Below are positions 1 through 64,000 of a DNA stretch of 64,000 bases, piece after piece. The notes under the pieces are model-generated. The model had not been told where the DNA came from. It did no database searches and saw only the letters and a program-made list of their open reading frames with translations. A program made the position numbers and the translations under genes. Position 1 is the stretch's first letter, and every line of letters begins with the position of its first letter. The DNA comes from Tetradesmus obliquus (lineage: Eukaryota; Chlorophyta; Chlorophyceae; Sphaeropleales; Scenedesmaceae), in contig CP126193.1 in assembly GCA_030272155.1 (NCBI GenBank), positions 7,378,001-7,442,000 of the forward strand, written 5' to 3'.

Positions 1-332
1 AGCGCAAGCAGCAACAAAAGGAACAGCAGCAACACCAGCGAGAGCAGGAGCAGCAGCAGCAGCTAATGCGTGAAGCTGATCGTCCAGTCAAAAAGGCCCG
101 TGTGGCAGATGCCGCTGCCGCTGGTTCTGTTGATTTCAAGGGCGCCGGCGGTAGCAAGCCTGGCAAGCACGCAAGCGCCCGGCCTGCTGCTGGATCTGCA
201 GCAGCAGCGGCAGCAGCAGAGTGTGACCACTTGAACATTTTGGACCTGTGCTTGAGACGGCTGAGGTGCAGCACGCAGGATGGCACCTGGACAACAAAGC
301 AGCTGCACAACGAGTGCATGCAGGTGGCCAAG
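1..332 (+). CDS. NOV: NOV copy I: end of Q-rich basic N-terminal exon
   Basis: The last part of the long N-terminal exon is complete in the next copies. It encodes a Q/E/R run, then READRPVKKARVADA (a basic stretch like a nuclear signal), an A-rich linker, and a small globular-looking end with the motifs ECDHLNILDLCLRRLR and WTTKQLHNECMQ. Two donor sites nine bases apart (after 323 or 332) both keep phase 0. The next exon, 636-797, encodes AHGVKPMAAVVWRPMLESYL and ends in GCAT|GTGAGT. Confidence 0.7.
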
Positions 333-3300
333 GTGATTGTAGCTGCTGCACGCATGTCAGCGCCTGGGCCCAATGTAGTCTGCTTTTGCAGTAGGAGCTG
401 CCGGAGGTTGCTGCTAAGGGAGAGTGCTTGTGCAACATCTTGCAGGATTTATCCCTATTCTAGCCCTGCTGGGCAACACGAATGATGCAGCAACACCTAG
501 TGTGAAGTTTCACACGCCTGCAGCATTGTGTATGTTTGTATAGTCAAACACATTGGCTGAAGTCTTTGACAAGCAAACACAACATACTCCCATGCGCGCT
601 GCAATCGTGCTGCGGCCGCTGTAACGCGCTTCCAGGCACATGGTGTAAAACCAATGGCAGCCGTAGTTTGGAGACCCATGCTGGAGTCCTACCTGCTGGG
701 GCTGTTTTGTCCATCCGAGCAGCAGCAGCGGTCCAACCAGGCAGCTGCGGTGCAGGCGGCCACTCTGGCAGTTCAGGGGGCGGCGCGTGTGGTGCATGTG
801 AGTACTGCAGCTCATCCAGAGGGAGCAGAAACTACATGCAGGCACAGCGAGTGCTGTTTGTTCAATCAGCACAGGCTGTCTTAACCCAGGCATGCGCAAA
901 TACAGCATACAGCAGATTTCAAACATAAACTGCTCAAGCAAGCAGGTGAGCTGTGTTAGCAGCGGATTTATACAGCAGGGTGGCGTGTGCAGGATGTTCT
1001 GTTTCCTGCAAGCGTCTTGAATGTCAGCAGCACAAGTTGCACAGCAGCACCCAGCTCGGGTGCCTTCAGAGGCCAATCTTCACAGGCCAACCAGCTTTGT
1101 GCGCTTGAGGGCTCTCTGTTTGCCTGCTGCCTGCTGCTGCTCCACACAGGTGTCGCATGGAAGCGAAGACGACGACGACGAAGAAGAGCAGCAGCAGCAG
1201 CAGGAGCAGCAGCAAGAGCCTGGCAGCAGCAGCACACCAGCTACGGCAGCTGGCGCAGCGGCAAGCACACGTGTCAACTGGCCACAGCAACGACCGCAAG
1301 AGCCACTGCAGGCGCCGCTGCTACCGTCCTCAGCTGCTGCAGCTGCTGCTGGTGGTGGTGTACCTGGTGCAAGCAGCGTTTGTGAGCGAAGCAGTGCTGC
1401 AGCGGCAACTGCTTTTGCAGGCGGCAGTAGCAGTGCTCCTGCAACTGCACGGCTCGCTGCAGCTGACAGTGATGGTGATGTGGTGATTGTGGATGAGAGG
1501 CCAGCACCCAAGCTGACAGCAGCAGCAGCAGCAGCAGCACCACCTGCAGCAGCAGCAGCAGCAGTAGGAGGAGGAGCAGTAGCAGGCGGCTCAGCAGGCG
1601 AAGCAGCTGCAGCTGCAGCTGCTGGCACTTTCAGTGCTGCTGCTGTCAGGTCGCCAGCATTCGACGCAGCGCTGCTGGACAGGCGGCTGGTGCTGCCACT
1701 GGTGTGGAACGCAGCTGCCTTTGACGAGTTTGTGTGCAAGTTTGTGACCAGCAGGTAGGGTGAGGTGCTGCTGAGCTTGCACAGCTGGCCCGCAAGAACT
1801 GCCGCTTCCCCGTGTATGCTTGCATGGTGATCTGCATGCAGCAGCATGTAGTGTGCAGCACGCAGCTCCAGGCGGCTCAGTGATTTGGCTTGCATGTACC
1901 GTTCTGTGTACACGCGCCCTTGCCAGCACCGTTGCCCTCCAATGTACCAGATTGTACCAGATTGTACCAGATTGTAGTACCAGATTGTACCAGATTGTAC
2001 CAGATTGCACCAGATTGTAGTACCAGATTGTACCAGATTGTGCTGGCTGTCTTTGCGCAGGCGAGTTGCCACCCTCTGGGACCTCAGGCAGCAGCTGCTA
2101 GCTCTGCACGGACTGCGGCAGCACCCCCGCGCGCTGGAGCAGACACGCCTGCTACTGCAGCTGTCACCACCTGCATATGCAGGGGGTCAGGCAGCAGGGC
2201 TGATGGTGTCACCAGCAGCACGGCGCTTCTTTTCTCCTGCAGCGGAGCTGGCAGAAGTGCCTGCGGTGAGTTTTTATGCAACAGCTGCAGCAGCTTCTGA
2301 TACAAAGAGCAGAGGGAAAGTAACGCTGTTTTGCAACATGGTGTCACCAGCAGTGCAGCGCTTCTTCTCTGCAGCAGGACTAGCAGAGGTGCCTGCGGTG
2401 GGTGCAGCGGCTGCAGTAGCTGCTGGCTTAGCGTATGGATCAGCGCTGTCATGTAACAGGCATCCTGTTTGCGGGTGCTGTTGTGCAGAAGTAGAGCTGC
2501 GTGCTGTTGCGGTTGATGTGCAGCACCGTGGTCAAGAAACCCGCAGATGCCGGGGTTGCTGCGCTGTTGCAGTGTGCTGCACCTGAATACTTTTGTTTTT
2601 TATCGGCCAAGAACGCTGAGAAGCTGTGGCATTCGCACGCCTGGCAGCTGCCAGGGATGCCTGCAGCCTACATCGGAGCATAGATGCCTCGATTTCTCTG
2701 TGTGTCATCGTTCAGAGCAACCTGCAGCAACAATAGTAACATCGGTGTCAACTGCATGCAGGTGACTGCCAGGGGCATCGCACATGCAGTGCTGTGCCGC
2801 GAGCTGCGGCTGTGGCTGGCAGCTGCTGCGCCGACACATGCCCAAGGCACAGGGGAGAACACACGGCTGGAAGAGCAGCACAGCGCTGACCTGCTGCCCC
2901 AAGCGCTACAGGTGAGTCCGGCAGCTGCTGCTCTGATATTGTGTACTGCTGTCTTCTGTCTGGCGCAGTTGTGCTGCAAACATCGCTTAGAATGGCATCT
3001 GCGGTTGACACAGGTGCAGCGTGATGTCTTTTGTCGTGCTGTGGCATGCTGCACGCCCGCAAAATGATGCGCCGTGTTGCGTGTGCCGCAGGACCTTCAG
3101 CCGGCACGGCACGGCAGCGCAGCAGGTGCGCAGCCGCATCCTAATAGCTACGTTCATGTTGCAGAGCCGCAGCAGCTACCTGCAGAAGCATCAAGGCTAG
3201 TGACAGATGCGCTGCATGCAGCAGAGGCAGCGCTGCTGTCCCTCATGCTAACGCAGCAGCAGCAGCCGTCAGACTCAGCAGCCACGCCACCAACCAAGAA

Positions 3301-5419
3301 AGACTACCAGGATCTGGAAGTGCTGTATGCAGCACAAGCGGCTGGCGTAGCAGCAGCAGCAGCAGCAGCAGAAGCAGAAGCTGGCTCAGGAGCAGCAGCT
3401 GTGGCGGGTGCTGAGTTAGGGGCTGCGGCTGGGGCTCTGCATCCGCTGCAGCCACTGCAGCAGCAGCAGCAGCTGCAACCATTTTCAGCTGCTGCCGAGC
3501 AATCAGCAGCAACGACGACGCAGCGTCAACGGCAGCAAGAGCGGGAGGAGTGGCAGCAGCGGTGGCAGCAGCGGCAGCAGGAGCGGCAGCAGGAGCGGCA
3601 GCAGGGAGCGGCAGCAGGAGCGGGAGCAGCAGCAGGCAGGTACTGTGTGGGTGCCTGATAAATTGGGTCTGCCTGAGGGCAAGTACCAAGCTCTACTGGA
3701 GAAGGTGGCATTGATGGCCGAGGTGTGTGTGACTTTTGATGTATTTGTTGCTGAGTCAGTCAGCCTATCAAAAGGCTGGCGGCACCGTCTTCTAGCATGT
3801 TGGACTGCACTTTGCCCAGCTGCACATTCTATCAGCCTGTCAGCCAATTAGCGGCCTTGCTGCACAGCCTAGACATATGCTGGTATGCTAGCAGTCTGGC
3901 AGCGCAGCGCTTGACTTGACTGCAAAAGCAAGATTTCCGTCAGGGCCAGCTGCCGACCAAAGCAGAGTGCTTGCGCAAGCAGCAACCCAGCTCAGTCAGC
4001 GGACCTGAGAAGACATAAGCCTGCTGCACTGCAGTCGCACTCCAGATGAGCTTGCTCGTCATTGCAGCGCAACGCAATTTTGCTGTTGTTCAGCTGAACC
4101 GTTTCTGCTTTGCTTTTGTGCTGCGGGTGTGCAGGCAACTTTGAAGAGCAGGGCCTGCTTTTCTGAGCAGGGGTACCTGGCGGCCTTTGCTGGAAACCTA
4201 GCAGGTGCGGCCACAGGGTTCAGGTTCAGCAGTGAGAACATGACATGGACGAAACGGTTTAGGTTTAGCAATTTGGCAGGTGTGGCCACAGGGTTTGGGT
4301 TTAGCAGTGAGAACATGAAACAGACGGAAAGGTTTGGGTTTAGCAGTTTGGCAGGTGTGGCCACAGGGTTTAGGTTCAGCAGTGAGAACATGAAATGAAC
4401 GGAAAGGTTTAGGTTTGACGGTTTGGCAGGCGTGGCCACAGGGTTGAGGTTTAGCAGTGAGAACATGTTATGGACGAATAGGTTTAGGTTCAGCAGTTGG
4501 GCAGGTGTGGCTACAGCTGCAGCCTTGTCATGAGCATAGCTTGCCATCTCCAAACAGGCTGCCATACAACAGTCTGCCATTGATGCGTGATGTGCTACAT
4601 GCTGCAACATATGATGATGCCATAAGGTGATGTGCTACATGCTGCAACATATGATGACGCCATAAGGTGATGTGCTACATGCTGCAACATATGATGACGC
4701 ATAAGCTGAGGACCTCTTCAGCCGTATTGTGGGTTTCTTGCTCCCGCTTGTTCTATTGCCGGTTAATGTACAGTGTTTGGTAACAAAAAGTTTTAACAAT
4801 ATCGAGTGCTTGGAGTCTTGTGCCATTGTGACGCAAACCAACGGTGTGTGGCGGCTTGCTTCATTGCTGTGGCTATCACGACCACTACATTCAGCCACGC
4901 CAGATCATGCATTCTCCCGGCACATGCCATGTGTCCAGTTGCATTGCTGCTTGCTGATCTGCACTGCTGCAGAGCTCGCCACAGAGGCGCAGGAGCTTAC
5001 AGGCTGCCAGGGTGCCCGCGCAAAAAACCCTCGCAGTTTGCAAGGCGTACAGAGGCCTGTTCTGAAGGTGCTGCTGCAGCTGCTGCAGCACGTACTGTTC
5101 TATGCTGTTAATGGCCGCATTGGTGAGCTGTACATGAAAGGCACACCAGCAAAGCCCGCTGCTGCTGCGGGTGGTGCTGCTGCTGCAGCAGCAGCAGCCG
5201 GCGGTTATACGGCAGACGGTGCCAAGGGCAGCAGCAGTGGCAGCAGTGCTGCAGAGCGGCTTGCTAATGCGCTGCTGCAGCTGCGTGAGGCGTTTGTGGC
5301 GCTGTTTCCTGTGGGGAAGCAGTACAGCGCTGCAGAGGTTGTAAAGCAGCAGCACCTTGTGGCTGGGCGTCTGCAACAGGCACAGCAGCAGCAGCAGCAG
5401 CAGCAGCACCAGCCGCCAC

Positions 5420-5456
<37 letters not shown>

Positions 5457-7296
5457 TGTGGTTTCATGCAAGGGCAATGAACATGGTGGTGCAGCTACCG
5501 GGGCAACAAGGGCAGCAGCAGCAGCAGCGGCAGCGCAGGAGTTTGTCAAGCTGCTGCAGCTGGTGCAGCGCTGGCTCCAACTGCCTTCAGCTACTGCTGC
5601 TGGTGCTGCGGCTGCTGCTGCTGCTGCTACTGCTGCTGCTGCTGCTGCTGGTGCGTCATCTGACGATGAGAGCGGCCAGGCTGACAGTGGCAGCAGCGAT
5701 GAACAAAGCAGCAGCGAAAGTGATGAATTAAAGGAAGAAGACATGCAGCATCAGCAGCAGCAGCGGAAACGGCAAAGACGGGCTGTACCAGATGATGTAT
5801 CAGTCTCAGCAGAGCAGCTGCAGGAGGCTTTGTCCGAGCTCAGTCAGGTCACAGGCTTCAGCATAGCTGGCCTAGCTACCCTAGAGCAGCAGCTGCAGGC
5901 TAGGTTTGGTGTGCAGCACTTTTCCCAGCTAGGACTGGGTGCAGACAGCTTGCTGCAGCTGCTGCAGCAGCAGCCGCAGCTGCTGGCTGTGCTGCAAGGC
6001 AGTAGCGGGCCAGGGCCGGCAGCAGCAGTAGCTGCGCATGATGCATTGGCACCGGTGCCGCTGGCTGCTGTGCTGCAAGCTGCTGGGCAGGCGAGGGCTT
6101 GCTGTGGCGACAAGGAGGAGCAAGGTAAGTGTTCACTAAGCATGCAAAATTGCCCTCCGCAGGTTTTTGAAGCATGTGCAGCAGAACTCGTGACCTTTTG
6201 CCCAGCGTCAAGAAGATACCAGAGTGTATTATTGGGCTGCTTGTAGGCAGCTAAGGTTATTGATGCCAAGAGTGCTTGGACAGCTGTGCACTTTGGTCGC
6301 CACGACACTGTGTGCTGGCTCAAGCTGTCACTTGCTGCTGCACCTGCAGAGCTGTCTGCGGCTGTGTCGAGGTGCCTGTGCGCCACATTTGGAGTGCAGC
6401 ACGTGCAGCAGCTGGGCCACGGCAGCACGCAGCGGCTGCTGCACCTCTGCGCTGCTGCTGCTGCTGCTGCTGCTGACACTCTAGCAGGCTGCCCTGGCAG
6501 CAGCCAGAGCTGTGTATGGGGTGTACACGCCCTAGCAGCACCAGTATCATCACCCTCAGCAGCAGCAGCAGCAGCAGCAGCAGGTATAGCTAATCAACCG
6601 GCAGCGGATCAGTCATTGCAGCTTAGGCAGGAAGTGCCCGAAGGAGCAGCAGCAGGAGACTCTGCAGGTGCTGCTGGGTCTGTCAGCGTTGAAGATGCGC
6701 TGTGCTGCTTGGCTGCAGCGCCGCAGCTGGCTGAGCTGCACGGCTGGTCCAGCTGGCAACAGGTGCGTAGCACGCAGCCAAGTTGGCACACGCCGTGTTC
6801 TTGTGTTGATCAAGGGCGCGTCGCTGTGGTATGGCTTGGTGGACTGAAGCCTGCTTGTGGGCGGTGTGTGTTTGATCAGCAGGGCTGCCGCGCCGCAGCT
6901 GGCTGAGCTGCACAGCTGGTCTAGCTGGCAACAGGTGGGAGCACGCAGCAGTGGCAAGTCTGCATGGGCTTGATGCTGGCATGCAGTACTGGGCAACAGT
7001 CGGCATGTGACCTGCTCTCCCTTTTGTGGCCCAAGCTGCTGGCAACGCTGATGTGCTTGGCATGATATTCCTATTTGGATCACGGAACTTATCTTGCCTT
7101 GGTGTCTTGTCAAAGCAAGGTTCCGCCCAAGCGTGCTGTCTTCTGCTGCTGCTGTCCTTTTCCAGGTGTACCAACCCAGCTTGGGGCCCCTGGCGCAGTT
7201 CCTGGCAGCACACGGCGCTGCATCCAGACTGTTGGTGCTGTCCGTGCCAGCAGCAGCAGCTGGTGCTGCTGCTGCATGTGGCGCAATGCCTGGCCA

Positions 7297-7329
<33 letters not shown>

Positions 7330-7583
7330 GCAGCTGCTGAAGCTGGATGCGTCTGCCAGCAGGGATCATCTGATGCTCTGCAGCAGCAAGGTGCGCCTGG
7401 CTGCATGCATCTGCAGCAGCAGCAGCAGCAGCGCCGATTGCTGTGATTCTTAGCTTGCAAGGTTGGTTCTGTGCAGACAGCAGCTGTGAACAGCAGTTAC
7501 AGTGACTGTCAGGACCTCTGCGCACTGGATACTTTCTGGTTGTTTGTTCTGTGTTGTGTCTTCGCTGACACCAATCGCCAATC

Positions 7584-7636
<53 letters not shown>

Positions 7637-10600
7637 GCCGCTGCAGGGTGATGGTGTGGGTGCTGTCAGCTGTGCATTGTCGCTGGTGGCGCTGTCAGCC
7701 GGGCTGCGCTTTGCACCTCTCAGCCTGATGGCTGAGCACATTGCAGCAGGCCTGCAGGTGCTGGCAGCCAAACACAGGTGCGGCACGCCTGCAGGATGTC
7801 GCAGTGCTTTTCTGGTTACTTCCGCGTTCCGCGTGTGGGTGCTGGTGCAGCTTCAGTATTGCGTTTGCGCAACTGTTCTCTTCTGCACATGCTCAGATGC
7901 CCTGCACAACCCACAGCACTGAGCCTGATGGCTGAGTGCATTGCAGCTGGCCTGCAGGTGCTGGCAGCTAAGCACAGGTGTGGCATGGTCGGAAGGTCTA
8001 GCTACCACACATAATCTCTCTTTCTTTGCCTGTGCGTACGCCTGTGTAGTTGTGCCCATGTAAATTTAGCCGTGTTGGGGGATTGCTAGAAAGCGTGTAT
8101 CTGATTGATTGATTGACTGATTGATTGGGATTGCTGTTGCATCCTGCGCATGCTCAGATGCCCTGCACATTCTGTGGCATACAAGCAGCACCTGCGATGC
8201 CTTTGGTTTTTTCTTCCTTGCCTGCACCCTGTGGACGTTGCACTTGCAGGGGTGAAGCACAGCCAAGCAGCTTACACAGCAGCAGCCGAGACTCTTCCTC
8301 AGCAGCAGCAGCAGCAGCAGCCGCAGCGCTGCCAGCAGCATCAGCCGGCGCACATGCAGCTGCCTCATTCGTCTTACGCTGCCTTGTGCTGCTGCCAGCA
8401 CCGCTGACAGTCTCTCTTGGTGAACAGCTGCTGCTGCAGCCTCTCTACAGCCTCATAGGCAGCAGTGCAGCTGCACAGGGGTTGCTGCTTGAGGTGGCTA
8501 GCACTGCTGCTGCAGAGGCAGCGGCTGTGGCACACACAACTGCAGCAGCAGCGGCAGCGGCAGCGGCAGCAGCGAGGCAGCCATACAGTGCAGAGCTATC
8601 TGTGCTGCATGTGTTGGGTTGGCAGCTGGGGATCAGTGTGTGGCAGGAGGACTGGCAGAGGCGATGCAGAGCGCCAGCTGCTGCTGGTGGTGCTGTGGGT
8701 GATGCTGGAGGAAGGGGCGGCGATGCTCAGCCGTCTATGGATGCTGGTGATGCAAAGGTGAGGACAGCTGTTTGAGGTGTACTGTACTTGAGATCTCAAT
8801 GGTGGTGGTGCTGCTGGTGATGCTGGAGGAACTGCGGCTGGCAGCGGCAGCGATGCTCAGCCTTCTACGGATGCTGGTGATGCAAAGGTGAGGACATTCA
8901 AGCTCTCCAGCAGCAGCAACAGCTGTTTGAGGTGTACTGTACTCGACATGTCAATGGGGTGGTGGTGCTGTGGATGATGCTGGAGGAAGTGGGGCTGGCA
9001 GAGGCGGCGCTTTTGAGCATGTTGCAGGCGTTAGGGATGCGCAGGTGAGGACGCTCAAGCTCTGTAGAAGCAGCAACAGCTGTTTGGACGTGGATTTTGC
9101 ATGAGATCATGATGCTTCCAATTGGAGGAAGTGTGGCTGGCCGCGGCGGCGCTGTTGAGAAGGGTGCTGGGGATGCGAAGGTGAGGACGCTCAAGCTCTC
9201 TAGCAGCAGCAACAGCTGTTTCAAGGTGTACTTCGCATGAGATCATGGTAGTTCAGGTCGTATGTTGCACAGCAATGCATGTTGAAGTTGAACTCAGCAA
9301 TGCCAGGTGTACCAGCATGTTGGTGCCCTGATACAAAACAGGTGTACCAGCATGTTGGTGCCCTGATACAAAACAGGTGTACCAGCATGTTGGTGCCCTG
9401 ATACAAAACAGGTGTACCAGCATGTTGGTGCCCTGATACAAAACAGGTGTACCAGCATGTTGGTGCCCTGATACAAAACAGGTGTACCAGCATGTTGGTG
9501 CCCTGATACAAAACAGGTGTACCAGCATGTTGGTGCCCTGATACAAAACAGGTGTACCAGCATGTTGGTGCCCTGATACAAAACAGGTGTACCAGCATGT
9601 TGGTGCCCTGATACAAAACAGGTGTACCAGCATGTTGGTGCCCTGATACAAAACAGGTGTACCAGCATGTTGGTGCCCTGATACAAAACAACGCCACTCA
9701 CAGCTGCTGCTGTGCTGCTGCTTGCATGCCTGCAGGCACTCCTCGCCTCAGCAGGGGCCCACCCGGCAAGTGACGCTGCACAGGCTGCGCTGCACAAGCT
9801 GCTGATGCGGCTGCAGCAGCAGCAGCAGCAGCAGCCTGCTGGCAGTCACGCTGCCAGTGCAGCTCTTAGTGGTGGTGATGGTGTACCTGCAAGCAATGCT
9901 GCAGCCGCACCTGCCTCAAGCTTGATCAGCAGCACCACATTGCCAGCAGCAGCAGATGCGCAGGCAGCAGCAGAGCGAGAAGCTGCAGCTAAGCAGGCAG
10001 TGGAAGCTATCCGAGCTCGGGAGTTTGGTGTGGGGCTGGGCCTGAAAGGGCCTGCTGGGCAGCTGATGGCTGCTCAGAATGCGCGGCTGGGGCGGGCGCT
10101 GCAGCGGCTGAGCCAGGAGCTGTACAGCAGCAGCAGCCATTTCGTGCTGGAGCTGGTGCAGGTGTGTTATATAACATGTTACTGTGTTACATGATGTTGC
10201 CATGGTGGGTGGGCGATTGGAAGTCAGTTGCCTTGGTTGGCATGTGTGTGCTCTTGCATTATGGTGATTGATGCGCGCATGCTAGTGTACTGGTTTGGGC
10301 TCCAATTTAAATTAGGGCATCTGTGCAGGTGGCGCGCATGTGTATGCATAGCTATTGTCTGCATGCCATGCACTACATTGTGCCTTAAGAGATGAGATGG
10401 GAGTCCCGGTCCTGGGGGCTACCGCATGAGTAGTTGCTCCAGTGTTCCGCCACACACCCGCGGCGTACCGTCTGCAGACCAGCTGCCAATACATTGCGGG
10501 CGCTGCTGCTGCAGCTTTGTGCGCTACAGAATGCGGACGACAATTGCTACCAGCAAGACACCGTGCGTGCGCTGGAGACCCTGCTGCTGCCTGCACCATC

Positions 10601-13543
10601 TGAGGTGTGTCTGATTACTGCTACTGCTTCTGCTGCTGCTGCTGCTGCTTCTGCCCTGCAGAATGCGGATGACAACCGCTACCCGCCAGCTGCCGTGCCT
10701 GCGCTGGAGTTCCTGCTGCTGCCAAACTTCATTGCAGCACTCAACAACGAGGCGGGGCTGAGCGCAGCAGACCTGGCGGCGCTGTGTGACATCGGGGCAT
10801 CCACCAAACTGGAGCAGCGTTGGATTGGCTACAAGGGCATAGGCTTCAAGAGCGTGTTCAAGGTGCGGTTTCAAGGCGCCGGGTTCTATGATTGCAGAGA
10901 TTGGTTGGATGAGCTGCCCAATTGTCTGTCACTGCGCCACCACGCTGCAAAATGTGGCGTTTGTGCTGTAGCTGCTCTGCCGCGACATTGCACTCTGTGA
11001 CGCATCACCAGCAGGGCACCCTACTGCCGTGGCATTCACCACCAGGCTATGCCTGCTGCCAGCTGCTTCTTGGTGTTCTGAGTGTCCACATCTGCTTGCC
11101 AACTCCCTGCATCAGGCAACTGATGTGCCACAGCAACTGATGCGTGCATCCCTACGCTGTGCCCACCACTGACTGCTTATGTGGCTTCTATGCTCTGCAG
11201 ATGGCATCATTGAAGCAAAGCGCGCAGGCTTCAAGTGCACAAGCTGCAGCACAGTTGTGTGGCAGCAGCCAGAGGACTTCCTGCGCGTCCAGGCATGGCC
11301 TGCATCTCTGAGCTCAAGTCACGTGCGGTGCGTGTGCGGTGACGTCAAACTGCGTCTTACTCTGCCAGCAACTAGCCAGCAACCCCTGTTGGAAGTGTGT
11401 AGTAATGATATTCAACTGTATGTAATGGTATGTAGCATGTGCTGTAAGCCTGACATCTTTTTTACTTGCTGCATCATCAGCCTACCTCTCACCACAGTGG
11501 GCACATCTTTATCGGGTTGCTGTCTCTGCTGTTGCAACACAGGACTGTGGTGGATGTGGCACTGCTTCAGCTGTGGGACTCCATGCGGCTGTGCAACCCT
11601 ACCATCTCATTGAGTGGCTTCCTGAAGGGCATCGTGGACGCCGTGGCCGTTCTGCACCCCACGCAAGTGCGTCTCTGGCACGCGCATCACCCTGCATGCT
11701 TGTTTTGCTTGCTGTGTGCGCCCGGCTGACCATTCTGATCGCCCTTGCATGCACCTTGCTGCTGTGCAGCCGCGTCGAGAGATCAACATGCGCACCTTCC
11801 GCCGCGCACATCGCGAGTACAAGTTCTGCCAGACGGACCTGCGGCTTGGTCTGCAGCTGCTGAACGACCTGGAGTGCCCAGCATGCAGTGACGGCATGGC
11901 TGGCGTGCATATCGACGCCAACATGAAGCTGTTCACCTGGCTGCGGCACAGGGAGCTGTGGCGGCAGCAGCACTACAGCGAGTTCTTTGCAGACGATGCA
12001 AGCGTGCAGCCGAGTCTGCAAGCCCTGGACTTGGCAATGGGCAGCACGGTGAGGATTGTGCTGCTGTGCCACATGCTGCCTTGCATCAATAGATAGAGGC
12101 TGCCCCACGTGAACTGTCGCAACATAACATGCGCCTGTAGCTGGTACGTTTAGTGAACAACATGTGCGTTGCAATGATTGGCTTGTTGGCTGCTGTTGTG
12201 ACAGTGTGCAGTGTACAGATCAGCAGCGCCATAGCCTTGCAACGTCTGAGCTGCCTACTGGGCTGTGCTGCCTGCAACCTTTACTTGAGCATGCGCAGCT
12301 CGCGTCCCAGACAACATCTGCAATGGCTTGTGGGCTGCGGCATCTGATGGCCAGCAACGGCGGCAGGCTCAGCAGAAGATCACAGGGCGCTGTGTGGGTG
12401 AGTATGGCATGGCCCTGTTTTCCCTGCATGAACATGCAGCGCACGGGCTGGAATGGCCCTTTTCTTCTGCTCTGGACATGCAGCGCACGGGCTGGCATGA
12501 CTCTTATATGCTGCCCTTGTCGTCATTGCGGCCTTCCCTTTGGACAGTGCATTTGCCCTCACGTGATGACTTACTTCGTGTTGCGACTGCACTGCAGCAA
12601 CCGATGCACGACATGGCGGGCCAATAGCAGCCGCCAACCTGATTGGCAGTGGCGAGCGCTATGGCTATGCCTTCCACATCGCTGCCCATAACCTCATGAC
12701 CAGTGGTCTGCAACAGCTGCACATTGACATCATGTGTCAGTGGGCGGCTTGGAGCGAGCGCGTCGTTGAAGCGCTGCAGCGATACCAACCTCCCACCAGC
12801 ACGCAGCAGCAGCAACCTCTGCATCAGCAGGAGGAGCTGCAGCAGTTGCAGCAGCGCATACAAGAGCTGCGTGATCTGGTGTGCACCGGCAGCTGGGGTG
12901 CTGTGCGCAAGGCCTTGTCACACGCGCATGGCACGCTGCACTCGCAGGCTTGTCAGATGTTGTGGCAGCCTGGGTGGACCAGCGGCTGCGCCAAAACCCT
13001 GGGCGAGGAGTGCGAGCAGCTGTTTTCCCACCTGTCCAGGTTTTCTGGTACAACGCGGAACCAAAGCTCAGCAGGTGGGTGGGCTGCGCATCTGTGCAGC
13101 ATTCCGCGGTCTGGTTGCCACATAATCAGGTTTTTGCTTGGCGCTAGCTGCCCTGGGTTGGCAGTTTACAAGTGCTGCCCGATGGGACTGTTGCTGCATC
13201 ACATCTGATGTTGCTGCAGGCTCCTCAGATGCACTGACTGAGGCGGCACTGCACTTTGGCCGGCAGAAGCGAGCAAAGCAGTCTCTGCTGCTTGTCCAGC
13301 GCTACAAGAAGTTCAAGGAGCAGGAGACCAGGGCAGAGGCTGAGCGGCAGCTGGCCAGCCTTGAGCAGACACCGCCACAGGAAAGGGAGCAGCTTGTGCG
13401 GGACCTGCACGATGAGCTACGGGCCATGGCGCGAGGTGCGACAACAATCGCTATTGTTCTGCTTCTTGGTGGTTCCGTACTTGCAGCTTGCAACAGCAAC
13501 AGAACTGCAGGTGCCTGCAGCCGCATTTTGCATGCCTGCACTG

Positions 13544-13590
<47 letters not shown>

Positions 13591-16500
13591 ACCGATCAAA
13601 TTGGCCGCGCTGCCTGCAGCAGCGGCAGCAGCATGCTGAATATGGCGCTTCTTGGTTGTACTTGCAACTCCTTAGCTAACAGTAAACGTGCGGGGTCAGC
13701 CATGCAACCGTTGAGACAGGCAACTTCATATGCCTTGCAGTGACCCTGTTTGTATACTGAATGCCACAACTGATGCTACAGGCGCATTCGAGCACAATCG
13801 CCGTGTCTTAAGCCTAGAACCCTGGAGCTGGATCAACACATTGAGCCAGAGAGGGCCTTAATGGCCGCAGATGACATTGTAATATACCTATGACATGCAA
13901 TCGAATCGTTGAGAAACAGCAGACACACAGTGGCGTGCACGTCCGCGCAGCAATGCCATAATATGACTTAAAGACAGCTGCGTTGGCCACGCCATACCTT
14001 CATGGACGCAAGCGGGCTTACACAAAGCTTTAAGTGCATTGTGACAGTGCTTTGTGAAAGTGTGTGTGCATGATGGTGGCCTGATACTGTTGAGGTCACC
14101 TTGTAACTGCTGCTGCAGGCGCAGACACAGCTGCTGGCACAATCTGGCAAGGCTGCAGTGGCCCCTAACCTTGCTTTAAGTCCCCAGGGGCTATAAGGTT
14201 ACTTAAAGGCCAGCTGCAGCCCCCTAGGGCCCCTGTGGCCCATAGTCAATTCTGGGCCTTGACTGTTGTACAAATATTCTACCACGGCGTCAATTGGCCC
14301 AGGTGAGATACAAAAAACCTACATGTTAAACCCTCAAATGCAATTGATCCCTGCCATGCACACTTGTCCTTAACAGGTGTCCATTTGTCCCATGAGCCCT
14401 AGTATCCAGTTGGCCCAATCAAGTCCATTGGGCCCAAGGGCCTGTTACAAACTGTCATATACCCTCTTCAAATACCAGCTGGCTCGCCGGTGTCCCTTGT
14501 GTATGTGGTGCACATCCTGTTGCTGATCAGCACTGCCCATGGCCCCACACATTGCCTCATGCCGCATTGAGTGGTGTGCTGCTGCAGGTGCTGCACAGCA
14601 GGTGCACATGTGTTCATAATCATTACTGGCATGGTTACATCAGCTTTGTGTTTGACTTCATCTCTGTGCTTGCTGCTGCAGGTGCTGCACAGCAGGTGCT
14701 TCCTGGATGCTGCCTCAGGCTGCCATGTGGCAGTGCCTGGCATAGACATGGCCAACCACAGCAGCAGCGCAGCGAATGCAGCTGTGCAACTGCACCAGCA
14801 GCACTGCCCAGGCGCGGAGGAAGAGATTGGTTGCGGCCACAGACAAAGCCGCAGCAACATCTGGACTAGGAAGCAGTAAGAGCAGCAGCGGCAACAGCAG
14901 CTGCTTTCAGCTTGTTGCAGGTGGGTTGGCTCTTGACTGGCTGATGCACTGCAGCGACCAGCTTGAAGTGAGCTGATATGATATATACAAGCATTGATGT
15001 CAGGGTACGGCTGCTGAAACAGAGTGCCTGGCATAGACATGGCTAACCACAGCAGCACTGCAGGCAACGCGGCCGTGTGGCTGCACCAGCAGAGCAAAGA
15101 GGCTAGCGCGGCGCTTGAGGTGGTAAGGGATGACGCAGCAGCAGCTGCAGGGCTAGGAGGCAGCAGCAGCAGCAGCAGCTGCTTTCAGCTAGTTGCAGGT
15201 GGGTTTGCTGCCTAATGGTTGGAGTTGCCCAAAGCAGAGTTGCAAACTTACGTAAAGTATGATGCTGTACAAGTAAAGGCTACACACATCAGCCAACTTC
15301 AGGGCATGCAGCACCCACCTTTGTGCCCTGCGCTGTGCTGCTGTCCTTGCCTTAATGAACCTTGCAACACTCATCGCCGTTTCCGACGCTAGGGTTTTAC
15401 TTGCCTGCTGCTTCTGCTGCTGCTGTTTAATGTGCTGCCTCAGGGCCTGAAGGAGTTTCTGCTGGGGAGCAGGTCTGCATCAGCTATGGCAGCTGGCCAG
15501 CAGAGCCCTTCCTGCTGCTGTAGGGTTTTGCCCCTTCCCCAAACCCTGCTGATGCAGTGGTTGTCTGCAGCAGCTTGCAGGCCATGGCGGCGTGTTACTT
15601 TGACTATTTAAAAAGCAAGCTGACAGCTGGGGGCAATGGGCAGCAGCTGCTGCAGTGCGAGCAGCTGGGTGAGGCAGTGCAGCAGCAGCTGATTGCAGCA
15701 GGTAGCAGTAGTAGTAGTAGCAATGGGTTTGCAAACATGTCCGTTGATGCTGCTGGTGTTGATGGGCGGCTGAAAGTGGCCCTGAATGTGCTGCATGACG
15801 CCGCTGCATCTGCAGCAGCAGGCATGCTGCAGCGGCAAGCCAACAACAGCAGCAGCACACAGCAGCAGCAAGCAGATGCAGTAGGCCAATCGCAGCATGC
15901 CTGTCTGGCATCATTGGTTCGACAGGTGCAGCAGTTGAGGCTTGGTGAGCTTCTGGTGTACAGGCTGGGTGAGCTGGCTGACAACCTACAGCAATCTACC
16001 AATGCATGTGCAGCAACAATAGAGCCTTCGCAGGCGCAGCAGCAGCAAGCCGGTGTCAGCAGCAGAAACGGCAAAAGCAGCAGCAGCAGCAGCAACACCA
16101 GCAGCAGCAGCAGCAGCAACAGCAGCAGGTACCAGCCATCTGCAGAGCACCTGCAGCTCATCCAGGCCTACTGCGCCAGCAAAGCAGCGCTGGCGCGGCA
16201 GCTTGCTGCAGGGTACCCGATCAGGATGTCTGGTGTGTTCTTGGGCTGATGCAGGAGCGTGTGGTGCATCAGCATATGCCATTGCCATACAACTCACTGA
16301 GTGACTGACTCAGTCAGTGAGTCAGTGAGTTCTAAGGTCCAGGCCACACATCTGAGGGCACAAGCCAAGTGTCGCAGCGTTGTGCGTTTGGCAATTACCA
16401 CGGCTAGGTCTTTACTGATAGCGTGCTTGCTGCCTGGAGGCTGGACCGGTTGGTAACCAAAGTCAGCAGTGTCAGCTGCTGCCTGTCGCACTTGGCGGCC

Positions 16501-19500
16501 AGAACTGCACTCATACAACTGCTGGGCAGTAGTTCAGCTGTGGAGGAGTACAGGGCTTCACTCAAGCGTCAATAACGCGTCGCGTTTTTAGGTACTATCT
16601 AACTTTTCCAATGGAGAATAGCAGTGTCAGGCCGATCTGCCTAGCACTCACAGGCAGATTTGGCACTGCTGGAGCAAGGTCTAGCCAAGTACTTCACATA
16701 CCTGCCCCTGTCAGTCACCAAAACAGACCAAGAGGTCAATCAAAAGGTTATCACATGGTTAACCATCGGTATAATCCACTCACAAGTCTCTCAAATGCAA
16801 AACTTGACTGTGCCATCCAGGGCGGGAGCAGCTGCCAGCTGTCACATCCACTTTCAGTCCCTGCCATGCACAACAGTGGCTGCACAATGCAAAATGTGAC
16901 ACTATCTGCACAATGCACTCAGATAGGGCCCATCCACAGGCTGTAGCAGAGGGTAAGGACTATCCAAAGGACTACTTGCCCAAAAGTGCCCAAAAGTATG
17001 CATGGGCATCCAGTATTACATGAATTTATATGCAAAGTTGATCTCGTAACAAAAAAAAAAGTTGATCTGTACTGTTGATTGACTGGCAGTTGACAAAAGC
17101 ACAGTGGCAAGCCCAAAAGTGCCCAAAAGTGTTGGGCAAGTGTCTTGCCGTTCAGGCATAATAATTTTAGTCTTCTTGTAAGCCATACCTTAACGGCATC
17201 GGCAACCGCGCCCCGTAACGGAGCGGAAACTACGACTATTATTGCCTCTCTATTGGTGAGGGGTAGACGCCGTTCAGGCATGAGCTAAGGCGCCGCTTTT
17301 GTACAACAGCAGCACAACCATGCCACCCACGAGGACAAATATTATCACCATCACCAACTCCTTAGGCTTTTCTGTGCCCCAACTGACAACTTGGGCCAGC
17401 AGCTGAACGAGCCACAACCAGGGCTGTTTCAGCTCCAGAGCTGTCACCGCAGCTCCCCAGACACCCCAAAACCCCAACCAGCCCCAAAAGGGGGCGGGTG
17501 TCAGAGCTGCCCAACCATGCTTCAGCACGGCAGTGATGAGCAGCACCAAGGTCACCAACACCACCAGCGAGGGTGGGACCCAGCGAAGTACAGGGAAGTC
17601 CCCTGCGCAACATGACAAACTGATTCTTCATAACTCACATGGGCTCATGCAACTGTCGTGTGCAAGATACTAATAGCGGTGGCAGCAGTGGCAACTTTAC
17701 GGCAACAACAACCACACCAAACAACCTGCTGGCTATGTTGTTACAAGCAACACCCACACCACAGCAAAACACCACAGCAACACAGAATGCACGAGGGGCC
17801 TGCATGTAACGGTATGCCTAATGACTGGGCAGTGGGTGTGGCCTTAATGAGCCTTGACATGCTCATGGTCACTGCCAAGAGCTCCTTTGGTCAACACACG
17901 CACTGCCGCACAGTACACGGCCATGATATCATCCATGGCAGTGCGCATCTTGGGCCCACCTGCAGGCAAGGCAGCAGGGGCATGCGAGAACACAGACGAT
18001 TGCGGGAACAGGGGTGCATGTTGCAGGCACAACCGCATGACATGCAGGAGGGAGTCATGAAGGGTTCATGCACAGGGGCGGGAAACGCAGCACGAGGCAC
18101 GCAGTGTGCTGCAGAGCTTCACACAGGAGCCGCCACACTGCAGCGGCGCAGCAAAAGCAAAGCACCGATGCAGAATGCACAGGGCATGCTGCATGCTGCC
18201 TATGTGGTACTCTTGCTACTGGAGCATGTTGTATAATCGCTGCTCCACATGCAGTGGCTGCTCATGGCCGAAAGCCTTGCAAGAACTGTGTGGTTTTGGG
18301 CGGTAGTGCAGGGCTGCCAGGTACTTGGGCAGTGTTCAAGCATGCCTCGTGACACTGCTCCATGAGCGTGCTGTTATGAAGAATGTCCTGGCAAAGCACT
18401 GCTCACTCTAGACTGCGGAAGAATCATCGCTGAAGGAATTACGCCCTAGCAAAGCGCTGCTTGGTGGGCACGCGCAGTGTGATAACCCAGCTTGCATAAT
18501 CAATAGGTTTACACTCCATGCTGCTGTGGCAGCTCGGGCTGCAGAAAACCTTCCCATGGGACCAGCACATAGTCTTGCAGAAGAGTTGGCAGCAACTGCT
18601 GGCATGCGCCACAGGCGGCCGCTGCATGCTGACATACCACCAATGCTCAACTCCAACGCTCACCTGGTGCTGTTGTGGTGAAGCAGGGCCGCCAAGGAAT
18701 GGCAGTTGATGGCGCATGCACAGGAGCAAGGCAGGGCAGAGCAGGGCAGCACAGGTCAACATCAGTGGCGTATGCAATCAGCATTATGCATGCAGCATTC
18801 AGGAGTGCAGGACTGTAATGTGGCACTCTTGTGTTGTCTTTTGACAGCGCAGAGTGCACACAAAGATTGACCTGTGCAGAGTGTGTGTGGCACTGGTGCA
18901 TGCTATGATTGGGAGTGCAGAGTGTTGTGGTTTTATGTTGCTGCAACATAGCTGGCTGCAGCAAAAGCCTTCACATGGATCTGAAATGCAGTTGCCTCGC
19001 TGATTCTAATCGGTTACAGATAGCATGAGGGTAGCTACCATGCGCCAGGTGGTGCTGCATGTAGTGCTCTTAATAAACAGGACTGCTGGGGCATGGGCTT
19101 TAGCAGCTGCTTTACAAGCAACTGCAAGCAACGCTGGTTTGGCAGCCTTGCAAGTACATGCATGACTCACCTCCTCCTCCTCCTGCTGCTGCTGCTGCGG
19201 GACGAGAGAAGAAGCCAGGTGGTAGCCATGAACAGCACATGCAAGGACACGTGGGCAGGAGATCAGCAAATGGTCAAACAAAGAAGCTTGCAGCATGACA
19301 ACACAGTGGCTAGCAGCGCACAGGAGCATGCAGGAGGGTGTTGCAGAGGTGGACAACAACACAAGATGTGCAATGTCGGTCAAGAAAGGGTGGGGTGGGA
19401 AAGCAAAGCGTGGAGGGGGCATACATTCCACACCGCAGCATGCATCATCAACATGGACACAAGCAGGCATCGTGTGCATTGAAGGGCTTGCATGCATGCA

Positions 19501-22500
19501 GCAAAGCACTTGCTACAGCACCATAGGAAAAACATAGCAACACCGGGTGCATGCAGTAGCACTGCTGACAGCTGGGGAATGCTGCTCTCCATGGTTGCTG
19601 CAAGCTTGCTTGATAAGCAGCTGATGTAGGTTGCCAGGAAAGCTGCGACCCAGCCGCACCTGCCTGCTGCTGCATGAGCAGCACCTTCTCCTGCCGCAGC
19701 GGTGCCAGCTCCTGCCGCAGTGCTGTCAGCTGCTGCAGCAGCAGCAACTCCCGGTCTCCAGAAGCATCCTGCAGCTGCCGCTTCACAAGCTCAACCTCGG
19801 CCTCCTTGGCGACAATCTTCTGCTCTACTGTCTCTGGTGTTGTAGACATGTTCTCCCTGCAGCAAGCAGCAGCATATGGGGTGCATCTTCCTCAAATCCA
19901 ACAAGTGATTCACGGCTCCTGCGATGTGGATAAGCTCAGCTTGTCTATGGATAAGCTCAGCTTTCTCAGACCTTGCGAGCGTCGCCTCCAAAGACAGTGC
20001 GCAGCTCTTCGGCCTCAATGATTCTTTCAACAATGCTTGCAAGCGCCTGCGAGCGTTTCGGATCGTTCGACGCAAGAATGCTCAATGTGCTTCTGTGCCG
20101 TGGCAGTGCGTTTGCAGGCAGTGTCAATGTTTGTTTGTGCAATTGGTACAGATAATGGCAAGAAAGTGAGGCTGTGGGTTGCATGGAGTTCGGGGTTTTT
20201 CGGACCCAAGGCACTAATGTGGCCAGAGAACTGCCTGCAATTGAAAAATTGGTCAATGCCCTCTCAAATTGTTCGAAGTAACGCATTAATCATCGTTGGT
20301 TTCTGATCTCTGCAAGTGCAGTGTCATATTTCAAGACAAGACGATTGTGTGGCACTACTGGCTCAGTCGAACAATGGTAATTTCAACCAATATTCAGAAT
20401 ACGAATAATGGAAGTTCTTCGATTATTCGTCCGCAAAGAAGGAGTTGTCATCATATTTTCGCAGGCCCCTGCGCTGACAAATATGCAGCAGCACACCCAC
20501 AAATGACACGGCCACTGCGACTGCGTAAATGCGTCTGAATGAAGCTTGTTGCCGTCACAACTGTTGAATGCTATGTTCCCTTTAGATGAGCTGACGATCC
20601 AGCAGTCTTATACAGAGCTCCAATGCAAACACTACAGCAGCCAAATGAACAGCAGCAGAGGCGTCAGCAGCGTGCTGCACAGCCACAGCAGCAGCGCCAG
20701 CAGCATTCTACGCAGCTGCCTGATGGTCTGTATATGCAGCAGCAGCAGTACATGTATCAGGACTTTCAACAGCAGGTGTCTGCATACACCCAGCAGCACG
20801 CACGACCGCAGCAGCGCAAAAAAGCCCCGGTGTCAGGGAGCAGGCGCCAACGCTCAGATGCTGGTGTTCCCAGGGGCCCACGTGCAAAGCCTAATGCAGA
20901 AGACGCTCAGCAGCAAGCGTGGAGGATGGATGCTGAATTCAGGCTGCATATGCAGCAGCATACCAGCAGCAGGATGATCAGGAGGACAGCCAGCACTCAA
21001 TCCCTGCCTGGGACATGCTGCAGCAGCAGCTGCAAGCGCTGCACCAGCAACAGCTAACAGCACAGCAGGAATATGCAGCCGTGCACGCTGCTCAGGCAGG
21101 GCAGGGCCGACGATCAGACCATCAGCGGCGCACAGAAGAGAGCTATAAGCAGTACCGTGCAGCCGCTCCTGCGCTGGCATGCCGTGTGCTTGAGCAGCAG
21201 GCGGCGCCACCTGCCCACAGCAGCTGCAGTGTTTGCCAGCAGACTGGTTGCACCGTACGGTACGATGCGCAGTGCTGCACAAACCAGAACCAACACGGGC
21301 GGCATAATGCATGAGTCATGCCTGACGCGGTGCGAACTGTTGCTTTTGCAGGTGCTTCACCTGCCACCCTGCAGCCGAATGCCATGTGCTGCTGTGTGAC
21401 AGCTGTGACACGCAGCGTCATGCAGCAACCCACCTGCATGACAGGCAGCAGTATGTTGCTGCTAGGCACTGGCAAGACCTCCCCAGCGCCGACACCGCTG
21501 CTGGTGAGTGTTCGTGCGCAGCAAGCTCTCTCCTTGCTTTGTAATCTGTAACAAGGCGGACATGACCAACTTCTTAGTTCGCGCTCCCGCAGGGTACTTC
21601 CCCTTCAAGCCCACCTCATGCACCGGCTGTGGACAGTCTGGCTGTTTTGAGGCTGAGCCGTGCGCGCTGCAGCCGCTGGATTACATCACGCGTGGTGAGG
21701 CACCGGTAACGCAGTACTGCACAGCACTAGTTCTGTCAGCATGCTCGAGTCGCATGTAGCACGTATTTGTGGACAACAAGGTCGGCATTGTCATGTGACC
21801 GTGTTGTGTTTCGGGCGATTGCTGTGCTGATAGCTTATCGTAGGCACCACAACACAAGCTTTTTGCTTCTATGCTCTGCAGATGGCATCATTGAAGCAAA
21901 GCGCGCAGGCCTCAAGTGCACAAGCTGCAGCACAGTTGTGTGGCAGCAGCCGGAGGACTTCCTGCGCGTCCAGGCATGGCCTGCATCTCTGAGCTCAAGT
22001 CACGTGCGGTGCGTGTGCGGTGACGTCAAACTGCGTCTTACTCTGCCAGCAACTAGCCAGCAACCCCTGTTGGAAGTGTGTGGTAATGATATTCAACTGT
22101 ATGTAATGGTATGTAGCATGTGCTGTAAGCCTGACATCTTTTTTACTTGCTGCATCATCAGCCTACCTCTCACCACAGTGGGCACATCTTTATCAGGGTT
22201 GCTGTTTCTGCTGTTGCAACACAGGACTGTGGTGGATGTGGCACTGCTTCAGCTGTGGGACTCCATGCGGCTGTGCAACCCTACCATCTCATTGAGTGGC
22301 TTCCTGAAGGGCATCGTGGACGCCGTGGCCGTTCTGCACCCCACGCAAGTGCGTCTCTGGCACGCGCATCACCCTGCATGCTTGTTTTGCTTGCTGTGTG
22401 CGCCCGGCTGACCATTCTGATCGCCCTTGCATGCACCTTTCTGCTGTGCAGCCGCGTCGAGAGATCAACATGCGCACCTTCCGCCGCGCACATCGCGAGT

Positions 22501-23405
22501 ACAAGTTCTGCCAGACGGACCTGCGGCTTGGTCTGCAGCTGCTGAACGACCTGGAGTGCCCAGCATGCAGTGACGGCATGGCTGGCGTGCATATCGACGC
22601 CAACATGAAGCTGTTCACCTGGCTGCGGCACAGGGAGCTGTGGCGGCAGCAGCACTACAGCGAGTTCTTTGCAGACGATGCAAGCGTGCAGCCGAGTCTG
22701 CAAGCCCTGGACTTGGCAATGGGCAGCACGGTGAGGATTGTGCTGCTGTGCCACATGCTGCCTTGCATCAATAGATAGAGGCTGCCCCACGTGAACTGTC
22801 GCAACATAACATGCGCCTGTAGCTGGTACGTTTAGTGAACAACATGTGCGTTGCAATGATTGGCTTGTTGGCTGCTGTTGTGACAGTGTGCAGTGTACAG
22901 ATCAGCAGCGCCATAGCCTTGCAACGTCTGAGCTGCCTACTGGGCTGTGCTGCCTGCAACCTTTACTTGAGCATGCGCAGCGCCGCGTCCCAGACAACAT
23001 CTGCACTCCCTTGAAATTTGCTTCCCTGCGCCAGGTCACTGACGCGCCCCAGGTGCACAGCAACGGCTTCCACGTCTGCTTTGACCTGGCGGCAGACGCC
23101 ACACTGGGCTACATGCCGGCTTGCGACCGTTCTGGCGTCTGTGCTGCAACTTCTGCCATTCTGCTGCAACATCTCACCTACGGCACATCAACAGCCAGGC
23201 ACTCTGCTGGCGTGTGCCTTATCTTGCTTTGCCAACTGACTGCTTCTGCGGCTTGCTTTGTTTTTGTGATTTTCTTTGCGCCAGGTCACCGACTCGCCCC
23301 AGGTGCACAGCAACGGCTTCCACGTCTGCTTTGACCTGGCGGCAGACGCCACACTGGGCTACATCCTGCCAACCTGGCTGGAGCCAGCTGATCGCACAGC
23401 AGCAG
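1..23405 (+). CDS. NOV: NO VEIN-like protein, copy I (5' part, start lies before the window)
   Basis: Homologue of plant NO VEIN, a large nuclear GHKL-ATPase-domain protein that in Arabidopsis acts in vascular and cell-fate patterning; the algal role is unknown. Exons with agreeing phases are 1-332 (end may be 323), 636-797, 1150-1754, 2061-2265, 2762-2911, 3092-3722, 4135-4204, 4973-6124, 6251-6762, 7166-7390, 7647-7777, 8250-8757, 9736-10161, 10662-10862 and 23285-23405, all GT..AG. An optional exon lies at 10530-10604. The upstream stretch is Q/A/S-rich; the diagnostic part is 9736-10862. Copy I has one extra G near 3605, inside the Q/E/R repeat of exon 3092-3722, which breaks that frame unless the copy-I-specific GT at about 3640 is used as a donor. 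No C-terminal NOV region follows 23.9 kb. I infer a truncated gene or pseudogene, with the family assignment firm. Confidence 0.85.
1150..2265 (+). CDS. NOV: NOV copy I: acidic/poly-A exon and following helical exon
   Basis: Exon 1150-1754 opens with VSHGSEDDDDEEE, runs through poly-Q, poly-A and a VVIVDERPAPK motif, and ends in an ordered segment with FDAALLDRRLVLPLVWNAAA. The split codon AG|G joins it in frame to exon 2061-2265 (RRVATLWDLRQQLLALHGLR ... AELAEVPA), which ends at a clean donor GCG|GTGAGT. The 306 bp intron contains the 10 bp minisatellite at 1945-2041. The phases fit exactly, which supports both exons. Confidence 0.7.
1945..2041 (+). repeat. 10 bp minisatellite TACCAGATTG, about 9 copies (unit 1)
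   Basis: Repeats of TACCAGATTG, two carrying an inserted TAG and one starting CACC. It lies in the NOV intron just before the exon at 2061. Units 2 and 3 have five copies (28614-28663, 52836-52885), one with GATCG. Confidence 0.95.
2266..2761 (+). other. NOV intron with a duplicated exon end (unit 1 only)
   Basis: At 2341-2398, GTGTCACCAGCAG..CGCTTCTTCTC to GAGGTGCCTGCG|GTGGGT repeats the end of exon 2061-2265, about 135 bp downstream. A coding-looking stretch at 2499-2680 follows without a clear donor. All of this is absent from units 2 and 3. Confidence 0.6.
2762..2911 (+). CDS. NOV: NOV copy I-only exon, lost from copies II and III
   Basis: A 50-codon phase 0-0 exon with TGCATGCAG acceptor and CTACAG|GTGAGT donor, encoding VTARGIAHAVLCRELRLWLA and ending DLLPQALQ. 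It joins in frame to 2061-2265 on the left and 3092 on the right. It lies in the ~906 bp that units 2 and 3 lack, so it shows the older gene structure. A further open stretch, 2499-2680, has coding-like content (the motif AALLQCAAPEYFCFLSAKNA) but I find no good donor for it. Confidence 0.6.
3092..3722 (+). CDS. NOV: NOV copy I: Q/E/R coiled repeat exon, frame-broken
   Basis: Starts DLQPARHGSAAG after GTGCCGCAG and includes TDALHAAEAALLSLMLTQ and KKDYQDLEVLYAAQAAG. It then runs into a WQQRWQQRQQERQQER repeat likely to form a charged helix. In units 2 and 3 the frame continues through the repeat into TVWVPDKLGLPEGKYQALLE and ends at CCGAG|GTGTGT. In copy I one additional G in the repeat near 3605 shifts the frame. 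Copy I also reads GGTACT where the others read GGCACT, creating a possible donor at about 3640. Confidence 0.6.
4135..6124 (+). CDS. NOV: NOV copy I: small exon plus the large Q/A-rich exon
   Basis: The 70 bp exon 4135-4204 (ATLKSRACFSEQGYLAAF...) leaves one base, which completes GAG with the first two bases of 4973-6124. The big exon encodes ELATEAQELTGCQG, a helical segment VLKVLLQLLQHVLFYAVNGR, poly-Q and poly-A linkers, an acidic serine-rich stretch (SSDDESGQADSGSSDEQ), a basic RKRQRRAVPDD and the ordered block VSAEQLQEALSELSQVTGFS to LGADSLLQLLQQQPQ. It ends at CAAG|GTAAGT. The 768 bp intron between the two exons holds the 75 bp and 40 bp repeats. Function of these parts is unknown. Confidence 0.75.
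4201..4520 (+). repeat. 75 bp minisatellite, just over 4 copies (unit 1)
   Basis: Copies start at 4201, 4276, 4351, 4426 and (partial) 4501. Each has GCAGGTGTGGCCACAGGG, a GGTTTAGGTTCAGCAG-like stretch and GTGAGAACATGA. The first overlaps the donor of the small NOV exon (CCTAGCAG|GTGCGG), so each copy repeats a donor-like CAG|GTGTGG. The period is 25 codons, so open frames of 25-residue repeats arise on both strands; I regard these as by-products. Units 2 and 3 carry it at 29935-30254 and 54157-54476. Confidence 0.9.
4587..4706 (+). repeat. 40 bp repeat, 3 copies in unit 1, 1 in units 2 and 3
   Basis: GTGATGTGCTACATGCTGCA followed by ACATATGATGATGCCATAAG, at 4587, 4627 and 4667 (the last one base shorter). 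Units 2 and 3 have a single version with ATAATGATGCGATAAG at 30322 and 54544. Intronic. Confidence 0.9.
6251..6762 (+). CDS. NOV: NOV copy I: exon with HFGRHDTVCWLKLSLA
   Basis: Using the acceptor TTGTAGGCAG at 6250, the leftover G of the previous exon makes GCT and the frame runs A-K-V-I-D-A-K-S-A-W-T-A-V-HFGRHDTVCWLKLSLA. The exon continues through a poly-A tract to VSVEDALCCLAAAPQLAELH and ends GSSWQQ-like at CAACAG|GTGCGT. Copies II and III lack six bases (residues CL) after SR. The last 42 bases are duplicated at 6893-6934 with acceptor and donor. Confidence 0.7.
7166..8757 (+). CDS. NOV: NOV copy I: three exons that are fused in copies II and III
   Basis: Exon 7166-7390 encodes VYQPSLGPLAQFLAAHGAAS, then poly-Q, and ends MLCSSK|gtgcgc. 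Exon 7647-7777 encodes GDGVGAVSCALSLVALSAGL and LMAEHIAAGLQVLAAKH, ending with AG of a split AGG codon. Exon 8250-8757 supplies the G and encodes GEAQPSSLHSS, then HAAASFVLRCLVLLPAPLTV, LLLQPLYSLIGSSAAAQGLL and LSVLHVLGWQLGI, ending DAGDAK|gtgagg. Units 2 and 3 lack 1085 bp from mid-first exon to mid-third exon, leaving one in-frame exon without the GDGVGAVSC block. The helical, hydrophobic middle is probably a buried core. Confidence 0.7.
8650..9240 (+). repeat. Array of degenerate exon-end/donor repeats (unit 1)
   Basis: The 3' end of NOV exon 8250-8757 (GATGCTGGTGATGCAAAG|GTGAGGAC) recurs about three more times at 8888, 9042 and 9181, each with (A/C)AG|GTGAGGAC followed by a related CAAGCTCT and CAACAGCTGTTT spacer. 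Period is about 130-155 bp and similarity fades downstream. Units 2 and 3 have it at about 33229-33820 and 57445-58036. Confidence 0.75.
9306..9690 (+). repeat. 35 bp minisatellite, 11 perfect copies (unit 1 only)
   Basis: Eleven copies of GGTGTACCAGCATGTTGGTG plus CCCTGATACAAAACA, starting at 9306 and every 35 bp to 9656, all apparently identical. Units 2 and 3 have one copy (33884 and 58100). It is in the NOV intron before exon 9736. Because 35 is not a multiple of three, long reverse-strand open frames of a 35-residue repeat arise; they are not genes. Confidence 0.97.
9736..10862 (+). CDS. NOV: NOV copy I: GHKL/HATPase ATP-binding domain
   Basis: Exon 9736-10161 (142 codons, phase 0-0) ends with the family signature IRAREFGVGLGLK, then ARLGRALQRLSQELYSSSSH and FVLELVQ. 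Exon 10662-10862 (67 codons) follows with NADDNRYPP, ALEFLLLP, LNNEAGLSAADLAALCDIG and IGYKGIGFKSVFK. The N-box E-x3-N-A-D-D is therefore split by the intron (E in the first exon, NADD in the second). The G2-like G-x-K-G-I-G-F-K-S glycine loop is intact. In known NOV and sacsin relatives this fold binds ATP and Mg. An alternative N-box exon lies at 10530-10604. Confidence 0.92.
10530..10604 (+). CDS. Duplicated N-box mini-exon of NOV copy I
   Basis: A 75 bp, 25-codon, phase 0-0 exon with GCTACAG acceptor and CTGAG|GTGTGT donor. It encodes NADDNCYQQDTVRALE followed by TLLLPAPSE. It copies the first ~22 codons of the next exon (NADDNRYPPAAVPALE FLLLP). Included together with that exon it would put two N-box halves in tandem; used instead of it, it would drop the glycine loop. 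Units 2 and 3 have F in place of T (34758-34832 and 58974-59048). Which form is spliced cannot be told from DNA. Confidence 0.6.
10863..11183 (+). other. NOV intron between ATPase exon and KDZ junction
   Basis: Starts with donor AAG|GTGCGG. I see no gene. The last part (GACTGCTTATGTGG) is loosely like intron sequence just before the full VTDSPQ exon at 23245-23284, in keeping with both flanks belonging to one NOV intron. Same in units 2 and 3 (35094-35414, 59310-59630). Confidence 0.5.
11201..13435 (+). CDS. KDZ transposase, middle and C-terminal part (left copy, unit 1)
   Basis: Exons 11201-11394, 11481-11666, 11770-12048, ~12289-12397, 12598-13074 and 13220-13435; most phases agree. Family marks in order: LECPACSDGMAGVHIDAN and FFADDASVQ; VPDNICNGLWAAASDG with KITGRCV; DARHGGPIAAANLIGSGERY; LHIDIMCQWAAW; then HAHGTLHSQACQ, TLGEECEQLFSHLSRFSGTT; and a coiled tail RYKKFKEQETRAEAERQLAS. 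These match the KDZ (Kyakuja-Dileera-Zisupton) core, and the likely acidic triad is D of HIDAN, D of HIDIMC and E of GEECE. The usual CRHG is ARHG here. The N-terminal CxC/B-box exons are absent, as the left end is the junction at 11184. Confidence 0.85.
13436..14681 (+). other. Spacer between KDZ C-terminal exons and SET-like gene (unit 1)
   Basis: Contains the CTG run, no clear further KDZ exon, and then about 900 bp without recognised coding content. Small inverted repeats are visible, such as TGGCCCAAT with ATTGGGCCCA around 14411-14436 and C/G-rich blocks near 14165-14245. A truncated copy of the next exon start (GTGCTGCACAGCAGGTGC after CTGCTGCAG) is at 14588. The right transposon end could be here. 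Same at 37667-38903 and 61883-63122. Confidence 0.5.
13546..13590 (+). repeat. CTG run, 15 copies (12 in unit 2, 13 in unit 3)
   Basis: Pure (CTG)15 downstream of the last clear KDZ exon. The same run is (CTG)12 at 37777-37812 and (CTG)13 at 61993-62031. It is a convenient marker that tells the three units apart. Confidence 0.97.
14682..16249 (+). pseudogene. SET-domain lysine methyltransferase-like gene (unit 1)
   Basis: Resembles the C-terminal half of a SET domain of the Rubisco-LSMT/SETD3/SETD6 type. Exon 14682-14920 has VLHSRCFLDAASGCHVAVPG and GIDMANHSSSAANAAV (the N-H-S motif). Exon 15023-15198 repeats VPGIDMANHSSTAGNAAV and ends SCFQLVAG. Exon 15444-16249 continues in frame with EGVSAGEQVCISYGSWPAEP, FLLL, then TAG at 15521 exactly where the family has the Tyr of Y-G-F. 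It goes on in frame GFAPSPNPADAVVVC and into a helical tail like the LSMT substrate-binding domain, ending GVFLG. Frames disagree inside the first NHS exon, so both versions are incomplete. No N-terminal SET part is seen at 13.5-14.6 kb. Probably a decayed gene; whether host or transposon cargo is open. Confidence 0.65.
16291..16331. repeat. Imperfect palindrome just after the SET-like gene
   Basis: AACTCACTGAGTGACTGACT followed by CAGTCAGTGAGTCAGTGAGTT; the outer ten bases on each side pair exactly. It lies 40 bp beyond the SET-like stop and could form a hairpin in RNA. Also at 40513-40553. Confidence 0.7.
16332..17273. other. Spacer without recognised gene; small repeats
   Basis: I see no convincing gene. 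Notable items are GCCCAAAAGTGCCCAAAAGT twice (about 16979 and 17111), an A-run flanked by AAAGTTGATCT, and a 13 bp direct repeat GCCGTTCAGGCAT at 17147 and 17269. Same in unit 2 (40554-41495). Confidence 0.5.
17147..17281. repeat. 13 bp direct repeats around a 109 bp insert-like block
   Basis: GCCGTTCAGGCAT occurs at 17147-17159 and 17269-17281. Just inside, AATAATTTTAGTC faces GACTATTATT, an imperfect inverted pair. This looks like a very small non-autonomous insertion or solo remnant with a target duplication, but may be chance. Unit 2 copy at 41369-41503. Confidence 0.35.
17274..17602 (-). CDS. Multi-pass membrane exon (C-terminal) of the minus-strand gene, unit 1
   Basis: After acceptor GTTGCGCAG the frame reads GDFPVLRWVPPSLVVLVTLV, then LLITAVLKHGW, a tryptophan-rich segment FWGWLGFWGVWGAAV, LKQPWLWLVQLLAQVVSW, a short charged loop GTEKPKE and LVMVIIFVLVGGMVVLLLY, ending SGALAHA and stop. 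Four hydrophobic stretches of about 15-20 residues suggest membrane helices. It is one of the few long open stretches here not caused by triplet repeats. Confidence 0.5.
17274..19849 (-). CDS. Unrecognised minus-strand gene: coiled-coil start, membrane last exon (unit 1)
   Basis: I infer one multi-exon gene but could not place every exon. A first coding exon at 19849-19660 starts MSTTPETVEQKIVAKEAEVE, continues with QLTALRQELAPLRQEKVLLM, a clear heptad-rich coiled coil, and ends at a CAG|GTGCGG donor. Later minus-strand exon candidates include one ending in poly-Q/E at a GAG|GTGAGT donor (~19190), GPKMRTAMDDIMAVYCAAVR (~17960), and the last exon 17602-17274. I do not recognise the family. It is transcribed away from the KDZ gene start at 20.6 kb, so the two may share the 19.85-20.6 kb promoter region. 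It may be transposon cargo. Confidence 0.4.
19850..20622. other. Divergent region between minus-strand gene and KDZ transposase start
   Basis: AT-richer than its surroundings. Contains a tandem pair GGATAAGCTCAGCTT (about 19928, 19949), an inverted repeat CGAATAAT/ATTATTCG near 20401-20429, and a 106-codon minus-strand open frame (19966-20286, with ASIVERIIEAEELRTVFGGD) that could be an upstream exon. Likely holds the transposase promoter or a transposon end; neither could be pinned down. Unit 2 copy at 44072-44844. Confidence 0.4.
20623..23005 (+). CDS. KDZ transposase, N-terminal and middle part (right copy, unit 1)
   Basis: Q-rich start (ATG 20623), then exons 20943-21269, 21352-21503, 21593-21694 and 21882-22075, with phases agreeing. 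The third and fourth carry a B-box-like cysteine/histidine set (CSVCQQTGC, CFTCHPAAECHVLLCDSCD, H-x3-H) and CTGCGQSGC, as in the CxC domains found before KDZ transposase cores. DGIIEAKRAGLKCTSC and VQAWPASLSS follow. The next exon has one additional A (ATCAGGG for ATCGGG near 22195), shifting its frame. The exon REINMRTFRRAHREYKFC ... ECPACSDGMAGVHIDANMKL is intact (22452-22730). The gene then stops at the 23005 junction with the NOV intron, so this copy lacks the catalytic C-terminus. Confidence 0.8.
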
Positions 23406-23860
23406 GTGAGCTGTGTGGTATGGTTCAGCAGCTACTACAACTGAATCATGTGGTCCTGCATGTTATCAATGGGTATGGTTAAACCTGGCGGCAGACGCCA
23501 CGCTGGGCTACATACTGCGCACCTGGCTGGAGCCGGCGGAATGTGAGGCAGCAGGTGAGCTGTCTGGTGTGGTTCAGCAGCTACTGTATGTGACTAGTTT
23601 GGTCCTGAATGTTTCTAATAATACTGCTTCGACTTGGCGGCAGACGCCACGCTGGGCTACATCCTGCCGACCTGGCTGGAGCCGTCTGACTGCGCGGCAG
23701 CAGGTGAGCTGTGTGGTATGGTGTGGTCCAGCAGCTACCTCCATGAATTATCTGGCCCTTCATAGTATTAATGGGTATGGTTAAACCTGGCAGCAGACGC
23801 CACGCTGGGCTACATCCTGCCTACCTGGCTGGAGCACGCCGACTGCGCGGCAGCCTGTGA
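23035..23860 (+). repeat. NOV: Tandem array of NOV exon remnants with donor sites (unit 1)
   Basis: The exon after the ATPase loop, VTDSPQVHSNGFHVCFDLA to TWLEPADRTAA, is at 23285-23405 with acceptor TTTGCGCCAG and donor GCAG|GTGAGC. It fits phase 0 after SVFK. A truncated forerunner (VTDAPQVHSNGFHV, losing similarity after GLY-TYR) lies at 23035-23110. Three partial copies follow at about 150 bp spacing near 23487, 23636 and 23786, each giving LAADATLGYIL.TWLEP and the first two a GCAG|GTGAGC donor; the last has CCTGTGAGC. The spacers are also related. Unit 2 holds the same array at 47257-48082. Confidence 0.8.
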
Positions 23861-25576
23861 GCATAACTCTGCTCTTTGGACTTGTGCGTGAGCTCATACC
23901 CATTGTTACTTTTCATGTGCTGGAAGGAAAGGCAGCTGGAGCTGTCTGTCTTTTTTGTGTTCACCTTTGTCGCAAGACTAGTGCCGCCGCCACGCTTGCC
24001 ACCAATGTGAAACCCATACAAATACAAGTCACCTTGGATGCTGTACACATTGCTAAAGGCAGACTCATCAGCGACACTGACCGGTGTGAGCGGTGGATTC
24101 GCAGGGAACCTTTACCTTCAAGCAATTCTAAGCAGGTAGGGGCCCTTCGGTGCACACCAACACGTCGCAAAGGCGACTTGAGCTGTGGGTCGGACAGGTG
24201 TTCCGGGACCACTGCGGCTCGCAATAAGCATTCGTTGGCCTGCAGGATGGGCTCAAATCTTACAAACGCTTGAAAATCTGTCATTATAGCGAATGGCACA
24301 ACGTGCAGGCGCCTGGACTCACCCGGCACCTGCAACAGCTGCACAGGGTTCAACCCTGCTGTAGGAGTCCTACAGCTGCAGTGACGGCAAGTAATCCAGG
24401 TCAGCTACGCGTTCGCCAGCCGACAAAATACAATCTGCAATTGAGATTGGAGTGTTACCCTTCGTCAGGCAACGATTCATCCCAAGCACTTTTGTGCACG
24501 CCTGGCGTAATGATCACGGCATGAATCAGGTTTCACGGCGTGACTCATGGCTGAAAGTGTGCACTGTGGCCCAGCACCTTGCCCTACTGCTGGCAGAGTC
24601 ATCTTCCCAGACATAAAAACATTCTCATTATCTGTTCCCAGAGAAGAGGTATTTGAGAATGTTATACTGCAACTTGCTCTCAGGTCGCCTGACAGCTAAA
24701 GTGTTCAGTTCACCTTTCCAATGTTCACACATTTGCGAAATTCGCACAGGTGTTGTCTCAGGTATCGTAGTCAGGCTTGACCAGAGACGTGATTACCTGT
24801 GTTGGTGGACCAGGTGCGACCAAGCTTGCATCGTGATTGCATTGCTGGACAAAGAGACACACATCTTCGGGCCGCCAGAAGTGCGACTGTGGCACACAAA
24901 GTAGGCCTGCCGCTGGGCTCATCAGCTCTATACACTTTTCTACTTGACCACCTGTCACCATGACCTATTGCATAACTTGATGCTACGTGCATGCTACTGG
25001 GCAGCAAGTACCACGGTGACTAGGACTCCCACCCCAGAAAAAAAAAACCTTCTGCCCCCTGCACTGGGATGCAATGACAAGCATGAGGCCTAGGGCGCGA
25101 ACAATTCGCCTCATTGTAATGATAAAAACTAGCTTTAGCTCGTAGCACATCACTCCTTGCAGAAGCGTTCTCAGGGACTTCTGGTGCAGCTCGAAAACAG
25201 AGTGAACTGCTGGCGCACACGAACATGCGGCAATCGATGCCTGATTCATCGGCGCCGCTACACCTAGCTATATTCCCGTGCAGTTAATCAGCTGGGTACT
25301 GCGCTGACAGGTGAGACTTGCCCCAGCAGCTGCAGCAGTAGCTAGGTGAGCAGAAGAGACAAGCCAACTCATTGCTCGCATGCCATGCTCAGCAGATGCT
25401 ATGATGCTGCTGATCAAGTGCATCAAGTTGCTGCTCACACCCACTCTTTGCTTGGTGAGGTGCTGCCTCGGTGAGTCCAAGGCTTGCTTACTGCCATTAG
25501 CCTGGATCGCAGACCCTGGCAGTAGCAGCATGATGTATGTACCATCATGCCCTGCATGCTTGCACCTTTCCTGCAG
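23861..25576. other. Unit end: no recognised gene between NOV remnants and next NOV start
   Basis: Holds several short open frames on both strands, the longest a 130-codon minus-strand one at 23961-24353, none of which I recognise, and an A10 run at 25037. The C-terminal NOV region (expected to be long) is not here. The next NOV copy's promoter and first exon probably lie in 25.2-25.57 kb. Same at 48083-49798. Confidence 0.5.
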
Positions 25577-25840
25577 GCACAGCAGCACAGCATGCAACCC
25601 AACCAGCCACCCCCGTGGCACCAGGCTCAACCACCACATCAGCCACAACTGCCAGGGCAGCAGTGGGACCAGCTGCAGCAACAGCAGCAGCAGCAGCCAC
25701 AACTGCAAGGGCAGCCGTGGGGCCAGCCTCAGCAGCAGCAGCAGCAGCAGCAACTGCCAGGGCAGCAGTTTGACCAGCCACACCAGCAGCAGCAACAGCC
25801 AGGGCAGCCGTGGGGTCAGCACCACCACCACCACCACCAC

Positions 25841-25878
<38 letters not shown>

Positions 25879-26069
25879 ACAACCGCCAGAGCAACAGCGG
25901 GTGCCGCAGGTGCTGCAGCAACAGCAGCAACATCAGCAGCAGCAGCAGCAGCAGCAGCAGCGGCCACACAGCCCAGGTGTGGGCTTTCCTGCACCACCAT
26001 GGCACAGGCAGGTAGGGCAGCCACCTCCTCAAATCACAGCACAGGCGGTTGTGCCAGCTCAGCAAGGCC

Positions 26070-26112
<43 letters not shown>

Positions 26113-29100
26113 TATCAGGGGCTACCCAGTCAACCAGCGCGCACTGGACAGGCCACCTCAGTATGACGTCGCATCCATGCAGGGGCTGGGGCTAGGGTTA
26201 GGGCTGGGTGGGGCGCGACCCATGCTACGAGCACAACCGCAGCAGCTGGCAGGCGTGTACAGGCAGCCCAACAGGCAACCTGTTCTGGCATTGGAATTGC
26301 CGCCGCAGCCGCCGCCACCGCCGTCACCACAGCAGCAGCAGCTGCAACAGCTGCTGTCGCCACCATGGCAGCAAGTTGTGAGCAAGAAGGCGCGGCGGGA
26401 AGGCAAGGCTGCAGCGGCTGCTGCTCCTGCTGCTGTTGCTGCACCACCACCACCAGCAGCAGCAGCAGCAGCAGCACTGCACCGCGGGCAACAGCAGCAG
26501 GGGCAGCATGGGCAGCAGCGGAAACGGCAGCGGGATGATCCCAAGTCACAACAGCAGCAGCAGCAGCAGCAGAACGAACAGCAGCTCAAACAGCAGCAGC
26601 AGCACAAACAGCAGCAACATCCACCTGTGCAACAGTCTAAGAAGAAGAGCAAGAAGCAGAAGAGGCAGGAGCGCAAGCAGCAACAAAAGGAACAGCAGCA
26701 ACACCAGCGAGAGCAGGAGCAGCAGCAGCAGCTAATGCGTGAAGCTGATCGTCCAGTCAAAAAGGCCCGTGTGGCAGATGCCGCTGCCGCTGGTTCTGCT
26801 GATTTCAAGGGCGCTGGCGGTAGCAAGCCTGGCAAGCACGCAAGCGCCCGGCCTGCTGCTGGATCTGCAGCAGCAGCGGCAGCAGCAGAGTGTGACCACT
26901 TGAACATTTTGGACCTGTGCTTGAGACGGCTGAGGTGCAGCACGCAGGATGGCACCTGGACAACAAAGCAGCTGCACAACGAGTGCATGCAGGTGGCCAA
27001 GGTGATTGTAGCTGCTGCACGCATGTCAGCGCCTGGGCCCAATGTAGTCTGCTTTTGCAGTAGGAGCTGCCGGAGGTTGCTGCTAAGGGAGAGTGCTTGT
27101 GCAACATCTTGCAGGATTTATCCCTATTCTAGCCCTGCTGGGCAACACGAATGATGCAGCAACACCTAGTTTGAAGTTTCACGCGCCTGCAGCATTGTGT
27201 ATGTTTGTATAGTCAAACACATTGGCTGAAGTCTTTGACAAGCAAACACAACATACTCCCATGCGCGCTGCAATCGTGCTGCGGCCGCTGTAACGCGCTT
27301 CCAGGCACATGGTGTAAAACCAATGGCGGCCGTAGTTTGGAGACCCATGCTGGAGTCCTACCTGCTGGGGCTGTTTTGTCCAACCGAGCAGCAGCAGCGG
27401 TCCAACCAGGCAGCTGCGGTGCAGGCGGCCACTCTGGCAGTTCAGGGCGCGGCGCGTGTCACGCATGTGAGTACTGCAGCTCATCCAGAGGGAGCAGAAA
27501 CTACATGCAGGCACAGCGAGTGCTGTTTGTTCAATCAGCACAGGCTGTCTTAACCCAGGCATGCGCAAATACAGCATACAGCAGATTCCAAACATAAACT
27601 GCTCAAGCAAGCAGGTGAGCTGTGTTAGCAGCGGATTTATACAGCAGGGTGGCGTGTGCAGGATGTTCTGTTTCCTGCAAGCGTCTTGAATGTCAGCAGC
27701 ACAAGTTGCACAGCAGCACCCAGCTCGGGTGCCTTCAGAGGCCAATCTTCACAGGCCAACCAGCTTTGTGCGCTTGAGGGCTCTCTGTTTGCCTGCTGCC
27801 TGCTGCTGCTCCACACAGGTGTCGCATGGAAGCGAAGACGACGACGACGAAGAAGAGAAGCAGCAGCAGGAGCAGCAGCAAGAGCCTGGCAGCAGCAGCA
27901 CACCAGCTACGGCAGCTGGCGCAGCGGCAAGCATACGTGTCAACTGGCCACAGCAACGACCGCAAGAGCCACTGCAGGCGCCGCTGCTACCATCCTCAGC
28001 TGCTGCAGCTGCTGCTGGTGGTGGTGTACCTGGTGCAAGCAGCCTTTGTGAGCGACGCAGTGCTGCAGCGGCAACTGCTTTTGCAGGCGGCAGTAGCAGT
28101 GCTCCTGCAACTGCACGGCTCGCTGCAGCTGACAGTGATGGTGATGTGGTGATTGTGGATGAGAGGCCAGCACCCAAGCTGACAGCAGCAGCAGCAGCAG
28201 CAGCACCACCTGCAGCAGCAGCAGCAGCAGCAGTAGGAGGAGGAGCAGTAGCAGGCGGCTCAGCAGGCGAAGCAGCTGCAGCTGCAGCTGCTGGCACTTT
28301 CAGTGCTGCTGCTGTCAGGTGGCCAGCATTCGACGCAGCGCTGCTGGACAGGGGAATGGTGCTGCCACTGGTGTGGAACGCAGCTGCCTTTGACAAGTTT
28401 GTGTGCAAGTTTGTGACCAGCAGGTAGGGTGAGGTGCTGCTGAGCTTGCACAGCTGGCCCGCAAGAACTGCCGCTTCCCCGTGTGTGCTTGCATAGTGAT
28501 CTGCATGCAGCAGCATGTAGTGTGCAGCACGCAGCTCCAGGCGGCTCAGTGATTTGGCTTGCATGTACCGTTCTGTGTACACGCGCCCTTGCCAGCACCG
28601 TTGCCCTCCAATGTACCAGATTGTACCAGATCGTACCAGATTGTACCAGATTGTACCAGATTGTGCTGGCTGTCTTTGCGCAGGCGAGTTGCCACCCTCT
28701 GGGACCTCAGGCAGCAGCTGCTAGCTCTGCACGGACTGCGGCAGCACCCCCGCGCGCTGGAGCAGACACGCCTGCTACTGCAGCTGTCACCACCTGCATA
28801 TGCAGGGGGTCAGGCAGCAGGGCTGATGGTGTCACCAGCAGCACGGCGCTTCTTTTCTCCTGCAGCGGAGCTGGCAGAAGTGCCTGCAGCAGCTACCTGC
28901 AGAAGCATCAAGGCTAGTGACAGATGCGCTGCATGCAGCAGAGGCAGCGCTGCTGTCCCTCATGCTAACGCAGCAGCAGCAGCCGTCAGACTCAGCAGCC
29001 ACGCCACCAACCAAGAAAGACTACCAGGATCTGGAAGTGCTGTATGCAGCACAAGCGGCTGGCGCAGCAGCAGCAGCAGCAGCAGCATCAGAAGCAGAAG

Positions 29101-32100
29101 CTGAAGCAGCAGCAGGCTCAGGAGCAGCAGCTGTGGCGGGTGCTGAGTTAGGGGCTGCGGCTGGGGCTCTGCATCCGCTGCAGCCACTGCAGCAGCAGCA
29201 GCAGCAGCTGCAACCATTGTCAGCTGCTGCCGAGCAATCAGCAGCAACGACGACGCAGCGTCAACGGCAGCAAGAGCGGGAGGAGTGGCAGCAGCGGTGG
29301 CAGCAGCGGCAGCAGGAGCGGCAGCAGGAGCGGCAGCAGGAGCGGCAGCAGGAGCGGGAGCAGCAGCAGGCAGGCACTGTGTGGGTGCCTGATAAATTGG
29401 GTCTGCCTGAGGGCAAGTACCAAGCTCTACTGGAGAAGGTGGCATTGATGGCCGAGGTGTGTGTGACTTTTGATGTATTTGTTGCTGAGTCAGTCAGCCT
29501 ATCAAAAGGCTGGCGGCACCGTCTTTTAGCATGTTGGACTGCACTTTGCCCAGCTGCACATTCTATCAGCCTGTCAGCCAATTAGCGGCCTTGCTGCACA
29601 GCCTAGACATATGCTGGTATGCTAGCAGTCTGGCAGCGCAGCGCTTGACTTGACTGCAAAAGCAAGATTTCCATCAGGGCCAGCTGCCGACCAAAGCAGA
29701 GTGCTTGCGCAAGCAGCAACCCAGCTCAGTCAGCGGACCTGAGAAGACATAAGCCTGCTGCACTGCAGTCGCACTCCAGATGAGCTTGCTCGTCACTGCA
29801 GCGCAACGCAATTTTGCTGTTGTTCAGCTGAACCGTTTCTGCTTTGCTTTTGTGCTGCGGGTGTGCAGGCAACTTTGAAGAGCAGGGCCTGCTTTTCTGA
29901 GCAGGGGTACCTGGCGGCCTTTGCTGGAAACCTAGCAGGTGCGGCCACAGGGTTCAGGTTCAGCAGTGAGAACATGACATGGACGAAACGGTTTAGGTTT
30001 AGCAAATTGGCAGGTGTGGCCACAGGGTTTGGGTTTAGCAGTGAGAACATGAAACAGACGAAAAGGTTTGGGTTTAGCAGTTTGGCAGGTGTGGCCACAG
30101 GGTTGAGGTTCAGCAGAGAGAACATGAAATGAATGGAAAGGTTTAGGTTTGGCGGTTTGGCAGGCGTGGCCACAGGGTTGAGGTTTAGCAGTGAGAACAT
30201 GACATGGACGAATAGGTTTAGGTTTAGCAGTTGGGCAGGTGTGGCTACAGCTGCAGCCTTGTCATGAGCATAGCTTGCCATCTCCAAACAGGCTGCCATA
30301 CAACAGTCTGCCATTGATGCGTGATGTGCTACATGCTGCAACATATAATGATGCGATAAGGCGAGGACCTCTTCAGCCGTATTTTGGGTTTCTTGCTCCC
30401 GCTTGTTCTATTGCCGGTTAAGGTACAGTGTTTGGTAACAAAAAGTTCTAACAATATAGAGTGCTTGGAGTCTTGTGCCATTGTGACGCAAACCAACGGT
30501 GTGTGGCGGCTTGCTTCATTGCTGTGGCTATCACGACCACTACATTCAGCCACGCCAGATCATGCATTCTCCCGGCACATGCCATGTGTTCAGTTGCATT
30601 GCTGCTTGCTGATCTGCACTGCTGCAGAGCTCGCCACAGAGGCGCAGGAGCTTACAGGCTGCCAGGGTGCCCGCGCAAAAAACCCTCGCAGTTTGCAAGG
30701 CGTACAGAGGCCTGTTCTGAAGGTGCTGCTGCAGCTGCTGCAGCACGTACTGTTCTATGCTGTTAATGGCCGCATTGGTGAGCTGTACATGAAAGGCACA
30801 CCAGCAAAGCCCGCTGCTGCTGCGGGTGGTGCTGCTGCTGCAGCAGCAGCAGCCGGCGGTTATACGGCAGACGGTGCCAAGGGCAGCAGCAGTGGCAGCA
30901 GTGCTGCAGAGCGGCTTGCTAATGCGCTGCTGCAGCTGCGTGAGGCGTTTGTGGCGCTGTTTCCTGTGGGGAAGCAGTACAGCGCTGCAGAGGTTGTAAA
31001 GCAGCAGCACCTTGTGGCTGGGCGTCTGCAACAGGCACAGCAGCAGCAGCAGCAGCACCAGCCGCCACGGCAGCAGCAGCAGCAGCAGCAGCAGCGTGTG
31101 GTTTCATGCAAGGGCAATGAAGATGGTGGTGCAGCTACCGGGGCAACAAGGGCAGCAGCAGCAGCAGCGGCAGCGCAGGAGTTTGTCAAGCTGCTGCAAC
31201 TGGTGCAGCTTTGGCTCCAACTGCCTTCAGCTACTGCTACTGGTGCTGCGGCTGCTGGTGCTGCTGCTACTGCTGCTGCTGCTGCTGGTGCGTCATCTGA
31301 CGATGAGAGCGGCCAGGCTGACAGTGGCAGCAGCGATGAACAAAGCAGCAGCGAAAGTGATGAATTAAAGGAAGAAGACATGCAGCATCAGCAGCAGCAG
31401 CGGAAACGGCAAAGACGGGCTGTACCAGATGATGTATCAGTCTCAGCAGAGCAGCTGCAGGAGGCTTTGTCCGAGCTCAGTCAGGTCACAGGCTTCAGCA
31501 TAGCTGGCCTAGCTACCCTAGAGCAGCAGCTGCAGGCTAGGTTTGGTGTGCAGCACTTTTCCCAGCTAGGACTGGGTGCAGACAGCTTGCTGCAGCTGCT
31601 GCAGCAGCAGCCGCAGCTGCTGGCTGTGCTGCAAGGCAGTAGCGGGCCAGGGCCGGCAGCAGCAGTAGCTGCGCATGATGCATTGGCACCGGTGCCGCTG
31701 GCTGCTGTGCTGCAAGCTGCTGGGCAGGCCAAGGCTTGCTGTGGCGACATGGAGGAGCAAGGTAAGTGTTCACTAAGCATGCAAAATTGCCCTCCGCAGG
31801 TTTTTGAAGCATGTGCAGCAGAACTCGTGACCTTTTGCCCAGCGTCAAGAAGATACCAGAGTGTATTATTGGGCTGCTTGTAGGCAGCTAAGGATATTGA
31901 TGCCAAGAGTGCTTGGACAGCTGTGCACTTTGGTCGCCACGACACTGTGTGCTGGCTCAAGCTGTCACTTGCTGCTGCACCTGCAGAGCTGTCTGCGGCT
32001 GTGTCGAGGTGCGCCACATTTGGAGTGCAGCACGTGCAGCAGCTGGGCCACGGCAGCACGCAGCGGCTGCTGCACCTCTGCGCTGCTGCTGCTGCTGCTG

Positions 32101-32187
32101 CTGCTGACACTCTAGCAGGCTGCCCTGGCAGCAGCCAGAGCTGTGTATGGGGTGTACACGCCCTAGCAGCACCAGTATCATCAACCT

Positions 32188-32221
<34 letters not shown>

Positions 32222-35200
32222 TATAGCTAATCAACCGGCAGCGGATCAGTCATTGCAGCTTAGGCAGGAAGTGCCCGAAGGAGCAGCAGCAGGAGACTCT
32301 GCAGGTGCTGCTGGGTCTGTCAGCGTTGAAGATGCGCTGTGCTGCTTGGCTGCAGCGCCGCAGCTGGCTGAGCTGCACGGCTGGTCCAGCTGGCAACAGG
32401 TGCGTAGCACGCAGCCAAGTTGGCACACGCCGTGTTGTTGTGTTGATCAAGGGCGCGTCGCTGTGGTATGGCTTGGTGGACTGAAGCCTGCTTGTGGGCG
32501 GTGTGTGTTTGATCAGCAGGGCTGCCGCGCCGCAGCTGGCTGAGCTGCACAGCTGGTCTAGCTGGCAACAGGTGGGAGCACGCAGCAGTGGCAAGTCTGC
32601 ATGGGCTTGATGCTGGCATGCAGTACTGGGCAACAGTCGGCATGTGACCTGCTGTTTGTTTCCCTTGTACTGCTCTCCCTTTTGTGGCCCAAGCTGCTGG
32701 CAATGCTGATGTGCTTGGCATGATATTCCTATTTGGATCACCGAACTTATCTTGCCTTGGTGTCTTGTCAAAGCAAGGATCCGCCCAAGCGTGCTGTCTT
32801 CTGCTGCTGCTGTCCTTTTCCAGGTGTACCAACCCAGCTTGGGGCCCCTGGCGCAGTTCCTGGCAGCACACGGCGCTGCATCCAGACTGTTGGTGCTGTC
32901 CGTGCCAGCAGCAGCAGCTGGTGCACATGCAGCTGCCTCATTCGTCTTACGCTGCCTTGTGCTGCTGCCAGCACCGCTGACAGTCTCTCTTGGTGAACAG
33001 CTGCTGCTGCAGCCTCTCTACAGCCTCATAGGCAGCAGTGCAGCTGCACAGGGGTTGCTGCTTGAGGTGGCTAGCACTGCTGCTGCAGAGGCAGCGGCTG
33101 TGGCACACACAACTGCAGCAGCAGCAGCAGCGGCAGCGGCAGCGGCAGCAGCGAGGCAGCCATACAGTGCAGAGCTATCTGTGCTGCATGTGTTGGGTTG
33201 GCAGCTGGGGATCAGAGTGTGGCAGGAGGACTGGCAGAGGCGATGCAGAGCGCCAGCTGCTGCTGGTGGTGCTGTGGGTGATGCTGGAGGAAGGGGCGGC
33301 GATGCTCAGTCGTCTATGGATGCTGGTGATGCAAAGGTGAGGACAGCTGTTTGAGGTGTACTGTACTTGAGATCTCAATGGTCGTGGTGCTGCTGGTGAT
33401 GCTGCAGGAACTGCGGCTGGCAGGGGCGGCGATGCTCAGCCCTCTACGGATGCTGGTGATGCAAAGGTGAGGACATTCAAGCTCTCCAGCAGCAGCAACA
33501 GCTGTTTGAGGTGTACTGTACTCGACATGTCAATGGGGTGGTGGTGCTGTGGATGATGCTGGAGGAAGTGGGGCTGGCAGAGGCGGCGCTTTTGAGCATG
33601 TTGCAGGCGTTAGGGATGCACAGGTGAGGACGCTCAAGCTCTGTAGAAGCAGCAACAGCTGTTTGGACGTGGATTTTGCATGAGATCATGATGCTTCCAA
33701 TTGGAGGAAGTGTGGCTGGCCGCGGCGGCGCTGTTGAGAAGGGTGCTGGGGATGCGAAGGTGAGGACGCACAAGCTCTCTAGCAGCAGCAACAGCTGTTT
33801 CAAGGTGTACTTCGCTTGAGATCATGGTAGTTCAGGTCGTATGTTGCACAGCAATGCATGTTGAAGTTGAACTCAGCAATGCCAGGTGTACCAGCATGTT
33901 GGTGCCCTGATACAAAACAACGCCACTCACAGCTGCTGCTGTGCTGCTGCTTGCATGCCTGCAGGCACTCCTCGCCTCAGCAGGGACCCACCCGGCAAGT
34001 GACGCTGCACAGGCTGCGCTGCACAAGCTGCTGATGCGGCTGCAGCAGCAGCAGCAGCAGCAGCCTGCTGGCAGTCACGCTGCCAGTGCAGCTCTTAGTG
34101 GTGGTGATGGTGTACCTGCAAGCAATGCTGCAGCCGCACCTCCCTCAAGCTTGATCAGCAGCACCACATTGCCAGCAGCAGCAGATGCGCAGGCAGCAGC
34201 AGAGCGAGAAGCTGCAGCTAAGCAGGCAGTGGAAGCTATCCGAGCTCGGGAGTTTGGTGTGGGGCTGGGCCTGAAAGGGCCTGCTGGGCAGCTGATGGCT
34301 GCTCAGAATGCGCGGCTGGGGCGGGCGCTGCAGCGGCTGAGCCAGGAGCTGTACAGCAGCAGCAGCCATTTCGTGCTGGAGCTGGTGCAGGTGTGTTATA
34401 TAACATGTTACTGTGTTACATGATGTTGCCATGGTGGGTGGGCGATTGGAAGTCAGTTGCCTTGGTTGGCGTGTGTGTGCTCTTGCATTATGGTGATTGA
34501 TGCGCGCATGCTAGTGTACTGGTTTGGGCTCCAATTTAAATCAGGGCATCTGTGCAGGTGGCGCGCATGTGTATGCATAGCTATTGTCTGCATGCCATGC
34601 ACTACATTGTGCCTTAAAAGATGAGATGGGCGTCCCGGTCCTGGGGGCTACCGCATGAGTAGTTGCTCCAGTGTTCCGCCACACACCCGCGGCGTCCGTC
34701 TGCAGACCAGCTGCCAATACATTGCGGGCGCTGCTGCTGCAGCTTTGTGTGCTACAGAATGCGGACGACAATTGCTACCAGCAAGACACCGTGCGTGCGC
34801 TGGAGTTCCTGCTGCTGCCTGCACCATCTGAGGTGTGTCTGATTACTGCTACTGCTTCTGCTGCTGCTGCTGCTGCTGCTTCTGCCCTGCAGAATGCGGA
34901 TGACAACCGCTACCCGCCAGCTGCCGTGCCTGCGCTGGAGTTCCTGCTGCTGCCAAACTTCATTGCAGCACTCAACAACGAGGCGGGGCTGAGCGCAGCA
35001 GACCTGGCGGCGCTGTGTGACATCGGGGCATCCACCAAACTGGAGCAGCGTTGGATTGGCTACAAGGGCATAGGCTTCAAGAGCGTGTTCAAGGTGCGGT
35101 TTCAAGGCGCCGGGTTCTATGATTGCAGAGATTGGTTGGATGAGCTGCCCAATTGTCTGTCACTGCGCCACCACGCTGCAAAATGTGGCGTTTGTGCTGT

Positions 35201-37774
35201 AGCTGCTCTGCCGCGACATTGCACTCTGTGACGCATCACCAGCAGGGCACCCTACTGCCGTGGCATTCACCACCAGGCTATGCCTGCTGCCAGCTGCTTC
35301 TTGGTGTTCTGAGTGTCCACATCTGCTTGCCAACTCCCTGCATCAGGCAACTGATGTGCCACAGCAACTGATGCGTGCATCCCTACGCTGTGCCCACCAC
35401 TGACTGCTTATGTGGCTTCTATGCTCTGCAGATGGCATCATTGAAGCAAAGCGCGCAGGCTTCAAGTGCACAAGCTGCAGCACAGTTGTGTGGCAGCAGC
35501 CAGAGGACTTCCTGCGCGTCCAGGCATGGCCTGCATCTCTGAGCTCAAGTCACGTGCGGTGCGTGTGCGGTGACGTCAAACTGCGTCTTACTCTGCCAGC
35601 AACTAGCCAGCAACCCCTGTTGGAAGTGTGTAGTAATGATATTCAACTGTATGTAATGGTATGTAGCATGTGCTGTAAGCCTGACATCTTTTTTACTTGC
35701 TGCATCATCAGCCTACCTCTCACCACAGTGGGCACATCTTTATCGGGTTGCTGTCTCTGCTGTTGCAACACAGGACTGTGGTGGATGTGGCACTGCTTCA
35801 GCTGTGGGACTCCATGCGGCTGTGCAACCCTACCATCTCATTGAGTGGCTTCCTGAAGGGCATCGTGGACGCCGTGGCCGTTCTGCACCCCACGCAAGTG
35901 CGTCTCTGGCACGCGCATCACCCTGCATGCTTGTTTTGCTTGCTGTGTGCGCCCGGCTGACCATTCTGATCGCCCTTGCATGCACCTTGCTGCTGTGCAG
36001 CCGCGTCGAGAGATCAAGATGCGCACCTTCCGCCGCGCACATCGCGAGTACAAGTTCTGCCAGACGGACCTGCGGCTTGGTCTGCAGCTGCTGAACGACC
36101 TGGAGTGCCCAGCATGCAGTGACGGCATGGCTGGCGTGCATATCGACGCCAACATGAAGCTGTTCACCTGGCTGCGGCACAGGGAGCTGTGGCGGCAGCA
36201 GCACTACAGCGAGTTCTTTGCAGACGATGCAAGCGTGCAGCCGAGTCTGCAAGCCCTGGACTTGGCAATGGGCAGCACGGTGAGGATTGTGCTGCTGTGC
36301 CACATGCTGCCTTGCATCAATAGATAGAGGCTGCCCCACGTGAACTGTCGCAACATAACATGCGCCTGTAGCTGGTACGTTTAGTGAACAACATGTGCGT
36401 TGCAATGATTGGCTTGTTGGCTGCTGTTGTGACAGTGTGCAGTGTACAGATCAGCAGCGCCATAGCCTTGCAACGTCTGAGCTGCCTACTGGGCTGTGCT
36501 GCCTGCAACCTTTACTTGAGCATGCGCAGCTCGCGTCCCAGACAACATCTGCAATGGCTTGTGGGCTGCGGCATCTGATGGCCAGCAACGGCGGCAGGCT
36601 CAGCAGAAGATCACAGGGCGCTGTGTGGGTGAGTATGGCATGGCCCTGTTTTCCCTGCATGAACATGCAGCGCACGGGCTGGAATGGCCCTTTTCTTCTG
36701 CTCTGGACATGCAGCGCACGGGCTGGCATGACTCTTATATGCTGCCCTTGTCGTCATTGCGGCCTTCCCTTTGGACAGTGCATTTGCCCTCACGTGATGA
36801 CTTACTTCGTGTTGCGACTGCACTGCAGCAACCGATGCACGACATGGCGGGCCAATAGCAGCCGCCAACCTGATTGGCAGTGGCGAGCGCTATGGCTATG
36901 CCTTCCACATCGCTGCCCATAACCTCATGACCAGTGGTCTGCAACAGCTGCACATTGACATCATGTGTCAGTGGGCGGCTTGGAGCGAGCGCGTCGTTGA
37001 AGCGCTGCAGCGATACCAACCTCCCACCAGCACGCAGCAGCAGCAACCTCTGCATCAGCAGGAGGAGCTGCAGCAGTTGCAGCAGCGCATACAAGAGCTG
37101 CGTGATCTGGTGTGCACCGGCAGCTGGGGTGCTGTGCGCAAGGCCTTGTCACACGCGCATGGCACGCTGCACTCGCAGGCTTGTCAGATGTTGTGGCAGC
37201 CTGGGTGGACCAGCGGCTGCGCCAAAACCCTGGGCGAGGAGTGCGAGCAGCTGTTTTCCCACCTGTCCAGGTTTTCTGGTACAACGCGGAACCAAAGCTC
37301 AGCAGGTGGGTGGGCTGCGCATCTGTGCAGCATTCCGCGGTCTGGTTGCCACATAATCAGGTTTTTGCTTGGCGCTAGCTGCCCTGGGTTGGCAGTTTAC
37401 AAGTGCTGCCCGATGGGACTGTTGCTGCATCACATCTGATGTTGCTGCAGGCTCCTCAGATGCACTGACTGAGGCGGCACTGCACTTTGGCCGGCAGAAG
37501 CGAGCAAAGCAGTCTCTGCTGCTTGTCCAGCGCTACAAGAAGTTCAAGGAGCAGGAGACCAGGGCAGAGGCTGAGCGGCAGCTGGCCAGCCTTGAGCAGA
37601 CACCGCCACAGGAAAGGGAGCAGCTTGTGCGGGACCTGCACGATGAGCTACGGGCCATGGCGCGAGGTGCGACAACAATCGCTATTGTTCTGCTTCTTGG
37701 TGGTTCCGTACTTGCAGCTTGCAACAGCAACAGAACTGCAGGTGCCTGCAGCCGCATTTTGCATGCCTGCACTG

Positions 37775-37812
<38 letters not shown>

Positions 37813-40800
37813 ACCGATCAAATTGGCCGCGCTGCCTGCAGCAGCGGCAGCAGCATGCTGAATATGGCGCTTCTTGGTTGTACTTGCAACTCCTTAGCTA
37901 ACAGTAAACGTGCGGGGTCAGCCATGCAACCGTTGAGACAGGCAACTTCATATGCCTTGCAGTGACCCTGTTTGTATACTGAATGCCACAACTGATGCTA
38001 CAGGCGCATTCGAGCACAATCGCCGTGTCTTAAGCCTAGAACCCTGGAGCTGGATCAACACATTGAGCCAGAGAGGGCCTTAATGGCCGCAGATGACATT
38101 GTAATATACCTATGACATGCAATCGAATCGTTGAGAAACAGCAGACACACAGTGGCGTGCACGTCCGCGCAGCAATGCCATAATATGACTTAAAGACAGC
38201 TGCGTTGGCCACGCCATACCTTCATGGACGCAAGCGGGCTTACACAAAGCTTTAAGTGCATTGTGACAGTGCTTTGTGAAAGTGTGTGTGCATGATGGTG
38301 GCCTGATACTGTTGAGGTCACCTTGTAACTGCTGCTGCAGGCGCAGACACAGCTGCTGGCACAATCTGGCAAGGCTGCAGTGGCCCCTAACCTTGCTTTA
38401 AGTCCCCAGGGGCTATAAGGTTACTTAAAGGCCAGCTGCAGCCCCCTAGGGCCCCTGTGGCCCATAGTCAATTCTGGGCCTTGACTGTTGTACAAATATT
38501 CTACCACGGCGTCAATTGGCCCAGGTGAGATACAAAAAACCTACATGTTAAACCCTCAAATGCAATTGATCCCTGCCATGCACACTTGTCCTTAACAGGT
38601 GTCCATTTGTCCCATGAGCCCTAGTATCCAGTTGGCCCAATCAAGTCCATTGGGCCCAAGGGCCTGTTACAAACTGTCATATACCCTCTTCAAATACCAG
38701 CTGGCTCGCCGGTGTCCCTTGTGTATGTGGTGCACATCCTGTTGCTGATCAGCACTGCCCATGGCCCCACACATTGCCTCATGCCGCATTGAGTGGTGTG
38801 CTGCTGCAGGTGCTGCACAGCAGGTGCACATGTGTTCATAATCATTACTGGCATGGTTACATCAGCTTTGTGTTTGACTTCATCTCTGTGCTTGCTGCTG
38901 CAGGTGCTGCACAGCAGGTGCTTCCTGGATGCTTCCTCAGGCTGCCATGTGGCAGTGCCTGGCATAGACATGGCCAACCACAGCAGCAGCGCAGCGAATG
39001 CAGCTGTGCAACTGCACCAGCAGCACTGCCCAGGCGCGGAGGAAGAGATTGGTTGCGGCCACAGACAAAGCCGCAGCAACATCTGGACTAGGAAGCAGTA
39101 AGAGCAGCAGCGGCAACAGCAGCTGCTTTCAGCTTGTTGCAGGTGGGTTGGCTCTTGACTGGCTGATGCACTGCAGCGACCAGCTTGAAGTGAGCTGATA
39201 TGATATATACAAGCATTGATGTCAGGGTACGGCTGCTGAAACAGAGTGCCTGGCATAGACATGGCTAACCACAGCAGCACTGCAGGCAACGCGGCCGTGT
39301 GGCTGCACCAGCAGAGCAAAGAGGCTAGCGCGGCGCTTGAGGTGGTAAGGGATGACGCAGCAGCAGCTGCAGGGCTAGGAGGCAGCAGCAGCAGCAGCAG
39401 CTGCTTTCAGCTAGTTGCAGGTGGGTTTGCTGCCTAATGGTTGGAGTTGCCCAAAGCAGAGTTGCAAACTTACGTAAAGTATGATGCTGTACAAGTAAAG
39501 GCTACACACATCAGCCAACTTCAGGGCATGCAGCACCCACCTTTGTGCCCTGCGCTGTGCTGCTGTCCTTGCCTTAATGAACCTTGCAACACTCATCGCC
39601 GTTTCCGACGCTAGGGTTTTACTTGCCTGCTGCTTCTGCTGCTGCTGTTTAATGTGCTGCCTCAGGGCCTGAAGGAGTTTCTGCTGGGGAGCAGGTCTGC
39701 ATCAGCTATGGCAGCTGGCCAGCAGAGCCCTTCCTGCTGCTGTAGGGTTTTGCCCCTTCCCCAAACCCTGCTGATGCAGTGGTTGTCTGCAGCAGCTTGC
39801 AGGCCATGGCGGCGTGTTACTTTGACTATTTAAAAAGCAAGCTGACAGCTGGGGGCAATGGGCAGCAGCTGCTGCAGTGCGAGCAGCTGGGTGAGGCAGT
39901 GCAGCAGCAGCTGATTGCAGCAGGTAGCAGTAGTAGTAGTAGCAATGGGTTTGCAAACATGTCCGTTGATGCTGCTGGTGTTGATGGGCGGCTGAAAGTG
40001 GCCCTGAATGTGCTGCATGACGCCGCTGCATCTGCAGCAGCAGGCATGCTGCAGCGGCAAGCCAACAACAGCAGCAGCACACAGCAGCCGCAAGCAGATG
40101 CAGTAGGCCAATCGCAGCATGCCTGTCTGGCATCATTGGTTCGACAGGTGCAGCAGTTGAGGCTTGGTGAGCTTCTGGTGTACAGGCTGGGTGAGCTGGC
40201 TGACAACCTACAGCAATCTACCAATGCATGTGCAGCAACAATAGAGCCTTCGCAGGCGCAGCAGCAGCAAGCCGGTGTCAGCAGCAGAAACGGCAAAAGC
40301 AGCAGCAGCAGCAGCAACACCAGCAGCAGCAGCAGCAGCAACAGCAGCAGGTACCAGCCATCTGCAGAGCACCTGCAGCTCATCCAGGCCTACTGCGCCA
40401 GCAAAGCAGCGCTGGCGCGGCAGCTTGCTGCAGGGTACCCGATCAGGATGTCTGGTGTGTTCTTGGGCTGATGCAGGAGCGTGTGGTGCATCAGCATATG
40501 CCATTGCCATACAACTCACTGAGTGACTGACTCAGTCAGTGAGTCAGTGAGTTCTAAGGTCCAGGCCACACATCTGAGGGCACAAGCCAAGTGTCGCAGC
40601 GTTGTGCGTTTGGCAATTACCACGGCTAGGTCTTTACTGATAGCGTGCTTGCTGCCTGGAGGCTGGACCGGTTGGTAACCAAAGTCAGCAGTGTCAGCTG
40701 CTGCCTGTCGCACTTGGCGGCCAGAACTGCACTCATACAACTGCTGGGCAGTAGTTCAGCTGTGGAGGAGTACAGGGCTTCACTCAAGCGTCAATAACGC

Positions 40801-43800
40801 GTCGCGTTTTTAGGTACTATCTAACTTTTCCAATGGAGAATAGCAGTGTCAGGCCGATCTGCCTAGCACTCACAGGCAGATTTGGCACTGCTGGAGCAAG
40901 GTCTAGCCAAGTACTTCACATACCTGCCCCTGTCAGTCACCAAAACAGACCAAGAGGTCAATCAAAAGGTTATCACATGGTTAACCATCGGTATAATCCA
41001 CTCACAAGTCTCTCAAATGCAAAACTTGACTGTGCCATCCAGGGCGGGAGCAGCTGCCAGCTGTCACATCCACTTTCAGTCCCTGCCATGCACAACAGTG
41101 GCTGCACAATGCAAAATGTGACACTATCTGCACAATGCACTCAGATAGGGCCCATCCACAGGCTGTAGCAGAGGGTAAGGACTATCCAAAGGACTACTTG
41201 CCCAAAAGTGCCCAAAAGTATGCATGGGCATCCAGTATTACATGAATTTATATGCAAAGTTGATCTCGTAACAAAAAAAAAAGTTGATCTGTACTGTTGA
41301 TTGACTGGCAGTTGACAAAAGCACAGTGGCAAGCCCAAAAGTGCCCAAAAGTGTTGGGCAAGTGTCTTGCCGTTCAGGCATAATAATTTTAGTCTTCTTG
41401 TAAGCCATACCTTAACGGCATCGGCAACCGCGCCCCGTAACGGAGCGGAAACTACGACTATTATTGCCTCTCTATTGGTGAGGGGTAGACGCCGTTCAGG
41501 CATGAGCTAAGGCGCCGCTTTTGTACAACAGCAGCACAACCATGCCACCCACGAGGACAAATATTATCACCATCACCAACTCCTTAGGCTTTTCTGTGCC
41601 CCAACTGACAACTTGGGCCAGCAGCTGAACGAGCCACAACCAGGGCTGTTTCAGCTCCAGAGCTGTCACCGCAGCTCCCCAGACACCCCAAAACCCCAAC
41701 CAGCCCCAAAAGGGGGCGGGTGTCAGAGCTGCCCAACCATGCTTCAGCACGGCAGTGATGAGCAGCACCAAGGTCACCAACACCACCAGCGAGGGTGGGA
41801 CCCAGCGAAGTACAGGGAAGTCCCCTGCGCAACATGACAAACTGATTCTTCATAACTCACATGGGCTCATGCAACTGTCGTGTGCAAGATACTAATAGCG
41901 GTGGCAGCAGTGGCAACTTTACGGCAACAACAACCACACCAAACAACCTGCTGGCTATGTTGTTACAAGCAACACCCACACCACAGCAAAACACCACAGC
42001 AACACAGAATGCACGTGGGGCCTGCATGTAACGGTATGCCTAATGACTGGGCAGTGGGTGTGGCCTTAATGAGCCTTGACATGCTCATGGTCACTGCCAA
42101 GAGCTCCTTTGGTCAACACACGCACTGCCGCACAGTACACGGCCATGATATCATCCATGGCAGTGCGCATCTTGGGCCCACCTGCAGGCAAGGCAGCAGG
42201 GGCATGCGAGAACACAGACGATTGCGGGAACAGGGGTGCATGTTGCAGGCACAACCGCATGACATGCAGGAGGGAGTCATGAAGGGTTCATGCACAGGGG
42301 CGGGAAACGCAGCACGAGGCACGCAGTGTGCTGCAGAGCTTCACACAGGAGCCGCCACACTGCAGCGGCGCAGCAAAAGCAAAGCACCGATGCAGAATGC
42401 ACAGGGCATGCTGCATGCTGCCTATGTGGTACTCTTGCTACTGGAGCATGTTGTATAATCGCTGCTCCACATGCAGTGGCTGCTCATGGCCGAAAGCCTT
42501 GCAAGAACTGTGTGGTTTTGGGCGGTAGTGCAGGGCTGCCAGGTACTTGGGCAGTGTTCAAGCATGCCTCGTGACACTGCTCCATGAGCGTGCTGTTATG
42601 AAGAATGTCCTGGCAAAGCACTGCTCACTCTAGACTGCGGAAGAATCATCGCTGAAGGAATTACGCCCTAGCAAAGCGCTGCTTGGTGGGCACGCGCAGT
42701 GTGATAACCCAGCTTGCATAATCAATAGGTTTACACTCCATGCTGCTGTGGCAGCTCGGGCTGCAGAAAACCTTCCCATGGGACCAGCACATAGTCTTGC
42801 AGAAGAGTTGGCAGCAACTGCTGGCATGCGCCACAGGCGGCCGCTGCATGCTGACATACCACCAATGCTCAACTCCAACGCTCACCTGGTGCTGTTGTGG
42901 TGAAGCAGGGCCGCCAAGGAATGGCAGTTGATGGCGCATGCACAGGAGCAAGGCAGGGCAGAGCAGGGCAGCACAGGTCAACATCAGTGGCGTATGCAAT
43001 CAGCATTATGCATGCAGCATTCAGGAGTGCAGGACTGTAATGTGGCACTCTTGTGTTGTCTTTTGACAGCGCAGAGTGCACACAAAGATTGACCTGTGCA
43101 GAGTGTGTGTGGCACTGGTGCATGCTATGATTGGGAGTGCAGAGTGTTGTGGTTTTATGTTGCTGCAACATAGCTGGCTGCAGCAAAAGCCTTCACATGG
43201 ATCTGAAATGCAGTTGCCTCGCTGATTCTAATCGGTTACAGATAGCATGAGGGTAGCTACCATGCGCCAGGTGGTGCTGCATGTAGTGCTCTTAATAAAC
43301 AGGACTGCTGGGGCATGGGCTTTAGCAGCTGCTTTACAAGCAACTGCAAGCAACGCTGGTTTGGCAGCCTTGCAAGTACATGCATGACTCACCTCCTCCT
43401 CCTCCTGCTGCTGCTGCTGCGGGACGAGAGAAGAAGCCAGGTGGTAGCCATGAACAGCACATGCAAGGACACGTGGGCAGGAGATCAGCAAATGGTCAAA
43501 CAAAGAAGCTTGCAGCATGACAACACAGTGGCTAGCAGCGCACAGGAGCATGCAGGAGGGTGTTGCAGAGGTGGACAACAACACAAGATGTGCAATGTCG
43601 GTCAAGAAAGGGTGGGGTGGGAAAGCAAAGCGTGGAGGGGGCATACATTCCACACCGCAGCATGCATCATCAACATGGACACAAGCAGGCATCGTGTGCA
43701 TTGAAGGGCTTGCATGCATGCAGCAAAGCACTTGCTACAGCACCATAGGAAAAACATAGCAACACCGGGTGCATGCAGTAGCACTGCTGACAGCTGGGGA

Positions 43801-46800
43801 ATGCTGCTCTCCATGGTTGCTGCAAGCTTGCTTGATAAGCAGCTGATGTAGGTTGCCAGGAAAGCTGCGACCCAGCCGCACCTGCCTGCTGCTGCATGAG
43901 CAGCACCTTCTCCTGCCGCAGCGGTGCCAGCTCCTGCCGCAGTGCTGTCAGCTGCTGCAGCAGCAGCAACTCCCGGTCTCCAGAAGCATCCTGCAGCTGC
44001 CGCTTCACAAGCTCAACCTCGGCCTCCTTGGCGACAATCTTCTGCTCTACTGTCTCTGGTGTTGTAGACATGTTCTCCCTGCAGCAAGCAGCAGCATATG
44101 GGGTGCATCTTCCTCAAATCCAACAAGTGATTCACGGCTCCTGCGATGTGGATAAGCTCAGCTTGTCTATGGATAAGCTCAGCTTTCTCAGACCTTGCGA
44201 GCGTCGCCTCCAAAGACAGTGCGCAGCTCTTCGGCCTCAATGATTCTTTCAACAATGCTTGCAAGCGCCTGCGAGCGTTTCGGATCGTTCGACGCAAGAA
44301 TGCTCAATGTGCTTCTGTGCCGTGGCAGTGCGTTTGCAGGCAGTGTCAATGTTTGTTTGTGCAATTGGTACAGATAATGGCAAGAAAGTGAGGCTGTGGG
44401 TTGCATGGAGTTCGGGGTTTTTCGGACCCAAGGCACTAATGTGGCCAGAGAACTGCCTGCAATTGAAAAATTGGTCAATGCCCTCTCAAATTGTTCGAAG
44501 TAACGCATTAATCATCGTTGGTTTCTGATCTCTGCAAGTGCAGTGTCATATTTCAAGACAAGACGATTGTGTGGCACTACTGGCTCAGTCGAACAATGGT
44601 AATTTCAACCAATATTCAGAATACGAATAATGGAAGTTCTTCGATTATTCGTCCGCAAAGAAGGAGTTGTCATCATATTTTCGCAGGCCCCTGCGCTGAC
44701 AAATATGCAGCAGCACACCCACAAATGACACGGCCACTGCGACTGCGTAAATGCGTCTGAATGAAGCTTGTTGCCGTCACAACTGTTGAATGCTATGTTC
44801 CCTTTAGATGAGCTGACGATCCAGCAGTCTTATACAGAGCTCCAATGCAAACACTACAGCAGCCAAATGAACAGCAGCAGAGGCGTCAGCAGCGTGCTGC
44901 ACAGCCACAGCAGCAGCGCCAGCAGCATTCTACGCAGCTGCCTGATGGTCTGTATATGCAGCAGCAGCAGTACATGTATCAGGACTTTCAACAGCAGGTG
45001 TCTGCATACACCCAGCAGCACGCACGACCGCAGCAGCGCAAAAAAGCCCCGGTGTCAGGGAGCAGGCGCCAACGCTCAGATGCTGGTGTTCCCAGGGGCC
45101 CACGTGCAAAGCCTAATGCAGAAGACGCTCAGCAGCAAGCGTGGAGGATGGATGCTGAATTCAGGCTGCATATGCAGCAGCATACCAGCAGCAGGATGAT
45201 CAGGAGGACAGCCAGCACTCAATCCCTGCCTGGGACATGCTGCAGCAGCAGCTGCAAGCGCTGCACCAGCAACAGCTAACAGCACAGCAGGAATATGCAG
45301 CCGTGCACGCTGCTCAGGCAGGGCAGGGCCGACGATCAGACCATCAGCGGCGCACAGAAGAGAGCTATAAGCAGTACCGTGCAGCCGCTCCTGCGCTGGC
45401 ATGCCGTGTGCTTGAGCAGCAGGCGGCGCCACCTGCCCACAGCAGCTGCAGTGTTTGCCAGCAGACTGGTTGCACCGTACGGTACGATGCGCAGTGCTGC
45501 ACAAACCAGAACCAACACGGGCGGCATAATGCATGAGTCATGCCTGACGCGGTGCGAACTGTTGCTTTTGCAGGTGCTTCACCTGCCACCCTGCAGCCGA
45601 ATGCCATGTGCTGCTGTGTGACAGCTGTGACACGCAGCGTCATGCAGCAACCCACCTGCATGACAGGCAGCAGTATGTTGCTGCTAGGCACTGGCAAGAC
45701 CTCCCCAGCGCCGACACCGCTGCTGGTGAGTGTTCGTGCGCAGCAAGCTCTCTCCTTGCTTTGTAATCTGTAACAAGGCGGACATGACCAACTTCTTAGT
45801 TCGCGCTCCCGCAGGGTACTTCCCCTTCAAGCCCACCTCATGCACCGGCTGTGGACAGTCTGGCTGTTTTGAGGCTGAGCCGTGCGCGCTGCAGCCGCTG
45901 GATTACATCACGCGTGGTGAGGCACCGGTAACGCAGTACTGCACAGCACTAGTTCTGTCAGCATGCTCGAGTCGCATGTAGCACGTATTTGTGGACAACA
46001 AGGTCGGCATTGTCATGTGACCGTGTTGTGTTTCGGGCGATTGCTGTGCTGATAGCTTATCGTAGGCACCACAACACAAGCTTTTTGCTTCTATGCTCTG
46101 CAGATGGCATCATTGAAGCAAAGCGCGCAGGCCTCAAGTGCACAAGCTGCAGCACAGTTGTGTGGCAGCAGCCGGAGGACTTCCTGCGCGTCCAGGCATG
46201 GCCTGCATCTCTGAGCTCAAGTCACGTGCGGTGCGTGTGCGGTGACGTCAAACTGCGTCTTACTCTGCCAGCAACTAGCCAGCAACCCCTGTTGGAAGTG
46301 TGTGGTAATGATATTCAACTGTATGTAATGGTATGTAGCATGTGCTGTAAGCCTGACATCTTTTTTACTTGCTGCATCATCAGCCTACCTCTCACCACAG
46401 TGGGCACATCTTTATCAGGGTTGCTGTTTCTGCTGTTGCAACACAGGACTGTGGTGGATGTGGCACTGCTTCAGCTGTGGGACTCCATGCGGCTGTGCAA
46501 CCCTACCATCTCATTGAGTGGCTTCCTGAAGGGCATCGTGGACGCCGTGGCCGTTCTGCACCCCACGCAAGTGCGTCTCTGGCACGCGCATCACCCTGCA
46601 TGCTTGTTTTGCTTGCTGTGTGCGCCCGGCTGACCATTCTGATCGCCCTTGCATGCACCTTTCTGCTGTGCAGCCGCGTCGAGAGATCAACATGCGCACC
46701 TTCCGCCGCGCACATCGCGAGTACAAGTTCTGCCAGACGGACCTGCGGCTTGGTCTGCAGCTGCTGAACGACCTGGAGTGCCCAGCATGCAGTGACGGCA

Positions 46801-47627
46801 TGGCTGGCGTGCATATCGACGCCAACATGAAGCTGTTCACCTGGCTGCGGCACAGGGAGCTGTGGCGGCAGCAGCACTACAGCGAGTTCTTTGCAGACGA
46901 TGCAAGCGTGCAGCCGAGTCTGCAAGCCCTGGACTTGGCAATGGGCAGCACGGTGAGGATTGTGCTGCTGTGCCACATGCTGCCTTGCATCAATAGATAG
47001 AGGCTGCCCCACGTGAACTGTCGCAACATAACATGCGCCTGTAGCTGGTACGTTTAGTGAACAACATGTGCGTTGCAATGATTGGCTTGTTGGCTGCTGT
47101 TGTGACAGTGTGCAGTGTACAGATCAGCAGCGCCATAGCCTTGCAACGTCTGAGCTGCCTACTGGGCTGTGCTGCCTGCAACCTTTACTTGAGCATGCGC
47201 AGCGCCGCGTCCCAGACAACATCTGCACTCCCTTGAAATTTGCTTCCCTGCGCCAGGTCACTGACGCGCCCCAGGTGCACAGCAACGGCTTCCACGTCTG
47301 CTTTGACCTGGCGGCAGACGCCACACTGGGCTACATGCCGGCTTGCGACCGTTCTGGCGTCTGTGCTGCAACTTCTGCCATTCTGCTGCAACATCTCACC
47401 TACGGCACATCAACAGCCAGGCACTCTGCTGGCGTGTGCCTTATCTTGCTTTGCCAACTGACTGCTTCTGCGGCTTGCTTTGTTTTTGTGATTTTCTTTG
47501 CGCCAGGTCACCGACTCGCCCCAGGTGCACAGCAACGGCTTCCACGTCTGCTTTGACCTGGCGGCAGACGCCACACTGGGCTACATCCTGCCAACCTGGC
47601 TGGAGCCAGCTGATCGCACAGCAGCAG
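25547..47627 (+). CDS. NOV: NO VEIN-like protein, copy II (spans units 1 and 2, damaged)
   Basis: Exons: 25577 (or ATG 25547) to 27001, 27305-27466, 27819-28423, 28684-29456, 29869-29938, 30628-31761, 31888-32399, 32824-33336, 33965-34390, optional 34758-34832, 34893-35093, 47507-47627. An ATG lies at 25547, but TTTCCTGCAG at 25576 also looks like an acceptor, so an upstream exon is possible. Compared with copy I, ~906 bp are missing at 28887. This fuses two exons out of frame, and the joined frame meets TGA near 29102. A second loss of 1085 bp at 32923 fuses two exons in frame. With no C-terminal NOV exons either, I read this as a probable pseudogene or source of a short product. Confidence 0.8.
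25577..27001 (+). CDS. NOV: NOV copy II: Q/P/H-rich N-terminal exon with nuclear signals
   Basis: A 475-codon low-complexity exon: many Q-P-G repeats (PGQQWDQLQ, GQPWGQPQ, GQQFDQPHQ), seven histidines in a row near 25821, long poly-Q, a poly-A tract near 26070-26111, GLGLGLGLGGARPML, then PPWQQVVSKKARREGKAA. Basic clusters SKKKSKKQKRQERK and RPVKKARV are plausible nuclear signals, in keeping with the nuclear location known for NOV. Such prion-like Q/H/P tracts are unusual for plant NOV but ordinary in triplet-rich green algal genomes. The reverse strand is also open here, an effect of the CAG repeats. Confidence 0.7.
28614..28663 (+). repeat. 10 bp minisatellite, 5 copies (unit 2; also 52836-52885 in unit 3)
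   Basis: Five TACCAGAT(T/C)G units before the NOV exon at 28684. Both young units have the same number and the same C variant. Confidence 0.95.
28684..29456 (+). pseudogene. NOV: NOV copy II: exon fusion made by a ~906 bp loss
   Basis: The exon RRVATLWDLRQQ...AELAEVPA joins directly to QLPAEASRLVTDALHAAEAA, with the intervening donor, the VTARGIAHAV exon and the next acceptor removed. The two halves are in different frames, so read-through terminates near 29102. The downstream half keeps its own long open frame to the donor at 29456, through WVPDKLGLPEGKYQALLEKV. Unit 3 carries the identical junction at 52906-53678. Confidence 0.75.
29935..30254 (+). repeat. 75 bp minisatellite (unit 2; also 54157-54476 in unit 3)
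   Basis: Same copy number as unit 1 with scattered substitutions, for example CAAATTGGCAG in the second copy and CAGAGAG in the fourth. Confidence 0.9.
33965..35093 (+). CDS. NOV: NOV copy II: GHKL/HATPase domain
   Basis: Exons 33965-34390, optional 34758-34832 and 34893-35093 repeat the copy I domain with the same splice sites and phases. ELVQ|NADDN and the G-x-K-G-I-G-F-K-S loop are intact. Changes from copy I are few, such as T instead of A in GTHPASDAA and S in APPSSL. The next NOV exon is at 47507, 12.4 kb away beyond the KDZ insertion. Confidence 0.9.
35432..37666 (+). CDS. KDZ transposase, middle and C-terminal part (left copy, unit 2)
   Basis: Nearly identical to 11201-13435. One change is REIKMRTFRR in place of REINMRTFRR (near 36018). 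The KDZ marks HIDANMKLF, HIDIMCQW and GEECEQLF are intact. It lacks the N-terminal zinc-cluster exons. Confidence 0.85.
38904..40471 (+). pseudogene. SET-domain methyltransferase-like gene (unit 2)
   Basis: Same exons as unit 1 with the same TAG in the Y-G-F position (39743). It has GCTTCC for GCTGCC in the first exon (A to S after FLD) and QPQ in place of QQQ near 40087. The shared TAG shows that the lesion predates unit duplication. Confidence 0.65.
41496..44071 (-). CDS. Unrecognised minus-strand gene (unit 2)
   Basis: Identical arrangement to unit 1: coiled-coil first exon 44071-43882 and membrane exon 41824-41496. One change near the opposite end is G-to-T at about 42014. Family unknown. 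Confidence 0.4.
44845..47227 (+). CDS. KDZ transposase, N-terminal and middle part (right copy, unit 2)
   Basis: Same exon series and same ends as 20623-23005, including the extra A that shifts the middle exon. It carries the B-box-like and CxC zinc clusters and ends at the junction with the NOV intron before any of the C-terminal catalytic exons. Confidence 0.8.
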
Positions 47628-48082
47628 GTGAGCTGTGTGGTATGGTTCAGCAGCTACTACAACTGAATCATGTGGTCCTGCATGTTATCAATGGGTATGG
47701 TTAAACCTGGCGGCAGACGCCACGCTGGGCTACATACTGCGCACCTGGCTGGAGCCGGCGGAATGTGAGGCAGCAGGTGAGCTGTCTGGTGTGGTTCAGC
47801 AGCTACTGTATGTGACTAGTTTGGTCCTGAATGTTTCTAATAATACTGCTTCGACTTGGCGGCAGACGCCACGCTGGGCTACATCCTGCCGACCTGGCTG
47901 GAGCCGTCTGACTGCGCGGCAGCAGGTGAGCTGTGTGGTATGGTGTGGTCCAGCAGCTACCTCCATGAATTATCTGGCCCTTCATAGTATTAATGGGTAT
48001 GGTTAAACCTGGCAGCAGACGCCACGCTGGGCTACATCCTGCCTACCTGGCTGGAGCACGCCGACTGCGCGGCAGCCTGTGA
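47257..48082 (+). repeat. NOV: Tandem array of NOV exon remnants (unit 2)
   Basis: Same five-member arrangement: truncated VTDAPQVHSNGFHV copy at 47257, full exon 47507-47627, and three partial copies near 47709, 47858 and 48008. Nothing I recognise as later NOV sequence follows before the next NOV copy starts at 49.77 kb. Confidence 0.8.
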
Positions 48083-49768
48083 GCATAACTCTGCTCTTTG
48101 GACTTGTGCGTGAGCTCATACCCATTGTTACTTTTCATGTGCTGGAAGGAAAGGCAGCTGGAGCTGTCTGTCTTTTTTGTGTTCACCTTTGTCGCAAGAC
48201 TAGTGCCGCCGCCACGCTTGCCACCAATGTGAAACCCATACAAATACAAGTCACCTTGGATGCTGTACACATTGCTAAAGGCAGACTCATCAGCGACACT
48301 GACCGGTGTGAGCGGTGGATTCGCAGGGAACCTTTACCTTCAAGCAATTCTAAGCAGGTAGGGGCCCTTCGGTGCACACCAACACGTCGCAAAGGCGACT
48401 TGAGCTGTGGGTCGGACAGGTGTTCCGGGACCACTGCGGCTCGCAATAAGCATTCGTTGGCCTGCAGGATGGGCTCAAATCTTACAAACGCTTGAAAATC
48501 TGTCATTATAGCGAATGGCACAACGTGCAGGCGCCTGGACTCACCCGGCACCTGCAACAGCTGCACAGGGTTCAACCCTGCTGTAGGAGTCCTACAGCTG
48601 CAGTGACGGCAAGTAATCCAGGTCAGCTACGCGTTCGCCAGCCGACAAAATACAATCTGCAATTGAGATTGGAGTGTTACCCTTCGTCAGGCAACGATTC
48701 ATCCCAAGCACTTTTGTGCACGCCTGGCGTAATGATCACGGCATGAATCAGGTTTCACGGCGTGACTCATGGCTGAAAGTGTGCACTGTGGCCCAGCACC
48801 TTGCCCTACTGCTGGCAGAGTCATCTTCCCAGACATAAAAACATTCTCATTATCTGTTCCCAGAGAAGAGGTATTTGAGAATGTTATACTGCAACTTGCT
48901 CTCAGGTCGCCTGACAGCTAAAGTGTTCAGTTCACCTTTCCAATGTTCACACATTTGCGAAATTCGCACAGGTGTTGTCTCAGGTATCGTAGTCAGGCTT
49001 GACCAGAGACGTGATTACCTGTGTTGGTGGACCAGGTGCGACCAAGCTTGCATCGTGATTGCATTGCTGGACAAAGAGACACACATCTTCGGGCCGCCAG
49101 AAGTGCGACTGTGGCACACAAAGTAGGCCTGCCGCTGGGCTCATCAGCTCTATACACTTTTCTACTTGACCACCTGTCACCATGACCTATTGCATAACTT
49201 GATGCTACGTGCATGCTACTGGGCAGCAAGTACCACGGTGACTAGGACTCCCACCCCAGAAAAAAAAAACCTTCTGCCCCCTGCACTGGGATGCAATGAC
49301 AAGCATGAGGCCTAGGGCGCGAACAATTCGCCTCATTGTAATGATAAAAACTAGCTTTAGCTCGTAGCACATCACTCCTTGCAGAAGCGTTCTCAGGGAC
49401 TTCTGGTGCAGCTCGAAAACAGAGTGAACTGCTGGCGCACACGAACATGCGGCAATCGATGCCTGATTCATCGGCGCCGCTACACCTAGCTATATTCCCG
49501 TGCAGTTAATCAGCTGGGTACTGCGCTGACAGGTGAGACTTGCCCCAGCAGCTGCAGCAGTAGCTAGGTGAGCAGAAGAGACAAGCCAACTCATTGCTCG
49601 CATGCCATGCTCAGCAGATGCTATGATGCTGCTGATCAAGTGCATCAAGTTGCTGCTCACACCCACTCTTTGCTTGGTGAGGTGCTGCCTCGGTGAGTCC
49701 AAGGCTTGCTTACTGCCATTAGCCTGGATCGCAGACCCTGGCAGTAGCAGCATGATGTATGTACCATC

Positions 49769-50062
49769 ATGCCCTGCATGCTTGCACCTTTCCTGCAGGC
49801 ACAGCAGCACAGCATGCAACCCAACCAGCCACCCCCGTGGCACCAGGCTCAACCACCACATCAGCCACAACTGCCAGGGCAGCAGTGGGACCAGCTGCAG
49901 CAACAGCAGCAGCAGCAGCCACAACTGCAAGGGCAGCCGTGGGGCCAGCCTCAGCAGCAGCAGCAGCAGCAGCAACTGCCAGGGCAGCAGTTTGACCAGC
50001 CACACCAGCAGCAGCAACAGCCAGGGCAGCCGTGGGGTCAGCACCACCACCACCACCACCAC

Positions 50063-50100
<38 letters not shown>

Positions 50101-50291
50101 ACAACCGCCAGAGCAACAGCGGGTGCCGCAGGTGCTGCAGCAACAGCAGCAACATCAGCAGCAGCAGCAGCAGCAGCAGCAGCGGCCACACAGCCCAGGT
50201 GTGGGCTTTCCTGCACCACCATGGCACAGGCAGGTAGGGCAGCCACCTCCTCAAATCACAGCACAGGCGGTTGTGCCAGCTCAGCAAGGCC

Positions 50292-50334
<43 letters not shown>

Positions 50335-53300
50335 TATCAGGGGCTACCCAGTCAACCAGCGCGCACTGGACAGGCCACCTCAGTATGACGTCGCATCCAT
50401 GCAGGGGCTGGGGCTAGGGTTAGGGCTGGGTGGGGCGCGACCCATGCTACGAGCACAACCGCAGCAGCTGGCAGGCGTGTACAGGCAGCCCAACAGGCAA
50501 CCTGTTCTGGCATTGGAATTGCCGCCGCAGCCGCCGCCACCGCCGTCACCACAGCAGCAGCAGCTGCAACAGCTGCTGTCGCCACCATGGCAGCAAGTTG
50601 TGAGCAAGAAGGCGCGGCGGGAAGGCAAGGCTGCAGCGGCTGCTGCTCCTGCTGCTGTTGCTGCACCACCACCACCAGCAGCAGCAGCAGCAGCAGCACT
50701 GCACCGCGGGCAACAGCAGCAGGGGCAGCATGGGCAGCAGCGGAAACGGCAGCGGGATGATCCCAAGTCACAACAGCAGCAGCAGCAGCAGCAGAACGAA
50801 CAGCAGCTCAAACAGCAGCAGCAGCACAAACAGCAGCAACATCCACCTGTGCAACAGTCTAAGAAGAAGAGCAAGAAGCAGAAGAGGCAGGAGCGCAAGC
50901 AGCAACAAAAGGAACAGCAGCAACACCAGCGAGAGCAGGAGCAGCAGCAGCAGCTAATGCGTGAAGCTGATCGTCCAGTCAAAAAGGCCCGTGTGGCAGA
51001 TGCCGCTGCCGCTGGTTCTGCTGATTTCAAGGGCGCTGGCGGTAGCAAGCCTGGCAAGCACGCAAGCGCCCGGCCTGCTGCTGGATCTGCAGCAGCAGCG
51101 GCAGCAGCAGAGTGTGACCACTTGAACATTTTGGACCTGTGCTTGAGACGGCTGAGGTGCAGCACGCAGGATGGCACCTGGACAACAAAGCAGCTGCACA
51201 ACGAGTGCATGCAGGTGGCCAAGGTGATTGTAGCTGCTGCACGCATGTCAGCGCCTGGGCCCAATGTAGTCTGCTTTTGCAGTAGGAGCTGCCGGAGGTT
51301 GCTGCTAAGGGAGAGTGCTTGTGCAACATCTTGCAGGATTTATCCCTATTCTAGCCCTGCTGGGCAACACGAATGATGCAGCAACACCTAGTTTGAAGTT
51401 TCACGCGCCTGCAGCATTGTGTATGTTTGTATAGTCAAACACATTGGCTGAAGTCTTTGACAAGCAAACACAACATACTCCCATGCGCGCTGCAATCGTG
51501 CTGCGGCCGCTGTAACGCGCTTCCAGGCACATGGTGTAAAACCAATGGCGGCCGTAGTTTGGAGACCCATGCTGGAGTCCTACCTGCTGGGGCTGTTTTG
51601 TCCAACCGAGCAGCAGCAGCGGTCCAACCAGGCAGCTGCGGTGCAGGCGGCCACTCTGGCAGTTCAGGGCGCGGCGCGTGTCACGCATGTGAGTACTGCA
51701 GCTCATCCAGAGGGAGCAGAAACTACATGCAGGCACAGCGAGTGCTGTTTGTTCAATCAGCACAGGCTGTCTTAACCCAGGCATGCGCAAATACAGCATA
51801 CAGCAGATTCCAAACATAAACTGCTCAAGCAAGCAGGTGAGCTGTGTTAGCAGCGGATTTATACAGCAGGGTGGCGTGTGCAGGATGTTCTGTTTCCTGC
51901 AAGCGTCTTGAATGTCAGCAGCACAAGTTGCACAGCAGCACCCAGCTCGGGTGCCTTCAGAGGCCAATCTTCACAGGCCAACCAGCTTTGTGCGCTTGAG
52001 GGCTCTCTGTTTGCCTGCTGCCTGCTGCTGCTCCACACAGGTGTCGCATGGAAGCGAAGACGACGACGACGAAGAAGAGAAGCAGCAGCAGGAGCAGCAG
52101 CAAGAGCCTGGCAGCAGCAGCACACCAGCTACGGCAGCTGGCGCAGCGGCAAGCATACGTGTCAACTGGCCACAGCAACGACCGCAAGAGCCACTGCAGG
52201 CGCCGCTGCTACCATCCTCAGCTGCTGCAGCTGCTGCTGGTGGTGGTGTACCTGGTGCAAGCAGCCTTTGTGAGCGACGCAGTGCTGCAGCGGCAACTGC
52301 TTTTGCAGGCGGCAGTAGCAGTGCTCCTGCAACTGCACGGCTCGCTGCAGCTGACAGTGATGGTGATGTGGTGATTGTGGATGAGAGGCCAGCACCCAAG
52401 CTGACAGCAGCAGCAGCAGCAGCAGCACCACCTGCAGCAGCAGCAGCAGCAGCAGTAGGAGGAGGAGCAGTAGCAGGCGGCTCAGCAGGCGAAGCAGCTG
52501 CAGCTGCAGCTGCTGGCACTTTCAGTGCTGCTGCTGTCAGGTGGCCAGCATTCGACGCAGCGCTGCTGGACAGGGGAATGGTGCTGCCACTGGTGTGGAA
52601 CGCAGCTGCCTTTGACAAGTTTGTGTGCAAGTTTGTGACCAGCAGGTAGGGTGAGGTGCTGCTGAGCTTGCACAGCTGGCCCGCAAGAACTGCCGCTTCC
52701 CCGTGTGTGCTTGCATAGTGATCTGCATGCAGCAGCATGTAGTGTGCAGCACGCAGCTCCAGGCGGCTCAGTGATTTGGCTTGCATGTACCGTTCTGTGT
52801 ACACGCGCCCTTGCCAGCACCGTTGCCCTCCAATGTACCAGATTGTACCAGATCGTACCAGATTGTACCAGATTGTACCAGATTGTGCTGGCTGTCTTTG
52901 CGCAGGCGAGTTGCCACCCTCTGGGACCTCAGGCAGCAGCTGCTAGCTCTGCACGGACTGCGGCAGCACCCCCGCGCGCTGGAGCAGACACGCCTGCTAC
53001 TGCAGCTGTCACCACCTGCATATGCAGGGGGTCAGGCAGCAGGGCTGATGGTGTCACCAGCAGCACGGCGCTTCTTTTCTCCTGCAGCGGAGCTGGCAGA
53101 AGTGCCTGCAGCAGCTACCTGCAGAAGCATCAAGGCTAGTGACAGATGCGCTGCATGCAGCAGAGGCAGCGCTGCTGTCCCTCATGCTAACGCAGCAGCA
53201 GCAGCCGTCAGACTCAGCAGCCACGCCACCAACCAAGAAAGACTACCAGGATCTGGAAGTGCTGTATGCAGCACAAGCGGCTGGCGCAGCAGCAGCAGCA

Positions 53301-56300
53301 GCAGCAGCATCAGAAGCAGAAGCTGAAGCAGCAGCAGGCTCAGGAGCAGCAGCTGTGGCGGGTGCTGAGTTAGGGGCTGCGGCTGGGGCTCTGCATCCGC
53401 TGCAGCCACTGCAGCAGCAGCAGCAGCAGCTGCAACCATTGTCAGCTGCTGCCGAGCAATCAGCAGCAACGACGACGCAGCGTCAACGGCAGCAAGAGCG
53501 GGAGGAGTGGCAGCAGCGGTGGCAGCAGCGGCAGCAGGAGCGGCAGCAGGAGCGGCAGCAGGAGCGGCAGCAGGAGCGGGAGCAGCAGCAGGCAGGCACT
53601 GTGTGGGTGCCTGATAAATTGGGTCTGCCTGAGGGCAAGTACCAAGCTCTACTGGAGAAGGTGGCATTGATGGCCGAGGTGTGTGTGACTTTTGATGTAT
53701 TTGTTGCTGAGTCAGTCAGCCTATCAAAAGGCTGGCGGCACCGTCTTTTAGCATGTTGGACTGCACTTTGCCCAGCTGCACATTCTATCAGCCTGTCAGC
53801 CAATTAGCGGCCTTGCTGCACAGCCTAGACATATGCTGGTATGCTAGCAGTCTGGCAGCGCAGCGCTTGACTTGACTGCAAAAGCAAGATTTCCATCAGG
53901 GCCAGCTGCCGACCAAAGCAGAGTGCTTGCGCAAGCAGCAACCCAGCTCAGTCAGCGGACCTGAGAAGACATAAGCCTGCTGCACTGCAGTCGCACTCCA
54001 GATGAGCTTGCTCGTCACTGCAGCGCAACGCAATTTTGCTGTTGTTCAGCTGAACCGTTTCTGCTTTGCTTTTGTGCTGCGGGTGTGCAGGCAACTTTGA
54101 AGAGCAGGGCCTGCTTTTCTGAGCAGGGGTACCTGGCGGCCTTTGCTGGAAACCTAGCAGGTGCGGCCACAGGGTTCAGGTTCAGCAGTGAGAACATGAC
54201 ATGGACGAAACGGTTTAGGTTTAGCAAATTGGCAGGTGTGGCCACAGGGTTTGGGTTTAGCAGTGAGAACATGAAACAGACGAAAAGGTTTGGGTTTAGC
54301 AGTTTGGCAGGTGTGGCCACAGGGTTGAGGTTCAGCAGAGAGAACATGAAATGAATGGAAAGGTTTAGGTTTGGCGGTTTGGCAGGCGTGGCCACAGGGT
54401 TGAGGTTTAGCAGTGAGAACATGACATGGACGAATAGGTTTAGGTTTAGCAGTTGGGCAGGTGTGGCTACAGCTGCAGCCTTGTCATGAGCATAGCTTGC
54501 CATCTCCAAACAGGCTGCCATACAACAGTCTGCCATTGATGCGTGATGTGCTACATGCTGCAACATATAATGATGCGATAAGGCGAGGACCTCTTCAGCC
54601 GTATTTTGGGTTTCTTGCTCCCGCTTGTTCTATTGCCGGTTAAGGTACAGTGTTTGGTAACAAAAAGTTCTAACAATATAGAGTGCTTGGAGTCTTGTGC
54701 CATTGTGACGCAAACCAACGGTGTGTGGCGGCTTGCTTCATTGCTGTGGCTATCACGACCACTACATTCAGCCACGCCAGATCATGCATTCTCCCGGCAC
54801 ATGCCATGTGTTCAGTTGCATTGCTGCTTGCTGATCTGCACTGCTGCAGAGCTCGCCACAGAGGCGCAGGAGCTTACAGGCTGCCAGGGTGCCCGCGCAA
54901 AAAACCCTCGCAGTTTGCAAGGCGTACAGAGGCCTGTTCTGAAGGTGCTGCTGCAGCTGCTGCAGCACGTACTGTTCTATGCTGTTAATGGCCGCATTGG
55001 TGAGCTGTACATGAAAGGCACACCAGCAAAGCCCGCTGCTGCTGCGGGTGGTGCTGCTGCTGCAGCAGCAGCAGCCGGCGGTTATACGGCAGACGGTGCC
55101 AAGGGCAGCAGCAGTGGCAGCAGTGCTGCAGAGCGGCTTGCTAATGCGCTGCTGCAGCTGCGTGAGGCGTTTGTGGCGCTGTTTCCTGTGGGGAAGCAGT
55201 ACAGCGCTGCAGAGGTTGTAAAGCAGCAGCACCTTGTGGCTGGGCGTCTGCAACAGGCACAGCAGCAGCAGCAGCAGCACCAGCCGCCACGGCAGCAGCA
55301 GCAGCAGCAGCAGCAGCGTGTGGTTTCATGCAAGGGCAATGAAGATGGTGGTGCAGCTACCGGGGCAACAAGGGCAGCAGCAGCAGCAGCGGCAGCGCAG
55401 GAGTTTGTCAAGCTGCTGCAACTGGTGCAGCTTTGGCTCCAACTGCCTTCAGCTACTGCTACTGGTGCTGCGGCTGCTGGTGCTGCTGCTACTGCTGCTG
55501 CTGCTGCTGGTGCGTCATCTGACGATGAGAGCGGCCAGGCTGACAGTGGCAGCAGCGATGAACAAAGCAGCAGCGAAAGTGATGAATTAAAGGAAGAAGA
55601 CATGCAGCATCAGCAGCAGCAGCGGAAACGGCAAAGACGGGCTGTACCAGATGATGTATCAGTCTCAGCAGAGCAGCTGCAGGAGGCTTTGTCCGAGCTC
55701 AGTCAGGTCACAGGCTTCAGCATAGCTGGCCTAGCTACCCTAGAGCAGCAGCTGCAGGCTAGGTTTGGTGTGCAGCACTTTTCCCAGCTAGGACTGGGTG
55801 CAGACAGCTTGCTGCAGCTGCTGCAGCAGCAGCCGCAGCTGCTGGCTGTGCTGCAAGGCAGTAGCGGGCCAGGGCCGGCAGCAGCAGTAGCTGCGCATGA
55901 TGCATTGGCACCGGTGCCGCTGGCTGCTGTGCTGCAAGCTGCTGGGCAGGCCAAGGCTTGCTGTGGCGACATGGAGGAGCAAGGTAAGTGTTCACTAAGC
56001 ATGCAAAATTGCCCTCCGCAGGTTTTTGAAGCATGTGCAGCAGAACTCGTGACCTTTTGCCCAGCGTCAAGAAGATACCAGAGTGTATTATTGGGCTGCT
56101 TGTAGGCAGCTAAGGATATTGATGCCAAGAGTGCTTGGACAGCTGTGCACTTTGGTCGCCACGACACTGTGTGCTGGCTCAAGCTGTCACTTGCTGCTGC
56201 ACCTGCAGAGCTGTCTGCGGCTGTGTCGAGGTGCGCCACATTTGGAGTGCAGCACGTGCAGCAGCTGGGCCACGGCAGCACGCAGCGGCTGCTGCACCTC

Positions 56301-59300
56301 TGCGCTGCTGCTGCTGCTGCTGCTGCTGACACTCTAGCAGGCTGCCCTGGCAGCAGCCAGAGCTGTGTATGGGGTGTACACGCCCTAGCAGCACCAGTAT
56401 CATCAACCTCAGCAGCAGCAGCAGCAGCAGCAGCAGGTATAGCTAATCAACCGGCAGCGGATCAGTCATTGCAGCTTAGGCAGGAAGTGCCCGAAGGAGC
56501 AGCAGCAGGAGACTCTGCAGGTGCTGCTGGGTCTGTCAGCGTTGAAGATGCGCTGTGCTGCTTGGCTGCAGCGCCGCAGCTGGCTGAGCTGCACGGCTGG
56601 TCCAGCTGGCAACAGGTGCGTAGCACGCAGCCAAGTTGGCACACGCCGTGTTGTTGTGTTGATCAAGGGCGCGTCGCTGTGGTATGGCTTGGTGGACTGA
56701 AGCCTGCTTGTGGGCGGTGTGTGTTTGATCAGCAGGGCTGCCGCGCCGCAGCTGGCTGAGCTGCACAGCTGGTCTAGCTGGCAACAGGTGGGAGCACGCA
56801 GCAGTGGCAAGTCTGCATGGGCTTGATGCTGGCATGCAGTACTGGGCAACAGTCGGCATGTGACCTGCTGTTTGTTTCCCTTGTACTGCTCTCCCTTTTG
56901 TGGCCCAAGCTGCTGGCAATGCTGATGTGCTTGGCATGATATTCCTATTTGGATCACCGAACTTATCTTGCCTTGGTGTCTTGTCAAAGCAAGGATCCGC
57001 CCAAGCGTGCTGTCTTCTGCTGCTGCTGTCCTTTTCCAGGTGTACCAACCCAGCTTGGGGCCCCTGGCGCAGTTCCTGGCAGCACACGGCGCTGCATCCA
57101 GACTGTTGGTGCTGTCCGTGCCAGCAGCAGCAGCTGGTGCACATGCAGCTGCCTCATTCGTCTTACGCTGCCTTGTGCTGCTGCCAGCACCGCTGACAGT
57201 CTCTCTTGGTGAACAGCTGCTGCTGCAGCCTCTCTACAGCCTCATAGGCAGCAGTGCAGCTGCACAGGGGTTGCTGCTTGAGGTGGCTAGCACTGCTGCT
57301 GCAGAGGCAGCGGCTGTGGCACACACAACTGCAGCAGCAGCAGCAGCGGCAGCGGCAGCGGCAGCAGCGAGGCAGCCATACAGTGCAGAGCTATCTGTGC
57401 TGCATGTGTTGGGTTGGCAGCTGGGGATCAGAGTGTGGCAGGAGGACTGGCAGAGGCGATGCAGAGCGCCAGCTGCTGCTGGTGGTGCTGTGGGTGATGC
57501 TGGAGGAAGGGGCGGCGATGCTCAGTCGTTTTTGGATGCTGGTGATGCAAAGGTGAGGACAGCTGTTTGAGGTGTACTGTACTTGAGATCTCAATGGTCG
57601 TGGTGCTGCTGGTGATGCTGCAGGAACTGCGGCTGGCAGGGGCGGCGATGCTCAGCCCTCTACGGATGCTGGTGATGCAAAGGTGAGGACATTCAAGCTC
57701 TCCAGCAGCAGCAACAGCTGTTTGAGGTGTACTGTACTCGACATGTCAATGGGGTGGTGGTGCTGTGGATGATGCTGGAGGAAGTGGGGCTGGCAGAGGC
57801 GGCGCTTTTGAGCATGTTGCAGGCGTTAGGGATGCACAGGTGAGGACGCTCAAGCTCTGTAGAAGCAGCAACAGCTGTTTGGACGTGGATTTTGCATGAG
57901 ATCATGATGCTTCCAATTGGAGGAAGTGTGGCTGGCCGCGGCGGCGCTGTTGAGAAGGGTGCTGGGGATGCGAAGGTGAGGACGCACAAGCTCTCTAGCA
58001 GCAGCAACAGCTGTTTCAAGGTGTACTTCGCTTGAGATCATGGTAGTTCAGGTCGTATGTTGCACAGCAATGCATGTTGAAGTTGAACTCAGCAATGCCA
58101 GGTGTACCAGCATGTTGGTGCCCTGATACAAAACAACGCCACTCACAGCTGCTGCTGTGCTGCTGCTTGCATGCCTGCAGGCACTCCTCGCCTCAGCAGG
58201 GACCCACCCGGCAAGTGACGCTGCACAGGCTGCGCTGCACAAGCTGCTGATGCGGCTGCAGCAGCAGCAGCAGCAGCAGCCTGCTGGCAGTCACGCTGCC
58301 AGTGCAGCTCTTAGTGGTGGTGATGGTGTACCTGCAAGCAATGCTGCAGCCGCACCTCCCTCAAGCTTGATCAGCAGCACCACATTGCCAGCAGCAGCAG
58401 ATGCGCAGGCAGCAGCAGAGCGAGAAGCTGCAGCTAAGCAGGCAGTGGAAGCTATCCGAGCTCGGGAGTTTGGTGTGGGGCTGGGCCTGAAAGGGCCTGC
58501 TGGGCAGCTGATGGCTGCTCAGAATGCGCGGCTGGGGCGGGCGCTGCAGCGGCTGAGCCAGGAGCTGTACAGCAGCAGCAGCCATTTCGTGCTGGAGCTG
58601 GTGCAGGTGTGTTATATAACATGTTACTGTGTTACATGATGTTGCCATGGTGGGTGGGCGATTGGAAGTCAGTTGCCTTGGTTGGCGTGTGTGTGCTCTT
58701 GCATTATGGTGATTGATGCGCGCATGCTAGTGTACTGGTTTGGGCTCCAATTTAAATCAGGGCATCTGTGCAGGTGGCGCGCATGTGTATGCATAGCTAT
58801 TGTCTGCATGCCATGCACTACATTGTGCCTTAAAAGATGAGATGGGCGTCCCGGTCCTGGGGGCTACCGCATGAGTAGTTGCTCCAGTGTTCCGCCACAC
58901 ACCCGCGGCGTCCGTCTGCAGACCAGCTGCCAATACATTGCGGGCGCTGCTGCTGCAGCTTTGTGTGCTACAGAATGCGGACGACAATTGCTACCAGCAA
59001 GACACCGTGCGTGCGCTGGAGTTCCTGCTGCTGCCTGCACCATCTGAGGTGTGTCTGATTACTGCTACTGCTTCTGCTGCTGCTGCTGCTGCTGCTTCTG
59101 CCCTGCAGAATGCGGATGACAACCGCTACCCGCCAGCTGCCGTGCCTGCGCTGGAGTTCCTGCTGCTGCCAAACTTCATTGCAGCACTCAACAACGAGGC
59201 GGGGCTGAGCGCAGCAGACCTGGCGGCGCTGTGTGACATCGGGGCATCCACCAAACTGGAGCAGCGTTGGATTGGCTACAAGGGCATAGGCTTCAAGAGC

Positions 59301-61990
59301 GTGTTCAAGGTGCGGTTTCAAGGCGCCGGGTTCTATGATTGCAGAGATTGGTTGGATGAGCTGCCCAATTGTCTGTCACTGCGCCACCACGCTGCAAAAT
59401 GTGGCGTTTGTGCTGTAGCTGCTCTGCCGCGACATTGCACTCTGTGACGCATCACCAGCAGGGCACCCTACTGCCGTGGCATTCACCACCAGGCTATGCC
59501 TGCTGCCAGCTGCTTCTTGGTGTTCTGAGTGTCCACATCTGCTTGCCAACTCCCTGCATCAGGCAACTGATGTGCCACAGCAACTGATGCGTGCATCCCT
59601 ACGCTGTGCCCACCACTGACTGCTTATGTGGCTTCTATGCTCTGCAGATGGCATCATTGAAGCAAAGCGCGCAGGCTTCAAGTGCACAAGCTGCAGCACA
59701 GTTGTGTGGCAGCAGCCAGAGGACTTCCTGCGCGTCCAGGCATGGCCTGCATCTCTGAGCTCAAGTCACGTGCGGTGCGTGTGCGGTGACGTCAAACTGC
59801 GTCTTACTCTGCCAGCAACTAGCCAGCAACCCCTGTTGGAAGTGTGTAGTAATGATATTCAACTGTATGTAATGGTATGTAGCATGTGCTGTAAGCCTGA
59901 CATCTTTTTTACTTGCTGCATCATCAGCCTACCTCTCACCACAGTGGGCACATCTTTATCGGGTTGCTGTCTCTGCTGTTGCAACACAGGACTGTGGTGG
60001 ATGTGGCACTGCTTCAGCTGTGGGACTCCATGCGGCTGTGCAACCCTACCATCTCATTGAGTGGCTTCCTGAAGGGCATCGTGGACGCCGTGGCCGTTCT
60101 GCACCCCACGCAAGTGCGTCTCTGGCACGCGCATCACCCTGCATGCTTGTTTTGCTTGCTGTGTGCGCCCGGCTGACCATTCTGATCGCCCTTGCATGCA
60201 CCTTGCTGCTGTGCAGCCGCGTCGAGAGATCAAGATGCGCACCTTCCGCCGCGCACATCGCGAGTACAAGTTCTGCCAGACGGACCTGCGGCTTGGTCTG
60301 CAGCTGCTGAACGACCTGGAGTGCCCAGCATGCAGTGACGGCATGGCTGGCGTGCATATCGACGCCAACATGAAGCTGTTCACCTGGCTGCGGCACAGGG
60401 AGCTGTGGCGGCAGCAGCACTACAGCGAGTTCTTTGCAGACGATGCAAGCGTGCAGCCGAGTCTGCAAGCCCTGGACTTGGCAATGGGCAGCACGGTGAG
60501 GATTGTGCTGCTGTGCCACATGCTGCCTTGCATCAATAGATAGAGGCTGCCCCACGTGAACTGTCGCAACATAACATGCGCCTGTAGCTGGTACGTTTAG
60601 TGAACAACATGTGCGTTGCAATGATTGGCTTGTTGGCTGCTGTTGTGACAGTGTGCAGTGTACAGATCAGCAGCGCCATAGCCTTGCAACGTCTGAGCTG
60701 CCTACTGGGCTGTGCTGCCTGCAACCTTTACTTGAGCATGCGCAGCTCGCGTCCCAGACAACATCTGCAATGGCTTGTGGGCTGCGGCATCTGATGGCCA
60801 GCAACGGCGGCAGGCTCAGCAGAAGATCACAGGGCGCTGTGTGGGTGAGTATGGCATGGCCCTGTTTTCCCTGCATGAACATGCAGCGCACGGGCTGGAA
60901 TGGCCCTTTTCTTCTGCTCTGGACATGCAGCGCACGGGCTGGCATGACTCTTATATGCTGCCCTTGTCGTCATTGCGGCCTTCCCTTTGGACAGTGCATT
61001 TGCCCTCACGTGATGACTTACTTCGTGTTGCGACTGCACTGCAGCAACCGATGCACGACATGGCGGGCCAATAGCAGCCGCCAACCTGATTGGCAGTGGC
61101 GAGCGCTATGGCTATGCCTTCCACATCGCTGCCCATAACCTCATGACCAGTGGTCTGCAACAGCTGCACATTGACATCATGTGTCAGTGGGCGGCTTGGA
61201 GCGAGCGCGTCGTTGAAGCGCTGCAGCGATACCAACCTCCCACCAGCACGCAGCAGCAGCAACCTCTGCATCAGCAGGAGGAGCTGCAGCAGTTGCAGCA
61301 GCGCATACAAGAGCTGCGTGATCTGGTGTGCACCGGCAGCTGGGGTGCTGTGCGCAAGGCCTTGTCACACGCGCATGGCACGCTGCACTCGCAGGCTTGT
61401 CAGATGTTGTGGCAGCCTGGGTGGACCAGCGGCTGCGCCAAAACCCTGGGCGAGGAGTGCGAGCAGCTGTTTTCCCACCTGTCCAGGTTTTCTGGTACAA
61501 CGCGGAACCAAAGCTCAGCAGGTGGGTGGGCTGCGCATCTGTGCAGCATTCCGCGGTCTGGTTGCCACATAATCAGGTTTTTGCTTGGCGCTAGCTGCCC
61601 TGGGTTGGCAGTTTACAAGTGCTGCCCGATGGGACTGTTGCTGCATCACATCTGATGTTGCTGCAGGCTCCTCAGATGCACTGACTGAGGCGGCACTGCA
61701 CTTTGGCCGGCAGAAGCGAGCAAAGCAGTCTCTGCTGCTTGTCCAGCGCTACAAGAAGTTCAAGGAGCAGGAGACCAGGGCAGAGGCTGAGCGGCAGCTG
61801 GCCAGCCTTGAGCAGACACCGCCACAGGAAAGGGAGCAGCTTGTGCGGGACCTGCACGATGAGCTACGGGCCATGGCGCGAGGTGCGACAACAATCGCTA
61901 TTGTTCTGCTTCTTGGTGGTTCCGTACTTGCAGCTTGCAACAGCAACAGAACTGCAGGTGCCTGCAGCCGCATTTTGCATGCCTGCACTG

Positions 61991-62031
<41 letters not shown>

Positions 62032-64000
62032 ACCGATCAAATTGGCCGCGCTGCCTGCAGCAGCGGCAGCAGCATGCTGAATATGGCGCTTCTTGGTTGT
62101 ACTTGCAACTCCTTAGCTAACAGTAAACGTGCGGGGTCAGCCATGCAACCGTTGAGACAGGCAACTTCATATGCCTTGCAGTGACCCTGTTTGTATACTG
62201 AATGCCACAACTGATGCTACAGGCGCATTCGAGCACAATCGCCGTGTCTTAAGCCTAGAACCCTGGAGCTGGATCAACACATTGAGCCAGAGAGGGCCTT
62301 AATGGCCGCAGATGACATTGTAATATACCTATGACATGCAATCGAATCGTTGAGAAACAGCAGACACACAGTGGCGTGCACGTCCGCGCAGCAATGCCAT
62401 AATATGACTTAAAGACAGCTGCGTTGGCCACGCCATACCTTCATGGACGCAAGCGGGCTTACACAAAGCTTTAAGTGCATTGTGACAGTGCTTTGTGAAA
62501 GTGTGTGTGCATGATGGTGGCCTGATACTGTTGAGGTCACCTTGTAACTGCTGCTGCAGGCGCAGACACAGCTGCTGGCACAATCTGGCAAGGCTGCAGT
62601 GGCCCCTAACCTTGCTTTAAGTCCCCAGGGGCTATAAGGTTACTTAAAGGCCAGCTGCAGCCCCCTAGGGCCCCTGTGGCCCATAGTCAATTCTGGGCCT
62701 TGACTGTTGTACAAATATTCTACCACGGCGTCAATTGGCCCAGGTGAGATACAAAAAACCTACATGTTAAACCCTCAAATGCAATTGATCCCTGCCATGC
62801 ACACTTGTCCTTAACAGGTGTCCATTTGTCCCATGAGCCCTAGTATCCAGTTGGCCCAATCAAGTCCATTGGGCCCAAGGGCCTGTTACAAACTGTCATA
62901 TACCCTCTTCAAATACCAGCTGGCTCGCCGGTGTCCCTTGTGTATGTGGTGCACATCCTGTTGCTGATCAGCACTGCCCATGGCCCCACACATTGCCTCA
63001 TGCCGCATTGAGTGGTGTGCTGCTGCAGGTGCTGCACAGCAGGTGCACATGTGTTCATAATCATTACTGGCATGGTTACATCAGCTTTGTGTTTGACTTC
63101 ATCTCTGTGCTTGCTGCTGCAGGTGCTGCACAGCAGGTGCTTCCTGGATGCTTCCTCAGGCTGCCATGTGGCAGTGCCTGGCATAGACATGGCCAACCAC
63201 AGCAGCAGCGCAGCGAATGCAGCTGTGCAACTGCACCAGCAGCACTGCCCAGGCGCGGAGGAAGAGATTGGTTGCGGCCACAGACAAAGCCGCAGCAACA
63301 TCTGGACTAGGAAGCAGTAAGAGCAGCAGCGGCAACAGCAGCTGCTTTCAGCTTGTTGCAGGTGGGTTGGCTCTTGACTGGCTGATGCACTGCAGCGACC
63401 AGCTTGAAGTGAGCTGATATGATATATACAAGCATTGATGTCAGGGTACGGCTGCTGAAACAGAGTGCCTGGCATAGACATGGCTAACCACAGCAGCACT
63501 GCAGGCAACGCGGCCGTGTGGCTGCACCAGCAGAGCAAAGAGGCTAGCGCGGCGCTTGAGGTGGTAAGGGATGACGCAGCAGCAGCTGCAGGGCTAGGAG
63601 GCAGCAGCAGCAGCAGCAGCTGCTTTCAGCTAGTTGCAGGTGGGTTTGCTGCCTAATGGTTGGAGTTGCCCAAAGCAGAGTTGCAAACTTACGTAAAGTA
63701 TGATGCTGTACAAGTAAAGGCTACACACATCAGCCAACTTCAGGGCATGCAGCACCCACCTTTGTGCCCTGCGCTGTGCTGCTGTCCTTGCCTTAATGAA
63801 CCTTGCAACACTCATCGCCGTTTCCGACGCTAGGGTTTTACTTGCCTGCTGCTTCTGCTGCTGCTGTTTAATGTGCTGCCTCAGGGCCTGAAGGAGTTTC
63901 TGCTGGGGAGCAGGTCTGCATCAGCTATGGCAGCTGGCCAGCAGAGCCCTTCCTGCTGCTGTAGGGTTTTGCCCCTTCCCCAAACCCTGCTGATGCAGTG
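49769..64000 (+). CDS. NOV: NO VEIN-like protein, copy III (runs off the window)
   Basis: Same gene as copy II, with exons 49799-51223, 51527-51688, 52041-52645, 52906-53678, 54091-54160, 54850-55983, 56110-56615, 57040-57552, 58181-58606, optional 58974-59048 and 59109-59309. It shares both large deletions of copy II, so those predate the last duplication. It has eight rather than ten alanines near 56410 and the S-M to F-L change near 57530. The VTDAPQ exon would lie beyond the right edge. Confidence 0.8.
52906..53678 (+). pseudogene. NOV: NOV copy III: same frame-breaking exon fusion as copy II
   Basis: The junction GTGCCTGCAGCAGCTACC is identical to copy II. The upstream helical exon and the downstream Q/E/R exon are fused out of frame, with TGA near 53324. 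A shared junction means one deletion event followed by duplication. Confidence 0.75.
58181..59309 (+). CDS. NOV: NOV copy III: GHKL/HATPase domain
   Basis: Exons 58181-58606, optional 58974-59048 and 59109-59309 are as in copy II with no visible amino-acid change. The N-box halves and the glycine loop are intact, ending GFKSVFK|GTGCGG. Confidence 0.9.
59648..61882 (+). CDS. KDZ transposase, middle and C-terminal part (left copy, unit 3)
   Basis: Same as unit 2, including REIKMRTFRR. The matching N-terminal part would lie beyond the window. Confidence 0.85.
63123..64000 (+). pseudogene. SET-domain methyltransferase-like gene (unit 3, cut by window end)
   Basis: The two NHS exons and the EGVSAGEQVCISYG exon are present with TAG at 63962. 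The C-terminal helical part lies beyond the window. Confidence 0.62.

Follow-up and report, generated by a model that had tools for sequence, protein, structure and literature searches.

Segmental and tandem duplication can carry transposons. Within the KDZ (Kyakuja-Dileera-Zisupton) superfamily of transposons, Zisupton is described as the only group that is well characterised with ends and target-site duplications, the duplications being 8 bp long, and two Kyakuja families of Laccaria are described with 7-bp duplications, 5'-CA..TG-3' ends and no clear terminal inverted repeats (TIRs) (PMC12730594). Zisupton and Kyakuja elements are reported to be present in Chlamydomonas genomes (PMC8226300). 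Transposon circles as such have been described, and circular hAT elements that reintegrate have been reported (PMC2803484). No account of KDZ circles was found in the opening lines of the abstracts on KDZ or Zisupton elements and circles.

The window (the whole stretch of 64,000 nucleotides that was analysed; positions in it are preceded by w) is C3:7378001-7442000 of the 104.66 Mb, 17-contig genome of Tetradesmus obliquus. It is contained entirely in a five-unit tandem array at C3:7375340-7500978 with periods of 23.9-26.5 kb, which had no place in the original prediction for this DNA. The array covers the region of a sacsin/NO VEIN-like gene and its edges fall at an equal unit position (around w24037/24041). 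An insertion with KDZ sequence at both ends, flanked by host gene sequence, was present in all five units. Its middle portion of the KDZ gene, M, occurs twice, so that the array holds five left and five right copies. The features are as follows.

w10662..10862, forward strand: host coding sequence preceding the insertion (NADDN..GIGFKSVFK), starting where the protein match starts
w10863..23034, forward strand: predicted host intron holding the insertion, donor AAG/GTGCGG after w10862, acceptor GCGCCAG/GTCACTGAC after w23034
w11184..12322, forward strand: M-left, KDZ middle, 5'-truncated within the element (alignment reaches w12330)
w12323..13772, forward strand: KDZ segment downstream of M (C segment) with most of the KDZ domain, breaking off within the element
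w13773..13787, forward strand: joint sequence of 15 bp, which is either filler or KDZ that has strongly diverged; found in every one of the five array units but in neither of the two C16 regions examined
w13788..14477, forward strand: repeat Y, about 690 bp, whose ends recur exactly at C5:2288987 and C7:2074796, with an identity of about 96%
w14479..20352, forward strand: repeat Z, from a different family and truncated on the left, into which KDZ had formerly inserted; parts of it also on C8, C7, C15, C6, C16 and elsewhere
w20353..21864, forward strand: authentic KDZ left end (CACTACTGGC..) and N-terminal gene part
w21865..23005, forward strand: M-right, KDZ middle, 3'-truncated within the element (alignment reaches w23013)
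w23035..23115, forward strand: coding part downstream of the insertion (VTDAPQVHSNGFHVCFD..), ending where the protein match ends
w35415..47235, forward strand: insertion of unit 2, with M-left at w35415-36561 and M-right at w46087-47235 as aligned
w59631..64000, forward strand: insertion of unit 3, running past the window end, with M-left at w59631-60777

The direct alignment of w11184-12330 with w21865-23013 in unit 1 had 1149 columns and 99.04% identity, in agreement with the original prediction that the insertion begins and ends with the same 1.14 kb. The last 8 aligned bases of M-right deviate at three positions, which indicated that M-right truly ends at w23005, as had also been predicted, and that the matching left position is w12322. 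M-left is preceded by intron sequence of the host gene and followed by the KDZ transposase domain (PF18758, E 6.6e-11, around w12600-13070), and M-right is preceded by the N-terminal part of the KDZ gene and followed by the gene intron and an exon. A CxC3 cysteine cluster (PF18804, E 5e-7, around w21845-22036) straddles the start of M-right. The assignment to KDZ was thus borne out by both domains, and so was the order M-C ... N-M with its head-to-tail topology longer than one repeat length.

The joined exon peptides of the two flanks matched the SACS domain PF25794 (E 3.4e-12; the query peptide was typed from the exons and its end mixes two of the gene's repeated exons), which upholds the earlier claim of an intron in a NOV-type gene. 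No NOV/sacsin domain was found by Pfam scans of single reading frames in the six frames of w24000-33883, in the forward frames of w9400-13800, w20300-24100 and w13700-20400 or in the reverse frames of w9400-12300. The two splice sites, as read from the sequence, would bound one intron of 12.2 kb, in which 321 bp of host intron are left beside the insertion on the upstream side and 29 bp on the downstream side. Among 21 matches to the peptide, the sole relative outside the array was C14:241241-241477, where query residues 26-98 lie in one open frame. Given that this frame spans the exon junction, the two flanks of the insertion are neighbouring coding sequence, and since coding sequence of one domain is found on both sides, both outer breakpoints lie within one intron. 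Two other repeats were observed in this region, a 149-bp repeat of about 3.5 copies (w23334-23862) by which part of the coding sequence of the NO VEIN-like gene is multiplied and a perfect 35-bp minisatellite of 11.1 copies (w9304-9690) just 5' of the gene in unit 1.

The extent of the KDZ element was determined from its relatives. Six relatives, about 90% identical, all start near w20350, and the left end was refined to w20353; the right end was placed where the C8 and C6 relatives stop resembling each other. When the genome was searched with the 26-mer of the left end, allowing up to 3 mismatches, 14 sites were obtained, namely five in the C3 array and three in a cluster on C16, all flanked by Z, and six in elements with two ends. 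The right-end motif, also with up to 3 mismatches, occurred at 7 sites genome-wide, none of them in the C3 array or the C16 cluster, and the seventh (on C10) had no left-end match. Pairing by position and strand gave both ends at six loci (C4, C6 twice, C8, C15 and C16:1196416) with lengths of 10.6 to 15.8 kb; the C8 copy was read end to end, C6:5544572-5557922 in part and the other four by their ends and search hits. Exact 8-bp target-site duplications were present in five of the six, and in the sixth the same 8-mer is displaced by 2 bp on the right. The element ends are 5'-CA..TG-3'. The original prediction had asked for full-length relatives in the order N-terminus, middle, C-terminus with TIRs; the relatives exist at these six loci, but a clear TIR was not found in the C8 copy, where the subterminal matches are short (best 11 bp). 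A long TIR was also rejected on the grounds that all 14 genome-wide sites of the left-end 26-mer are left ends. Besides its CA..TG ends and 8-bp duplication, the C8 copy (C8:1631257-1644580) carries a minisatellite with a 29-bp unit in about 46 copies as well as an 18-bp repeat, and its KDZ domain matched PF18758 with E 3.9e-7. No TET/JBP genes were found in the forward frames of three pieces of this element or in the reverse frames of two of them.

With the ends defined, the insertion could be divided into KDZ and other sequence. In the relatives, KDZ does not stop at the equivalent of w13772: it continues, closely similar, in the C8 copy, in four copies on C16 and in one further C16 fragment. 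The right end of the C8 copy lies about 9.3 kb beyond that point. The window fragments (w11184-13772 and w20353-23005) represent about 4.1 of the 13.3 kb of the C8 copy, which leaves about two thirds of the element unrepresented. Directly before the left end at w20353 stands Z, not the other KDZ end, and at the two loci read, on C15 and C6, Z runs unbroken and without KDZ through the KDZ insertion point. The possibility that Z is a part of KDZ was rejected on the basis of this uninterrupted Z at both loci and of the six relatives that begin at w20353. The original prediction had held that the insertion is a circularly permuted KDZ element; the stretch it gave as 13.4-20.6 kb would then belong to KDZ, and the complete relatives identified 13.79-20.35 kb as foreign repeat, a result that it had itself named first among those speaking against it. 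A circular permutation is also contradicted by the joint, which is not end-to-end, and by the absence of about two thirds of the element.

The joint (w13772, the 15 bp, Y and w14479) links interior points of a chromosomal segment composed of Z with KDZ inserted in it (Z-KDZ), as expected for a duplication made by end joining. Among the hits of the Y and Z searches in this genome, no Y-Z or C-Y junction was found outside the C3 array, and no evident target-site duplication was found around Y. The same Z-KDZ junction is shared by C3 and C16, which argues that they are related by duplication and not by separate transpositions. In the C16 cluster, a pair of Z-KDZ copies lies in the same orientation at a distance of about 20.2 kb, and one KDZ copy is internally deleted. 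In the first of the two Z-KDZ copies (C16:1364001-1404000), KDZ is followed directly by a 253-bp Z piece (99% identical), a joint of the head-to-tail type. Like-oriented pairs of Z were found at C7:1236995/1252469 (spacing 15,474), C15:1176214/1183691 (7,477) and C11:2892690/2898541 (5,851), and their like orientation and constant spacing match segmental tandem duplications.

We consider the structure real and its cause most likely ordinary: with a probability of roughly 0.55, the insertion would be a normal copy of a tandemly duplicated Z-KDZ chromosome segment, placed in the NOV intron. In this scheme an older insertion of KDZ into Z would have given Z-KDZ, which would then have been duplicated head-to-tail by end joining at the interior points w13772/14479. 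Slightly more than one repeat length would have been captured into the intron in one break-repair event, and the host gene with its insertion would afterwards have been amplified to five units. What was observed directly is the block with its joint and the presence of five units; the capture in a single event is proposed by parsimony. A stretch that exceeds one period of a head-to-tail repeat starts and ends alike, so the terminal M copies alone do not imply a circle, and the interior joint, the like-oriented Z pairs and the C16 Z-KDZ pair favour capture from a tandem repeat. Direct order, a joint at non-terminal points and the inclusion of sequence beyond the transposon, all properties of head-to-tail segmental duplication, were found here. 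A source tandem repeat with the same joint was not present outside the C3 array among the hits of the Y and Z searches.

The same order would be produced exactly if an extrachromosomal circle of the chromosomal Z-KDZ fragment had recombined by homology with an earlier 1.14 kb KDZ scrap in the intron (ends-in gene targeting) and so duplicated the scrap on both sides. The joint w13772/14479 could equally be a circle joint or a tandem joint, and the position of both outer breakpoints in one intron also fits, but two events are required and we regard this reading as unlikely. The M copies bear on it in both directions. The alignment of M took in the ten copies on C3, the C8 copy and four on C16, one of these partial, and substitutions were counted in a slice ending two bases short of the M ends. 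M-left and M-right differ by 6 substitutions in 1137 positions (0.53%, two indels excluded), and either differs from three C16 copies by 1.05-1.41% (indels excluded). Positions 620 and 828 separate all ten C3 copies from all four C16 copies and C8. Taken together these figures suggest that the two C3 M copies are sisters younger than the split between C3 and C16, and shared bases absent from C16 and C8 are unexpected for a scrap and a circle of separate origins, unless conversion has erased the difference. This argument is weakened by the C segment, which at 0.49-0.76% is about as near to C16 as M-left is to M-right, so that scrap and circle could be separate family members, and by the Z-N part, which differs from two C16 copies by 0.72% and 1.31%; moreover, the two bases common to all C3 copies may have been spread by conversion. 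In unit 5 (C3:7488001-7489148 and 7498803-7499950) M-left and M-right bear each other's private bases, and this exchange suggests gene conversion between M copies. The KDZ fragment that had been predicted to sit in the NOV intron beforehand is unproven, as this genome yielded no NOV intron with M alone, whether in the five array units or elsewhere, and no empty NOV allele. An intron with M alone would in any case not be diagnostic, because recombination between two M copies leaves the same thing.

Somewhat less probable still is that a complete head-to-tail Z-KDZ dimer once lay in the intron and that two deletions took away its outer parts. The final order would be identical, and KDZ copies are as a rule truncated in both clusters, C3 and C16, which lack the right-end motif and, on C16, include the internally deleted copy; however, the two deletions would have to be independent, and each would have to stop within the short intron, of which 321 bp are left on one side and 29 bp on the other, with the exons unharmed. 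An assembly artefact is very improbable: the region is a repetitive tandem array whose sequence is known here from the assembly alone, but the private differences between M-left and M-right at positions 47 and 341 recur in all five units, and between units the insertion blocks diverge by 0.03-0.68%. Least probable is that the KDZ transposon was itself excised, closed into a circle by the joining of its ends and then recombined with a fragment of KDZ lying in the intron. Such a circle would give the order of the gene parts and the terminal direct repeats, and it has a parallel in the reintegrating excised circles reported for hAT (PMC2803484). This reading was rejected because the mapped KDZ ends are not joined: the left end at w20353 still has Z beside it, the right end is lacking, some 9.3 kb of the C8 element have no counterpart, and Y and Z lie in between.

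These results indicate that a permuted order with terminal direct repeats of a transposon does not prove a circle and that the deciding evidence is the true element ends, mapped with relatives that keep both. The analysis has in addition delimited a KDZ family well, at six loci that keep both ends and show duplications, and this family is of use in annotating the superfamily. Were the Z-KDZ circle nevertheless the true origin, it would represent a case, in the genome of a eukaryote, of ends-in gene targeting for which transposon fragments had provided the seed.

Compared with known systems, the window resembles KDZ elements in its transposase domain and CxC3 cysteine cluster and differs in that it has no mobile unit, its KDZ content being a pair of overlapping pieces from the first third of the element. 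The relatives are like Zisupton in their 8-bp duplications (the window copy, having no right end, cannot show any) and unlike it in having no clear TIR (C8); they are like Kyakuja in their CA..TG ends and unlike it in having duplications of 8 bp instead of 7 bp. With the episomal hAT elements hobo and Hermes there is a likeness in that a reintegrating circle could produce a permuted and duplicated order, but in many of the circles reported for these elements both ends are intact and mostly separated by 1-1000 bp (PMC2803484), whereas in the window one end is missing and the other stands on chromosomal Z. To segmental and tandem duplication there is a likeness in the like-oriented Z and Z-KDZ repeats at several loci and in the five-unit C3 array, with no essential difference.
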